The notes beneath the pieces are model-generated. The model was not told the DNA's origin. It did not search any database and worked only from the letters and a program-made list of their open reading frames with translations. This document shows positions 1 through 64,000 of a stretch of 64,000 nucleotides of DNA, one piece after another. This DNA is from Lophium mytilinum. Its lineage: Eukaryota; Ascomycota; Dothideomycetes; Mytilinidiales; Mytilinidiaceae. Positions within the stretch are counted from its first letter, which is position 1. Every line of letters begins with the position of its first letter. The DNA lies in assembly GCA_010093605.1 (NCBI GenBank), contig MU004200.1, positions 130,155 to 194,154 of the forward strand, read 5' to 3'. Position numbers and translations under genes: made by a program.

Positions 1-2
1 CC

Positions 3-206
3 GCCCTCGGCTCCCCCTACCGCCGCTCCACCTCTGCATCTACACTGCTCCGCCCTTCAGGAGTCCGCGACAATCCTTCGCCTTATGGTCGCCTGACTGG
101 TACACCACGAGGTGGCGGCGGAGGGTCAGGCAACATGGGACGTGTGAACGGCGACGGAGGAAGTCTGAGGTTGATGGCGAGCACGGGGTGTGGGGCGTGT
201 GGCTAG
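3..206 (+). CDS. 3' end of an unidentified gene, cut by the window edge
   Basis: Frame 3 is open from the edge and ends in TAG at 204-206. It encodes about 67 residues rich in Ser, Gly and Arg, with a run of five glycines and ending STGCGACG. This looks like the disordered tail of a larger protein. No family is recognisable. Frame 2 is also open to about 230 but gives an Arg/Trp-rich product that looks less natural. The reading is tentative. Confidence 0.35.
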   Translation, partial: ALGSPYRRSTSASTLLRPSGVRDNPSPYGRLTGTPRGGGGGSGNMGRVNGDGGSLRLMASTGCGACG

Positions 207-793
207 GGAGCCGACCAGAGTGGTGGGATTGAAACCGTAAACCCCTAAACCCTCGTAGGATGGAGAAGAGAGCGAGGGGCCAATCCTGGCCATAGCCGGC
301 TACGCAAAGTACGAGTATCCCACCTAGCGTCCAATGCGCTACACTGCACTTTAGGGACTCAATCTTCTACGGTACCGCTGTTCCCTGTGGGCTATTATGG
401 ATGGTGCTCAATTGTACTGTACAAGATTTTTATGTATTCGTTTTGAGGTTTGACCCCCTGGAAGTCTGAGATCATGGCACACACTCGCCCACCGCCTGTC
501 CTGTTGTGCGAGTCTCAACTGGAACAAACTTCTGAAATTTCTCTTCCTACTTTTCCGCTTTCATGCAAGTGCTATATTCTGCGTTAACGAAGAAGGAGAG
601 TATATAGGGCTAGGGTAGGCTACGAAGACGGGACATCAATGCAACTCTTCCGTTACCATATCTAGCTTCATTAAAGAGACATGTCATACCAAAGCACCTT
701 TCCATTAGTAAAGACACGTGCACTACTTCATTCGCATGCCCAACAAACAACCTACCCCATCCTCGATCCCCTCACTCCACCCTCACTCCACTT
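207..793. other. intergenic, convergent 3' ends
   Basis: This stretch lies between the stop of the partial plus-strand gene and the stop of the minus-strand aldehyde dehydrogenase. I see no gene in it; presumably 3' UTRs and terminators. Confidence 0.5.
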
Positions 794-2500
794 TCACTCC
801 CCAAAAACCCACAAACTCGTCTGATTCATGAACCCCTTCAACCCCTCCAACCCCCCCTCGACGCCCAACCCACTCCACTTATGCCCGCCATACGGCACAT
901 CAGCCGCAACATCAAAATGCGAGTTCACCCACACACTCCCCGCCTGCAGCCGTCTCGCCAACCGCTCCCCCCTCTCCACATCCTTACTCCACACGCTCGC
1001 GCCAAGCCCGGCCTTCCCGCTATTCGCGCGCGCCACCACCTCATCCTCCCCGCTCCACTTCAGCAGCGGTACAACGGGGCCGAACGCCTCCTCCACCACG
1101 ACGCGCGCGTCGTCGGGCGGGTTGTCGATGATGGCGGGCGTGATGAAGTACCCCTTCTCCGCCTCTACAACGCCGCCAGCGAGCGCGGGGGTGAGGGACT
1201 GCGCCGCGATGTCCGCGTACAAGTCCTTGACTTTCTCGAACCTGGACACAGCCTGCGTTAGCCAAACCCTACCCAGATCCGGTATTTGGGATTGGGGGAA
1301 AAGAAATGCGGAAGACGCACTGCATCGCATTCTGCACCGGCCCAACCATAACCCCCTCCTCGAACCCATCCCCCGTCCTAACATTCTCCCTCGTCCACTC
1401 AACCAACGCATCACGGAAGTCGTCGTAGATACTCTCATGCACGTAAAACCGCTTAACCAGCATACAAATCTGACCCGAGTTCAAAAACGCCATCGTCGCC
1501 AGCTTCGGCACAATCGCCGCGATATCGACATCCTCACAGATGATGGCGGGATCGTTGCCGCCGAGCTCGAGCGTCACGCGTTTCAGTGTCTTCGCGCAGC
1601 TCGCCATGACGAGTTTCCCCGTCGCGACGGAACCGGTGAAGCTGACCTTGTCGACGTCGGCGTGCTCGGTGAGCCAGGGGCCGAGGACGTCGGAGCCGGA
1701 GAGGACCTGCACAACACCGGGGGGGAAGATGGACATGGCGAGCTCGCCGAGCTTGAGGTCGCTGTAGGGGGTGTAGGGGGAGGGTTTCATGATGAAGGTG
1801 TTGCCTGTAATCAACGCTGGGCCGATCTGGTGGGAGTGTTAGCAAAAGCCTATCAAACCCCCTTCTTTTACCCTCTTCCCCTCTTCTCCCTCTCTTTTCA
1901 TCTCTCTCCCCCTCTTTTATACCGAGAAGAAACACACAAACCCACCTTCCCACAAGCCAACATAACCGGCCAATTCCACGGCACAATCCCCACCACCACC
2001 CCCAACGGCGTCCACGTCCTCCACACCCTCTTCTCCCCATCCCACTCCCTCGCCACCTCATCCCGCACCTCCATCCCCGCATACGCCCGCAGCCAGTCCA
2101 CCGCCTTCGCGCACTCCGCCTCCGCCAACGCGAGCGGCTTGCCCTGCTCCAGCGTCAGCAGCCGCGCCAGCTGCGGGATCTGCGCCTCGATGGCGGCGGC
2201 GAAGGCGCGGAGTAGCGCGGCGCGCTCGGCGAAGGAAGTTGCGGACCATGGCGGGAAGGCGGCGCGGGCGGCGGAGACGGCGGCGTCGACGTCGGCGGGG
2301 GTCGCGACGGGGGTTTCCCAGAGGGCGGCGGTGGTGGAGGGGTTGAGGGAGTGGCGGGTGGTAAGGGTGGGGACGAAGGCGTTGTTGATTATGTTGCCTG
2401 GGTAGGTCTGTGAGGGGGGTAAGGGGTTAGTACTGAGGACAGTAGGAGTTGTGAGTTGGGGGGTTGAGCGGACCGTGATGTCGAGCTTTTTGATAGCCAT
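794..2500 (-). CDS. NAD(P)-dependent aldehyde dehydrogenase
   Basis: Oxidises an aldehyde to the acid with NAD(P)+, probably in the cytosol since no targeting peptide is visible. Three exons (2500-1946, 1826-1321, 1241-794) give 502 residues. The ALDH fold shows in order: the PWNWPV motif, the KPSPYTP cofactor loop, SFTGSVATGK, the general-base Glu in TLELGGND, the catalytic Cys in NSGQICM, and EEAFGPVVP near the C-terminus. Intron 2 uses GTGCGT and an acceptor that restores the family-typical junction NAMQ-FEKVKDL. The NSGQICM(L)VKR form points to the fungal and plant-like ALDH branch rather than to betaine or retinal ALDHs. The substrate cannot be told from the sequence. Confidence 0.92.
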
Positions 2501-3604
2501 TTTGGGAGATGGGATGAGAATTGAGGGGGGGATTGGGTTGAGTTGTTAAGGGTACTTCCTTTACCTTCTTATACCTGGGAAAGCTTGCGCATATGGGTAA
2601 GAGCCAGTCGCAAATCCCGCTATTTGGAATATACAGGTAAACGATAGGGTCAGTGACCGTAACCGTCGGTCCTTATCGTCAGCCTGAACACCAAAGCCCG
2701 CCACCATCCTTGACGACTCTCTTCCCCGGTCATGGACGATGGACGCCTTGTTGCAACTAGGCCTGCTACTGAGTGTTGACAGGTTATATAGAGCACTAGA
2801 GGTCGAATGATCGGTGAGATGAGCATGACACTGAATATGAGAAGGAAATCGATTGGTGCGGTGCTTCCCGCTTACATGGTGCTGTGCTAGAGTTCGGCTT
2901 TCGGGGTTTTGGGTCTAAGACAAGAGCACCGCTTGCTGCAATTAAATATGACGGTATTGACAAATAGGTCATAATGGCGGTCAGTCTAAACGACCTTTCG
3001 GAACTATTACAGGAATTGGTAAGAAGGCGGTAACCATTCAACGGAACGGAGGCCTCATTTTGTAGAACAGCTTCACGTGTAGCTAGTCCAATCTGTACAA
3101 AAGAATACTCGTTCATTTATTAATTGAAGAGAGAGTAGAGCTAAGTCGCACATCAGGACTCATCGGCCGAGAAGCCGACCATCGTGAAGTGCAAAACTGC
3201 CAAGACACGAGAAAATATCCCACACACCAGCGCCAGCGCCCTCTTATAGACTAAGAGAGCGCCCAGCATTTGGTCAAACACAAGTTCGCGGTATGTGGTA
3301 TCCATATGCCTCCAATGACAAACGAGTTTCCCATTGAACTAAGCCCATAAAAATGGGGGGAGACGACGTATACTGAGGAGGGTTCGCAAGGTCCAGGTAC
3401 GCGCAACGTCGCACGATAGAACCGAGGACAAAGAGAGAAAGGGACTTGAGTCGACTGGATGATTGGCAGACCAATAGAGTACTCGAAGACAAGAGAGAAG
3501 ATCGATATTACAGCAACTTACACAAGTTCAAATAGAAAATATGAACAAATACCGGGTATATCCTTGAAACGCCTTCCCAAACATTCCTTCCCATGTGGAA
3601 AGAC
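2501..3604. other. intergenic: ALDH promoter and 3' flank of the Myb gene
   Basis: About 1.1 kb. It must hold the promoter of the aldehyde dehydrogenase (next to 2500) and the 3' UTR of the minus-strand Myb gene. Short open frames here show no family features. I see no repeat or RNA gene. Confidence 0.5.
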
Positions 3605-6155
3605 TCAAATGCTCGAATTCAGAAGACTCCTTTCACCAAGCCCATCGCTCTCAAACATACCTCTGACCTGCACTGTTCCCGGAGCATTCACTCCACTACC
3701 TTGCCCACCATTCCCAATACCGCTGGCAGCCGTAAGCCCACCACTTCCAGTCGCTACATACCCACTCGCTCCTAGCCCATCATCCCAAAGGAACTGAGAC
3801 GGTTGTGTGTCCATACCCCAACCTGTACTCATCCTCCCATCAAGATCCAGCCCATTGAGCAAGTCCGCAGGCGGGGGCAAATTGACCCCATTACCACTTG
3901 CCCGTCCGGAGTACTGCGGCGCAGACGGAAATACTAGCGTCGGCAAATTAGTGGAGAAGTTCTGCCCCTGCTGGCCCTTCACTCCAGATCCATACGACGA
4001 GTGCGCCAGTGAGGCATTCACTGGGTTCGTTGGCGGTGCCGCAGGCGGGAAAGCTGAATACGAGGTTGTTGAGCTTGACGCAGGTGGCAGCTTGAGTGTA
4101 GCGAGCGGATCTATGTGAAATTGATCCATTCCGCCCAAATTGTGGAAATTCAAGTGGCTCGTGATACTTGCTGGCGCGTTCGTACTGGCGCCACCATTTG
4201 AGGGGTTCATGTATGATGGATTCGTGTCACCCCATTGGAATTGCAAGATGTTTCGGCTCAGGGTGATGGGGCTGTACGCCGTGTCGTCTTCGGCTTCGGA
4301 GGCGAAGTCATCGAAAGAAATAGGGAACGCGGTCTGGAGCGGCGCAAGGAGCTTAGGTATTGATGCTGCGGCTGTGTTATTTTGAAGTGAGGGTTGCGCA
4401 CTGTGAAGAGACGGATCGGAGTTGTTGCTCGACTTTATAGTAACGCTGTTTGTGGCGACCTTCACCTTCGCACCGACTTGGACATTAGTGCCGGCGTCTT
4501 TGTGTTTCTTCTCCTCTTTTGGTTTTAGCTTGAAGCCTGCCTTTGTGTATTCATCTGGGAAGCGTATTCGGAAACGGTCACGAAGATCAGCAGGTTTTCT
4601 ACTCTCAAAGCCTAGCTCGGTATCAGATTTGATAGCATTCCAGACGGGACCGTGTTTATCGAATCCTTTCATTAGCGCGGCGTCATCTTCGTCCGTGAAC
4701 TCGTGCCGTTCACGCCGTTTGCTCTTCTCAAATGGTTTTTCAATTCCCATCTCGGCTAGCTCTTGCGCACCTTTACGATGGGTGCCAGAACGCGGCTTTC
4801 GTGCTGGTCTTAGATTGGGAGAGCCTAGTGGGGATGACTTTGACAGTGTCAGGTTTTCCAGGGAAGGCCTATTAGACATCGTAGACGACTTCGACTTCTT
4901 CCCGCCCACCTTGCCTGCAGCCCGATAATTGACGTATTCATCGGGACAACAGGTTCGAAATCTTGGGTTGTCAGCCATCGTCTTACCAGCCAGTTTGCAG
5001 AATGAAGACATACCTGTCCTTCAGATCTACACTCGTCCTTCCCGAAAAGCTATACTCGTCGCAGTCGAGAATCTTCTTCCAGTTCCCAATACCAAATTTA
5101 CTCACGCCCTGCAGCAGATCCTTCGTTTCCTGTTCCGTCCATTTATTCCTCTTCTTGACATTCGTATTCCCCTGCCCTTTCTCCTCATCAGCGTTCTCTT
5201 TCTCACCAGATGGCTCTACTACTAGTGCCCTTGTCTCTTCCCGAGAATCATCATGTAAAGCCCTCTCCCCTACAACAGGCACATCCAGAATCACCCGTTC
5301 TTCCGCACCCTCCCCAACTCTCGAACCCGCCACCGCCCTCCCCCCCGTAATCGGCGGAAACAGCCCCGCATCCGGCGGCGGATGATGCAAGCCCTGCAAC
5401 AGCGGCGGAATCCTCGGCCTGCGCCCTTTCTTCTTCGCCGGCGGGGGATGCGGCTTCGGAAGCATGAGGTCGTTGTTCAGCACACTCGCCATGCCTCCCG
5501 AGCCAGCGATATGCGTGCTCCCATTCTCATGAGCAGCGACATGGCCACCACTATACTCGCCCAGCCTAGCACCGCCTCCAGTAGCATTGTCAGTGCCAGA
5601 AAGGATCGTGGTAGAGGACGTGGAAGCAGGCGGACTCTCGACTCTCCGCTTCTTTCGAGGCCCAACGTTCCCGACGCCTCCGTCGAGTAGGATGTCGCCT
5701 AGCCGCCCGCTGAAGCCGCCTATTACTCCGGTGCTGGAGTCGCCGTTCGGGCCTCTGCTGCCGTCGCCGTCGAAATTGAGGACTTCGGTCAGGGGAATTG
5801 TGCGTCCAGCCCTTCTCTTCGGCGGGCTCGGGAGCTGTATCCGTGGGAGAGTGTCATTTTGCCTGGACTGACTTTGGTCTCCGTGGTTTGATTGGGAGAG
5901 TAAGGGAGGATCGAGCAGGAATGAAGAGGCAGGGTCGCCGAGTAGGGAAGCAATTCGAGGCTCCATCCGCGGTGTCATCACGGCGTCGTTCTCGTGAGAG
6001 GGGTTCGATTTAGGTGGGGATGTCGTGCCATCTGCCGCAGAACCATCAGGATGTGTTTTTGAGAAGCCGGGATGTGCTGGTTGGCGAAGGAGGGGATGGG
6101 GAAGAATGAGCAGCCCTCGACGAAAGAGATGTCGTTCAGGTTTTTGCCAAGGCAA
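3605..6155 (-). CDS. double-Myb telobox DNA-binding protein, Teb1-like
   Basis: A nuclear DNA-binding protein. Two exons (6155-5014, 4961-3605) joined over a 52-bp intron (GTATGT, branch CTGAC) give up to 832 residues. The first SANT/Myb repeat (about 330-390) runs from RNKWTEQET to the telobox VDLKDRFRTC, with the intron inside the telobox. The second (about 465-520) is HEFTDEDDAAL to ADLRDRFRIRFPDEY. A PRKKRRVE nuclear localisation signal precedes them; the rest is low-complexity Ser/Pro/Gly/Asn. This pair of closely spaced Myb repeats with a telobox is typical of S. pombe Teb1 (mug152) and relatives that bind TTAGGG-like DNA at promoters or subtelomeres. The start is uncertain: Met60 (5978) or Met64 may be used, because the first 59 residues look like translated leader. 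Confidence 0.82.
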
Positions 6156-6704
6156 TAGTCACGTGGCTGTAGCTTTATTTCGACATCAGCGTTCTGTACT
6201 TTCTTCTCACTCCTGAATGAATTGAGACGTGTACATCTAGCATGAAAAACATTCACATTCATATTATTAAGTGGGTGAATGTCAATTTTGTCTATGGTAT
6301 AAGTGCACAGTGCTATGTATGCTAGGGTCCAAAGCCGAAGCCAAAATCCAAAGCCAGGCCAGCCGTCTATTTTCGCATTGGAAAATCCACATGCAGGAAC
6401 GCCCGCAAAAGCGCCAAGGAGCAAATGTCGGAAGCCAAATCGTTGAGTGGGGAGAAAGCGGCAAGCAGAAGAGGCAGAGGACAAACCACCGACTAAAAAT
6501 CCTCATCCTCACTCCACTCCTCAAACAACCCGTCACCATCATGATGCAAAAATAAGAAAAGTGCCATAGTCATAACAGTAGCCGTAGCTCTCCTGCGCAG
6601 ACGCTGTTTACTTCGAGTAATTCCGATCTTAAAGCTACGGTGACGTCGGAAACGCGGCGGATGGAAAGAGCGAGCTTCTATAGTCCCATGTTAGTGCGGT
6701 GCGA
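6156..6704. other. intergenic between Myb gene start and peroxiredoxin stop
   Basis: About 550 bp holding the 5' region of the Myb gene and the 3' UTR of the peroxiredoxin gene, both on the minus strand. No gene recognised. Confidence 0.5.
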
Positions 6705-7719
6705 CTATTGGCCATTGACAACAGTCTTGGTGGCGACACCGTTCATCGGCTCATCGGAGTAGGTCTTCGAGTTGTAGGCCTTGTTGCCCTCAGGGGTGGC
6801 TTTAATGGTGGCCGCGCCGGGGTTCCAGTTGGCGGGGCACACCTAGAACCAAATTAGTAAGGGTAGGTAGAGGGTTTGGAAGTATTTTGCGGTACGTACC
6901 TCGCCGTACTTCTCAGTGAACTGGAAAGCGTCGATGAGGCGGAGTGTCTCGTCTACGGAGCGGCCGACTGGGAGATCGTTGATTGTAATCTGCGATCCAT
7001 ATTAGCCCCTGATCCAACTGCTGGCCCATTTGCAACGAGTTTTCTCATCCAAACCCCCATTTTGAAGAAAACAGCACCCAACGTACCTGCCTCACAATGC
7101 CCTTGGGGTCAATCAAGAACAGCCCCCTAAGCGCAATCCCCTCGTCCTCGATCAGCACGCCGTACGCCTTGCTGAGCTTGTGGTTCTTGTCGCTCAGCAA
7201 CGGGATGTTGATCTTGCCCAAGCCGCCGTCCTTGCGGCTGGCATTGGCCCACGCCAGCAGGCTGTACTCGGAGTCGGTGGACGCGAATGCGACTGCAGCA
7301 CCGCGGGCGGAGAATTCGGCGGCGCGGTCGCTAAAGGCGATGATTTCGGTGGGGCACACAAAGGTCCAGGCCATGGGAACGAAGCCAAGGACGAGCCATT
7401 GGGAGGTTGAGGTGTATGCGGTCAGGCTGAGGTCTGTGGGACAGTGGTCAGCTTAGTTGATGGTCACTGGATAGAGTTGTTGAGGTTACGAGGATAACGA
7501 GCCAAGATTGGGAGAGTGTGAGATGTGTAAGATGCGAATGGAGCAATTGAAATATTTGGCTGTATGACGAAGGAGGGGTCGTGCAGATGATTCTGTAGCT
7601 AGCTCGGGAGCTAGAGCTCTAGAAGCCTTCCACCCACCTTCGAATGTGCCGTCAACAACAGCTGTGCACTGGAAGTGCGGCGCAGGCTTCTGAACCCGCG
7701 CAATTTCAGACGAGGCCAT
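6705..7719 (-). CDS. typical 2-Cys peroxiredoxin (thioredoxin peroxidase)
   Basis: Reduces H2O2 and organic peroxides with thioredoxin as electron donor; cytosolic. Four exons (7719-7638, 7433-7087, 6989-6900, 6842-6705) give 218 residues. The peroxidatic Cys is in FVCPTE and the resolving Cys in EVCPANW, the AhpC/TSA pattern of yeast Tsa1 and S. pombe Tpx1. The first intron is long (204 bp); the other two are 97 and 57 bp. After VCPANW comes a tail of about 40 residues (ending KTVVNGQ) that replaces the YF motif linked to overoxidation sensitivity in animal and yeast enzymes; it may make the enzyme robust to peroxide. Clear family member. Confidence 0.95.
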
Positions 7720-8828
7720 GGCGATGTAGGTGTGGGTTTGTACGAATAAGAGGTAGTGTAGGGTTCGCGGCGGAGTAGGAGCTGGCGACTTGGGAGCTCT
7801 GGAGGCGGAGCGGTGTGGTGGGAGTAAGAATTAAGCTGCAACGTGTCGCGCTTCAAGCTATGGCGAGCTTGTGTAGTGGCTATCTGGTGAAGCAGGGCGA
7901 GTTGCAAGGTAGCAGCAGACGTGAGGAAGCTCTGCGGGCACAGGTGGAGAGAAGAAGCTGGGAGCGGAGTCAGGGCTGGGAATCAGCAGATATTGAGCAG
8001 ATATTGTATATCTCTGGGCCCGCCGCCGGAAGGGGCCTGGTGCTGCCGCTGCACGCCCAAACGCCCACGCTCATCAAGCGGCTCTTTCCGACGGCATCAC
8101 CACCTGCAGCGTCTCGGAGCGTCGGCAGGCGGCAGCAGCAGCAGCAGCCAGAGCGGTGAGTAGTGCTTGTTGCTGAGTGGTGATGAGGGCTGCTAGAGGT
8201 TTGTAAAGTGGGATGGCCTGGACGGCCATCACGTCCGAATCGCCGTCCAACGCGTGTTCCAGGGATCCTCTGCGGGCCGCTCATCGGCGAGACGATCCAG
8301 ACCGCGTGCCTTACTTCAGCATCAAGGCCAAGTTTCACCCGAAGAGGCTGTCCGATGCCGCTGCACGCAGGGATAGCCCACTATTTGCCTTCCATCAGAT
8401 AACGAGGCTCGTCGGGCGACCCTCGGAGGACCGTCTTGTCAATCATTGCGAACATGCAGCTGCTTGATTGGTAAATCTTGAGTCTGAAATCACGAGATCT
8501 CGCGTTCCGAGGAGACGCTTGCTTTAGCTGCAGGATGAGTAGGCGGGTATTGCTGTCGCCGCGCCGAGAGGGGCAATTGTCAGATTACTGTCCAAACGAA
8601 CACCAGACGTGCAGGCACTGTGTCTATTCTGAGTAGAGTCGCAAGCAAGCAAAAGAACCCACCAGCTTCCTTTTTCCATTGGCGCTAGCTACCAAACACT
8701 CGCCGCCAGCTGTGCAGTGCAGCAGACTACAAGAAATTATGCCCCTTCACTAAGCAAGCAGTCGTTTACCCATCCCATTCTTCGTACCTCATCCCTGGCG
8801 TCTGTCATCAAAAAGGATCCTCTGACCC
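7720..8828. other. intergenic: peroxiredoxin promoter region
   Basis: About 1.1 kb between the peroxiredoxin start and the SEC21 stop, both minus strand. It contains a short GCA microsatellite at 8132-8148 and otherwise nothing recognisable. Weakly supported short frames were discarded. Confidence 0.45.
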
Positions 8829-11800
8829 TCAAGCGACACTCCCGACAACCAGCGCCGCAACGCCCTCCTCCTCAGCCCGGACATCCATCTTCATCGTCAC
8901 TCCCGTGCGGGCCGAGAAGGCCATCCTGACCATCGCCGCCACCTTTCCACCCGTAATCGTCTTGCCGTACAGCTTGAGCGTGTGCGTCGATGGCGAAAGG
9001 GCGACATCGGTGCCTTCGAGTGCCTGGAGCGAGAGCGTCTTTGTAAGCTGCTCAACGGCATCTGCAAGTAATCAGGTTAGCAAGGTGCTCAAAAGTGGAC
9101 TTGTTAGGATGACTCATACCAGCGATGCTCTTGACATTTGATAATTGCAGCGTCTCCGTTGCCTCTTCGCCAGCTCCGGCCTGCTCCCATACATTGTCGA
9201 AGCTTCCCGCGTACGCTGGCACCAGGTAGTCGGCTCCAGTAAGATCTAGATCCTCAACTTGGTATTCGTCTTCGTATCCATCACCATCCTCGGGTTCGCC
9301 TGTGCTCGGATCTATCTCCTTGCTGGTGAATCTGAGCGTGTTGGTGAAGGAGGCTGCGATGAATTGCGACTCGGTTTCCAGACGCTTGAACGAGACGTAT
9401 ACAGTTCCTGGCTCGTTAGTCACCAGCTTTGGTGCTGGGATGACGAATTCTTCTTCTAGCTGAACATCGCCGTCGTCTTCTGGCGATGCAAGAATTTGTA
9501 CGTCCAATAGGACCGTGTCGGGCAATGTGCTATCGTGTGTTAGCACCTGTCTAAGAACAGAACCAGGAAATCTTACTTCTTAATCTCGTATTGTAGCACA
9601 ATATGGTCTTTGAAGATATGTTTGACGCAGCTGACAACATATTCCGTCTCCGACTCGGTCAGTCTGCAGATGCATTAGTATTTGCTGGCTTGAGTATTCG
9701 TAATGTACTGACTCTGCTACCGCGCTCGACTTCAACAAACCACCATAAGACGCGAGCTCAGGGATTGTCTGGAGCTGCTCCGTATACTTCTGTTGCAGCG
9801 CTGATGCTGCCTCGATACCAGCTTTCGATGTTGGTTTCGGCCCAGCGACTGTGGGTGCCTTAATAGTGGGCGTGGCGTGCGTGAGCTTCTTCGTGCGATC
9901 TATCATTTCTATTAGTCTGTAGCTCATAAACAAAGTGGCGGCACTGACCTTCAGCGTCGGCCTGCTCTCGGCTCACGGTCGGAATCTTGGAAATATCGAA
10001 AGGTTGCGCAAAGGTATCCCGGCCGTCCGCGGTAACATACATAACCAGTTGGTGCTCTAGGGTTGGGAGAGAATACATGGAATCCATTCGGATAAAGCGA
10101 CCGGCCATTTCATCATCCTCATCCATTAGTCGTAGGTTTAGTGCAGCGCGATCTCGCACCTCATCGTCCACATCATCAAGACAGCGTGTAAGAAGAACTT
10201 TAACAGACTTCTTGAGCTCCGGATCCTTTTGGGCGACACCGTACTTTGCGAGAGCCGAAGTCGCCGCTGCGCGCACGATGGCATTCTCCAGTACCACGCG
10301 ATTGTAGATGTATCGTATATACTTTGTCGGATGTGGAGTACTGGGGCCTTCTCGTCCGAGCAGATGTAAAATTCGAACAGCCAACTTGGTGAATTCGCAG
10401 TCCTCGATGAATTCGCACAACGTTGCCAGCGCGTCCTCTTTGGCCTCCGGCACGAATCGAATCAGATCGAAGATGGCTTCGACGACAGCTCGCTTGAACT
10501 CGTAGCCGCCTTCGTCCCGAAGAATGCCACTGAGGAAAGCAAGGAATCCGGATTGCTTGGTGGGGAACTTCAGACTCAGTGTCCGAACCGCCTCAACGAT
10601 GGTGACCTTGAACTCGTCGGTGATTTCTGCCATGAATCCACTGATTTGCTTCATAAGACGGTCCACGGATGATTCGTTGCCGGTTTTCAGCAATGTCGTG
10701 ATGGCAAAAGTCGCGATAGAACGATTGCTGTTCGTTATGAGGCTCTCGATGTCGGGATTGCATGTTCGCACAGCTTCCGGCTTGAAGGAAGCTAGAGTAG
10801 ACAAAATACGGAGAGCAGCAAACTTTGTGACAGCGCGCGGAGACGTGAGGAAAAGCTGAAGAACGTGAACGGTCTGAACGAGCTCGGCATCGGTGATATC
10901 CCTCATGTCGACAATAGCCTTGGCAGCCTCGAAGTTGACCATCTCAGCCTTGTGTCGGAGGTAGCCATCCAAAACTGTCATCATAGGTTTCCGCAGATTT
11001 GGATCATCTTCTGCTAGCTTTGCTGCAAGTCGGACTAATAGTACGGTGGCAGCGGGAGATTTCACGGCACCAGCTGCCGAGTATTGCTGAACCATCTTCA
11101 CCAAAGACATGCGGTCGCCCGATCGCATTTGGTACAGAAGGCCAATTGCGTGGTATTGGGTCATGTACTAAACATGTCAGTGATTGTGTGTAGCTCCTGC
11201 AAAACTGAGACACGTACGTTTGAGGAGGTTTGAAGGGTAGTGTGGCTGCTCCCTCCGAATCCGAGGCTGAAGCCACCTGAGGACTTCGATGATGAGGCAG
11301 CTTCCTGCGTCTCGCTCTGCCATCTTCGCACCACGTCTCGAGCGACTGGTAGTAGATGATATGAGGAGACCAGAGCTGCGGAAGATACCGATGGCGTCTT
11401 ATCAACAATGGCTGTCTTGATGAGACGTTCAATGGCTTCACAAGTCAGCTTTGGCGCCAGTGGTCATGAGGAACCCCCAGAGTACGAACCTTGAACTGTG
11501 GACGCATCGATGACTCTGCATAGAGCACGGATAGCGTTTGGCCGGAACACGACGTCTGATCCAACAGCCGTGTCTTTCATGATGGAACTGTATCATACAT
11601 TAATTCACGGTTCTCAACAAGTTCCAAGCTACCGTAATCATCAAGTTGAGCGCTGAAAGACTCATCATCAATCAATCGAAGGAAGTCATGCCGTGCTAGT
11701 GTAGAGATGAAATGGGGAATAGAGAAAAGAGCGGGCATGAGGAGCTCATCGCTTCAAATTCGTACCTTGTAACCATTATAACATCATCGCTAGAGGCGGC

Positions 11801-12384
11801 GAGCTCCTTGATTACCACTTTACCAGAAGTCAGCGATTTCTTCGGGTTATGCGGGGTTTCAATACGAACAGTACACCATCTGTCGTCTGCAGTCCACATT
11901 GTCAGTGAAAGTCTAGCCAAAAGGAGACAAAGCTTACAGAGACGCATCTCGGTTCTGGAAGAGCTTCGAGATGCCGAAGAAGAGTGTGGTCGATTCTTGC
12001 CGAGCAAAGTTCTCTCCTGTGAACAGCAATAGCGCCAACTTCGTGAGTATCTGTTGTTTTTGGTGAGCGACGCTGGTATGGAGGCCTAGCCGGGATGGGT
12101 CATACGATTCTACATTTCCGTGGACTGTATGGACCAATTAGCATTTAGAAAAGCACTTTCGACGAGGTCCAAATACCTTATAGGGCTCGCATTGAAGACT
12201 CGCGCTTCCTGAAAGACAGAAGTTTTGTCCACTACCTAACATCAGCACCAGCGTTCCAACCAAAGTGACAGGCAGGAACCAACCAGCAACAATCTGCCCC
12301 CCGTCCTCATCTTTCCTGTTGAATGTCTCAGCACTATTTCTATACTATTCTCTCTCCCCGTCTCACATACTTGTTGTAGCTCAT
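8829..12384 (-). CDS. SEC21: coatomer gamma subunit (gamma-COP)
   Basis: Structural subunit of the COPI coat that drives Golgi-to-ER retrieval. Fourteen exons were placed by phase and similarity: 12384-12371, 12315-12284, 12231-12177, 12124-12106, 12050-11938, 11886-11870, 11817-11766, 11587-11490, 11435-11218, 11167-9949, 9899-9713, 9663-9577, 9529-9120, 9061-8829. The sum is 2754 nt, 917 residues, the usual Sec21 length. The N-terminus MSYNKKDEDGG, then [17 protein letters not shown] and [13 protein letters not shown], is canonical; the middle is the Adaptin_N HEAT-like solenoid; the C-terminus is the gamma-COP appendage. Exons 4 and 6 are microexons of 19 and 17 nt. Introns crowd into the first 300 coding bases. 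It is divergent from RGD1 across a 576-bp gap. Confidence 0.95.
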
Positions 12385-12960
12385 ACTGGCGGCGTGAGCC
12401 CCAAGCAGTCGTGGGGTTCGTCCTGTCGAGCTCGCGGGGCTTGTCGCAGCGTGGTCTCAGCGTTTCAAGGTGCCCCAATACAGCTTAGAGGGCGAAACAC
12501 AGGCTACTCGTGTTGTGGCTCTGAATAGAGGAGTTGTGGGAGCGAGGGCGGGGAGTAAACGTGGCTTTACAGCGGGAGAGCGGTCAACGTCGCCGGCCAA
12601 CTTCTTCCGCAGAGATCCCGTTGGTGTCAATTGGGACGGTTCGAACGGCGGACCAAGATGGTTTTCGGGGGGAGGATTGCAGCGGGCGTAGCTCGAGGGG
12701 TGTTGCTCCAGCTTGAGGTAAGGATATTGAAGTCGAGTTTGGCCTTGGCGCGCCTGCGCCCGGTGTTTCTGATATTCCGGTGCCACGGTGGCTGGTGAAG
12801 TGTTGGCGTGGCTGACGCGGTGGCGTCACTCTCATGGGGTTGCGCTGTGCGCCTTCAAGACCAAGGTTGGTTGATCTCTCGCATCCCCGAGCGTCGTGTC
12901 GCTGCGAGTCTCACTCCCCACCGCATAGCTGCAGTCCACCCAACCGCCACACCTGCAACC
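12385..12960. promoter_or_regulatory. shared divergent promoter region SEC21 / RGD1
   Basis: 576 bp separate the SEC21 start (minus) from the chosen RGD1 start (plus), so both promoters must lie here. No TATA box stands out. The plus-strand frame is open upstream of the RGD1 ATG to an ATG at 12808, which would add 51 residues of ordinary leader-like sequence. Confidence 0.5.
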
Positions 12961-15424
12961 ATGGTCGCAAACCCGCCGAGCCTGCCGCCCATCGAGATGG
13001 GCACCGACAGCTTCCATTCAGACAGTTTCGCCAACCCAGCAACCAACGGCCACGGCGACGGCAACGGCAATGGTTTTGTCGCGGATGGAGCTCCGCCCGC
13101 AACAGCAGTCTCACCCTCATCACCCGTTGCGCCCGCAGTCCTAGCGCCGCCCGAGAAGACTGAACCAGACGAGAGTGTGCTCAAGGCTGTGGACGACGTC
13201 TTGTTTTCAGACGTAAGGACCCTCTCCGCATTCACAGGAAGCGGGGAACTAATTCACTTAGATCGGAGTAAACACACTGCTCAACCGCCTAAAACAAAGC
13301 ATCGCAAGCGCCAAAGACTTCGCAGTCTTCTTGAAGCGCCGGGGAGCTCTAGAGGAGGAGCACGCCAACGGCCTCAAGAAGCTATGCCGCTCCACGTTTG
13401 AGACGATCCGCAAACAGGATGCCCGCCACGGCAGCTATGCTCGCCAGCTAGAAGAGGTCATGAAGGTCAACGAGCGCATGGCCGAGAACGGCTCTCAATT
13501 TGGCCTTTCCCTCCATCAGATGCACGAGGATCTCACCGAGCTATCAAATACCATGGAACGTGGCAGGAAGCAGTGGAAGCAGACCGGATTGGCTGCCGAG
13601 TCGCGCGTACAAGAGGCGGAGAAGATCATGGAGAAGGCTAAGGCCAAGTATGATTCATTGGCCAACGACTACGACCGGGTCAAGACTGGCGACGCTGGGG
13701 CAGGCAGGAAGTTTGGCATCAAAGGGCCCAAGTCCACTGCGCAGCATGAGGAAGATCTGCAGCGAAAGGTTCAAGCAGCGGATGCAGACTATCTGGCAAA
13801 GGTTCAAGCTGCCCAAGCTCAGAGACAGGAACTTGTATCTACTTCTCGCCCGCAAGCTGTGAAAGCAGTGCAGGAATTGGTCACCGAGTGCGATTCCGCC
13901 TTGACCCTACAGCTTCAGAAGTTCGGTCAGTCTATATTCCGTCTCCCGGATGATTTTAGCTAATATGCGTAGTTGCTTTTAACGAAAAGTTGCTGCTGAA
14001 TAACGGTATGGCTGTCAGCCCTGTCAACATTGGGGAGGCTGCGGGCAACCTACCCCCAAGTCTTCGGGAGATAGTCTTCAAGATCGACAATGAGAAAGAC
14101 TTCCACCAGTTTGTCACGAGTCACACTTCGAAGATTCCGGCGAAGCAAGGAGACTACAAATATGTCAAGCATCCGGTAAGCCAATCATCTGTGCCTGTAG
14201 CATCAGCTCTAACTCTTACATCAGACTCTCGTTACTCAATCGGCACAGCCAACTCCACCGGTGCAACAACCAGCGCAGCCGCGACAATCTTTGACAATGC
14301 AGACCAGCCAACCTCCACCGTCATTCTCTATCGCCCAACCAGAGACACCAGAATCTCCTCAAATGCAGCTTGGAATTCATCAAGCACCGCCGGCTACTCA
14401 ACCACTCTCCCAGACGCAGTCGCAGCCGTACAATACCGGTTACCAGCAACCCCCACCACAGCAAGCTTCGCCCTACGATCGAGGGTTTACCCAGCAGCCT
14501 TCTTATGCCCCCTCCTATCCCCAAACTTCCTCGAGCCCGTACGCTCCAGCTCCAGCTGCAGCACCATCGCCATATCAGCAGCCACCCCAGAACGCTGCAG
14601 TGTCATATGGCAATCTCCCTCCTGTGAAGCCCGTATTCGGCATCACCTTGGATGACCTATTCCGGAGAGATGGCACGCCTGTGCCCATGGTCGTATATCA
14701 ATGTATCCAGGGCGTTGACCTTTTCGGCTTGGATCTCGAAGGCATTTACCGGATTCCCGGCACTTCGTCGCACATCACAGCGATGAAGGCCTTATTCGAT
14801 AACGGTATAACACTCTTTCATTATAGTTGTTTCTCTCCACTCTGCATACTAGCAACAGCCTTGCTGACGTCCCACAGATGCATCAAAGGTCGACTTCCGT
14901 AACCCGGAAACCTTCCACCACGATGTCAACAGCGTCGCTGGGCTCCTCAAGCAGTTTTTCCGCGATTTGCCCGACCCGCTGTTGACGGCGGAGCATTACA
15001 CTGAGTTTATTGATGCAGCTCGTAAGTGAAGTATTTCTCGCAAGCTGCATTAAAAGTCAAAGGACTGACGGATTCTGCGCTTAATTTAGGAATTGACGAC
15101 GAAACTGTTCGCCGCGACTCGATGCACGCCATCATAAACGCACTCCCAGACCCGAATTATGCGACTCTACGAGCGCTTGTTCTGCATCTCAACCGCGTGA
15201 ACGAGCACTCCCAAGCTAATCGCATGAGCACAAGCAATCTCGGAATTTGTTTCGCGTAAGTCCACGCTCCAATCCCCCGCGAAACACGGAGTTTTTGCTA
15301 ATTAGTTGCGCACAGGCCGACGATAATGGGCCAGCATCGCGGCCAGATTGCGGACTCGGGGCTGCAGGCCAGAGTCATCGTCACTATTCTGGACAACGTG
15401 TATCAGATCTTCGACGAGGATTGA
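12961..15424 (+). CDS. RGD1: F-BAR and RhoGAP protein, Rgd1-like
   Basis: GTPase-activating protein for Rho GTPases (Rho3/Rho4 in yeast) acting at the plasma membrane in polarity and septation. Seven exons (12961-13212, 13262-13925, 13973-14175, 14225-14804, 14878-15021, 15090-15255, 15316-15424) give 705 residues. The F-BAR/FCH region spans about 85-330 ([19 protein letters not shown] and a long helical stretch); a Gln/Pro-rich linker follows; the RhoGAP domain fills the last 230 residues, with the arginine finger in EGIYRIPG and the [14 protein letters not shown] motif. The start at 12961 was chosen for its strong context (CAACCATGG). The protein ends right after the RhoGAP fold, as in yeast Rgd1. 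Confidence 0.93.
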
Positions 15425-16732
15425 GCCTTCGTCACTCGATTCGCAAGTCTGGTGGTGTTCTCTCAAGGCGGCGCGCACAGCTCGCGGCGGGCATCGCGGC
15501 TGTGGACCTGCAGATACCGTTGGTTAATGGTTTCTAGCCCTTGGAGTGGCGACGCCGACATTGTCAGCAGCGGGGTGGAGGCGGTTGTATGATTATCTTG
15601 GGCAGTCTGATATCTCGTGGATTTGTTTCGGTTCAGCGGCACGGGTGTAGGGGTACTGGATGTAGTTGTTAATGGGAATATATGTTTGTCATTAGGTTTG
15701 TCCTATCCTTTTGTTGATAGGGAGTCCACATCCCCTAATTTCTGACGCATACCCTGATGTCGTCCTGGCTTTAATTTCAGACTCCACATCTCAAGAGCCC
15801 CAGTTACACCCAGAACTATTCCAATTTCGTTGAGGCATAATCGACGTATGTAAACATCTGCAGTTGAGGTCTCATCTCAGCGTGTCGAGTTCGTAGCTCT
15901 TCCTGCTCACCGTCTTTTGGAGAGGATTTAGCGTCTCTTCCCAGTACCATGGTTCGCTCACGATGGGTTCTGGAATCGGAGCCCAACTGCTCCGATACCA
16001 CGGTTTCGAGTGTCAGGTCGGGGTGTGTTAGGGAAACGGGTTTACGGGCCCAGAAGAATCTCTGGCCGCGACCATTTCTTCATGCCGCTTCAGCCTACCC
16101 CACTCGGAATGCTCAGGACTCAGCACAAACACGTGTTCCTGATGCTTTTAACATCCCGATTTTGCAACATCGTGGAGAATGTGACACGTCATAGATTTAC
16201 ATTGTATCAAGCTTTCTAAAATGCGACTTCTCGGTTGAGCGAAGCGGGTCGCGGAGCGCCGCTGGGCCATGAAACAAGACACTGGGGTTTTCGCTGTGCA
16301 TCTCACCCTGTCAAAACTCCTCAGCTTCGGAATATAAGACTGATCGTATTCAGTTAATTTTTCTCGTTTCAAAGTGTCCGATGGTGGGGCATAGAGACAT
16401 CTTGCCGGTGAGTCGCTGCCGGAGGATAGACTCAGGGAGTTCTGCGCGAAGGTGGATGCGTTGTGTGAGGGGACGGGGGTGGTGGTCACGTCGGTGTAAT
16501 TCACGTATAGGCGGGATGCGGAGGTGGCGGTGAGCGATGATAGCTGCGGGATGATTGATTGATGGGTGATGGTTAGGTAGGCGCAATGACAGTAAGACTG
16601 AGCTCTTGAGAACGAGAAGGGAATTGCCGCAGGTCTTGCGAGAAGGAGGTGCTCAACTGACTGCCTCGATCCAGGAGGAGCATATGTTGGGGTTTGTGAT
16701 TTTGTTTGCCCGTTTTTTTGGTCGAGACTTTC
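15425..16732. other. intergenic, convergent 3' ends, no gene seen
   Basis: 1.3 kb between the RGD1 stop and the stop of the minus-strand orphan at 16733. A minus-strand open frame at 16148-16504 has no conserved feature and I do not call it. No repeat was seen. Confidence 0.45.
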
Positions 16733-17587
16733 CTATTGGCCGCTCCAATCCGCATGGTAGGATCCACCAAAACCCTTCGACCTCATGATCTGCTCTTCAA
16801 TAGCAACACAAGTAAGGATGATATGTTCTAGCGCATCTCCACTAACACCGTCAATCATAATCCCAAGACTCCCCATGCCATGGCTATCTTCGACCTTCTC
16901 TAAGCCGTCCTTCTCCCAAGATGACGACCTGGGCTTGTAAATAGCCAGTATGTCTTGGCCGCTTTTGAGCATCAAACTTCCTCCCACACACCTGCCTCGA
17001 GAATCCCACGCCAACTTGACAAATCGCCCGGTGTAGGTTTCGTCATACCCATCCCACTGGTTGTAACTAGCGCACCATTCCAAGGGCTTAGACATGTCGC
17101 GTCCCAGGAGTTTAGTCAAGACCGAGTCTCGCCATTGCCCGTGGCCTAGCCCGTTGGTAAGCTGCAGCTCTTTCTCGTCCGAGGTCAACTTTGGTTTGAC
17201 GGAGCTCCCCGAAGGCTCTGGAGACGGGGTATATCGGACGCTGCCCTTGACGCACATGAAACGTTCAAACAGCCGCTGTTGGATCATGATGCGTCGCTGC
17301 TTCGTAGGAGTTTTATCGTGGTAGCTCGAAGTTATCTGAGGATTTTCCGAGAGGCTGAGGGGTGTCCACTGAGAGCGGAATAGCCAGGGTTGAACATGGT
17401 TCTCGATGAGATATGTGGGAGTCTTGATACTGTTGTTCTCTACTCTGTGGCCCTCATTACGGTACACAGCAAAGATTGGCGCTTTCCTGCTATTCAAAGT
17501 GCTACTACGCGAGGATCCGGTTGGCTTGCCTTGTGGGCAGATGTCAAACGAGTAGAGGGGTGTTATAATTTTGGTTTGATAAGACAT
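16733..17587 (-). CDS. uncharacterised single-exon protein, 284 aa
   Basis: One uninterrupted frame from ATG to TAG. No signal peptide or membrane segment. The C-terminal half contains alternating hydrophobic stretches (KLAWDSRGRCVGGSLML, LGIMIDGVSGDALEHIILT) that could form a beta-rich domain ending in a hydrophobic helix, an arrangement loosely like the Tubby/LOR-type fold; this is a weak impression, not an identification. The N-terminal third is rich in Ser, Thr and Pro. A TATA box lies about 50 bp upstream of the ATG. Natural-looking composition and the promoter element make a real gene likely, but the function is unknown. Confidence 0.65.
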   Translation of the reverse strand: MSYQTKIITPLYSFDICPQGKPTGSSRSSTLNSRKAPIFAVYRNEGHRVENNSIKTPTYLIENHVQPWLFRSQWTPLSLSENPQITSSYHDKTPTKQRRIMIQQRLFERFMCVKGSVRYTPSPEPSGSSVKPKLTSDEKELQLTNGLGHGQWRDSVLTKLLGRDMSKPLEWCASYNQWDGYDETYTGRFVKLAWDSRGRCVGGSLMLKSGQDILAIYKPRSSSWEKDGLEKVEDSHGMGSLGIMIDGVSGDALEHIILTCVAIEEQIMRSKGFGGSYHADWSGQ

Positions 17588-18779
17588 GGTGAAAACTGCA
17601 AACTGCCGCGTCTAGAATTCGAGATAGGCCGGGAGCTTTATATAAACCTGGAAGCATGTGGCTAGTTGATGGCTGAGTCTTTAGCTGAGGTGGCTGAGTG
17701 AACCTAGCGCGGAGCGACTTTAGTGTTCTTACACATGTGACCGTATGTTGACCCTCATTTGCGGTCCGATTCTTGTTATAGTTGAGAGTCGCTAGGGAAG
17801 CACGTGGAACAAAAATTCTCCTGGAACGCAGAGGACCTTCTGCACGCTTAAAGGTAGAATATAGTCACATGACTGTTCAGAGTAAGCGACAGCTGATGCT
17901 CTAGCGTAGCTTTAAGCGAACCATTGAGATTGTTCCTAAGGCAGTTTCCTTTCCCGTTCAGGGAACTGAAGTGCTCATCCTCTAGCCGGAGCTGTTGGCT
18001 GTGCTACCTCCTACAAAGTAGAGTGAGCACATCATAAGCTGAGACTACCAACACGTTGAATCCCAGCTTCGGGCCCTGTATCCGTTAAGAAAGATTAAAA
18101 GTGGCTTGCAGCCGCCGCATCCTTAGTACGTGTAGCACCAGCGGCAATCCGCAGCAGTTATCAGTAGTGTACGGCAATCTGCGGCAAGGTGCAGTCCACA
18201 GCTCAAGCAGTAACATAGACTAGCCTTGGGGGAACAGCTCTGACGAGACGAGGTAGGGTGAAACCCGGCACTAGCGACAGATGATGAATACTCTAGTTGT
18301 AGCGTCTTGGCGAGAAGATGTCTCGCGACCACCTTAAGAACTTGTATAGCTCCATGTATACTCTAGGTAATTGCTCCATGAGATGGGTGCTCGGCGCATT
18401 GAAATGTCAGGACTTAACTTTTTTGGGATAGTGAGCCGAGTCACGTGCACTTTCTACATACATTGCTTTTCAAGTTCAACATTGCAGCTCCGTAAAAGAA
18501 AATACTTAACTTCGAGTTTCATTAATTATTCGGTGAGTTAAGGCTTGCTCTTAAAATCTCCGTCGTCGTCTCGGCACGAGTTCTCGCCAACTTGTCTTTA
18601 TCGTGGCCCTCGTCTAGGACCTCGGGACGCGTCACCTCACGATAAGCATCATGAACAAAAACCCAAAAGAACCTCCAGTTCAAACCAAATGAATTCGCAA
18701 ACTCCTTGATGGTCAGGTCCTACATGGTCCAGCTCTAAAACTCAGGATATCGGCACTAAACCTACTCTGCGTCCCTACC
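17588..18779. other. intergenic, divergent promoters, no gene seen
   Basis: 1.2 kb between two divergent starts. Besides the TATA box there is a short imperfect direct repeat, CGGCAATCCGC at 18142 and CGGCAATCTGC at 18172, 30 bp apart. No further structure was recognised. Confidence 0.45.
17637..17646 (-). promoter_or_regulatory. TATA box of the 284-aa orphan gene
   Basis: TTTATATAAA, palindromic, centred about 55 bp upstream of the ATG at 17587. Its position fits a core promoter with a short 5' leader. Confidence 0.5.
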
Positions 18780-20844
18780 ATGGACCACAATTATACTCTC
18801 GGCATCCGGGTCCCCACTCTCACAAGCCTCGCAAACATACTCCTTTTGATCATATCCCCGACTATAGCTATTAGCCAAGCACCCCTCTCATCTTTTTCAA
18901 GCCTTCCGCCCATTCCCACTTCCCTCAATTTTTCGTCTCCGGGACCCTGCGTATTCCACTCTCTCGCAACCCTCCTCCAGCAATGGCCCCAGACTTTCTT
19001 CCCCAATGGCCACACCATTGCCAGCGTTACTATACCGCCCCATACGCTGCTATACCATGGTCGCCATGATGCGTCACCGCCGCCAAGCCCTGAGTGGCTC
19101 GCATTTGATGTTGAAATGGCGTATGGGATCATGGGCAACCTACCTGATTCGCGACTATTTACCTATCGTACGACTCGGCCAGTCCGTGCGGTGTATTTCG
19201 ATGGCATGAGCGCGAGCCTGATGGGCGACGGTACTAGAAGTCAGATGGTGTTTCTGTACAATGGCACCGATGGTATTCCGGAACGAGATTGGCCGAGGCC
19301 GGGGCGGCCACCTGGAAGAGGAGGAAAGGATGATGGGGATAGGCATTGGAACCCGCTTGAAGACGAGTATTTTCGGGCGAGAGGGCTTTGTGCATGGCTG
19401 AAAGAGGAGGGGCTAGGAGGGAGAGGATGGGGGTATGAAGGCGTCGTGAGGATGAATGCAGGGTTTGAGGTTATTTGGTGTGATTTCGAGTCGCCGTCGT
19501 TGAGCTTGGTGTCGAATTTAAATGTGTCAGTGCCGCGGCTTGAATTGGAGGAGGCGGAAAACGGGCGTTCGAGTGAACAAGAGGAGGCTGTGGAACTTGG
19601 AGATTTGAGAAGAAGATCTCGAGTAGAGAAGAGGGAAGACGGCGATGAGGGCCCACACGGTCCTGGAATGGCGGATCCGACCGAGCCTTTCAAAGAATTC
19701 TCCAGCTGGATGTGGTTCTCTGCCGCGACACGACGGTACTTTGGCGAATCCCGAATAAAGGTCGATGCTTGTGGTCTTTTCTCATTCTACGACCCCGAAA
19801 TGCAGGATCAAACCCTTTCAAGAATCACCCAAGAAGCAGAAGAGTTGAACATCACCGCTGGTGGCCTCTGGATCCAACCTGAGGTCGAAAGCGATAGACT
19901 CATAGGTCTGCAAAAGCTTGCCCGGCGAAGACGAGCGCATCAGCTTGATAGCGTTAGTACCGATGACGGTTTGATCATGCGAACTGGTGTCAAAGCCGTC
20001 CTGAAGGAAGTACTAGGCTATGGAAAGAGCTGCAGTGGTATCGAATGGCATTCTACTGCCCAAGAGATCATAAGGACATATCACGTGATACTCCAAGACC
20101 TCCAACTAGCACTGCAAAAAGCTGGAAACGAAGGAACAGATTTGAACCCGCGAGCTAGGTTGGAGTCCATTCGATTTCTGACGCACTGGCTTCTACTACA
20201 ATTCTTGGAATACCCGCCAAATCGTCCGTATCCGAAAGAGGCCCTAGCAGATCTGTTCTCACTGGATTCTCAAGCAGCACGGCATGCTTTTAGAAGGTGT
20301 CGCAGTCAGTACGCAATTGACGGCTTTGAGCTGAATGATCGCGAGGACGCGTTTGCTTCTGGCCTGAACTACACTCTTTCTGGAATCTGCAGCACATTCA
20401 TTCGAATCGGCATGGAAGTAGAGTACACTTGGCTTTCGGACTACAACAATAGCCCTCATGAGAACGACCCAGAGGAGCCCCGGACCACGGGACTCGCCGA
20501 CAAGATTACTCAGTGGAAACATCAGCTAGAGGAGCTCATTGCCTGGCTCGGATGGGCGGAGCAAGACTCCACCTGCCGAGGTGGTTGTGCACCCGGCGTA
20601 AGTGAAGATGTTCACCCGTCCACTATGTGACTGTTACTGACGAGAAGCGAAGGAGATTTGCTACATTCCCATGTGGCCGGTCGCCGGCGTTCCTAGAAGA
20701 GGACCGCCTCCGCCCAAGAGACCCGACTTCAACGCAGACTTGAACGATGCAAATGCTCCTCCGAGGCTGCCTCCCGGTTGGGGCAACATGGATGAGCATC
20801 TGTGGCATCCGACATGTGTGAACACATCCTCATTTCCCCCGTGA
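18780..20844 (+). CDS. uncharacterised secretory-pathway protein, 669 aa
   Basis: Two exons (18780-20597, 20653-20844) joined over a 55-bp intron (GTAAGT, branch TACTGAC). A hydrophobic segment at about 13-32 (SLANILLLIISPTIAIS) is a signal peptide or signal anchor. Several N-glycosylation sequons (NFS, NGT, NVS, NIT, NYT, NTS) support a lumenal or extracellular body. A conserved-looking core near 105-150 contains WLAFDVEMAYGI, RLFTYRTTRPVRAVYFDG and SASLMGDG. An acidic/basic linker with LRRRSRVEKRE near 280 could be a Kex2-type cleavage region. Exon 2 adds a Cys- and Pro-rich end (CYIPMWPVAGVPRRG, a second WHPTC cysteine). It appears to belong to a family of fungal hypothetical proteins; no activity can be assigned. 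Confidence 0.8.
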
Positions 20845-21757
20845 GGCCATATCGCTCTCATTGATTTGAGCCCGGTATAATTCACATGCGCTGATGCCCG
20901 ATCTCGCAGCTACAAGGGTAGCATAAGCCGAAGCAGCGAATGAATTGCTCCAATCTTCGTTAGATCATAGCGCTCTATAGGCCAGCAGGTCCAGATCAGC
21001 AAGCAACAAAACAAAGTGTCCCTACAACCAGGACCTTCAACCGAGGCTCCACTCATTCCATCAATGGGGGGTGAATGGTGTCAAAGATACCCGTCAACAA
21101 ATTTTTTCATCGTCAAGCATCACTCCCTTCATATTTGAGTCACGAGACAAAAATGGATGTGCGGTAGGATCAATACAATCACATCAACCCCTTTCTTCGG
21201 TCTCTATCGAGTCCCCCCGCTCTACAAGCTTACTACTTGGGGAATTACTCCATGTCCGAAGCATGCGTTCGGCTCTAAAAACGCAAGGAAGCATGTCACG
21301 AGAGCTGCAGTGCTGCAATGACTTGCACGTCGTAGGAGATGTGGAGGAGTGTTTGCCTGTTCCTTGGGTCCTGCGATATTGGTCTCCACAGGAACCCCTG
21401 CTTCGTCGGCAATTGTTGTTGGTGTCGCAAGGGTAGGCATCGAGAAAGCGTTACGGCGGAGGCGATCAGCAACAAAGCTTTTCGGCAAGAACCAGGCTCA
21501 GTCCCACTTTACCTTGCTCACTCGGCAAACCCAAATTCACATGTTGACACCAGGCCAGATATCGCTCTGGAAGTATACCCAGCTTCTCGCTTCATGATAT
21601 GACGTTTGCTCCAGTTCCCCGGATACCACGGCCCTAGCAATCTACCTTAATCGGTCACTCCGGGGAATTACCCCAAAGCTTATGGGGACATGCCAATCCT
21701 TTGGATCACGAACTACTCGGCTCAATTATTCGCGCGGGTAGAGTAGCGACCATCACC

Positions 21758-21770
21758 TCCGGCCGCCGGA
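21758..21770. promoter_or_regulatory. CGG/CCG palindrome, possible zinc-cluster factor site
   Basis: TCCGGCCGCCGGA reads nearly the same on both strands and holds paired CGG/CCG triplets, the half-sites used by Zn2Cys6 regulators. It lies about 235 bp upstream of the secreted protein ATG. Function is inferred only from form and position. Confidence 0.3.
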
Positions 21771-21893
21771 CGCTACAAGGGTAATGGAAAACGCAGTAAC
21801 AACACTTCGCATTGTCGATTATAGCCCTCTCTGGGATAGACATTCCCGGGGTAACTGGCTTCTCCGCATTTGCAAAGACGGAAGTAATGCGAA

Positions 21894-21900
21894 TATAAAA
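21894..21900 (+). promoter_or_regulatory. TATA box of the small secreted protein gene
   Basis: TATAAAA about 103 bp upstream of the ATG at 22003, followed by a pyrimidine-rich leader. Typical of a strongly or conditionally expressed fungal gene. Confidence 0.5.
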
Positions 21901-22002
21901 TATCAGAACGTTCCCAGCTTGGCCACCATCGCACACTTCTGACTACTCTACCATCCGTCTCAACTTGCAGCTGAAAGAGTTCTACACCGCAAAGTTTTCA
22001 TC

Positions 22003-22577
22003 ATGAAGTTCCTCCAAAGCATCTCCCTCCTATTCGCGACCATGACCATGGCAGTTCTGTCATCGCCGGCGCCAGGAGCGAATCCCGCCGCGATAGCAAC
22101 ACCCGAAATCGCAGACGCCGCAATGATGGAAGCTCTGAACGCTCGCGCAATCGACGTGAGCGAAATCACCGGCCTAGTCAAAAACCTATCGTCCACGCTG
22201 TCGACCATCGGCGCAATTCTCACCCAAGATACCCTCACGGAAGTCAAATCTATCATCGACCACGCCAACGACCTCCTCGACGATACAACCACCAAGGACC
22301 TCAAGGGCCTCGTTCAGAAAGGCGCGAGCCTACTGAACTCGGACCTGTTGTCTAAGGTCGGCAGCCTGCTCACTCCGGCCTTGCTCACGAACGTCACCGA
22401 TATCCTTGGTGGTGCGCACGATTTACTCACGGCTGAGTTCGTTTCGAACACCAAGACGCTGATTAACGATGCGACACCAGTATGTCTTTTCCCCTCAGTC
22501 CTCGTTATACCGGGCTTACTAACAGCGAGCAGTTGATCGTGGCAGTATCAGAGCTCTTCAAAGCCCTTCTAGGGTAG
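22003..22577 (+). CDS. small secreted helical protein without cysteine, 173 aa
   Basis: Two exons (22003-22479, 22533-22577) across a 53-bp intron with a TACTAAC branch point. A signal peptide (MKFLQSISLLFATMTMAVLSSPAP) is followed by an alpha-helical, Leu/Thr/Asp-rich chain with repeated amphipathic units of the form (L/V)xxLLTxxxLTxV and LSKVGSLLTPALL. There are no cysteines in the mature part. It is reminiscent of helical cell-wall or surface-binding proteins such as HsbA, but no diagnostic motif is present. The promoter has a TATA box. Likely exported to the wall or medium; role unknown. Confidence 0.78.
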
Positions 22578-23988
22578 GGCTTCCATGCGCACGCACGATT
22601 AACGACAGGGCACGAGGCAAAATGGGATGCGGGGGGTTTGGTCCAGCTTCCCACGCAGCCCATGGGGGGAGGTTACAAGGTGCATCCTGAACGGACGGAC
22701 TGTCATGCATTACTCGGTACCTGGGCCGGACAGGCCCTTGCTACCTCATACGCTACTTTAGTAAATTATATGAGCATTATTAGCTGCACGAATCCTCATT
22801 TTGACGTCCTGATACCATTCCTCAATTGCGCCGTGAATCTCGTATGATCCGCTGTGCCAAAACACCTCTTAAGAAAAGGGTTTGGTCCCAGCTATTTCTT
22901 CGCTACTCTCCATCTCATCAAGCAAAGGGTTACGCATCACGTGAGCCTGAAGTCAAAACAACCTTTCCCCTCCGCACGCGCCCTTCCCGATCCCACCCTG
23001 CAGATGCCATCCCCGGACTATCATGCAGGGCCCCCGTGCAAGCCCTCCACGAATCAAAGCCGCGGACCCCGACCTTACCTCGGCCAAAGCGGGCACGCAA
23101 GGGACGGCCAGGACCGCGGGATGATCTCTTGCCTTGCTCCGTCTGGCCCCGGAGGCCGGGCGCTGAACAGGGGCTAGTGGCCGTTTTGAGTCGGAGGGCC
23201 AGAAAATGTCACTCGGGGGGTGCGATTTCGGGGTTGCTGGATTCGGGGTGTTGGGCTCGGGGGTGGCCAATCAGAGTCTTGGTTAGCACACGCGAGACAG
23301 GGGGCGTCATGCGAGGCATGGATACAGCGAGGTGGCAGCGGTGCGCTCTTCTTTTACCCCGGAAAAGACTAAGGAATGGCAGTGAGAGGACTAGGCTTTG
23401 ATGACCCATTCCTTTGCTTTCCCAGCACCCAGTTTCGTCGTGAGTGGTCCGGATCGACCAAACTAGGGTTGCTTTGGGAGAGTGACAGTTGTTGCTGGAC
23501 CCCACTGTGCCACGTTCGGGCTTGTACCAAGGTATCTATCCTGGCTGGCCAACTGGAGTATTTCGTTCATGTGAAGAGCCGGGGGGATTAAGCGAGGGCG
23601 AGGCGATATTCTACCGCGGCTGGAGTGCTTCACGAGATGCTGCGATGAGCGGATGACTTGGACGTCGCCGAGTTAGTCCGGCACAGCAAGACGATAACGA
23701 TGATCGCAATGCTGAAGGGGTATCTTTGATTGACTAGCTATACTCTGGAGGAAGGGGATGGTGATGATCCGGGGCCGAAGGAGGGGGGAGAAGACTGGGG
23801 GAGGGTGTGGGGTAGAGAAGATGGGGTTTGTGGGGTAAGAGTTCGACCGCTTCGTTGTTTTCTCTTGAGAGGAGTGCTTTGTCGGTGGGTTTCTGTCTTC
23901 TGGCTTCTTTTAGCAATCGTCTCCTTACATCGTGAGGTATCCTCTAGTTTGAAAAGATTCTGCCTCATTTGAATTTCCCTTCGCCGCC
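22578..23988. other. intergenic, no gene seen
   Basis: 1.4 kb. A GC-rich patch at about 22960-23280 contains G-runs on the plus strand (23215-23265). A 191-codon plus-strand frame at 22826 is Arg-rich, lacks domain features and is judged spurious. The end of the region is the promoter of the DUF3712 gene. Confidence 0.45.
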
Positions 23989-25597
23989 ATGGAGAAGTCT
24001 CACAACGGTACATTCTTCGATGCTGAAGACTCTAATCGCGTCACCCTTGTTAACGATGCTTCCAATGGAGACTCTCTCGTTAAAGAGTCGAGCGGCTCGA
24101 AGCTGTCGACTAAAGCCAGCGAACTGAGCTACAGCGAGAAAGGCTCCAAAGGAAAAGAATTCGAAGAGCCCAAAGAGGAGAACGGTATCGATGAGAAGCC
24201 TCCTCCAGAATACCCCACAGATGAGCCAAAGGAAGAGACGGTTACGCATATTGAGCGCACCGAGACCAATGAAGAAGAGCTACCTCTCAAGCCTTTGCGG
24301 CGACGTAGGCGGGCCTACAATCACCTAAAGCGGCGTTGGTACTTCTACGCCGCCGGTATAATCATCTTTCTCGCAATATTCTTGCCGATTCTGTAAGCCT
24401 CTTGAGCTCTTTTCTGGACTGGACACAACCGTTTCGTTCACAGATCCAGACTACTGACCACAACCAGATTCCTCGTCATAATACCTGCACTCGCCCAACG
24501 CATTATCAATGTGGCCGCGCTCCCAATTCACTGGGTGCATATCCTCGACCCCAAGGCCGACTCCGTCGGACTCTCCTTTCAAGCAGGACTCAAAGTCCCC
24601 ATCGGCCTGACTGTGACGTTGAATCCGTTCACGATGTCCTTGTACGACAAAAACGATGACGGGAAGAGTGTTACATACATCAATGCCAATCTACCCGACT
24701 ATAAGCTGCATGGCAACGCCAACCTCACAGTTCCGTATCAGGTTAACAAGATTCTGGATAAGCCCATGTTCTCTAGCTTCATGAGCGATGCCGTCAACAA
24801 CGCCGAATTTACACTGAAAGCGAAGAGCTTGGGGAAAGCAACTGCGAACTTTGGAAAGCTAAAAGCGAAAGTGAATATAAAGAAAGATATTACTTTAAAG
24901 GGTTAGTTAAGTTCTAAACCCTTCGGTCCTTTTCTCCGCACTCTAACAACCTTATACAGGCATCGAGAGGTTCAAAGGCCTAGGCATTACCAGCGGCCAA
25001 CTGCTCCTGCCCCCAGAAGACGACGGCGTCAACTTTATCGGCAACCTATCCATTCCAAATCAGTCTATCCTGACCGCAGACATGGGTAACGTCACTCTCA
25101 ACGCTCTTTCCGGTGACATAGTCATCGGCAATGTGACAATGTACTCCGTCTACCTCTCCCCTGGCGCGAACACCATCAAGTTCCGCGGTGTCCTCGATTT
25201 CACGAAGATCCTTGAGAACCTCAAAGCTGTCTACGCTGTTCAAGCCCCATACCTGCAAAAAGGGCAAGTCCTCTTGGGCGTCACCGGGACCGCGACCATG
25301 TACAACGGCGTGCATATAACCTATATCGAGGAAGTCATGAACGCGCTCCGACTCGACGTCCCCACCGCACTGAAGCCGATCGTACAGCAATCGCTGCAGG
25401 GATTCAAGACTAACATATGGGGCGTGGGGATGTACATCTTCAATAACTTCGAGAGCTGGATTAAGACGTTGGACCTGAGTGGGGTAGACTTGAGCGCGCT
25501 GAAGGGCAATGGAACTAATTTGAATATTACGCAGATTGTGGAGAACTTGAAAGGTTTGAACATTACACAGATTCTTGGGAACTTGGGGGATTTGTAG
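23989..25597 (+). CDS. DUF3712 membrane protein, 491 aa
   Basis: Three exons (23989-24392, 24468-24901, 24960-25597). Residues 1-110 are charged, Glu/Lys/Ser-rich and cytosolic; an RRRRR cluster precedes a single membrane helix at about 122-145 (FYAAGIIIFLAIFLPILFLV), giving a type II orientation. The large lumenal or extracellular part is the DUF3712 domain, built of LEA-2/AsmA-like beta repeats (TADMGNVTLNALSGDIVIG, VLLGVTGTATMYNG). The tail carries short asparagine-rich repeats (GTNLNITQIVENLKGLNITQILGNL). Fungal DUF3712 proteins are found in vacuolar or endomembranes and their role is not established; lipid handling is a family-level guess. Confidence 0.88.
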
Positions 25598-26200
25598 ACA
25601 GAGCGTCATAATTGAGAGTTTAATGAGAAACGAGAAGATAACATTGCTGAAGTAGGTGTACGTAAATATGAAATTGCTAAAGTCGAAGTGAGTCGTTCTG
25701 AAACGGGTGATCGGAGCTTCATTACAGTGAGAGAACGGGTCTTGGAGGATGTTACTGTAGGAATTTGCCAGTTTGATGACTTGACGTCTCCCCGTGGCCG
25801 CAAAGCCGTCCGCATCTCCGAGATATTCCGAGGACATGGCTGGTACGTCGATAATGGGGTGAAGAAGGGAGTTCAACACATGTGGATGTTGCCAGTAGTT
25901 CCGTCATTGCAATTCATAGCATTAAAGTGTGTTTTGGAGATAGTAAGGAAGGATGCGAAGTTGGGGAATGATGTCAAAAAGCTTGGCATCGGCATCGAAG
26001 ACGGGCCGCAGCCCCTTTTGTTCCTAAATTGTCACGTCTAACTTCAACATCGTGATAGCTTGTTTATCTGGAGGTGCAATCTCGAAAGTTGACTATGGAT
26101 AGCTATATAGCCATCATTCATCGGCTGCAGCAAATGATCCTCGTCAATCTATCAAACGCGCTCATCTCCTCAGGTTTGACTAGTATGATTTCCCTCCTCC
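25598..26200. other. intergenic, convergent 3' ends
   Basis: About 600 bp between the stops of two convergent genes. A plus-strand frame at 25688-26041 has no recognisable features. No gene called. Confidence 0.5.
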
Positions 26201-27076
26201 TCAAAGAACTGAAACTGCTTTGCCCTCCGATCCAAGCAGGACAATGCACTCCTCTACCGCCTTCTGCATCTCTTTTGTCGCCTCCTCTATCAACGCGGTA
26301 AAAGGAATCTTCCCCGACTTCTCCGCCCACACCTTTTGGCAAGGCGCATTCAACACCTTGTTAATGTTCACCTTACTAACCCCATGCTGAATACACTTCC
26401 CGAATATCTCCTTCGTAAATGGATCCGACCCATGTAGTACAAGCTCAACCTTGTTTCCAACCTTCTTGTCAATACTATCCAGCCGCTCGTACTCCAGCTG
26501 CACACCACGGGGCCCGTAATTCCCATGCACATTCCCAAATGCCGGTGCTAACCAATCAATCCCACAGTCTACGAACTCCTGCGCTTCCTCCGGCGTCGTG
26601 AGCAAGCCCTCCAGATCCGCGGTGTCGCTCACGCCATCCTCCCCGCCCTCAATCCGGCCTGGCTCCGCTTCAACAGCTATCCCCCGCTCGTGGCAGTATT
26701 TCGTTAACTCTGTCGTTAATCGTAAGTTCTCTTCCTTCTCGTAGTGCGACATATCCACCATTATGCTGTCGAAGCCACCCATGTCTGCCGCCTGCCGTAC
26801 GATCTCGGGCGTTTGCGCGTGGTCAAGGTGGACGGAAACTGGGACCGAAGAGCCTCGGGCGGCTTCGGCGGCGAGGTGGACGAGGAGCCCGCCTGCGTAT
26901 TGGATTGCCCATGGGAAGAGCAAGATCATGGCAGGTGAGGACTTGGCTTCTGCAGCGCGGACGGTGGCGAGGATGCCTTCGGTGTTGTAGCAGCACATGG
27001 AGGGCACGCCGTATTTGTTCTTACGGGCGTGCACGAGAATAGGAAGGGCCCGGTTCTCCTTCATCGTGGAAGCCAT
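26201..27076 (-). CDS. class II (zinc) ketose-bisphosphate aldolase family protein
   Basis: Single exon, 291 residues. Metal-dependent aldol cleavage or condensation of a sugar phosphate. The TIM-barrel zinc aldolase motifs are all visible: SVHLDHAQ (first zinc His), EAEPGRIEGGEDGV (zinc-bound Glu/active loop), FGNVHGNYG (second His), VLHGSDPF (third His and phosphate-binding loop) and KVNINKVLN. It is not the glycolytic enzyme, which is longer and has a GGSGS-type phosphate loop; it resembles the tagatose/tetronate-type aldolases. The start at 27076 (MASTMKEN) was chosen because the open frame upstream is unconserved. It is divergent from the threonate-dehydrogenase-like gene, and the same two domains are fused in plant proteins such as At1g18270. 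Confidence 0.88.
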   Translation of the reverse strand: MASTMKENRALPILVHARKNKYGVPSMCCYNTEGILATVRAAEAKSSPAMILLFPWAIQYAGGLLVHLAAEAARGSSVPVSVHLDHAQTPEIVRQAADMGGFDSIMVDMSHYEKEENLRLTTELTKYCHERGIAVEAEPGRIEGGEDGVSDTADLEGLLTTPEEAQEFVDCGIDWLAPAFGNVHGNYGPRGVQLEYERLDSIDKKVGNKVELVLHGSDPFTKEIFGKCIQHGVSKVNINKVLNAPCQKVWAEKSGKIPFTALIEEATKEMQKAVEECIVLLGSEGKAVSVL

Positions 27077-27703
27077 TGTGGTATTCTTTGAGGCTGGAGT
27101 GGAGGTTTTAGGTTGGGTGTTGTGGAATCGTGGATGCGAATGTAGTATGGAGTGAAGATGGGTGAGTAAAGGCCTCAATTGACTGGAGCAGCTCGTACCG
27201 GCTTTCCTTCCGACACTCGGCTTTCTGTTCAAATGCCGGCACACTTGCCCCGATATTTTCTTCGGGCGATCTTGCAGCGACGCATTTTCTACGCCGTCGA
27301 ACATGACGTTGCGGCGCTGCTGCGGGGTATGGCGGGGCAAACATGGTATGATATCTACTCGAATTTCTTATAGGCTCTCTATTTATCCGGCTCTTTGCAT
27401 TATTTTACCGGAAACAATCATTAGTCCAGTAGGTGTAAGCTCTCTCAAAAGTAAAACTCTAACTGTGGGTCTAGCGGAATACCACATTAGGTCATCAGCG
27501 GAGCGTGAAGCTTCAGTACTCTCGTATTTAGGGCTCCACTAAAGTTCGATTTCAGATTCCGGAAGATTAGCTATTCCTTCAATTGACTTTTAGTCTGCTT
27601 GTCAATCTCTTCTTTGCAATTCCCAGCTGTCCATTTCCATCTCTCATCAACCTCTTACACTTAACCCATCAAACCTCGCTTACAACACTTCTTCATCACC
27701 AAC
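27077..27703. promoter_or_regulatory. divergent promoter of aldolase and dehydrogenase genes
   Basis: 627 bp between two divergent starts. Co-regulation of the two metabolic genes from this region is likely but no known operator was identified. Confidence 0.45.
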
Positions 27704-29120
27704 ATGCCAAGCAAAGCCCCCATCGGCTTCTGCGGCCTCGGCGCCATGGGAATGGGAATGGCCACCCATCTTGTCAAAACCGGCCATCAAGTCAAAGGCT
27801 TCGACCTCTACCGGCCCTCTCTGCAGCGCTTCGAAGCCGCGGGCGGTACCCCATCGCCATCCCTCCTAAACTCTGCAGTCGATATGCCCTTCTACATCGT
27901 CATGGTTGCGACCGCCGTGCAAGCTCAGAGCGCCCTGTTCGGTACCGCTGAAGGTGGGGACGAAGGTATCGTGCACAAGCTACCGCAAAACGCAGTACTG
28001 CTCCTTTGCTCAACCGTCCCCGCGTCATACGCAGTGAGCGTAGAGCGGGAACTGAAAGAAATCGGGAGGGGCGACATCTTCTTCATCGACAGCCCGGTGT
28101 CTGGGGGCGCGTTCCGGGCTGCGGATGGGACGCTGTCTATCATGGCGGGTGGGGCAACTGCAGCGCTGGAGAAGGGGATGTGGCTATTAGAGGCGATGAG
28201 TGCACCTAAGAAATTGTTCGTCGTTGAGGGGGGAATTGGGGCGGGCAGTAATATGAAGATGGCACATCAGGTCCTTGCTGCGATTCAGATACTCGTGACG
28301 GGCGAGGCGTATGGGTTCGCGGCGCGGTTAGGACTAGATGCGGAGAGTGTCAGAAAAGAGATCGTGGAGGGTGAGGCATGGAGCTGGATGGTCGAGGATC
28401 GAGGGAGGAGGGTTATTGCGGGCTTAGATGCATGGAGGCCTGGTGTTAGTGCGCTGACGATTATATTGAAAGATACCGTAAGCTCCAGTGTGTTCTTTTC
28501 GTCAAATCAGATCGATGTGGATTAATGCTGGCTGAACTAACATCTTAAAGAGCATCATCACATCTTCAGCGCGTCTCTGCAACTTCCCCGTACCAATGGC
28601 ATCCGCTGCTGAGCAGGTCTATTTCTCCGGTCTCTCGCAGGGCTTCGGCTCCGAAGATGATGCGGGAATGGTCCGACTTTACTACCCTGGCCCAGTCGCT
28701 GACGTCAAATGCACTGTCGACAAAGAAGCAAAGGCTGCCAAACTGAAGCTTGTCGTAAACATGCTCATCGGCATCTACGTTTGCGCCACGGCAGAGTCAA
28801 TTGCGTTTGCCCAGCGAGTCAACCTGCCGTTAGACCAGCTACACGAGCTTGCTGTTGATGCAGCGGGCGGAAGTCACGTGTTTCGAGAGGTTGGCGCACA
28901 AATGATCAAAGGATTGAAAGGGGATGCTTCGGCGTGGTCAGGACTTGGAAAACGGTTGGAAGATGTAACGCAGGGCTTGTCGGAAGCTGCCAGTGAGGCA
29001 CAGAACTTGAAATGCCCTGCATTTCTAACGAACACTGCGCTCAGTATGTTGATGCTGGCTAAAAGAACTGCGGACAAGGATGCGTCAGCGGCAACCGCAG
29101 TAAAAGTGTGGAAATCGTAA
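27704..29120 (+). CDS. beta-hydroxyacid dehydrogenase with two C-terminal domains, LtnD-like
   Basis: NAD-dependent oxidation of a hydroxy acid of the L-threonate or 3-hydroxyisobutyrate type. Two exons (27704-28477, 28551-29120) give 447 residues. The Rossmann domain (1-165) has GFCGLGAMGMGMA and the substrate loop SPVSGGAFRAADGTLSIMAGG. A first NAD_binding_11-like helical domain (about 175-290) holds the catalytic Lys in AGSNMKMAHQVL. A second similar helical domain follows (about 320-440, LKLVVNMLIGIYVCATAE, with another candidate Lys). Bacterial LtnD has one copy (about 300 aa); the duplication matches the long fungal and plant forms. Its divergent neighbour is a class II aldolase. Confidence 0.87.
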
Positions 29121-29692
29121 TGTCAAATTAGGAAAGCCAAGTCATCAATCGACTGCGCCGTCTTGCTCTCTCCCCTTCTCACTCCGCTTGTAATATTTCC
29201 TCAATTCTGTTGCTCATGTTACTGGCATTTCTTCGACCCTCCAAGTGAACTATTGGGGGCAATTTTCTGCACCCTATATGTTTTGTCGTTTTTCGTCAAT
29301 TAATTCTGTTCGAGAGGATTGCTACATTCCCGGATACCTCACCCTAAATAAACAAGGGCACCTCACGGGGCCATCCCCCTCCCCGTTTCCCTCGTGTGAG
29401 CTTCTCCATAGGTCCTATCGCTATAAGGAACTTCAGAAGCCTACGTGAGTCCTCCTTTAATATCGCTCAGTCTCATAGTAATGCTCATATGGCTTTAAGG
29501 ATCTTCCATTGATGATTGTGCAATCTGAAGGCACTTCGAAAGGCTCCCCGCCCTCCTAATCTACTGATAATCACTCTATGATATCACTAGCCCTTTAGGC
29601 ACCCCCTAGACTGATCAACCCAAAGATCCCCCACCAAAGTTGGCCCATCCAACCATCCGGCCTGCCAATCAAGCCAGCATTCCTAAGCACCC
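29121..29692. other. intergenic, convergent 3' ends
   Basis: 570 bp between two convergent stops. AT-moderate, without a recognisable gene or repeat. Confidence 0.5.
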
Positions 29693-30487
29693 CTACTCCG
29701 CTCCCATCAGGCTCAGATACGCCTCGATATACGCATCCACCCCCCGCATATCCTCCTCATCAGCCATCAGCACATTCGTCACCCTCCGCTCCTGATCCCC
29801 ATCCCTCACCACCGGCTCCGCGACTCCACCCCCATACCACGGCACCAGCTGATCCCCAAGGCCATCCCTCTTACTAAACGTATAGAACTCGAACTGCGTA
29901 CCTACAACCAGCACGACCAACGCATGCGCCACCTCCTCACCCCCCACCACCACCTTCTGAATGCGCGTCCCACCCAACTTCGTCGCCGGCGTGGGCAGCA
30001 GCCGCATCGGCAGCCCGCCCCAGCGCTCCAGATGGTGCCAGAACGCTCTGTCCTCCTTGGTCGCGAGGGCCTTAGTCGCGTCGTCGGTGCGGTCGGCGAT
30101 GGTGTTGAAGATGATGTGCGTGAGCGAGCCGTCGTCGAGCTGTAGCGACGCCGCACACCAGGACTTGGTGGTGCGGTGCAGGCGGGCCGTCGCGGAGAGG
30201 CTGCCGGTCGTGTCGATGTGCAGGGCCCAGCCGACGCGGGAGGGGCAGTAGTGGGCGAGCAGGGCCGCTGAGAGGTTGGTGGCGGACTCGCGGCGCTGCG
30301 CGATGGCTGGGGCGCCCTTCGGAGGGGAGGTGTAGTAGTTGGCTCCGAAGTGGAGGAACTCTCGCGAGAGGGCTTCAGGCCATTTTGCGGGGGCGTAGGT
30401 GGAGAGAGGGTTTTCGGGGAATGGGGGTGAGAGCTTGTCGTCGAATCTCCTGGGGTTGGAGGTCGTTGTCAGTGCTGTCGGGGCTGG
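29693..30487 (-). CDS. uncharacterised protein, 3' exon; 5' end unresolved
   Basis: A 265-codon open frame with natural composition (WCAASLQLDDGSLTHIIFN, VVGTQFEFYTFSKRDG, GVDAYIEAYLSLMG). No in-frame ATG lies near its beginning; the frame upstream is closed by a TAG, so at least one 5' exon is missing. A plausible upstream exon ends at 30570 (CLDSVVATYQRRDH) with a GTAGGT donor joined to an ACACAG acceptor at 30488, in phase; where that exon begins is not clear. No known domain was recognised, no signal peptide or membrane helix is visible, and the function is unknown. The next gene upstream is divergent. Confidence 0.6.
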   Translation of the reverse strand, partial: PAPTALTTTSNPRRFDDKLSPPFPENPLSTYAPAKWPEALSREFLHFGANYYTSPPKGAPAIAQRRESATNLSAALLAHYCPSRVGWALHIDTTGSLSATARLHRTTKSWCAASLQLDDGSLTHIIFNTIADRTDDATKALATKEDRAFWHHLERWGGLPMRLLPTPATKLGGTRIQKVVVGGEEVAHALVVLVVGTQFEFYTFSKRDGLGDQLVPWYGGGVAEPVVRDGDQERRVTNVLMADEEDMRGVDAYIEAYLSLMGAE

Positions 30488-30570
30488 CTGTGTATGGGTG
30501 GACACGTTGACGGTGAGGTGTCTTGAGGTGGTTGTATCGGGGACGTTTGAAGAGATCGGAGATACCTACA

Positions 30571-30917
30571 TGATCACGGCGCTGGTACGTGGCTACAACG
30601 CTGTCTAAGCAACGCTCAATGGTATTGACAGAAACCAAATCCACGTGTGCGTAGAAAAGAGTGCACCAAAACGGAGAGGGGTTGTGGGTGGGTGTGTCGG
30701 GTTGAGGATGACGGGGAGAAAACCTTACCTATTGTTCTGTTGGCCACGTTATTTCAATTGTGCTAGGTCGATGACGAAGAATCTACGTCTTGGGTGCCTT
30801 TATTTCACCATCAGTCATCGGCGTGCACCTTATAAGCGTGGGTGAATTCCGCCTTTGCTTCCATCTGAAGCTTCGCCGCAGACTTCTCCTTTTCATCCCA
30901 ACTCTCGAAACGTCGAA
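30571..30917. other. divergent 5' region, may hold a further 5' exon of the minus gene
   Basis: A minus-strand frame in 30571-30720 reads FWCTLFYAHVDLVSVNTIERC, which looks coding and joins in phase to the gene at 29693-30487, but it has no ATG. The rest is promoter for the plus gene at 30918. Confidence 0.35.
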
Positions 30918-31417
30918 ATGTCGCACCGTCGCTCTCGTCCTACAAAGCCTGCACCAACGAGCACCATTGGCAATCAAAAGAAACCGCTGGTAAGGATGTT
31001 GCTGTTTGCTGTCGTTGCGTAGTCGTCTAGCGGCTCGTGATCGCTCGCTTGTTTCCATCTCCTTTCCCCCATCAATCTTCCAAAGGGCATTTGCTAACCG
31101 CAAGAACTCATCAGAATCCTAGAGCTTTGCCTTTTATCCCTCGCACTACGGAACAGAATGCGGGTCCACAATCGCAGGTGCCACCTCTCATCGACCGCGA
31201 TATTGAAAAGACGGAAAACATTGAAGATCTCGGTCTACCACGCCAAGAAGAGCGCGATGTAGACAAAAGCGCAGATGACACCCTTCCAGAGGGCTGGCAC
31301 CTAGTGTACGAGCGAAGACCTGGGGGATCTGTTGTTCTAGTTGCGAGAATGGCGAAGGGGGCAAATGAGGTAGAGAATGGGAAGCCGGAGAAGATTGATA
31401 CGAACAATAAGAAATAG
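30918..31417 (+). CDS. small uncharacterised protein, 124 aa
   Basis: Two exons (30918-30989, 31115-31417). It begins MSHRRSRPTKPAP, is strongly charged and mostly disordered, with a single compact segment LPEGWHLVYERRPGGSVVLVARM near 75-97 that looks like one beta hairpin; LPxGW is the opening of WW domains but the second Trp is missing. The end is Lys/Asn/Glu-rich. The intron (125 bp, branch CTAAC) preserves phase. Function unknown. Confidence 0.6.
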
Positions 31418-31515
31418 CCTTACTATTGGACGTCTTAGGTCCTTATATTGCAGAATGCTATCTTTCAGATAATCCTTCATAGTCCTAGGCTCTAGACTAC
31501 CTGCCGTGAAGGTCT

Positions 31516-34500
31516 CTATGAGTCTACCGAGTACTCATCAATAACGCTCTTCGGCTTGACAAATTTCCCAAGAGGCTTATACTCTAAATGATCGAGCCCA
31601 AACCCCTTAGGACCGCCAATTTCAATCCCGCGAGGTGTAGAAGTCCACCTATCTGACGCTGTGATCCCCAATACGGTCACCAGTAGACCATATCTGTACT
31701 CAGGCGTCCCAATAGCCTCACCATTCTGAGCATCAATGACAGCAATGAGATCCGGTACGATAGCGAGCTCGTCCTCGCTTCCATCCTCATTCATCTTCAT
31801 AGCAGCAATGTTCTCGTTCTTGAACGGGATCTTGATCTTCCCAGAAAACTCCGATGCTTTATCCGCACCTCCGTCGCTGATATCGGCGCCTTCGATGATG
31901 ACTTCGCCGTAGACATGGCCCATTCGAAGTGTTCTTTCAACCCCCACAATCTTGCCTTTGAAGAGGACTTGAGCGGTTTCAGGCCCTCCTACTTCATCGA
32001 TAATCGATTCCGCTACGTTGTCAATGCGATTGTGTTTTCTTGCTTTCGCGACCGCGCGCCCTATTCTCCAGGATAAGGATATCGTGTGCTCAACAACCCA
32101 CCTCTTCGTCTCTGCTCCAGTCACAGGACCTTCCGCGCAACCAACATGCGAACCCAACTGCGCAAGCCCTGCTCGAAACACCTTCTCCACGGTAAGGTCA
32201 CTCGAGGCTTTGGGCATATACACCACGTTTCCGTTGCCATCTGTCATCACGATTGGGCAGAAGACGGGTCGCCGTTCGTCAAAAACCACTGGGGTGGTCT
32301 GCCACTTTGTGGGATATGCGCGACCCATCCAGTCGCCGTCGACAGTTGGGATGTCCATATTCGTGCTGGCACCGAGGATCATACCTTGGAGACCGTTACC
32401 GCCGCCGATTTCGAGCGCGATCATGTGGGTTGCTCGCCCACCCTTGAAGAGGGCATAGAGCTCTTCTTGTGCCTGTAACATTCTTTCGCAGGATTAGCTC
32501 AAAGAATGTGGGAAGATGTGACCGATAGAACTCACTCATCACCTTGTAGCTTCTCAATGCCCACGGTCGGTGACCCAGCCCCTCCTCCGCAGCCGATCAG
32601 ATCGTCATCTTTCAGGTCGTATGGATTGATCACTCTTATGACACCGCCTGCCCGTAAGATGCTACGCATTCGAAGCATGCTGGAGTACGGACTGCCGCCC
32701 CCGCCAGTTCCGAGGATATAGCAGCCGATTGTTATATAGCTCAAATCGGTTTCACTTACGTACCACGTCCGATTCTCAACTCGTGGCTTGTAGGTCTCAA
32801 GCTCCTCCTCTTTGACGACAATCTCTATCTCATCTTCCGTTTTCTCCTTCGACGCCTGGTTGAACTCCTTCATCTCGTCATCCGCCTCTTCGTTTCCCGG
32901 TATATGGAGATGCTCAAAGTCGCTAGCACGGGAGAAATCGAAGTCTCCAGCTGCCCGAACGATGAACCTTGTTTTGTGCGCAATATATTGCAGCGGTAGA
33001 GTTTCGACCTCAACGATCTTCACGGAATCTCGAATTGCGCCAGCTTCCACCGTTTTTTCTACGGCCTCAGCCGAGATCTTCTCTAGAAGTTGTTTCGTGT
33101 TCTTCGTCTCGGTAGACTTAACGGTATCAATCACGGCACTTACTCGAGCCATGGCGGCGCCAATTGCGTTGGCTACTCCGGACCACTTTGGTTTGAGAAC
33201 CTGACTGGCGCCTAGCAAATTGTCTGGTGCAATAACGGCTCCGCCTCCTACCAGCAGGACTGGGAGATCTTCGGGAGATGTCTTCATTGTGTCGATGACT
33301 TTTTCTAGCATCTTCTTCACGGTAGCTTGGTACTCCGCGGCTTCTGCTACTGTGATGTTTGCCACTAGCGAAGCATTACCTATGCCAAGCGACGGATCTG
33401 AAGCTACAGTGTAGTCCGTGGCTGTATGTACATCGCCGCCAAATACAAGTGCCTTCTTTGGTAGTTTGTATCCGACTGAGTCTGGGCCGACGGTCATTTT
33501 CCCTGCTACAGTGCGGACAAGTGAGCCACCACCTAGGCCTACACTACGAAGAGTTAGCATGCTTCGGTCTATACAGAAGTTGAACCAAACCTCGAACATA
33601 CCTCTTGACATCAGGACAAGAAAAGTTCATTCTCACGCCAGACAGTTCACTATACGCAGCTTGCTGTCGTGGAAAGCCATTCGCTAGTAGCAAACCGACA
33701 TCCGTCGTCGTTCCACCTGTCCCATTGTCATTCGCCGAACTACTAGATCATTGCCAACATACTCACCAACATCGACCACCATCATAGCCTCCTTAATCTC
33801 ACTCCCCACCAAAAATGCTGCACCTCTCATACTATTCGTCGGCCCACTCGAGAATGTTCTAATCGGCAACCTCGCCGCCGCATCACCACTCAAAAGAGTC
33901 CCATCATTCTGCGTAATGAAAACCGGGCATTTCAGACCCAGCTTGTGGATTGGCTCCTGGAAACTCCGTATCGTCTTCTTCGCAAACGCGAGAATGCTCG
34001 CGTTCAAAATCGCCGCGTTCTCGCGCTCCAGAAACCCTAGATTCGCTACCTCGGCGCTCAGCACTACGTCCACCCCCGGAATCTCCTCACGGACGATGGC
34101 GGCGGCGCGTTCTTCTTGTCTCTCTACCGTGTCGATGGGGCTGAAGACGCCGTTGACTACCACGCTCTTGATACCTTTGGATTTGATGATGGCGCATTCG
34201 CGGCGGATCTCAGCTTCGTCCAGAGCACTGATAAGATTGCCGTCGACTTCGAGTCCACCTTTGACGAGAGCGTAGTAGCCTAGGATTAGGCGGCGCATAT
34301 CGGCGGGCCAGTCGACGCAGGGGGGTGCGTGCTTGGAAAAAGGCCCGCAGAGGCGGAGCACAGCGACGCTCGAAAGGCGGGAGGAGTCGCGGGTGACGAC
34401 TGCGTTCACGAAGTGGGTGGTTCCGATTGTGACGGATGCGATTGAAGTGGGTGATACGGAAGCCGCGGTGAACATGGTCTGGATGGTTGATATAATGCCC

Positions 34501-34708
34501 GCGCTCGGGTTTGGGGTTGTAGGGGATTTGTGCCTGGGGAGTCAACGTGATTTGAGATTTCTGAATGATTAGGGGAGAACTACCATGCTATTATGCCTTT
34601 GTCTGGCTCTGAAGCTCGTGATGGGTCAAGGATTACACCGTCTGTATTAGTCCCTCCGACGTCGACGCCTATGCGAAGGGTTTTGGAGGGGATTGGAGTG
34701 GAACCCAT
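31516..34708 (-). CDS. hydantoinase/oxoprolinase-type ATPase fused to DUF917
   Basis: Predicted ATP-dependent or metal-dependent ring-opening amidohydrolase of cyclic amides (hydantoins or 5-oxoproline-like). Five exons (34708-34584, 34533-33767, 33716-33602, 33543-32536, 32482-31516) give 993 residues. Hydant_A_N covers about 8-185 (RIGVDVGGTNTDGVIL phosphate loop); hydantoinase A about 200-540 (SSGPTNSMRGAAFL, DVGGTTTDVGLL, VGLGGGSLV, VGPDSVGY); DUF917 fills the C-terminal 360 residues (GTGGGGSPY, ALEIGGGNG, GDWMGRAYP). The last intron uses GTGAGT and an internal AAAG acceptor to restore frame. No targeting signal, so cytosolic. It is divergent from an NCS1 permease, the transporter class that imports hydantoins, allantoin and pyrimidines. 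The exact substrate is unknown. Confidence 0.9.
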
Positions 34709-35435
34709 CTTGTCTATTGTTGAGAATTCTGAGGTCGTGATTTGGCAGTAGATACCCTGAGATGCTTCCTCCCTTTGCTTCTCTTAGCTATCCAGAAGCT
34801 AAAGGAATCTGAAGGGTGAGGATGAGTTAACGTTGGGAAATCACGTGCTAGTCCGATATCGGTATCTGATGATCAGATACCCCTGACCCTAGTCACTCTT
34901 CACTGCGGGGTTTGTCTTTGCTCCCACCCACCTTTCAGATATGTGTATCTTGAATGTTTTCTACGATACCATTAGTATAAAGTTAATATCAAGCCCATCG
35001 CTTCAGATGCGGGAATGTCCGACGGGTTTGCAATATGTAATCCGACAACACCTATCACCACTCCGGGACTTATCCTTCCGACAACCCCAGGAAGCTGTCA
35101 GGCTGTCTGACTTGTCCATGTTTGGTCTAAACAGCAGCGATAGACGGGCCCAGTCTGGGGTAGAACTGCCAACAAGGTGTCGGATACGCTATCAATACGA
35201 CGGTGATACGCACCTTGCTGCCGATCTGGCGATAACGTGAGTCGGCCGACGTTCACACTCTCCACTCTTGCTCTCTGTCTCACGCTGTAGTCGTACAAGC
35301 AATACCGACTTAATCCCGTGTCACTATCTTATCCGAACCTCAACTGCCGTCCCAAGCATGTAAAGACTCCAAACTCCCGCCCCCAACCGAGAGAATTACT
35401 CGAGACGCGCTTCTATCCTCGACAATTCGTCCAAG
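34709..35435. promoter_or_regulatory. divergent promoter of hydantoinase and NCS1 permease
   Basis: 727 bp between two divergent starts. GATAC/GATCAGATAC-type sequences near 34870-34880 contain GATA cores, the site of fungal nitrogen GATA factors, but such short sites occur by chance. Nothing else stands out. Confidence 0.4.
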
Positions 35436-37373
35436 ATGGCCCTCCGCCACCGTCTTCAAAAGATTCGCGAAAAGATTCAATTGCACGGTGACGATGAGCA
35501 GCACGAGCAGACAGATTCGTGGAGCAACCGTGACCTAATTCCCCTCCCGCCTGCACGGCGAACATGGGGCTGGTTTCATTTTTTCGGCTATTGGGCCATC
35601 AGTAGCTTGAATATCTCGAATTGGCAGACCCCGAATTCGTTCCTGAGTAAGTGCTTTCGGGGCCTTTCATGCTGCCTGAGATTCAGCGTGGAGAAAATCT
35701 AGAAGATACTAATTGCGCCCTAGCTCTTGGACTCTCAGTAGGCCAGTCCATGCTGATCATCGTGGTCGGCCGTCTACTTATTGCCATGTTCTCTACGCTC
35801 ATTGCGTGGTGCGGCTTGGAATGGCATATCGGTTTCACGGTGCAGAACCGGTATACTTGGGGCATGCGAGGGAGCTACATTCCCCTTTTGCAGCGCATTC
35901 TACTCAACTTCATCTGGACAGCTGTGCAATGTAAGAAGCATCTTCCACATCTCACAGTATATAAAAGCTCATTCCCCACTAGGCTGGAATGGCGGACGAC
36001 TTATTGCGTGAGTGCAAGCTCCCAGATCAATGAAAGTGCTATCACTAACCCCCCAAAGCGTCTGCATAACCGCCATATGGCCCTCCTTCGCGCGCATCCC
36101 AAACACCCTCTCCGCCTCCATGCCCACGACCACGTACCAGTTCGTCGGCTTCATCCTCTTCTGGACTTTCAGCACCCCGTTCCTCCTCATCCGCCCCGAG
36201 AAGTTCAAGCTCCCGTTTCAAGTCGTGTCCCTCTACTGCGGCATCGGCATGCTCTGCATGATGACATGGGCGCTCGCGACGGCCCACGGCGTCGGCCCGC
36301 TCTGGAGCACCGGTACCGCCATTCCGTCGACCAGCATGTGGAACTCGAGCTGGCTGATCATGGCGGGCATCAACCAGATGATCGGCGGCATCGCGGCCGG
36401 CATCACCAACGGCAGCGACTTCAGCCGCTACGCGCGCGGCCCGGCCCACTACGTCGGTGGCACCGTCGCCTCGGCGTGGATCGTGGGTGTCATGGTAAGT
36501 TTCATCGGGCTGGTCACGACGAGCGCCGCGCAGAAAATCTACGGCGAAGTCTACTGGAACCCGCCCGACCTGCTTATGGTGATGATGGACAGCGGGAACG
36601 GCTCCTCTAAAGCCCGTGCCGGCGTCTTCTTCCTCTCCCTCGGCTTCGCGCTGACGGCTATGTTCGAGAACATCTGCGGGAATGCGGTGGCTGGCGGTAT
36701 TGACCTGGCGGGGCTGTTCCCGCACTACATTAACATCCGTCGTGGAGCCATCATCACTTTCATCGCGGCGTGGGTGGTGCAGCCCTGGCAGCTGATTAAC
36801 AAGGCGACGACATTTATCCAAGTGCTGAGCTCGTTTTCGGTGTTCCTGGCGCCTCTTATTGGGGTCATGGCGACTGATTATTATATTCTGAGGAGCCGGA
36901 AGGTGAAGTTAAGTCATTTGTATCGGACACACGATAGCGATTACTGGTATTGGCACGGGGTCAATTGGCGCGTTGTCCCGGCTTGGCTCGCCGGCTGGGC
37001 TCCAACAGTAGGTGGGTTAGTCGTCACCGTTCAAGCAAAGGAGAATCCACCGAGGGGATTGGTGCAGCTATATTATATGGCTTTCTTGATTGGTGAGTCG
37101 TGATTCCTTGAGTTTAACATTTGGATGCTAATCTGTGGTTTAGGGTTCTTTGTGAGCAGTACCGTGTTCTTAGTACTCAACAAAATCTTCCCGAGGGCGG
37201 GGATGGGCGAGTATGACGAAGTCGATCTCTACGGAACTTTCACGGCCAAAGAAGCAGCGCGTCTAGGAGTGATGAGACTGGAAGACTCCGGGGATGTTAT
37301 TGAAGGAGAAGAGCGGGTTGTAGATGTAGAAGACAAGAAAGGCACAACCGAAGAAGTGGTTGAGAAGAATTGA
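35436..37373 (+). CDS. NCS1 nucleobase/allantoin-type permease (Fur subfamily)
   Basis: Proton-coupled plasma-membrane importer of a small nitrogenous ring compound (uracil, allantoin, uridine, hydantoin or thiamine class). Five exons (35436-35646, 35724-35930, 35983-36007, 36059-37092, 37144-37373) give 568 residues; exon 3 is only 25 nt. The N-terminus NRDLIPLPPARRTWGWFHFFGYW is the Fur signature, followed by NISNWQTPNS (TM1) and NRYTWGMRGSYIP. About twelve hydrophobic segments are visible; TM6 holds NGSDFSRYAR and TM8 FENICGNAVAGG. The cytosolic tail is acidic (EGEERVVDVEDKK), as in turnover-regulated permeases. Its divergent hydantoinase neighbour suggests a cyclic amide as substrate. Confidence 0.93.
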
Positions 37374-38156
37374 TAGTCCTCGCTAGATCAATAGACATGT
37401 TCTATAGAGCGCTCCGATTCCGGGGCCCACTGCGCTTACAGCGTTTGAGGACGATCACAATATGCTCACATTGAGGACTTTGTAGACCACGCGTTGCGAT
37501 ATAACTAGGTTAAGGGGCGTGGTAAAAGAGGTGGCTGGGCCCAACCATCTATTTAAGTAACATTCCTTCCCTATCCCATGAGTTTCGAGGCACCATCTCA
37601 ACACAGGTATCGATATTATCAAAAGTTAGGTTGCTAACTCCAAATTAGCTTGCGACCTCTGTATATCAGATTTACCGGAAATCCGCTGATCACGTGCAAA
37701 CTGCGGGCCGGTAAGCGCTTCTTCTTACCTAGCCCGTATCCACCATCGCCCAGCGCCAATCAAAGGCTCAAACAGTCTGCTTACTACTTCCCCGCGTCCA
37801 CTGTGGGTCGGACCAAAACACCAAGCAAGACATGCTGCAGCTCGAACCGCCTAGGCCTGTTGTGCTGCGCTATCTTCCAATAGGAGACCGCGCATTAGAT
37901 GGTGGCGGCACGTTGCAGCACCTACGCTCAAACCCGAGCTGAAAGCTGCACCTAGGCTCTTCAGCCAGCCTAGAACCTCACCACAACATATTGAACGCGT
38001 TCCCCCGGCTGAAAGAGGTACTTACAAACGTTGATACCTCGACAGCTTGATACTAATTCTCAAATCTTTCTATGACCGTCCCTTGTCACCTTTTCTAACT
38101 CCTACATAACCTAACTCTCACATCACCTAACTACTACACCACCTTTCCTAAGAAGA
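37374..38156. other. intergenic: peroxygenase promoter
   Basis: 780 bp between two plus-strand genes. It ends in a pyrimidine-rich leader before the ATG. No RNA gene or repeat seen. Confidence 0.5.
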
Positions 38157-39089
38157 ATGGCCACCACTCCCCCTGACGGCCACCCACCTGTGGACTGGAC
38201 CAAATGGGAGCCAGCCGGCGACGGCGACGGTAAGTCACAGAAATCTAATAGCCAATCTATCCCCAATATCCTCTCTAAAACTCCCAAGTCCGCTCCCCAT
38301 GCCCCATGATCAACGCCCTCGCAAACCACCACGTGCTCCCGCACAACGGCAAGAAGATCACGAAAGAAATGGCCATCACCGCGCTCGTCGACGCCATCAA
38401 GCTCGACTCCAAAATCGCCACCGTCTTCGCAGGCTACGCGGTGACCGCGAACCCAGACAGCGCCGCACACTCGTTCGACCTCGATATGGTCGATAAGCAC
38501 GGTTTGATCGAGCACGACGTCTCGCTCTCCCGCAGCGACTACGCGCTCGGCGACAACCACACCTTCGACAAGGGCGTGTGGGAGCGCGTTATGAGCACGT
38601 ATGAGGGGAAGACAGAGACGGACTTTGCGACGGTGAGCGAGGCGCGGTATGGGCGGGTGTTGGCAGCCAAGAAGGCGCATGAGGAGGCGCAGAAGACGTT
38701 TGAGTATGGCATTAAGGAATTTGTGCTGAGCTATGGGGAGTCGGCGCTGTTTCTGGGGATTTTGGGTGATCCGAAGGAGGGGAAGATTCCGGTGGAGTAT
38801 TTGAGGGTGTTGTTTGGTAAGTCAGCTCCACGTTTTAAGGAGGAGGAATCTATTTGGGGGGTTCGTGAAGCTGATTATATGCGTAGAGCAGGAGAGACTC
38901 CCGTTCAACGAGGGCTGGCGACCCAATGAGAAGGTTGTGACGCAGACGGATATGAATCATCTGATCTTCAAGCTTATCATGGCGAACCAGCATAAGGCTG
39001 CCGAGGCCGCAGAGGTGGGTTTGGGGTCAGTTCATGCTGTTGCCTCAGCAGTTACGAATGTCATGCCGACATACTGCACGATCATGTAG
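38157..39089 (+). CDS. short heme-thiolate peroxygenase (chloroperoxidase family)
   Basis: Predicted unspecific peroxygenase or chloroperoxidase that uses H2O2 to oxidise organic substrates. Three exons (38157-38229, 38289-38816, 38887-39089) give 267 residues, the size of family I (short) enzymes. The proximal heme ligand Cys lies in SPCPMINALANHH and the acid-base Glu in IEHDVSLSR; PCP plus EHD is the family I signature. A further typical segment is EQERLPFNEGWRP. No signal peptide is present, so the protein is probably intracellular, unlike secreted CPO. The next feature downstream is a transposon starting about 150 bp past the stop; the coding region itself is intact. Confidence 0.9.
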
Positions 39090-39234
39090 GGGGGAGGTTC
39101 TTTTTACTGCTCGTGCTGCTCGCCGTTTCGTATCCGGATACCCTAAGGAAGATCAGACTCTGGGCCAGAGAGACATACGAACAAGTTACTAGAGTATGCA
39201 CCTCGTCGGTGCGTCGTACCTGGCTTCTTCGTAA
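39090..39234. other. peroxygenase 3' flank
   Basis: 145 bp between the peroxygenase stop and the target duplication of the transposon; presumably its 3' UTR, possibly truncated by the insertion. Confidence 0.4.
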
Positions 39235-39242
39235 GCTAGAAT
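39235..39242. repeat. left target-site duplication of the hAT element
   Basis: GCTAGAAT; the right copy at 42935-42942 is GCTAGAAA, 7 of 8 matching. An 8-bp duplication is the hAT hallmark. Confidence 0.6.
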
Positions 39243-39244
39243 TT

Positions 39245-39261
39245 GGGCTGCCGTTCAATCA
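39245..39261 (+). repeat. left terminal inverted repeat of the hAT element
   Basis: Seventeen bases, GGGCTGCCGTTCAATCA, exactly matching the reverse complement of 42916-42932. The outermost two bases (TT here, CA on the other side) differ. Confidence 0.85.
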
Positions 39262-39330
39262 CCCAGTTGATCCGTTGATTGAGTTAATTGACAAAACCTT
39301 CAATCAACTCAATCAACGGATCATCTGGGC
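39262..39330. repeat. subterminal hairpin in the hAT element
   Basis: A perfect 17-bp inverted repeat (39269-39285 with 39306-39322, GATCCGTTGATTGAGTT) around a 20-base loop, with outer CCCAG/CTGGG pairing. Part of the motif (CCGTTGATTGAGTT) recurs inverted near the right end (about 42890). Repeated subterminal motifs are transposase binding sites in hAT elements. Confidence 0.7.
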
Positions 39331-41696
39331 TAAGTTTAATCAATCAATTACAAGAGGCCCAGTTAATTAACGGTTGACGTGCCGTTGAAGTTATAAGTTT
39401 GGTGTTGTATTTTGGCTACCGGAGGTTTAGAGGTCCGCAATCCTCGGCCTCTTATTAGTCTACCTATACTCTAGCTGACTAACTAGCCTATAACATACTC
39501 GCTATCCTTAGCCTTCCTATTTTATACTTGCTATTCTCTATATACTTGCCATAATCTATATACTTCCCGTTTTACGTAGCCTTAATTTATTGCTAAAATT
39601 TAGAGTTTTTATAATGGCTTCCATATAATAGCACCACTACTACTATTTTCATCGCCAACGCCCCTATACTTATTGCCGCCATGCCTCCTGCCGCACACGG
39701 TTATTATGCTTAACGTCCTTAGCACCGTAATGCACGCTATACCAATTCTCTAGCCGCCGCCGCCGTTAACAAATATAACATTCCCCCTTATTCTACCCGC
39801 CCTTCTACTAATGCGCCTATAGATGAGAACATCGCTCTTAGAGAAGCTAATAATAACGTTAATATGCCTAATAGCGATGTAGTCTAATAATAAGGGGCGG
39901 AGGCAGCTATATAGGTAGACTACGTTACTTTATATAATAGAATTAATTAGAATTACCTTCCCGGATATTATTAGCCTATATAGAGTGCCTATACGCGTTA
40001 TAGTAAGTTCTAGTTATTTAGCTATAATATCTTTAAGGAATTAGATAGTAAGTAGTAGTAGTATTATAAGATCTACTATAAATAGAAGGCTATTAATAGC
40101 CGCCGTAACTACTATATCTATCTTAGTAGAGGAATAGAAAATTATATAAGCTATCTTATAAAATAATATAGAATATTTATTAGCTAGTAAGGCCCCCTTA
40201 AGAAGCTATCTATTATTAAAAGCCTATAGCTAAGTATAATATATCTAGCCGGTTAATAGATAATTAATACTATTATCTATAGTTTCTAACCTATCTATTT
40301 CTTCTAGCTTCTTATATAATAGCTAATCTACGTAAAGATACTATTTATAGCTATTAAGAATATATACTTCTATACCCTTCTTACCTACCTTAATAATACT
40401 ATAGATAAAGGTAATTATCTACTTAGCCGGAGCACTACTTATATAATAGTAATATAGGAGTTCTATTAGTATTAAAAAATAGTTAAGAAGCTACTTAATA
40501 TTGTACCCGGAAAGCTATACTTCTTAATAGATATCTAGACAGCGCGTAATTAAAAGGCGCTACTTAGTATTAATATCTACTTTATAGACGCTATAAATAT
40601 ATATAGATTAATAGTTCTAGCTTTACTAGAACTACTTATAGAGTATAGCGGCGTTAATATTAAGAATATTATAATAAAGATCTTTTAGGTATACTCTTTA
40701 TTTTATATATACTCTCTATTTTATATAGCCTATATATAGCCTATATATAGTCTTTCTATTTTATATTATACTAATATCTCTCTTACTTAGCTATTTAGTA
40801 TACGCCTAGATTAAGTTAGCTATATTATTACTAATAACGCGTTAAACCTTAATATCTTTATGCGTAAGATAGGGGCCTTTAGTATTAATAAACTTAAATA
40901 ACGGCTGCGCTGCCTTAGTTATATTATTAACCTTATAGTTAGTACGCTATTTACTAGTAAATAGAAAGATGTATTTACTACTAATTATAAATATAATATT
41001 CTTAATAAGTAAATAGTAATAGAGCTATAAGTATAGCGGTAGCTTAGTCTAATTATAAAGCTCCGCTATATTATAATATAGCTATTTAATAGTAAGTAGC
41101 GGATGCGACGCCTTACTATATACTAGGTAGAGGCTAGTAATACATACCTTCTTTCTATTAAGCCTATAGCTACTAGGTAGAATACGCTTAAAGTAATAAT
41201 AGAGTATAGTATTTAAATATAAGTATCTCTTAATATAGTAGTTATAGAGGAGGTTATTAGTATATTATATACTCTCTATTATATACTCTCTATTATATAC
41301 TCTCTATTCTCTATAGCCTTTTACCCGCTAATCTATTAAGTAGAATAGAACGCATACTAGATAATAATTATCTAAAACTATACACGGCTACTATCTAATA
41401 GACAGCGTACGCGACTAAAGATTATTAATAACTATCTCTTAGATAATAATTAGGTTATTATTATATAATACTTAGAGCTTTTAAAGCTATTTAAGATTAC
41501 TATAAAGCGCCTTAAGAGTTATATCTATAGAGGGAGAGGTAGTTCTCTATAAAAGGTTTTACCTATATTTAAGCTTCTACTAGCTTATCTTAAGAGAAGT
41601 AAGATTACGTACGCTCTATACCTAGAAACGCACTTTAAGAATAGCATTAATCTAGGTATATATTCTATCTAATCTAGGTAGAGAGGCTATATATAA

Positions 41697-41880
41697 TAGA
41701 AAGTATATATAGTAGACTATATAAAATAGTAAGTATAAATAAATATAGTAAGTATAAATAAATATAGTAAGTATAAATATAAAATAGAAAGGATAAATAT
41801 AGGGTATATATACTAACGTTTATTCTTTCTATTCTACTTTAGCCTTTCTATTTTATATAGTCTACTATATATACTTTCTA
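41697..41880. repeat. 33-bp perfect inverted repeat inside the transposase remnant
   Basis: Arms at 41697-41729 and 41848-41880 are exact reverse complements (TAGAAAGTATATATAGTAG...). They enclose about 118 bp that include three tandem copies of a 19-base unit (AAGTATAAATAAATATAGT, near 41730-41790). The block interrupts the transposase homology, so it looks like a small insertion or hairpin expansion. Confidence 0.75.
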
Positions 41881-42621
41881 TTTTATATAGCCCTCTATCT
41901 TATATAATATTAGCTAACTAGTATAATAGTATAGATAAAGCTTAATAAATATTACTATCTTATAGATTAAACCCCTGCGTATATTACTACTATTATTCTT
42001 TATTCTGCGCATAAATAGGCATAGGTAGAGAAGAGGTAGCTAATAACCTAGATTAGACCTACTAAAGAAAGAGTACTATAGCTATAGAACTTAATATATA
42101 AGAATAAGGTAATTACTAAAGAGCTAGAACCTATTTATTAGCTAGAGGCTTTAGCGTATAATAATAATAAATAGTTTAGTACTAGCTTTATAAGTAGCTT
42201 TATAAGTAGCTTTACTAGTAGCAGCATAACTAGCTTAGGCTTAACGCTAGCCTTAGGCCGTAATAATAAATACACACGGTGGCTTACTTATAGAAACTAT
42301 CGCAATAACATCCTAGTAACCGACCCGGTGGCGTATTAGGTTGCAGAGCTTAGGCGCCGCGAATTCCCTCGCCTCGCGCGCATAGCTCTTAATTATCTAT
42401 CTGCTCCTACTATAAGTATGTCTAATAAACAAGACTTTAACTAAATAGGCTTACTTTAGAACCTAAAAAGGTCCGCCTTACATGCTAATGTTATTAGCGC
42501 CTACATATCGCTCTCTTTATGGGATAATAAGGGAGTAATTAGTTTACTAGATGGGGGCCTTGTGCGAGGAAACTATCTAAAGCGACGTCGAGCTGATATA
42601 ATTAAGGAACCTAACCTCGGC

Positions 42622-42651
42622 GTTGACGACGTTGACGACGTTGACGACGTT
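42622..42651 (+). repeat. 9-bp tandem repeat coding for DDV
   Basis: GTTGACGAC three times, followed by a variant copy. It encodes Val-Asp-Asp repeats in the acidic tail of the transposase remnant. Confidence 0.8.
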
Positions 42652-42915
42652 GTTGACAATGGCGATACCAAGGAGGACGGTGATACTAAGGAAGAGAGTA
42701 TAGCAGAAGATAAATAGCTGGGTTGTATAGCCTTTTCTATTTATTTAATTGCAGTTTAGACTTTAACACCACGTATAGAATTATGCCAAGGATCTCTACT
42801 TTTACTATGTTAATTGATTAATCACCTTAATCAACGCGTCAATCAATCAATTAACTTAGAGCTCTGCTGACTAAGGCGTCAACTCAATCAACGGCGAGAG
42901 GCCAAGGTGATTGAT

Positions 42916-42932
42916 TGATTGAACGGCAGCCC
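42916..42932 (-). repeat. right terminal inverted repeat of the hAT element
   Basis: TGATTGAACGGCAGCCC, the exact inverse of the left repeat; followed by TG and then the right target duplication. Confidence 0.85.
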
Positions 42933-42934
42933 TG

Positions 42935-42942
42935 GCTAGAAA
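42935..42942. repeat. right target-site duplication of the hAT element
   Basis: GCTAGAAA, pairing with GCTAGAAT on the left. Confidence 0.6.
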
Positions 42943-43469
42943 CTTATTGTTACAGTCTTTCACTCAGCATTAGGTCAAACAAGAATGGTTTCTAGCAGGA
43001 GGCCGCAGGAGGCGAGCGTCCCTTCCTTTCAATTATGCTGGACCTCAGAAGCAATCCCAAGGCACAGTTCCACAATGACAATCCTCTTCCCCGGGTTTTC
43101 TGGATGTATCAACTGTTTAAATCAACATTCCCTTTTATCTCAGTTTCATCCAATCAACGCAGTGATATTCTTGAGTACCTTGGTCAAACAATCGGGGTTT
43201 TCTTGCTTCTATGGTTTTTTTTCATTGCTCTGTCAAGAACACATCACCTTTTACCATAAAAGCTCATTCAATTGTGGAGTTCGCCCTAATGGATGCATTA
43301 CCTATCCGTTCATTGTCAACAGTCATCAGATCCCGATCCTCTCTACCCATTTTCCCGGTTCTAATTAGCTCCATCGTTAGATGCCGTCAGTCGTAGCCTT
43401 CTCAAGAACGCCACTACCAATCAGCGCCGGTCATGAAAACCCCTTCAGATCGTATCGATACCAACGATA
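42943..43469. other. intergenic between the transposon and the KP4-like gene
   Basis: About 530 bp of ordinary composition. A plus-strand frame at 42985-43368 has no family features. It probably contains the 3' UTR of the minus-strand gene. Confidence 0.45.
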
Positions 43470-44225
43470 CTACTCGCCACCCCCCTCCAACATCGGCCAC
43501 CCATCACTAGGACGCCCTAGCATAGCCGCCGTTGCGGAAGACAACGCCGCAATGTCCGCCGCCGGCGGCTTCCAGTTCCGCAGCGGCGGGTCCGCAAGAT
43601 CGCACACACGACCCTTGCATCCCGCCTGCGATTGCCGCACCCAGTCGACCCTCAGCATTCCCTTACTCCCGTCCTTGATAGCGGGATAGCCAATCAGCAC
43701 GTTGCCGCAGTCGGTGGCCCCGAACGCCACGAGGCTCTCGAGGAGCTCGGTGATTTTGTCGCCGGAGATGCCGCCCTTGGTGTTGTCGGGGAAGACGCAC
43801 ACGCCGCTGAGGTCGAAGAGGTAGTGCTTGTTTCTGTGAGAGGAGGTTGGTGTTAGTAGCGGGTTCTACGGTAAGGGATAGTGGGAACCGTCGGGGGGCT
43901 TACGAGGTGCAGACGATGTGTTGGCCGTCTTGGTATATCATTTCTTTGTTGATAAGCCTCGAGGCTTCGACGAGTTCGGGCAAGTGGTTGCCGCCTATGG
44001 GGAGTAGAGCTGTTAGTGATATTCCTACTAGCCGATTATGTTTCGCCAATATGGTTGCCACTTACCTTGCGACTTACCGCAGCCATCGTTTTCATCGTCA
44101 TCGTGGATGACCCTTGGGCTCCATGAGGTGCAGACCATGTCGGTCGTGCTGAACGAGGCCGCTGCCGCAGGAGCTGCAAACAAGGCCAAGAAGCCGAGAG
44201 CGAGGGTGGAAGTTGAGAGATGCAT
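43470..44225 (-). CDS. small secreted KP4-like cysteine-containing protein, intact
   Basis: Three exons (44225-44066, 43994-43904, 43833-43470) give 204 residues. A clear signal peptide (LALGFLALFAAPAAA) precedes the mature chain. The body matches the layout of the fungal chromosomal KP4-like family: IYQDGQHIVC, then GVCVFPDNTKGGISG and a helix followed by FGATDCGN. Eight or so cysteines would form disulfides. About 45 residues after the domain (KPPAADIAALSSATAAMLG) are extra. Family members in filamentous fungi are secreted and their roles are mostly untested. The gene looks whole. The family assignment rests on cysteine spacing and a few motifs, so it is moderate. Confidence 0.72.
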
Positions 44226-44929
44226 GACTGAGACTGGTTCAAGGGGGCATCTACGTGTGAAGGTTTGTAATTGTTGCGCTTATAGGTGATGGGAAAACCA
44301 AGGGAAACTACCTGCTATCATATGGAAGACGGAAAACTGAAACTATACGTTGCATGATCGGGTACGCGGAGATGAACCATGGTTGAGGTAGGCCCCGACT
44401 GCAATCTTTCAACCACATATCTTTTCCTTTCCGAATCAGTGCGCAACCTATCGAGCTTTAGTCTACGAATCACACAGACCACGTGCTATTATAGCATGAT
44501 TAGCCCCACCAAAGACAATCGGGTGCTAGAACCTAGACTCGCATAACAACAGAACTGACATCCTCAACGACTGAGGCCCTACTCCCAGAGCAGGAAGCTG
44601 CCACGCAGCGCGAATTAAGAGTTGACAGCCAACACAGAACCAAGAAGTCATGCCAAAGCAATACCACCCTCCCCACGCATCGAGAAGGCCAGCCTTCCCA
44701 TTCCTCCTTTGTCTTCCACTCAACACAAAGTCCTCCAAAGAATCCGCTTTGTATTCCACGAACAACACCGCCCAATCCTTTGTTCTCTTATAGATACTAT
44801 TTGCTTCATACTCATCTCTCTCACCTCAAACGCCCCGTTCCCTACACCCCAAAGCAACACGCCCAAGCAAAAGCACCAGTAAACCTCCCACCGGTAACAA
44901 ACACACATCCAATTGGTTACACCTCCACT
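44226..44929. other. intergenic, divergent promoters
   Basis: 700 bp between the KP4-like gene start and the small plus-strand gene. Short frames here are without family features. Confidence 0.45.
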
Positions 44930-45262
44930 ATGCCCGACCCCATCCTCACCTTCCCCGCCCGCGCCGCGCAATCCCTCCTTTCCGACCTCGTCGACGCCGC
45001 CGTCGAGCACCACTTCGCCACCACCTACCAGCTCGTCGCCGTCGATGCGGTCTTCCAGCACATGGTGCGCTGGCTGCAGCGCGTGGCGTATGACAACGGG
45101 ACGGTGGTGAAGAGCGTGGAGGAGGTGCGAGAGGGGCTTGCGAGGATTGTAGAGGCGGTGGGGAGAGGGGAGGAAGAGAGGGGGGTGTGGAGAGGGGTAG
45201 TGGAGGAATTTATGGGGGAGATGGAGAGGAGGTGGGTGGGGAAGAGTTCAGAGAGGTTTTAG
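44930..45262 (+). CDS. small uncharacterised helical protein, 110 aa
   Basis: Single exon from ATG at 44930. The chain is acidic and helical (AAQSLLSDLVDAAVEHHFATTYQLVAVDAVFQHMV... then VKSVEEVREGLARIVEAVG). No signal peptide. Strong GC3 codon use in the first half suggests real coding, but no family was recognised. The frame is open further upstream, without support. Confidence 0.5.
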   Translation: MPDPILTFPARAAQSLLSDLVDAAVEHHFATTYQLVAVDAVFQHMVRWLQRVAYDNGTVVKSVEEVREGLARIVEAVGRGEEERGVWRGVVEEFMGEMERRWVGKSSERF

Positions 45263-46111
45263 AAAAGGGGAATTATGATGGCTGGGCTGTGGAGGGGTTG
45301 CGTGCTTGCGGCTTTGATGTTGAGGATTAGGCGATGAGAGCTCAGGCTTGGTCTTGAGGCCGTGATGCAAGGGAGATGTATTGATGTGAGAAAGAGGTTA
45401 ATTGCGTGAGGACGATGCGAGTGTGGTTTGAACTTGGACTACTCTCTGTACTTCTTGCAGTTGGTACACAGATCTGGAAAGATAAGGAGGTTAATACTCA
45501 ACTCACAAGGTACAGTAACAGGCCAGGACCAGAGTCCAGAACGGGGCTTTATCCCAAAATAACAATTGCTACGGTTGTATAGCAGAAAGGAACGCTGCGA
45601 GACCGAACTTATATCTATTTAAAAAGGGAAATCAAAGTTGTATAGGTGTGGGGCGTGATAGACGAGGCTCGCGTGGAGGTAGTTTCTTATTTCCGTTGGG
45701 CTTAAGCTTCGTAGGCCGAGCGCAAAACAGCAGCAATTTCGATGCGCCTTTCTTAACACTGGCAGCTCTCAAGAACGGCTTTATTCTTCTCATCTTTCTG
45801 ACACGAAATGCTACTCAGGATAGCCATGCCTTCTTTCGAAAACCGAGTAAATTGACAGTTATAAGAGTGTTTCTTACTGGTGAGTCCCTTATATTCAATA
45901 TCCCCTTTGGACGACGGAGTGTAGCACATGCGGACTATAATCCATGATCCAGAACCGACTTTGACCCCGTACAAACTATTTATTTTCTCTGTGCCTCTCA
46001 GAACCTCACAACTCCAGCTGACCAGCCCTCCTACTATTTAGCATCCATCATCTATCAACTACACTAAAAAACCTACTACCTCCTCTCTAAACCCTACCTA
46101 CCGCCCTCACA
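45263..46111. other. intergenic, no gene seen
   Basis: 850 bp. It ends in a CT-rich leader in front of the PEBP gene. No repeats or RNA genes recognised. Confidence 0.45.
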
Positions 46112-46739
46112 ATGGGCCTCCCCGCCCCCCTCGAACACCTCCTCGGCCGCCTCCTCATCTCCCAAAAAGGCCACGACACCGGCCTCCTCAGCAACACCCC
46201 CGCCTTCACCGCCCACCCTCTCCCCACCATGCCCCTCACCTCGCCCGACTGCGGCCCCTCGCACTCCCCCATGGCCGACCTCTACACCGGCTACGGCGCC
46301 GACCGCTTCCCCGCCCTAACCTGGGACCTCCCCCCCTCCCTCACCGTCGTCGCCGAATACGTCCTCATCATCGAAGATCCCGACGCCCCGCTCCCGTGGC
46401 CCATCACGCACGGCCTGTTCTACGCGATCCCGGGCGCGCGGACGGCGGTCGCGCACGAGGACCTCGGCGTGCGGGAGGTGGTGGGGGGGAAGGAGAAGCA
46501 TTTGGAGGGGGGGTTCGGTTGGGGAAGAATATTAGGGGCACGGTTATGGGGGCCCGAAGCCGCCGTTGGGGCATGGCGTGCATCGGTACCATTATACGCT
46601 GGTGGCGCTGCGGGCGCCGTTGGATGTTGGGGGGTTGGGGGCGGTGGCGACGAAGGCGGAGATTGCGAAAGGGATCGAGGGGAAGGTGGTCGGGTGGGGG
46701 GTGTGGGTTGGGTTGTATGAGCGGAAGAGGGGGGAGTGA
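46112..46739 (+). pseudogene. PEBP-family (phosphatidylethanolamine-binding) gene with two frame breaks
   Basis: The PEBP fold binds phospholipid head groups or inhibits proteases and kinases (yeast Tfs1 type). The first frame gives FPALTWDLPPSL, the ligand motif YVLIIEDPDAPLPWPITHGLFYAI and then leaves the family in a G-rich stretch. LGKNIRGTV appears in the second frame near 46520-46547, and PPLGHGVHRYHYTLVALRAPLD in the third, ending KGIEGKVVGWGVWVGLYER and TGA at 46737-46739. Each switch equals one missing base in or beside a run of G (about 46517-46524 and 46546-46552); adding both back makes 630 nt, 209 residues. No GT-AG intron explains it. Either two base-calling errors in G-runs or a recent pseudogene. 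Confidence 0.8.
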
Positions 46740-47588
46740 GAGGGGTGCGGGAGTGAGTTGATAGGGATTTGATTTTGATTGTTTTGGGGAGAGGATGGTG
46801 GTGGTAGAGGGGGACACTGAGGGTTTTTTATAATCGGGAGTTGTAATGGGGTAATTGCACTTACTTTTGATGCTTGCCTGTTTACCTTGAGATAACAAAC
46901 TTTTAAATGTCTCTCTTGAACGTAATCCGGGTTCCTCCGATTCTGATCCGCTTTCCAACCAGTTTTTAAATGATGGGCTGTGTTATATGACTTTTAGAGG
47001 TCGGGGGGACTTGGTACGTTTCGCTGAGCATCAACATCTTCATTGATCAGCTATATCACAGAGGACCAAGATAGTACCGCTGCTAATTAGGGAAGAGTCT
47101 TTTTCGAGTGTCAACTTAGACAATACACAGCCTGTAGAAGAGACGTCGATGGTGAACTTGGAGAAGACTGCGAGAGCCGACAACGTACAGACGATACGGT
47201 TGCCGGTCACGTGCAACTCGGGCATCTAATTTGGCCTTGCATACTCAACTACTGCTCGCTCCTATCGCACCTGACCTACGATCCACAATCCCTGTTCTAG
47301 CGTCAAAGATGGAAGGACAGGAATTAAGGAGAATGCAGAGCAATCGTGGGAGACCCATTCGTAGCTCCCGTCCCCATAGTGTGCTTAGCGGAGACCCTTT
47401 TCCGGAGATCCCCCGCACCCTGCCCACAAAGGAGGTGCATTCGCGGAGTCGGGTAGGGGCAATTCCTAGAGCACGCGTGTGTTAGGGAAGCATTAAATAG
47501 CAGTATGGCCAAATACCCTCCAACGCCCGCGTTGGGCGCGTGAGGCCAGAACCACATCATCGAAACCGCCTCACCCAAAATCCAAACA
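46740..47588. other. intergenic, no gene seen
   Basis: 850 bp between two plus-strand genes; it contains the promoter of the cyclase gene. No recognisable feature. Confidence 0.45.
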
Positions 47589-48747
47589 ATGCCGCCAACC
47601 TCAAAACCCTACCCCAAATTCACCGACCTCCCACTTGACGCTTCGCACCCGCCGCACACGGCATGGGGCCTTTACGGCATGGATGATGAGCTCGGCACGC
47701 TGAACCAGCTGACACCCGAGCGCACCGTCGCGGCCGCCGCTGAGATTAAGACGGGGCTGCGCTTCGGGCTGAACTGGGGGCTGGAGCAGATGGATTTCAC
47801 GGGCGAGCCGGCGTTTCGGGAGGTGCTGAAGCATGAGATTTTTGAGATAGGGAAGAATATGCATGTGAGTGCCTTGCTCTAGGAAAATTGTAGAGAAAAG
47901 CGGAGGTGGAGGAGAATGAGAGTTGATGATTCAGCGAAATCGGTAGGATGATCGGATCACCTTCAACACCCAAACGAGCACCCAGTGGGATGGCCTCCGA
48001 CATTGGGGGTTCGATGACGGGACGTTCTACAACGGGTTTACGCAGAAGGAGTTGCTGAGCGGGAAGACGGATAGGCTGGGTATCCACGGTAAGTGGGAGA
48101 AGTAGCTCATCTGTGGATCGAAGTCCATCCTTGCTTTCCGCTGACTTCCCGCATAGCGTGGGCGAAAGCCGGTATCGTGGGGAGAGGAGTACTGCTTGAT
48201 TTTGTCTCGTACGCCGCACGGAATGGCATCAAGTATGATCCGCTGGACCACTACGCCGTGTCGCTAGCGGTCGCGAAGGAGATGGCTAAGGAGTGCGGGT
48301 TTGAGTTTCGGGCTGGAGATATCATCCTTCTACGGACAGGTGAGGAATATGACTGGCTAGGATTTCTTGAGAGCTGACTAACCTTCAGGCTTTACGACTG
48401 CGTTTGAGAATGCATCGCTTGAGGAAAAGAAGCTCGTCATGGCGAAGAAACCATTCGGGTATCCAGGTTTCGAGAGCACTTTCGAGGTAATCGAGTGGCT
48501 ATGGGATACGAATATCGCTGCCGTGGCAGGCGACTGTCCGGGATTCGAAGCGTGGCCGCCGACTAAGGATATGATGCATCAGATCTTGCTTGCCGGATTT
48601 GGTATGCCCATTGGCGAGATGTTTGCCTTAGATGACTTGGCTGCAGAGTGTGAGAAGCAGAAGCGGTGGACATGCTTCGTAACGAGCGAGCCACTGAACG
48701 TTAAGGGCGGTGTTGCGAGCCCACCCAATGCTTTGGCTATAATGTAA
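47589..48747 (+). CDS. PF04199 cyclase / kynurenine-formamidase-like hydrolase
   Basis: Metal-dependent hydrolase of the cyclase family. Four exons (47589-47864, 47947-48088, 48157-48339, 48389-48747) give 319 residues. The fungal form of the metal motif is STQWDGLRHWG instead of the bacterial HxGTHxD; other family markers are WGLYGMDDELGTLNQL near the start, AGDIILLRTG and AAVAGDCPGFEAWP. No signal peptide. Known relatives are uncharacterised fungal and bacterial cyclases; whether this one opens formylkynurenine, an isatin or a lactone cannot be told. Confidence 0.9.
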
Positions 48748-49150
48748 ATGAATGACAAAATGGAGGAAATATCAACAAACAATATGCAAGCGAAAATGCT
48801 GTGTGGGACCCACCCGAGCCATACCGAATATCTTTATTCATTCCGCATGACGAATATCTACTGAGTATATCCAATCTGCACTCGTGGAGCAGACACCTCT
48901 GAGTGCGCCAAACTCCCGCTTGCTTCCAGTATCATATCGTACAGTTCCAGTCCCAACGCAAAAAGCAAAGCCAATGGTATTATACAGTCCGTGGCATACC
49001 CAATGCGAGCCCGTAGAATGACTAGAGCCCGTGTGCCAAGTCTGAGTATATATCCTAAGATGAAGAAAGAGAAAGAAAGGGAAGGCACAGAGATAATATG
49101 TATAAGAGGCTCGGAATCAGGTTATAGAAATCCAGATATCCGTGTTTCGT
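48748..49150. other. intergenic, convergent 3' ends
   Basis: 400 bp between two convergent stops. No gene seen. Confidence 0.5.
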
Positions 49151-51549
49151 TCATTCGAAAGCCCCAGGAATAGTGATGCTTAGTCGATCCCCTTTTTTGC
49201 TTGGACTCGTTGATCTAGACAATGATGTCGATGTCGCTACCGTCTGTGTAGTTTTTGGTTCCGGATCTGTCGTCTCTACCGGTAGTTTTGGCTCTATCGT
49301 CTCCATCGGTAGTGGTGGCTCTATCGTTTCTACCGGTGGTGTTGGCTCTATCACCTCTACCGGTGGTGTCGACTTTTCATCATGAGTGGTCTCCTGTGAC
49401 TGAACCTCACCCAACTCCATCCTCTGCAAACTCCTCCTGACTTCGTTATGAAGCTGCGCCTCTGCCTCTTTTTCAATCCTCTTTTCTTCCTCGGTGTCGA
49501 GTTTCTTGTCCTCAGTAGCCTCGAGCACCGTCTTACCAATGGATACCCTCTTTCCCTTCTCCACACCCGTAAAAGGATCCAGCTCTTTCGGACTCGGCTT
49601 CAGCCCGCCGCCCGTAACATCCCTCACGTCAACTGTCTCGTCCGCTCCCAGCTCTCTCACCATCTCACTGCTGTCACTTTTCCTGCCAGCTATCCCCCTG
49701 CCATGCGCGAAATGTGGACTCCGAGGGCTGTCCCTCAACGGTATAAAACTCGGCACCACCCCACCCCCAAGTCGTGACCAGAACATTCTTTCCCGGAGTC
49801 GCACGCTCTCCTCCCACGCTGCCTTTTTTTCCTCTTCCGTCTCCGCACGCCAGTGCCCGTTCTGCACCATACGCAGAAAGCCGATATAATCACAGCTCGT
49901 CCGTACCCGCGTAAGGCAGTAATCGCAGAGTGGGTAGCGCTGGGCGTCGTCTGCCTCGCTCGTTCGGAAGCGGAATTTGCGCACATACTCGTCACCTTTT
50001 CGGTTCTCGCCGCAAAGAGAACAGGGAAAGACAGGCCCGCGGAACTTGGGGATAGGAGGGTGCGGTTCTACGACCAGCGACCCAACTGTCATGGATGTGA
50101 GGACGGTGCGGCGCGCGAGCCAGGAGATGCCGGGAGCCACGTCGAGGCGGAGGGTGGGTTCGATGTCCTCGGCTACAGCTCTTTTGTAGAATTTGGCGTC
50201 CTTGAGGGGTGTGGATATGAGCGAATCGCGGGGAGAGCCGGTGGAGCCGAGACTTGGAGAGTTATTGGCGGAGGGAAGGGAGGTGGTGGAGCCATTCTGT
50301 GTGAGGGAGCCGAGTCCCATGACGTTCAGGCCGCCGTAATTACCACTTGCGGCGCGGCTGCTGGGGGCCGACGCGCGGGCTGTGCGGAGCATTTCTTGGA
50401 ACTCGCGGTAAGACACGGTGTCGGAGCGGAGGACGGGGTGGATAAGGTGGGAGAATCTTAATGGGTGGTCTGGAGGGATATCATCGGAGCCGGGGGTGTT
50501 AGGTGTAAGGTTTGCAGCCTCAAAAATCCGGTTCATCTTGTCCTGCGGTGCGAGCCCTGGTGTTGATGGCGCGGTGGAGATGTGTGTGTTGGTCTCCGTT
50601 TCGCCTTCGGAGCTCATCTGCTGCATTACGGCCTTGAGATCTTGTAGCTGTTCCTGGTGGGACCTGAGTAGGACTTCGGTATCGCTGATTTGCTGCTTCA
50701 GCGACTCATTTCGCTTTTCTGCATCTTCTGTCTTTTTCCGCGCATCTGCGACCATCTGCGATCTGTGAGACGTGATCACGTAAGTTGTGTTGCCAAACTT
50801 ACCTCATTAGCCTCTGTGAACAACGCCGTCGTCAGCTGTTCCAGCTCAGACTCAATCCTCCGCTTCTCCTTGTCCACAGCAGCCTTCATCTGCCGCTCAT
50901 CTGCCGCCTCTTTCCTTAACCTCGCCTCCATCTTATCATAATCGCCCCTGCTAACCAACAGCCCCTTCTCAATCGCCTCGTTATGATCCTTATCGGACGC
51001 TTCTAGCACCTTCAGCCGCTGCCTTGCATTCTCCAACTCATGCCTGCACTCCTGCAGCGAATCATCCAGCCTGGTCTGCGTGTTTATCGAGTTTATCAGC
51101 TTCGTACTCAGCGCTGCAACCTCATTGCTTAGGTCTGGATGTTGGCTCGCTCTCGAATCGGTGGAGCCGCTCCTCGAGACTGCGATAATGGGGCTGGGCG
51201 TTCGCGGATCCGGAATTGTATTCAGCACCTCGCTCTCGGGATGGAACACCGACGTCAACGGGCTCGGGCTGGCGACGGTCGCGGCCATCCTGGCGATATT
51301 CGGTGTCGAGGTGGATTTGGTGAGTTTGTTTGGGCCGTTTTGCTTGGGCACAGGGGAAAGAGAGCGCAACTGGGCCTGGCGGGAGGAGCTGGTCAGGCCA
51401 TTGGAGACGCCCCAGTGGCCAGAAAAGTACCTAAGCAGCGTGAGTGAGTGTTTGCAGCGTGCAACGGCGGGTGTTGTGAATTTCTAAAGCTAGGCGGGCT
51501 GTGCTGGGGGTGCAACAATATCGGGACCGGTGACGACGTACTCAGCCAT
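49151..51549 (-). CDS. SEC2: Sec2-type Rab guanine nucleotide exchange factor
   Basis: Activates the exocytic Rab (Sec4) on secretory vesicles. Three exons (51549-51542, 51430-50803, 50755-49151) give 746 residues. The first coding exon has only 8 nt (ATGGCTGA, GTACGT donor) and joins in phase to give MAEYFSGHWGVSNG. A long coiled coil at about 105-270 (LSTKLINSINTQTRLDDSL to LQDLKAVMQQM) contains the Sec2 GEF core; intron 2 splits FTEANE-MVADARK. The central domain has two CxxC knuckles (CSLCGENRKGDEY, CDYCLTRVRTSCDY), typical of filamentous fungal Sec2. Near the end there are four copies of a 9-residue repeat of the form PVETIEPxx. Confidence 0.9.
49258..49370 (-). repeat. 27-bp tandem repeat in the SEC2 3' coding region
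   Basis: About four copies of a 27-base unit (GGCTCTATCGT...GGTGGT on the plus strand) coding for PPVETIEPx in the disordered tail. Confidence 0.75.
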
Positions 51550-52553
51550 TCGAGCCACGGGCGGCCGACCAGGTGTCGGCGGCTACGTGCAGCAGCGGGC
51601 GGCGCGGCAAAAGAGGGTCGGGGCGTGCAGCAGTGCAGCGAAGAATGGTGGTATCAAATGGGCTGGGTGAATAGCAGCATCGTGGGCGGAGGAGGAGCTC
51701 TGGGGGTCGTGCAGGGCGTTGACAGGAAGGTGGAGATGGAGATGGAGATGGGATGCACCGGCTTGAGTTGCATGACATGGCATGGGGCGGCATTCTTGGT
51801 TGCTTGTGCTGGTCAAAGCAGCGGCACAGCCAATCGGCGTCCAGGCCTATTCCCGTCTTTCATATCGCGCCGCACGCAGCCTTGATCCGCAAGGCGGTTA
51901 ATACTCCCATAATAGTGACACCCGCAGCATCATTCACTATGCCAGATCCGAGCCTCGACGTCTGGAGGCACAGACGACCCCGTCGCCAAAGTCAGCTGGG
52001 CAGCAAAAGAGACACCACAACACAGTAGTCTCGCCCTGCCGTGCAAGCCGAATGCAATTCATGCAAGCCTCGCCGGCCCGAATCATGCTATCTCGCCGTT
52101 ATTTTCACGTGATCTGGGCCGTTACTGCCTAGATTCTCAGGCACAGACGCAATCAAGTGTCTGGACTCTCAAGAGCATCCCAGAACGATCGAGAGCAGCT
52201 CAGGTAATGATAGATTATTTGCATCTTTATTGTTGACCTAATTGGTTTCAAGAGGACGGACTAGTTCGCGTCCAACGACGCCGAATGGCGCGTAGAGCAG
52301 TTGCCGATCACGAGCATATTCTAATATACAGGGCATAATTCAGTAAAGCCTCCAATCCAGCAAGACGGCAAGCAGCCCAACCCCAAACGCCGATCGCGAA
52401 AGCCCAGTGAGAAGACGCAGATAGAACCCGAGAGCACGTCGATAAGGAAAGTAAGGTAGCCAGGGGCGTAGATTCCGAGAGATAGTTGCGGTAGATGAAC
52501 GGGATGACCATGTGCGCAGATTGAGTAAACGCAACATCCAGAGCCAGGCGTGA
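51550..52553. other. intergenic: SEC2 promoter
   Basis: 1 kb between the SEC2 start and the stop of the next minus-strand gene. Small open frames lack family features. No RNA gene seen. Confidence 0.45.
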
Positions 52554-53489
52554 CTACATCTCCATGACGACGTCCTCCATCGTTGGGATGTCTTGGGGAG
52601 CCGTCATGCTCATGATCTGCGATGGTTCGGCAGCAGCAGACGGAGGAGTGCGCGGGCGCGATACGATGCGCTCGCCTTCAACGGCAGGAATTGGTCCCGC
52701 CATGAGGTTGCTGACGGTCCTTTGCAGAGACCATCCAACGCGTTGGCACCATTGAAGACTGTCGTCAAAGAGCCAGTAGCCTTGCACGCCGCACTCTTTT
52801 GCGCGTACCAAGTACGCCGACAGTGCTTCGCTCTGCAGCATGATCAGAGGCTCGGTGAGGTCGAAGTGGTTCTCGATGACTCTCGAGTAGGCACGCGCCG
52901 CGTCGCGTAGGATGTCGTTGGTCATGATGTTCTTCCAGCCGATGCCGAGCGACGTAATAAGGGCGTCAACCGTGTTGCCTTTCTCGTCGATGATGTTCTC
53001 GGCCGGATGTCGCGTAGGTGAGGTGGGCATGTCGACGGCGGAATCAAGACGCTGAGACTTGCGCGACATGGCAATGGGCCTCACGGCGGGTGCTTTCTCC
53101 GTGTCGAGCTTATCTTCGAACCAGGTGCCGGTTTGCGATTCGGCAGTGATGTTACGCTCAGGCTCGTCGAGATAGATCAGCGTCATGCCAGGGCCGTAGA
53201 CGGGCGCAGCCTTGGGCTTGACAGGCAGCTGGCGCTGGACGGCGCCATCTGGGGAATTCTCTTCCGGGTCGTCGACGTCGGCGATGGACCGCTTGCGTCC
53301 TGCAGAGGAATTGGAGACGGCAGCGAGGTAGTTGATCGAGGGCGGAGTTGGATACTTGGGTCTAAACTTGCCCATGCTTGAGGATGGTAGCGGCTGATGA
53401 TGGGCAGGTTTGAAGTCGGCAAAGTATTGGGATGGCTGCTGCGGTGGTAGCACGACGGTAGGTGAAGAGGCAAGGTAGTTAAGACCCAT
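52554..53489 (-). CDS. uncharacterised nuclear-type protein, 311 aa
   Basis: Single exon; ATG at 53489 (MGLNYLASSPT). The first 100 residues are Pro/Gln/Ser-rich with a basic cluster GRKRSIADVDDPEEN that could be a nuclear localisation signal. A folded helical part lies at about 165-275 (NTVDALITSLGIGWKNIMTNDILRDAARAYSRV and YWLFDDSLQWCQRVGWSLQ). The tail is disordered and ends in an acidic MEDVVMEM. No named domain was recognised. The leader upstream is long and purine-rich on the plus strand (pyrimidine-rich in the mRNA). Divergent from CCT3. Confidence 0.75.
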   Translation of the reverse strand: MGLNYLASSPTVVLPPQQPSQYFADFKPAHHQPLPSSSMGKFRPKYPTPPSINYLAAVSNSSAGRKRSIADVDDPEENSPDGAVQRQLPVKPKAAPVYGPGMTLIYLDEPERNITAESQTGTWFEDKLDTEKAPAVRPIAMSRKSQRLDSAVDMPTSPTRHPAENIIDEKGNTVDALITSLGIGWKNIMTNDILRDAARAYSRVIENHFDLTEPLIMLQSEALSAYLVRAKECGVQGYWLFDDSLQWCQRVGWSLQRTVSNLMAGPIPAVEGERIVSRPRTPPSAAAEPSQIMSMTAPQDIPTMEDVVMEM

Positions 53490-54158
53490 TATCACTGCTT
53501 GTCAGTAGTCAAGAAAGGGGTAGGTGAGTTAGGTATAGACACGGGCGACGGCACGCGATTGAGTCGGCAAGAGGAGAAGAGCAATGGGGGCCGCGGTGGA
53601 GCTGAGCGACAGGAAGGTCGAGCTTGGTGAGAGATGAGAGGTGAGGGGTGGCTGGGATGGAGGACGACGGGAGTGATGAAAGAGGAGAAGAGGAGACGGA
53701 GCAAAGAGTGTATGAAGGGCGAGCAAAGAAGGCTCTAGGTGAACGGTGGAGAGTGTGGCTGCGGGAGGGCTTGGAGAGGGCTTGGAAGACGGAGTGAAAG
53801 ATGCTCGAGAGGAGGGCTGCCATTCGTTCTTGTAGAAGCCGCGATCTGGATCACGAGGGAGGCTGGCTAACTGCAAGCGGGCTGGGCAGAGTGCCAAGAA
53901 GCAGGGGTCCAGGACGACTGCATTGCCGCGTAATTATGCGTAATTTACTGTAATTAAATACTACGGCATACGATATCTCAGCCTAGTTGTCGTCCGCCGT
54001 AGCTGCTCGCCAATTTTTGAAAATACGCGGCGGAGGGACCGACGCGGTCAGTGGGGGAGCTTCAACTATACATCTGCATCCACGCTCCTGTACACCTCTA
54101 TTCGACACCCTTCTCTCTTTGATACCCAGTACGTGATCCGAGAGGACCAGCCGCAAAC
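53490..54158. promoter_or_regulatory. divergent promoter region: 311-aa gene / CCT3
   Basis: 670 bp. The half next to 53490 is a long CT-rich leader when read on the minus strand, usual for fungal promoters. No operator recognised. Confidence 0.45.
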
Positions 54159-55993
54159 ATGCAAGCTCCGGTGGTCGTGATGAGTATGCCCTCCACGCCT
54201 CCAAAACATCACCAGCTAATCGGGACCAGACACCCAGACGGGCGGAGAGAGACAGTTTGGCCGCAAGGCGCAGCTGTCAAACATAACTGCTGCAAAGACG
54301 TAGGTGAACCGGTATCCATTTCATTGTCCCTTTGCTCACACCATGTTACAGCGTCGCAGACATCATCCGGTCATGTCTAGGCCCCAAGGCCATGCTGAAG
54401 ATGCTGCTGGATCCTATGGGCGGCATCGTCCTCACCAATGACGGCCATGCCATTCTCCGGGAGATTGAGGTGGCGCATCCGGCCGCGAAGAGCATGATTG
54501 AATTAAGCCGGACACAAGACGAAGAGGTGGGAGACGGCACCACCACCGTCATAATATTAGGTACGTTGACTACGAAGCTCAGCTCGATGAATGGTACTGA
54601 CATTGAAATCAGCCGGCGAAATGCTTGCGCAAGCTCTCCCTCAACTCGAACGAAATATCCATCCCGTCGTGATAATCCAGGCCTACAAACGCGCTCTCGC
54701 CGACGCTCTCAAGATCATCGAAGAGATTTCAATCCCCGTAGACATCGACGACGACAAGGCCATGACTACGCTAATATCCGCGTCAATCGGCACAAAGTTT
54801 GTCTCGCGCTGGTCGGAGCTCATGTGCGGCCTAGCCCTCAAAGCCGTCCGTACCGTTTCGTTTGACGCCGGAGCGACCAAGGCGGAGGTGGATATCAAGC
54901 GATATGCCCGCGTGGAGAAGATCCCCGGTGGCGAGATTGAGGACAGCGAGGTTCTGGACGGAGTCATGCTCAACAAAGACATCACACATCCCAAGATGCG
55001 GAGACGGATAGAGAACCCCAGGATCCTGCTTTTGGATTGCCCACTCGAGTATAAGAAGGGCGAGAGTCAGACGAACATCGAAATCAGCAAGGAAGAAGAC
55101 TGGAACCGGATACTACAGATCGAAGAAGAGCAGGTCAAAGCCATGACCGATGCGATTATCGCCCTAAAGCCCGACCTCGTCATCACCGAGAAGGGCGTCA
55201 GTGGTAAGCTAAACACCTGTTCGATTATCTTCGAGCTCGACTAATTCCCGCAGATCTCGCCCAACACTACTTCGTTAAAGCAAACATCACCGCCCTCCGG
55301 CGCGTCCGCAAAACAGACAACAACCGCATCGCCCGCGCCACAGGCGCCACCATCGTGAACGCCATTCCCTCCGCCACACTCTCTGACATCGGGACACACT
55401 GCGGTCTCTTCGAAATTAGCAAAATCGGCGACGAGTACTTCACCTTCCTGACAAAATGCCAAGACCCCAAAGCCTGCACCATCCTCCTCCGTGGCCCCTC
55501 AAAAGACATCCTCAACGAAGTCGAGCGCAACCTTCACGACGCTATGGGCGTCGCCCGCAACGTCATCTGGAACCCGCGCCTGTGCCCCGGTGGCGGCGCG
55601 ACAGAAATGGCTGTCGCGGTTGGCCTGGAGCGCATGGCGAAGAGCGTCGAGGGCGTTGCGCAGTGGCCATACCGCGCGGTCGCGGAGGCCATGGAGGTAA
55701 TCCCGCGCACGCTGATCCAGAACTCCGGCAACAGCCCCATCCGCGTGCTTACACAGCTCCGGGCGAAGCACGCCGAGGGTGCCGACTTCAGCGGCAGCTC
55801 ATGGGGAATTGATGGCGATAGCGGCAAGGTGGTGGACATGAAGACGTACGGTATCTGGGAGCCGATGGTGATCAAAGAGCAGAGCATCAAGACGGCCGTG
55901 GAGAGCGCGTGTATGCTGCTGCGGGTGGATGATATTGTGGCGGCCAAGGCGGCGAAGCAGGCGAGTGGGCCGATTGGGCAGCCTGAGGAGTAG
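54159..55993 (+). CDS. CCT3: chaperonin TRiC/CCT gamma subunit
   Basis: Subunit of the eukaryotic cytosolic chaperonin that folds actin and tubulin with ATP. Five exons (54159-54183, 54230-54299, 54352-54560, 54613-55203, 55254-55993) give 544 residues, the usual length. MQAPVVVMNTQTGGERQFGRKAQLSN is the canonical gamma N-terminus. The ATP sites are visible: LGPKAMLKMLLDPMGG, VLTNDGHAILREI, the catalytic EVGDGTTTVI, and PGGGATEMAVA in the equatorial domain. The first exon has only 25 nt. Confidence 0.96.
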
Positions 55994-56442
55994 AGTGTGG
56001 ATAGGTAGGAGGTCGGATGCTGCACCTGGTCAGAAGTACCGTGCGTTGGTCTGGTAGAAGCTAAAAGCTTGTATACTATGCCCCCAAGTAAATGAAATCA
56101 AAACGATCAGATAACATGAAACTGCGTCCATGTGAGATGCAGTGCGACATTCAATAGGCTGAATTCAGGCGCTATATCAGATGGAAACGTCAGCTCTACA
56201 TATCAGCAAGCCAGAAAGCACCCCAGGTCGCTCAATTCGAGTTGTATCAATGTCTCTTCTGATCAGCCTACCGAATGCATATTTAGGTCTCTCAGTCTTT
56301 CTATCTACCGTGCCAGTACCTGTAGACACCAACGCCAAACCCCCTTTATCAGTCTAGCTTATCATTACGTCGTCACTCATAACGTGAGATAGTTGGCCCA
56401 GCCATCCATCTCCAACGTACTTAACGTCTCAAGCCCGCCCTC
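55994..56442. other. intergenic, convergent 3' ends
   Basis: 450 bp between two convergent stops. No gene seen. Confidence 0.5.
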
Positions 56443-58394
56443 TCAATACACCTCCCCAAACCCACACCTTTCAGCCTCCTTCAGCCTCTCCACCTCATCA
56501 GCTCTCACCTTCCCCTCCCTCACCCGCTCATCCAACCCCTCTCCATCCTCCTCTTCCTCCCCATCCCCCTCTTCCCCTTCCTCAACCTCCATACACCCCT
56601 TCAACGCCTCCTCCAAAATCGGCTTCTCCCGCTCCCTCTCCTTCCCCGCCGCCGCCTCCAAATCATCACTCACCTCATCCCCATCCCCCAACGCATCCGC
56701 CCTCGCCCCACTCCCCATCCCACTCGCTGCGACCCACTCCGCCTCACTCATCCGCCTCGTCGCCGCCTTCCGCTCCCGGCTCTGCGTGCTATCCTTCTCC
56801 CGCTGCCGCGAGCTCGCCCGGAACCGATTCCCCTGCTTCCCCCCCCCTGCCCCCTCCGTCTTCGCCTTCGCCGCCCCGTGCGCGTGCCCGTGATGCGCCC
56901 CCTGGTGGTGGTGTAGCTGGTGGTGCTGGTGCATGTTCGGGAAGTAGTCGCTGTCATCCGACAGCCCGCCCGCTCCTGCGGCCTCCCCCGGGGTGCCCGT
57001 GCCAGAGCGCGAGCCGCCGAAGTCGCGGCCCGGGTGCAAGTGGCGTAGGATGGAGGGGTCGCGGGGCGCGGGCGGGTAGCGGGTTAGTGGGATGGTGGTG
57101 GCGGCGTCTTCCTGCTCGGAGGTGTTGGGGCTGCCGTCGGAGGAGGAGAGGGGGTCGGCGGAGGCCGACGCTGAGGCGTCGTTGGGGGACATTGGCATTG
57201 GCGGGAGGAGGGCCGAGGTGGGTTTGGCGGAGGTGGAGGTCGTGGTGTTGCTGGTTTTGCGAGGAGTTTTGGAGGGGGTGGGTTCGGCGATGGTGGGCGG
57301 GGAGGGATCTTTTTCTTGATGAGAGATTTTCGAGGGTGACGTGGTGTGAGTGTGGGGATCGTCGTTGGTTTTCGGGGTCGTGGTAGGGAGGGCAGGGGCT
57401 GGGAGGGCGCTACCGGTTGCAAAGTCGGCGGTGTTTTGACGCCTTGCGCGGCGAGGGAAGACGACTTGAGAGTGGTTGCAGCCGTCTGCACAGCCGCCCC
57501 AGCGACGGACGGGGATGACTGGGGAGGACGAGTAAGGAGGTGGTGGGGGCCCTTTGGAGGAGGTTAAAGAGCCGGTGCTGGCGGAGTGCTTCTCGAGAGA
57601 GGCGGCGCGGCGTTTGAGTTCAGACCAGGTGCGTAGCTCGTTTTGGAGGATGTAGCGGCCGTTGGACTGATTTTGCTTCATGACGATGAACTCGCAATGG
57701 TTGACATTTCGAAGGTCTTCAAAGTATTCGACCGACCAATGATACCTGGGAAGCGTGAGTGATGTGAAGGAAAGGTTCCAGGGCAAGCAGAGTCCTACCA
57801 TTTCATCAAGAAGACTCTTGTCATAAGCCCATGCGTGACCAGCACGCATACGCTTGGAAAGTCCTCTTCTCCAAACAACCGCCACATACTCTCGTTGAAG
57901 CCACTGACGCGGTCATATGCATCGGCAGCACTCTCGCCGCTGGGGATGCGGTAGAAGAAATGGCCGTAGTCCGCCCGCTCTTGCCACATCCTCTCCATCT
58001 CTGCAGAACATGGCTGGAAGTTCCCAAAGTCCTGCTCGCGGAGTCGAGGCTCTTCGAACACTTTGATCTTGTGGCGGGGGAATGGCGATGGAGTGGGGTC
58101 GTCTGAGGTCAAAGACTTGAGGATGCCTTCGGTGGTCTCGCGAGTACGTCGGTAGGGCGAGGTAAAGAACTGGAGGGTGTCGTCGGGCTTGAGCATTGAA
58201 CGGAGGCGGCGTCCTGCTTCTTCAGCCTGTGGCGGGGTGGTTAGATACAGCTGTTCGGGCGAAGGGTGCGGCTCGCGTACCTGGTTCTGCCCATCTGCTG
58301 TGAGTTTCACGCGGTGGTCGGGGATGAACTGGTGTATGTCGCGGTTCTTGTTGCCTTCTGACTGGGCGTGCCGCACGAGGATTATCATCTGCAT
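56443..58394 (-). CDS. DET1-like histidine phosphatase with a long disordered tail
   Basis: Phosphatase of the histidine (phosphoglycerate mutase) superfamily. Three exons (58394-58281, 58226-57799, 57745-56443) give 614 residues. The catalytic His is in ILVRHAQSEGN (residue 9); further family markers are TSPYRRTRET, EEPRLREQDFGNFQ, YGHFFYRIPSGESAADAYDRV and the second His in LVTHGLMTRVFLMKW. These match yeast Det1/YDR051C closely. Yeast Det1 ends near residue 334, whereas here some 340 residues of Pro/Ser/Thr/Glu-rich sequence follow, with a His-rich patch (HQHHQLHHHQGAHHGHAH) and an acidic end. The ATG at 58394 gives a start 9 residues before the catalytic His; the frame is open upstream but without ATG. 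Confidence 0.88.
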
Positions 58395-58833
58395 CTGAGC
58401 ATTAGCTGCTGGTGGCCGTGCATGAGGCGGAGGCACTTGCTCGTGGTTTTCCCATATTTGTGACGTATTTACAGAACGATTAAGGTGGCAATCTATAGGT
58501 ATTTGGACAGTCTATGAGAAAATGTGGAGAGTGGCAACCGGGGTATATTTGTTGTTTGTTGCATGTCGATGGCGAGATGCGACGGGTGTAGAGGATATAA
58601 TGCCAAGCGGTGAATGCCTCCTCCACCTTGACTATCGGAGTCCTGACATCAACCTCACTCCAGCTCTTCCCGCTCGCCAGAACTGCCAGGCCTCTTTGCT
58701 TGCTCGCACCTACATTGTGCACATGTAACCATCTCGGTCTATATCTCTTTCATCCTGTCTTTCCTTTCCCATACCCTCCCTCGGCTTCGGCCACGGATAC
58801 TTCACAGACACCTCCGATGCAGACCCGGTAACA
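58395..58833. other. intergenic, divergent promoters
   Basis: 440 bp between the DET1-like gene and the ketopantoate-reductase-like gene. No distinct element recognised. Confidence 0.45.
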
Positions 58834-60386
58834 ATGCGCTGGGCCGGGTGGCCTTCTTCCAGTCTACAACTCGACGTCCAGCATGGTGGGCGCAGGATGC
58901 TTTGGGCGAGAAAAAAGCAGATGAGATAAAGGAGGGCGAAAGGTATGGCCAAGATTCCGTCTCATCTCGGTGCAGAGTTAACATCTCCAGCGTGAGCGAC
59001 ATAGACGACCTAGAACCTTTCCAACCACTTCGAGACGTCGCAGACTTCTACCGTAGCGAGGAAGTCTTTGACCGACGGATTCATATCATCGGCATAGGCA
59101 ATGTAGGCCGCTTCATTGCCCACTCGATCCGCGGCGTCCCCAGCCCTCCACCCGTCACTCTCATATTCCATCGCGCGTTGTACAACCAACAATGGCTAGT
59201 ATCGGACCAGAAGCTCAGAGTGATCACAAACGGCGTCGAAGAGACCATACATGGATTCAACGCCGAAGTAGCCTTTCCCCGCCCACGTCACCACGGCCGT
59301 GAAATTGCAGTCGACGGCTCGGACAGCTTCAACTCATCTGACCCATTTGCCTCTGAGCAGAGCACCGGCCCCACGGTTCTCGAGGGCGAATCTACAAAGC
59401 CCATTCACTCTCTCATCGTCTGCAGCAAATCATCTACGGTAGTCTCAGCCCTCCTGTCGATCCGCCATCGCTTGCTCCCCTCGTCCGTGATCCTCTTCCT
59501 CCAAAATGGCATGGGCACAGTCGATGAAGTAAATGAGATTGTGTTCCCCGACGCTGCCACTCGGCCACACTACATGATAGGGATAAACTCACATGGCCTC
59601 AATAACGCCCACGTTAATAAGCCGTTTACCACGAACCACGCAGGCTTTGGCACTATCGCCCTGGGCATCCTTCCACACGCCCGCGACAGTCCAGACGCTA
59701 CGAAACACTACCCACTTGCTCCAGTCACCCGTTTCAATCCTGGTGTCGACGAGATAAACCCGGTAGAATCGAAACGCCCCGCCGACCCCGACCCAGATAA
59801 TCCTCAACCTTACTCTTCCAGCTGGCCCAAAACGGCGCGCCACCTGCTTCGCACACTTCTTCGCACACCTGTACTTTGTGCCACTGCCTTCTCTCCACAG
59901 GATGTCCTTCAACTGCAGCTCGAGAAACTAGCTGTCAACTCGGTCATCAACCCCCTCACCGTCCTCCTCGATGCCCGCAACGGCGCCATTCTGTATAATT
60001 ACGCCCTCACGCGCGTGATGCGCCTCCTCCTCGCCGAAGCTTCCCTCGTCATTCGTTCCCTCCCTGAGCTCAGCCATGTGCCCAATGTCGAGCAGCGCTT
60101 CGGGGCCGGGCGACTGGAGACGCTGGTCGTGGGCGTGGCGAATGCGACGAGGGAGAATGTGAGCAGTATGTTAGCGGATGCGCGAGCGGGCAGGCGGACA
60201 GAGATTGACTACATGAACGGGTGGATTGTGAAGAGGGGCGAGCTCTTGGGGGTGAGCTGCGTGACGAACTTTATGATTCAGGAACTAGTGAAGGGGAAGA
60301 CGAGGATGATATCACATGAGCTCGGGGACAACGTGCCTTTTGTCGGGGTGCATGGTGTCGATGATGGGACAGGAGAGAACCACTGA
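58834..60386 (+). CDS. ketopantoate-reductase-like (ApbA/PanE) protein
   Basis: NADPH-dependent reduction of a 2-oxo acid of the ketopantoate type is the family activity. The Rossmann motif RIHIIGIGNVGRFIAHSI, the central FLQNGMG loop and the C-terminal helical domain with the catalytic Lys in QLEKLAVNSVINPLT (followed by NGAI) are clear. The body is one long exon to the TGA at 60384-60386. Its frame has no ATG near the beginning. One in-phase model starts at ATG 58834, ends exon 1 at 58885 (GTGGGC donor) and resumes at 59005, giving 477 residues (…QHDDLEPFQPLRD). The 5' end remains uncertain. The protein is longer than bacterial PanE (about 300 aa), as usual for fungi. Confidence 0.85.
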
Positions 60387-60555
60387 CTCCAGTTCACGAG
60401 CCGTTGTGTCTATCACATAGTATGACCAAAAATTCTCAATTGCAACCCAATCCACTCCAGCTTTTCGTTGAGACCCGAGTATGAGTGATATCCCAAATCC
60501 CCCAATGCCAAAAACGCCTAACAGATGCACCCCTTTCCTCCCTTTTCCCACTCCC
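60387..60555. other. short convergent intergenic
   Basis: 170 bp shared by two convergent 3' ends. Confidence 0.5.
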
Positions 60556-61096
60556 TTACACTCCCTCCAGCAAATCGTCCAGATCATCACTATCCCACCC
60601 GCCCCCGCCGCCCTTGCGCGTAATCGTAATCTTGGCCGCCTGCTCCTCCTGCTGCTCCGCAACGCTCGCCAGCAGGTCCTTCAGCTGCTCTTCCGTCACT
60701 TTCGTACGCAGCTGTCCGCTGCGCGCCAGCGTGATTAAGTGGTTCTCGACGGCCGTAGCGCGCGATTCTTTGACTAGGCGGATGCGGCCGAGGCGGTCGG
60801 CGGCGTCGGGGGTGAGGACTTGGGAGAGGAGGGAGGAGCGGGCTTCGGCTTCGCGTTGACTGTGAGAGGGTGGGGGTTAGATTGAGGTAGAGGATGAGGT
60901 AGAGGGGGGTGTATTGGGGGGTGGAGGGTACCGTTTCGCGTCTTCTTGTGAGCCTTCTCCTCCCCCGCCAGGGCTGCCTTGCTGTTGGCGGAGCTGTTGG
61001 AGGCGCGCGCGCCGGATCTGGGGCGCGTTAGTGATGTGAGGTGGGGAGGTGAGGGTTAGGGGGTGGATATACCTCTTCGAGGTCGGCGTCGGCCAT
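60556..61096 (-). CDS. PDCD5 / TFAR19 family DNA-binding protein
   Basis: Small helical nuclear/cytosolic protein of the PDCD5 family, linked to apoptosis-like death and chaperonin (TRiC) binding in animals. Three exons (61096-61073, 61017-60932, 60859-60556) give 137 residues. MADADLEEIRRARLQQLRQQQ, LLSQVLTPDAADRLGRIRLVK, KVTEEQLKDLLASV and the acidic DSDDDLDDLLEGV tail are typical. The first exon is 24 nt. It lies about 5 kb from CCT3, a subunit of its animal partner, which may be chance. Confidence 0.93.
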
Positions 61097-61664
61097 TGTG
61101 AGTGCTGTTGACAGCTCGAGAAAATGTCACGATGCGGGTTTGGTGGTGAGGTGGGGCGAGCAGCTAGCGTGGGGCAGCTTAATCAGGGCGGGCTCGTCGA
61201 AAATATAGTGGCAGCTAGTTCTGTCTTTGTTTGAGGTGCCCCCGAAGAGCTATCGAGCTCGTCAAATCGCCTTTTCTAGGTTCACAATGAAGTACCAGCG
61301 GGTTTCGAGCAGTACTAGGCAATCTTACATTACCCCAGAGTTGGCTTTTATCTGAAATACCGGAAGTTTTGGAATACAATTGAAGATTCCACGATTGCCA
61401 CTTTTTGTTCAACGGAACATTTAGTCGTACCATGCTATTATGGTGCTAGTGTATTCTCTCGACATCACTTCGATGTTTGCATGATGAGACCTCAACGACG
61501 ACGATAATAATCTTGTTGGCATTGTTCTTTCGCGGGGATTTGGTTGCGTGGTTACTCTATACTGTATTAGTTGCTCTATGCCCTCAGCATAGCTAATTCC
61601 TCTTTTGCTCATACGCAAACACGTTTGCCACCTACATACACCACTCGAAGAATAGTCAGAGGCA
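61097..61664. other. intergenic, divergent promoters
   Basis: 570 bp between the PDCD5-type gene and the FAD oxidase gene. No element recognised. Confidence 0.45.
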
Positions 61665-63698
61665 ATGCATACGCCTATCATGGCCATGCCCTTAGGGTGG
61701 GCGGCCAGTATGATGGCAATGACTCTCTCTGCATACGCTTTGGGCTCTCATATGTCACCTGAGATACAAGCACCGTTGGGAGTGGAGCCGTCCGAATGGA
61801 GCAAGCTAACTGCCACTTCAGAGCAGAAAGGTAAGGGAGTTTGGTTTCTATCATTTTTCAACTAGTCTACCGTCATCTACGCACTTTCTTGTCCAATTCT
61901 CTCATGCATCCCTTTCCCACTTCATCCCTCTCTCCCGTTCTCGCTGAATTCTCTTTCAGCTGCACCATACAATACCTTCGACGGCGAAGGCTTCCCAGCT
62001 TGCAATGCTGTATCCGCAGTATACGAACCCAGCAGTGTAGACGAAATGGTCCAGATCGTCCAACAAGCTGTGAAATCCAATACCCCAGTCCGCGCTTCCG
62101 GAAAGGGCCATATGTGGTACGACACCATGTGCACGGACGATCCCAAAACCACCATCATCCGCACCGAGAACGTCAATGACATTTACGACTTTGACCTCGA
62201 AGCAGGCTCGGTCATGATAGAAGCTGGCGTTACGTTCTTCCAGCTCGCCGAGTACCTTCACGCTCGCGGAGCGTCGGTTGGCTACGCCCTCGTAAACTGG
62301 AATATCACTCTTGCTGGCTCCGTGGCAATGGGGGCACATCGATCTTCCTTGAGGGAAGACTCGATGGTCGCCGCTGGGGCTTTAGAAATTCACATCATTG
62401 ATGGGTCTGGGAGTTTGAGGAAGGTGGTTCGAGACGAGACTGATGATGAGTGGCTTGCTGCTTCGACGTCGTTGGGCCTTTTGGGTCCGATTGCGAGAAT
62501 GAAGTTCAGGATCTTTCCTGACTTCAAGGTTTATGCTAAGCAGGAAACGTAAGTCTACTTTGTCTGATATAGCAACGCCCTGCTAATGCTACTTTGATTA
62601 GTCTAGACGAGGATGAGGTACTCGATGGCGATATCTACGGACTTATTAGTCCTTATGCTACTGCAAACTTCTGGGTGAGTCTCAAACTTCCTTGATGGGT
62701 CTCCTGACAGGCACTCATCTGTGTTCCGAAGCTAATGTCGCTCTGTAGTGGTGGCCCTATCTCCGCAAATTCCACTACCGCTACTATGACCCTGTTCCAA
62801 CGAACACCTCTGACCAAGAGGGTTTCCAGTCCACCTTCTCCCTCACGCGAACAGAAGCCAACACTGCCCTCTCTCTCCTGAACTCTGGCAAGTACTTTGC
62901 GTCCTCCAACCGAGTAAGTGACATCAATCACTCAACCATATCTACTTCGAAAACTAAACCCACCCCCTCCAGGCAATCGAACGCCTTTTCTTCACCCTCT
63001 GGAACCCCCCAAACTTCCACGATAAGATCACCGACAAGGCCATCATGACCTGGCCCGTCTACGGCTGGAACTACGACGTCCTCATCGGCGGCCTCTATCC
63101 CGGTTACGGCACCGAATGGGACTTCGGGCTGCGCGGCTACACGCTCGAGCTCGCATTCCCCGTCACACAAGCCAACGCTGTGCTCAAGCGCGTACGACAA
63201 GCCTTCGACGACGAAGCCGCCAAGGGCATCGTGATGACAAGCACGTACCGCAGCGGCATCAACATCAAGTTCGGCAAAGCGTACTTCGACTTCCTGGGCC
63301 AGGTGACGTATAATACGAGCGATGGGGCGGATTGGAGTAAGGGGGCGATGATGTTTGATTTTCCGAGTTTCAAGCCGAGTGTAGGGGATGGGTTAAGGTT
63401 TAATGAGCCGTTTTGTGAGTTCTCTCTCTTCCCCCCTATAGTGATATTGGGCTTTCTTCGGTTTAGTTCAGAATTAGCTAACCAAAATGCTTTGGGATTA
63501 GATCATGCGTTGGCGAAGACACTCATTGATGAGTTCCCCTGTCGCCCGCATTGGACCAAGAACACGAGAGATGTATTCCGCCTGGGGGTGAAGCATCTGG
63601 ACCCCGGGTATTTGAAGCGATTCAAGGCGGTGAGGGAGAGGTTCGATCCTAAGGGGTTGTTTATGAGTGTTGTCGGGCAGATTATTGGGGTGTCGTGA
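61665..63698 (+). CDS. secreted FAD-dependent lactone oxidase-like (ALO/GULO family)
   Basis: FAD oxidase of the vanillyl-alcohol-oxidase superfamily, resembling D-arabinono-1,4-lactone and L-gulonolactone oxidases. Six exons (61665-61830, 61960-62548, 62602-62674, 62749-62913, 62973-63414, 63502-63698) give 543 residues. The N-terminus has a hydrophobic signal-like segment (LGWAASMMAMTLSAYALG). The FAD_binding_4/PCMH domain spans about 60-250 (SSVDEMVQIVQQA, ASGKGHMW with the His that can bind FAD covalently, NWNITLAGSVAMGAHRSS). The ALO-type domain ends with CRPHWTKNTRDVF and the typical VRERFDPKGLF. Classical ALO is mitochondrial; a signal peptide suggests an extracellular or secretory-pathway H2O2-producing oxidase. 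An alternative start is ATG 61680. Confidence 0.9.
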
Positions 63699-64000
63699 AA
63701 GAAAAGGTTTTGCTGTGCGTCTGTAGCGGTTTGATATGCTCGATATGATGGCCCCTTATCAAGTATTACTGATGTATACATATTCGTAGTGTCTTTAAGC
63801 TGGTCCCTGGTGATGGCATCTTATGCAGTCATCTAAGCGCTGCATGTAGGTCTTGCTGCCACGTTGTGCTACAGTAAATTTAGAATACGCCGAAGCAGCG
63901 TAGACTCAGCTCATAGCAATAGCACTCTTGTACTATCTTGCCAAGCTAGGCATGGAAAAAGGTGGCACTGCGCATTTTTGTACTCCTGTCTGCCGCTGTT
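63699..64000. other. 3' flank of the lactone oxidase gene to the window edge
   Basis: 300 bp, presumably 3' UTR and intergenic DNA. No gene seen. Confidence 0.5.

What the first reader, a model, noticed from the sequence alone, without database searches (positions are those of the whole stretch)
31516..37373. Divergent pair: hydantoinase-DUF917 enzyme and NCS1 permease
A 993-aa hydantoinase/oxoprolinase fused to DUF917 shares a 727-bp promoter region with a Fur-type NCS1 permease. NCS1 carriers import hydantoins, allantoin and pyrimidines (established for Mhp1, Dal4, Fur4). The pairing suggests an uptake-and-ring-opening module for a cyclic amide. DUF917 has no settled function. That the two form one pathway is inference.
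Basis: partly seen in the sequence, partly recalled or inferred. Interest (0 to 1): 0.75.

Follow-up and report, generated by a model that had tools for sequence, protein, structure and literature searches.

The report
Fungal importer and fused ring-opening enzyme
Two neighbouring fungal genes, a membrane importer for small ring molecules and a fused enzyme that probably uses ATP to open such a ring, look like one nutrient-uptake unit, because many bacteria keep the same kinds of genes side by side.

Summary
Gene A (34708→31516, minus, 5 exons, 993 aa) fuses a hydantoinase-A (HyuA) ATPase half to DUF917. Gene B (35436→37373, plus, 5 exons, 568 aa) is an NCS1 permease. They share 727 bp. No Hydantoinase_B domain is matched, so A is not a classic oxoprolinase. 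It corresponds to a bacterial two-gene pair, short HyuA plus DUF917: adjacent in 77 of 80 loci, fused in 0 of 80.

What raises the pairing above coincidence: an NCS1 permease lies within 3 kb of HyuA in 34 of those 80 loci. In phylum samples, one DUF917 locus per genome and 7-kb flanks, NCS1 is present in 16 of 40, against 2 of 60 Hydantoinase_B control loci. The 8 bacterial NCS1 proteins classified are closest to CodB, the fungal one to TIGR00800/allantoin permease, so this enzyme type seems to have met NCS1 more than once.

Best explanation: import plus ATP-dependent attack on a small cyclic amide or ureide. The substrate is unknown, no fungal genome could be searched, and the top-ranked bacterial relatives use peptide-type ABC importers. 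"DUF917 has no settled function" is partly outdated (NCBIfam desulfurases), but A falls far below those cut-offs.

The parts
31516..34708 (-). Gene A: HyuA-DUF917 fusion, 993 aa; exons 34708-34584, 34533-33767, 33716-33602, 33543-32536, 32482-31516
   Evidence: Spliced model; Pfam; alignments; conserved residues
33405..34675 (-). HyuA-type ATPase half of A (Pfam matches aa 12-382; PF05378 + first 170 positions of PF01968)
   Evidence: 40-47% identical to 12 of 13 prokaryotic short HyuA rows and 34% to the other; window coordinates worked out by hand from the exon model
31570..32750 (-). DUF917 half of A (PF06032 + PF20906, aa 601-976), interrupted by intron 4
   Evidence: 25-34% identical to 17 prokaryotic DUF917 rows; 38 of 39 invariant residues kept; window coordinates worked out by hand
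34709..35435 (.). 727-bp shared divergent intergenic/promoter region
   Evidence: composition and motif counts
34861..34881 (.). Perfect 21-bp palindrome GGTATCTGATGATCAGATACC inside the shared region, candidate site for a dimeric regulator (inferred)
   Evidence: one of 2 perfect inverted repeats (arms at least 10, gap at most 3) in 64 kb; mean 0.23 per mononucleotide-shuffled window (30 shuffles)
35436..37373 (+). Gene B: NCS1 permease, 568 aa; exons 35436-35646, 35724-35930, 35983-36007, 36059-37092, 37144-37373
   Evidence: PF02133 E 2.6e-90; Mhp1 in PDB E 3.6e-22; W135, Q139, N356, W246 aligned to Mhp1 W117, Q121, N318, W220, while Mhp1 Q42 and G219 align to N59 and S245

Best explanation
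The pair is a two-gene nutrient-uptake unit. B, an NCS1 symporter, imports a small cyclic amide or ureide of hydantoin/dihydropyrimidine-like shape. A then activates the ring. Its HyuA half is an ATPase that, as in HyuA of oxoprolinase, hydantoinase and caprolactamase, would phosphorylate the lactim oxygen of the ring amide. The fused DUF917 half, which stands where HyuB would be, would supply water to the activated carbon and complete ring opening, or displacement at that carbon. Gene A is an in-frame fusion of a prokaryotic HyuA-DUF917 gene pair in the HyuA-first order. Divergent transcription from one 727-bp region, perhaps through the palindrome at 34861-34881, would co-induce both. Shown: the gene structures, domains, conserved residues, the prokaryotic pair, and prokaryotic NCS1 linkage above control. 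Inferred: membrane location, ATP use, reaction, substrate class, co-regulation.
For: Domains and kept conserved residues. The fusion corresponds to adjacent genes (77 of 80 loci; 119 of 152 plasmid records cover at least 80% of A). NCS1 within 3 kb in 34 of 80 loci and Opp-type ABC importers within 6 kb in 21 of 80, both in 0 of 80, as expected if the enzyme needs one importer. Phylum samples: with 7-kb flanks and one DUF917 locus for each of the 40 positive genomes, NCS1 in 16 of 40, and in 15 of the 28 where HyuA adjoins DUF917, against 2 of 60 Hydantoinase_B loci (Fisher p 3.8e-6); with 1.5-kb flanks 17 of 55 against 0 of 88. Annotated permease-DUF917-HyuA neighbours in 4 of the 14 annotated plasmid loci of this pair that I read, two with a PucR-family regulator. 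B keeps the Mhp1 ring-binding Trp117, Gln121 and Asn318. Best solved match of the HyuA half is N-methylhydantoinase. The division of labour between A and B subunits is described for oxoprolinase in passages of PMC6061476.
Against: No fungal relative could be examined, so conservation of the pairing in fungi is untested. The top-ranked whole-length plasmid matches that I read (Shinella, Roseateles) have peptide-type ABC importers, not NCS1. 25 of 80 loci have neither importer type, some on short contigs. In the phylum samples 24 of 40 DUF917 loci lack NCS1, among them all 6 of the Pseudomonadota sample. The ring-binding residues of B matter in NCS1 members generally (PMC4195764 passages) and two other Mhp1 site residues differ, so they do not point to hydantoin; passages of PMC11633122 stress that NCS1 specificity is hard to read from sequence. 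No significant GATA-site excess in the shared region (5 sites, shuffle p 0.083). DUF917 has no structural match at E 0.001 or below beyond an uncharacterised protein.
Confidence: 0.62

Rival explanations
1. Chance neighbours: B is an ordinary uracil/allantoin/uric-acid NCS1 permease and A works in an unrelated intracellular pathway.
For: Divergent fungal neighbours are often unrelated (recalled). No shared-promoter test was decisive: GATA sites not significantly enriched. The top-ranked plasmid relatives of A that I read use ABC importers, not NCS1, and 24 of 40 sampled DUF917 loci lack NCS1.
Against: Prokaryotic NCS1 linkage of this enzyme type: 34 of 80 loci, 16 of 40 against 2 of 60 controls. 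The palindrome in the shared region is rare in the window.
Confidence: 0.2
2. A is a carbon-sulfur cleaving enzyme: DUF917 acts like S-methyl thiohydantoin or thiohydantoin desulfurase, so the unit handles thiohydantoins, for example from ergothioneine breakdown.
For: Pfam names the DUF917 domains S-Me-THD-like. The NCBIfam models that match this half are NF058532 S-methyl thiohydantoin desulfurase (43.7 bits) and NF058529 thiohydantoin desulfurase (24 bits). Most fungi make ergothioneine (start of the abstract of PMC9516567 in a search listing).
Against: Both scores are far below the curated cut-offs (450 and 440). As recalled, those desulfurases act without a HyuA ATPase partner, while the HyuA type of this fusion has DUF917 beside it in 77 of 80 loci. 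NCS1 carriers are not known to carry such acids (recalled).
Confidence: 0.13
3. A is a 5-oxoprolinase-like enzyme of glutathione salvage.
For: The HyuA half matches 5-oxoprolinase 6yra (E 5.4e-16; profile 2.2e-35).
Against: No Hydantoinase_B (PF02538) domain among the matches in A. The best solved match is N-methylhydantoinase. 5-oxoproline is made inside the cell and would not need an NCS1 importer (inference).
Confidence: 0.05

Closest known systems
Bacterial cytosine permease - DUF917 - hydantoinase/oxoprolinase gene sets (Geobacillus, Pediococcus, Sodalis, Lactiplantibacillus plasmids; chromosomal loci)
   Same: Same three functions side by side: NCS1 (PF02133), DUF917, short HyuA
   Different: Three separate genes; DUF917 before HyuA in those four plasmid loci; NCS1 closest to the CodB model (8 of 8 tested, all below its cut-off) instead of the TIGR00800/allantoin-permease models of B; I found no functional test of them in the papers searched
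Shinella/Roseateles HyuA-DUF917 gene sets with Lrp/AsnC regulator and dipeptide-type ABC importer
   Same: Top-ranked whole-length relatives (39.4-40.5% identity) and the same HyuA-first order as the fusion
   Different: Importer is an ABC system, genes not fused
ATP-dependent hydantoinase / 5-oxoprolinase / caprolactamase (HyuA + HyuB)
   Same: HyuA half with the N-terminal and ATPase domains
   Different: No HyuB matched; short HyuA without the C-terminal part of PF01968; DUF917 in HyuB's place
S-methyl thiohydantoin desulfurase (NF058532)
   Same: Same DUF917 superfamily
   Different: 43.7 bits against a cut-off of 450; here an ATPase half is fused
NCS1 beside dihydropyrimidinase or allantoinase in bacteria (and Mhp1 with hydantoin enzymes, recalled)
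   Same: NCS1 importer next to a cyclic-ureide hydrolase; the top-listed plasmid relative of B sits beside dihydropyrimidinase in Caballeronia, and the features under two other matches include allantoinase (hit table)
   Different: The hydrolase there is annotated as dihydropyrimidinase or allantoinase, not HyuA-DUF917

Membership tests
NCS1 nucleobase-cation symporter family (B) | PF02133 over the whole model | tested here: met
   303.8 bits, model 1-440 of 440
NCS1 nucleobase-cation symporter family (B) | TIGR00800 ncs1 curated cut-off (a subfamily model) | tested here: not met
   322.6 bits against 353.1, E 3.6e-96; so B is filed under the Pfam family, not under this subfamily model
NCS1 nucleobase-cation symporter family (B) | Ring-binding residues of Mhp1 (Trp117, Gln121, Asn318) | tested here: met
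   W135, Q139, N356; roles from passages of PMC4195764; Mhp1 Gln42 and Gly219 align to N59 and S245
NCS1 nucleobase-cation symporter family (B) | Ten-helix 5+5 core plus two helices | tested here: inconclusive
   Crude hydropathy scan only, overlapping segments; alignment to Mhp1 over residues 28-458
Fungal Fur subfamily (Fur proteins of A. nidulans, Fur4, Dal4) (B) | Groups with characterised Fur proteins in a tree | not testable with these tools
   No fungal protein collection; only prokaryotic models, best after TIGR00800 being PRK11375 allantoin permease at 177.2 bits against 620
HyuA/HyuB ATP-dependent hydantoinase/5-oxoprolinase (A) | HyuA N-terminal and ATPase domains | tested here: met
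   PF05378 and PF01968 above cut-off
HyuA/HyuB ATP-dependent hydantoinase/5-oxoprolinase (A) | Hydantoinase_B half (PF02538) | tested here: not met
   Absent from the Pfam matches of A at E 0.001; A is not filed as a HyuAB enzyme
HyuA/HyuB ATP-dependent hydantoinase/5-oxoprolinase (A) | ATP-dependent ring hydrolysis | not testable with these tools
   Needs purified protein
DUF917 / S-Me-THD-like superfamily (A) | PF06032 and PF20906 above cut-off | tested here: met
   180.8 and 222.1 bits against 27 each; 38 of 39 residues invariant in 36 prokaryotic rows kept
S-methyl thiohydantoin desulfurase, NF058532 (A) | Curated equivalog cut-off | tested here: not met
   43.7 against 450 bits
Prokaryotic HyuA-DUF917 pair (A) | Short HyuA directly beside DUF917 | tested here: met
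   As a fusion; adjacent on the same strand in 77 of 80 loci, fused in 0 of 80, and fused in none of the 100 loci

The most novel reading that the evidence does not exclude
HyuA-DUF917 is a third kind of ring-opening enzyme, beside HyuA-HyuB and the metal amidohydrolases. HyuA makes a phospho-imidate of a cyclic amide, and DUF917, whose named relatives hydrolyse a chemically similar S-methyl thio-imidate, attacks that activated carbon. Fungi carry it as a single chain with its own NCS1 importer, a pairing that arose independently of the bacterial CodB-type pairing.
Probability: 0.35. Interest if true: 0.7.

Novelty: new variant of a known kind. Interest (0 to 1): 0.47.

Why it matters
If true, it gives the DUF917 superfamily a testable reaction scheme, an ATP-activated partner and an importer, and gives fungi an uncharacterised route for using a cyclic nitrogen compound. 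The single-chain fungal version can be expressed as one protein, so the ATP dependence and substrate of the HyuA-DUF917 pair become directly testable.

Tried and rejected
Tried without result: own-genome search (none held); viral contigs with A, with the HyuA alignment and with B (no relative); paper searches aimed at the fungal pair and at thiohydantoin desulfurases, where neither the listings nor the passages that I opened characterise the fusion (passages of PMC12732919 and PMC9505000, only name hydantoinase/oxoprolinase genes among regulated fungal genes); GATA-factor sites in the shared region (not significant); substrate clues from the two loci with the best-scoring DUF917 (10 frames scanned: biotin carboxylase-type protein, dehydrogenase, solute-binding protein, arginase-family protein and others; no consistent theme); structural matches of DUF917 (at E 0.001 or below only 2o3i, uncharacterised). 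A quick tree of HyuA (104 rows, one of them fungal, drawn from a midpoint root) puts the fungal row in a group of 78 rows (support 98), in a weak three-row group (82) with a Shinella plasmid row and a row on a very long branch, so I name no donor lineage.

Rejected: that A is a 5-oxoprolinase (no HyuB matched); that A is an S-methyl thiohydantoin desulfurase as such (scores a tenth or less of the cut-offs); that the ring-binding residues of B prove hydantoin transport (they are general to NCS1).

The 55 and 88 loci include several per genome and have only 1.5-kb flanks, so a permease beyond a neighbouring HyuA would be missed. I therefore repeated the comparison with 7-kb flanks: one DUF917 locus for each of all 40 genomes with a match (one of them, L272, a below-cut-off match), against 60 Hydantoinase_B loci, which are the 20 top-listed per phylum with one match per genome (G060 twice), out of 28, 116 and 72 matches listed; some are cut by contig ends and one control locus also holds a HyuA-DUF917 pair. 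The controls gave 2 of 60, not zero. NCS1 was detected with profiles that I built from fungal B and bacterial NCS1 proteins (E below 1e-10), which may miss other branches. Fisher p values are nominal, because genomes within a phylum are related. The 14 annotated plasmid loci were picked from the hit tables, partly for diversity, not at random. The palindrome was noticed after looking, so its rarity is suggestive only.
Full report
What is there. The window comes from a eukaryote with short GT-AG introns, consistent with a filamentous ascomycete (inference); no genome is held for it. Gene A runs on the minus strand from 34708 to 31516 with four introns of 50-58 nt and encodes 993 aa. Gene B runs on the plus strand from 35436 to 37373 with four introns of 51-77 nt and encodes 568 aa. 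The start codons are separated by 727 bp. Pfam finds in A the HyuA N-terminal region, the first 170 of 291 positions of Hydantoinase_A, and both DUF917 domains (now 'S-Me-THD-like'); in B it finds the full NCS1 permease model. Hydantoinase_B, the second half of oxoprolinases, is not among the matches.

A is a fusion of a prokaryotic gene pair. tblastn against plasmids matches A in 152 records, of which 119 cover at least 80% of it in one place; in 23 of the 40 rows listed, two annotated genes named hydantoinase/oxoprolinase and DUF917 lie under the match (13 rows have no annotation there, 3 only DUF917, 1 a hydantoinase plus a hypothetical protein). A scan of one-per-species prokaryote genomes with the HyuA alignment kept the best 80 loci. 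In 77 of 80, a strong DUF917 frame lies on the same strand within 300 bp of HyuA, and in 0 of 80 are they fused. Both orders occur: 60 HyuA-first and 33 DUF917-first adjacent pairs, a locus counting more than once, so the HyuA-first order of the fungal fusion has prokaryotic counterparts. A keeps 58 of 63 and 38 of 39 invariant residues in the two halves, so both halves look functional. In a quick tree the fungal HyuA falls among the prokaryotic rows, but its nearest neighbour is not resolved.

The pairing with NCS1 is not special to this window. In the 80 loci, an NCS1 permease lies within 3 kb of HyuA in 34, an Opp-type ABC importer within 6 kb in 21, both in 0, neither in 25. Of the 14 annotated plasmid loci of this pair that I read, four show cytosine permease next to DUF917 and HyuA, and two of these have a PucR-family regulator upstream. 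A table in PMC7513527 (passages) lists the same three proteins of L. rhamnosus under consecutive accession numbers. To control for selection I took samples of about 120 genomes in each of three phyla. PF06032 occurs in 26 of 119, 8 of 119 and 6 of 120 genomes; Hydantoinase_B occurs in 19 of 119, 63 of 119 and 52 of 120. With one DUF917 locus for each of the 40 positive genomes and 7 kb on each side, NCS1 is found in 13 of 26, 3 of 8 and 0 of 6, together 16 of 40; in the 28 loci where HyuA adjoins DUF917 it is 15. Of 60 Hydantoinase_B loci it is 1 of 20, 0 of 20 and 1 of 20 (nominal Fisher p 3.8e-6). An earlier count with 1.5-kb flanks and several loci per genome gave 17 of 55 against 0 of 88. 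The link is strong in the Bacillota sample, present in the Actinomycetota sample and absent in the small Pseudomonadota sample, where Opp-type importers are seen in 2 of 6 loci.

The NCS1 branches differ. All 8 bacterial NCS1 proteins tested score best with the cytosine permease model, though below its cut-off. B scores best with TIGR00800 (322.6 bits, below its 353.1 cut-off) and the allantoin permease model (177.2, cut-off 620), and barely with cytosine permease (24.0). The 20 plasmid relatives listed for B are only 24-28% identical; the first sits beside dihydropyrimidinase, and the features under two others include allantoinase. The simplest reading is that the same enzyme type was joined to an NCS1 importer at least twice, which argues for a shared small-ring substrate. 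B aligns with Mhp1 and keeps Trp117, Gln121, Asn318 and Trp220 as W135, Q139, N356 and W246, while Gln42 and Gly219 are N59 and S245. Passages of PMC4195764 say the first three hold the hydantoin ring and matter in other NCS1 members too, so they support ring transport but not a particular ring. Passages of PMC11633122 stress that NCS1 specificity is hard to read from sequence.

Mechanism. Passages of PMC6061476 describe subunit A of oxoprolinase as the phosphorylating half and subunit B as needed for hydrolysis of the phosphorylated intermediate, and expect the same of caprolactamase. Here HyuA is present and DUF917 stands in the place of B. The predicted structure of a bacterial DUF917 (mean pLDDT 93.9) matches only 2o3i, an uncharacterised structural-genomics entry, at E of 0.001 or below, so no resemblance to HyuB was found and its chemistry cannot be read from a known fold. 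NCBIfam carries two desulfurase equivalogs in this superfamily; A scores 43.7 and 24.0 bits against cut-offs of 450 and 440. A passage of PMC11055893 calls DUF917 uncharacterised, suggests hydantoinase-like ring hydrolysis and notes enrichment in cyclodipeptide oxidase clusters. My inference is that HyuA phosphorylates the ring amide and DUF917 delivers water to the activated carbon.

Regulation and expression. The shared region holds a perfect 21-bp palindrome at 34861-34881, one of two such repeats in the window, and five HGATAR sites, which is not significant (shuffle p 0.083). In Clonostachys rosea (PMC5999205, section 3.1 read), 41 genes changed in mycoparasitic contact and six rose with both prey species. 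Those six include a 'hydantoinase/oxoprolinase' (2.7 to 16.5 and 16.5) and an NCS1-type uracil permease (5.3 to 50.0 and 82.3). Whether that hydantoinase is the DUF917 fusion is unknown, and the gene numbers are not consecutive, so this is a hint only.

Surroundings. Pfam scans of 30 other stretches of the window, chosen mostly from its longest frames, show no carbamoylase, amidase, racemase or zinc-cluster regulator near the pair. The nearest recognisable neighbours are a family-2 peroxidase gene (38306) and an aldolase/dehydrogenase pair (26204-29117). The module therefore appears to be just these two genes, though short exons may have escaped.

Verdict. The substrate is open, and conservation in fungi is untested here. 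The paper searches aimed at the fungal pair listed no paper that, in what I opened, describes it; they cover open-licence PubMed Central papers only.

Noticed in passing
34853-34881: Perfect 21-bp palindrome GGTATCTGATGATCAGATACC (34861-34881) in the shared intergenic region, overlapping a second short palindrome CCGATATCGG (34853-34862, seen by eye); possible dimeric regulator site.
   Followed up: partly
26204-27340 (-) and 27665-29117 (+): Divergent pair: class-II fructose-bisphosphate-aldolase-type gene and two consecutive frames with NAD_binding_2 and NAD_binding_11 dehydrogenase matches; reminiscent (recalled) of four-carbon acid sugar catabolism.
   Followed up: partly
38306-38926 (+): Family-2 peroxidase gene (PF01328) downstream of the permease.
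   Followed up: no
43470-43865 (-): Reading frame with a Kp4-like domain match (E 3.5e-07); described only.
   Followed up: no
L013-L092: In HyuA-DUF917 loci the importer is either NCS1 (34 of 80) or Opp-type ABC (21 of 80), both in 0 of 80: an importer swap around the same enzyme.
   Followed up: yes
L009 3648-8540, L010 2346-9806: HyuA-DUF917 beside AroM-family and M20-family genes, with an OPT transporter and an Asp/Glu racemase-family gene in L010, suggesting further processing of ring-opened amino-acid derivatives.
   Followed up: no
L069 11232-15544: Locus of the best-scoring DUF917 relative (38% identity) carries a solute-binding protein and an arginase-family protein nearby.
   Followed up: partly
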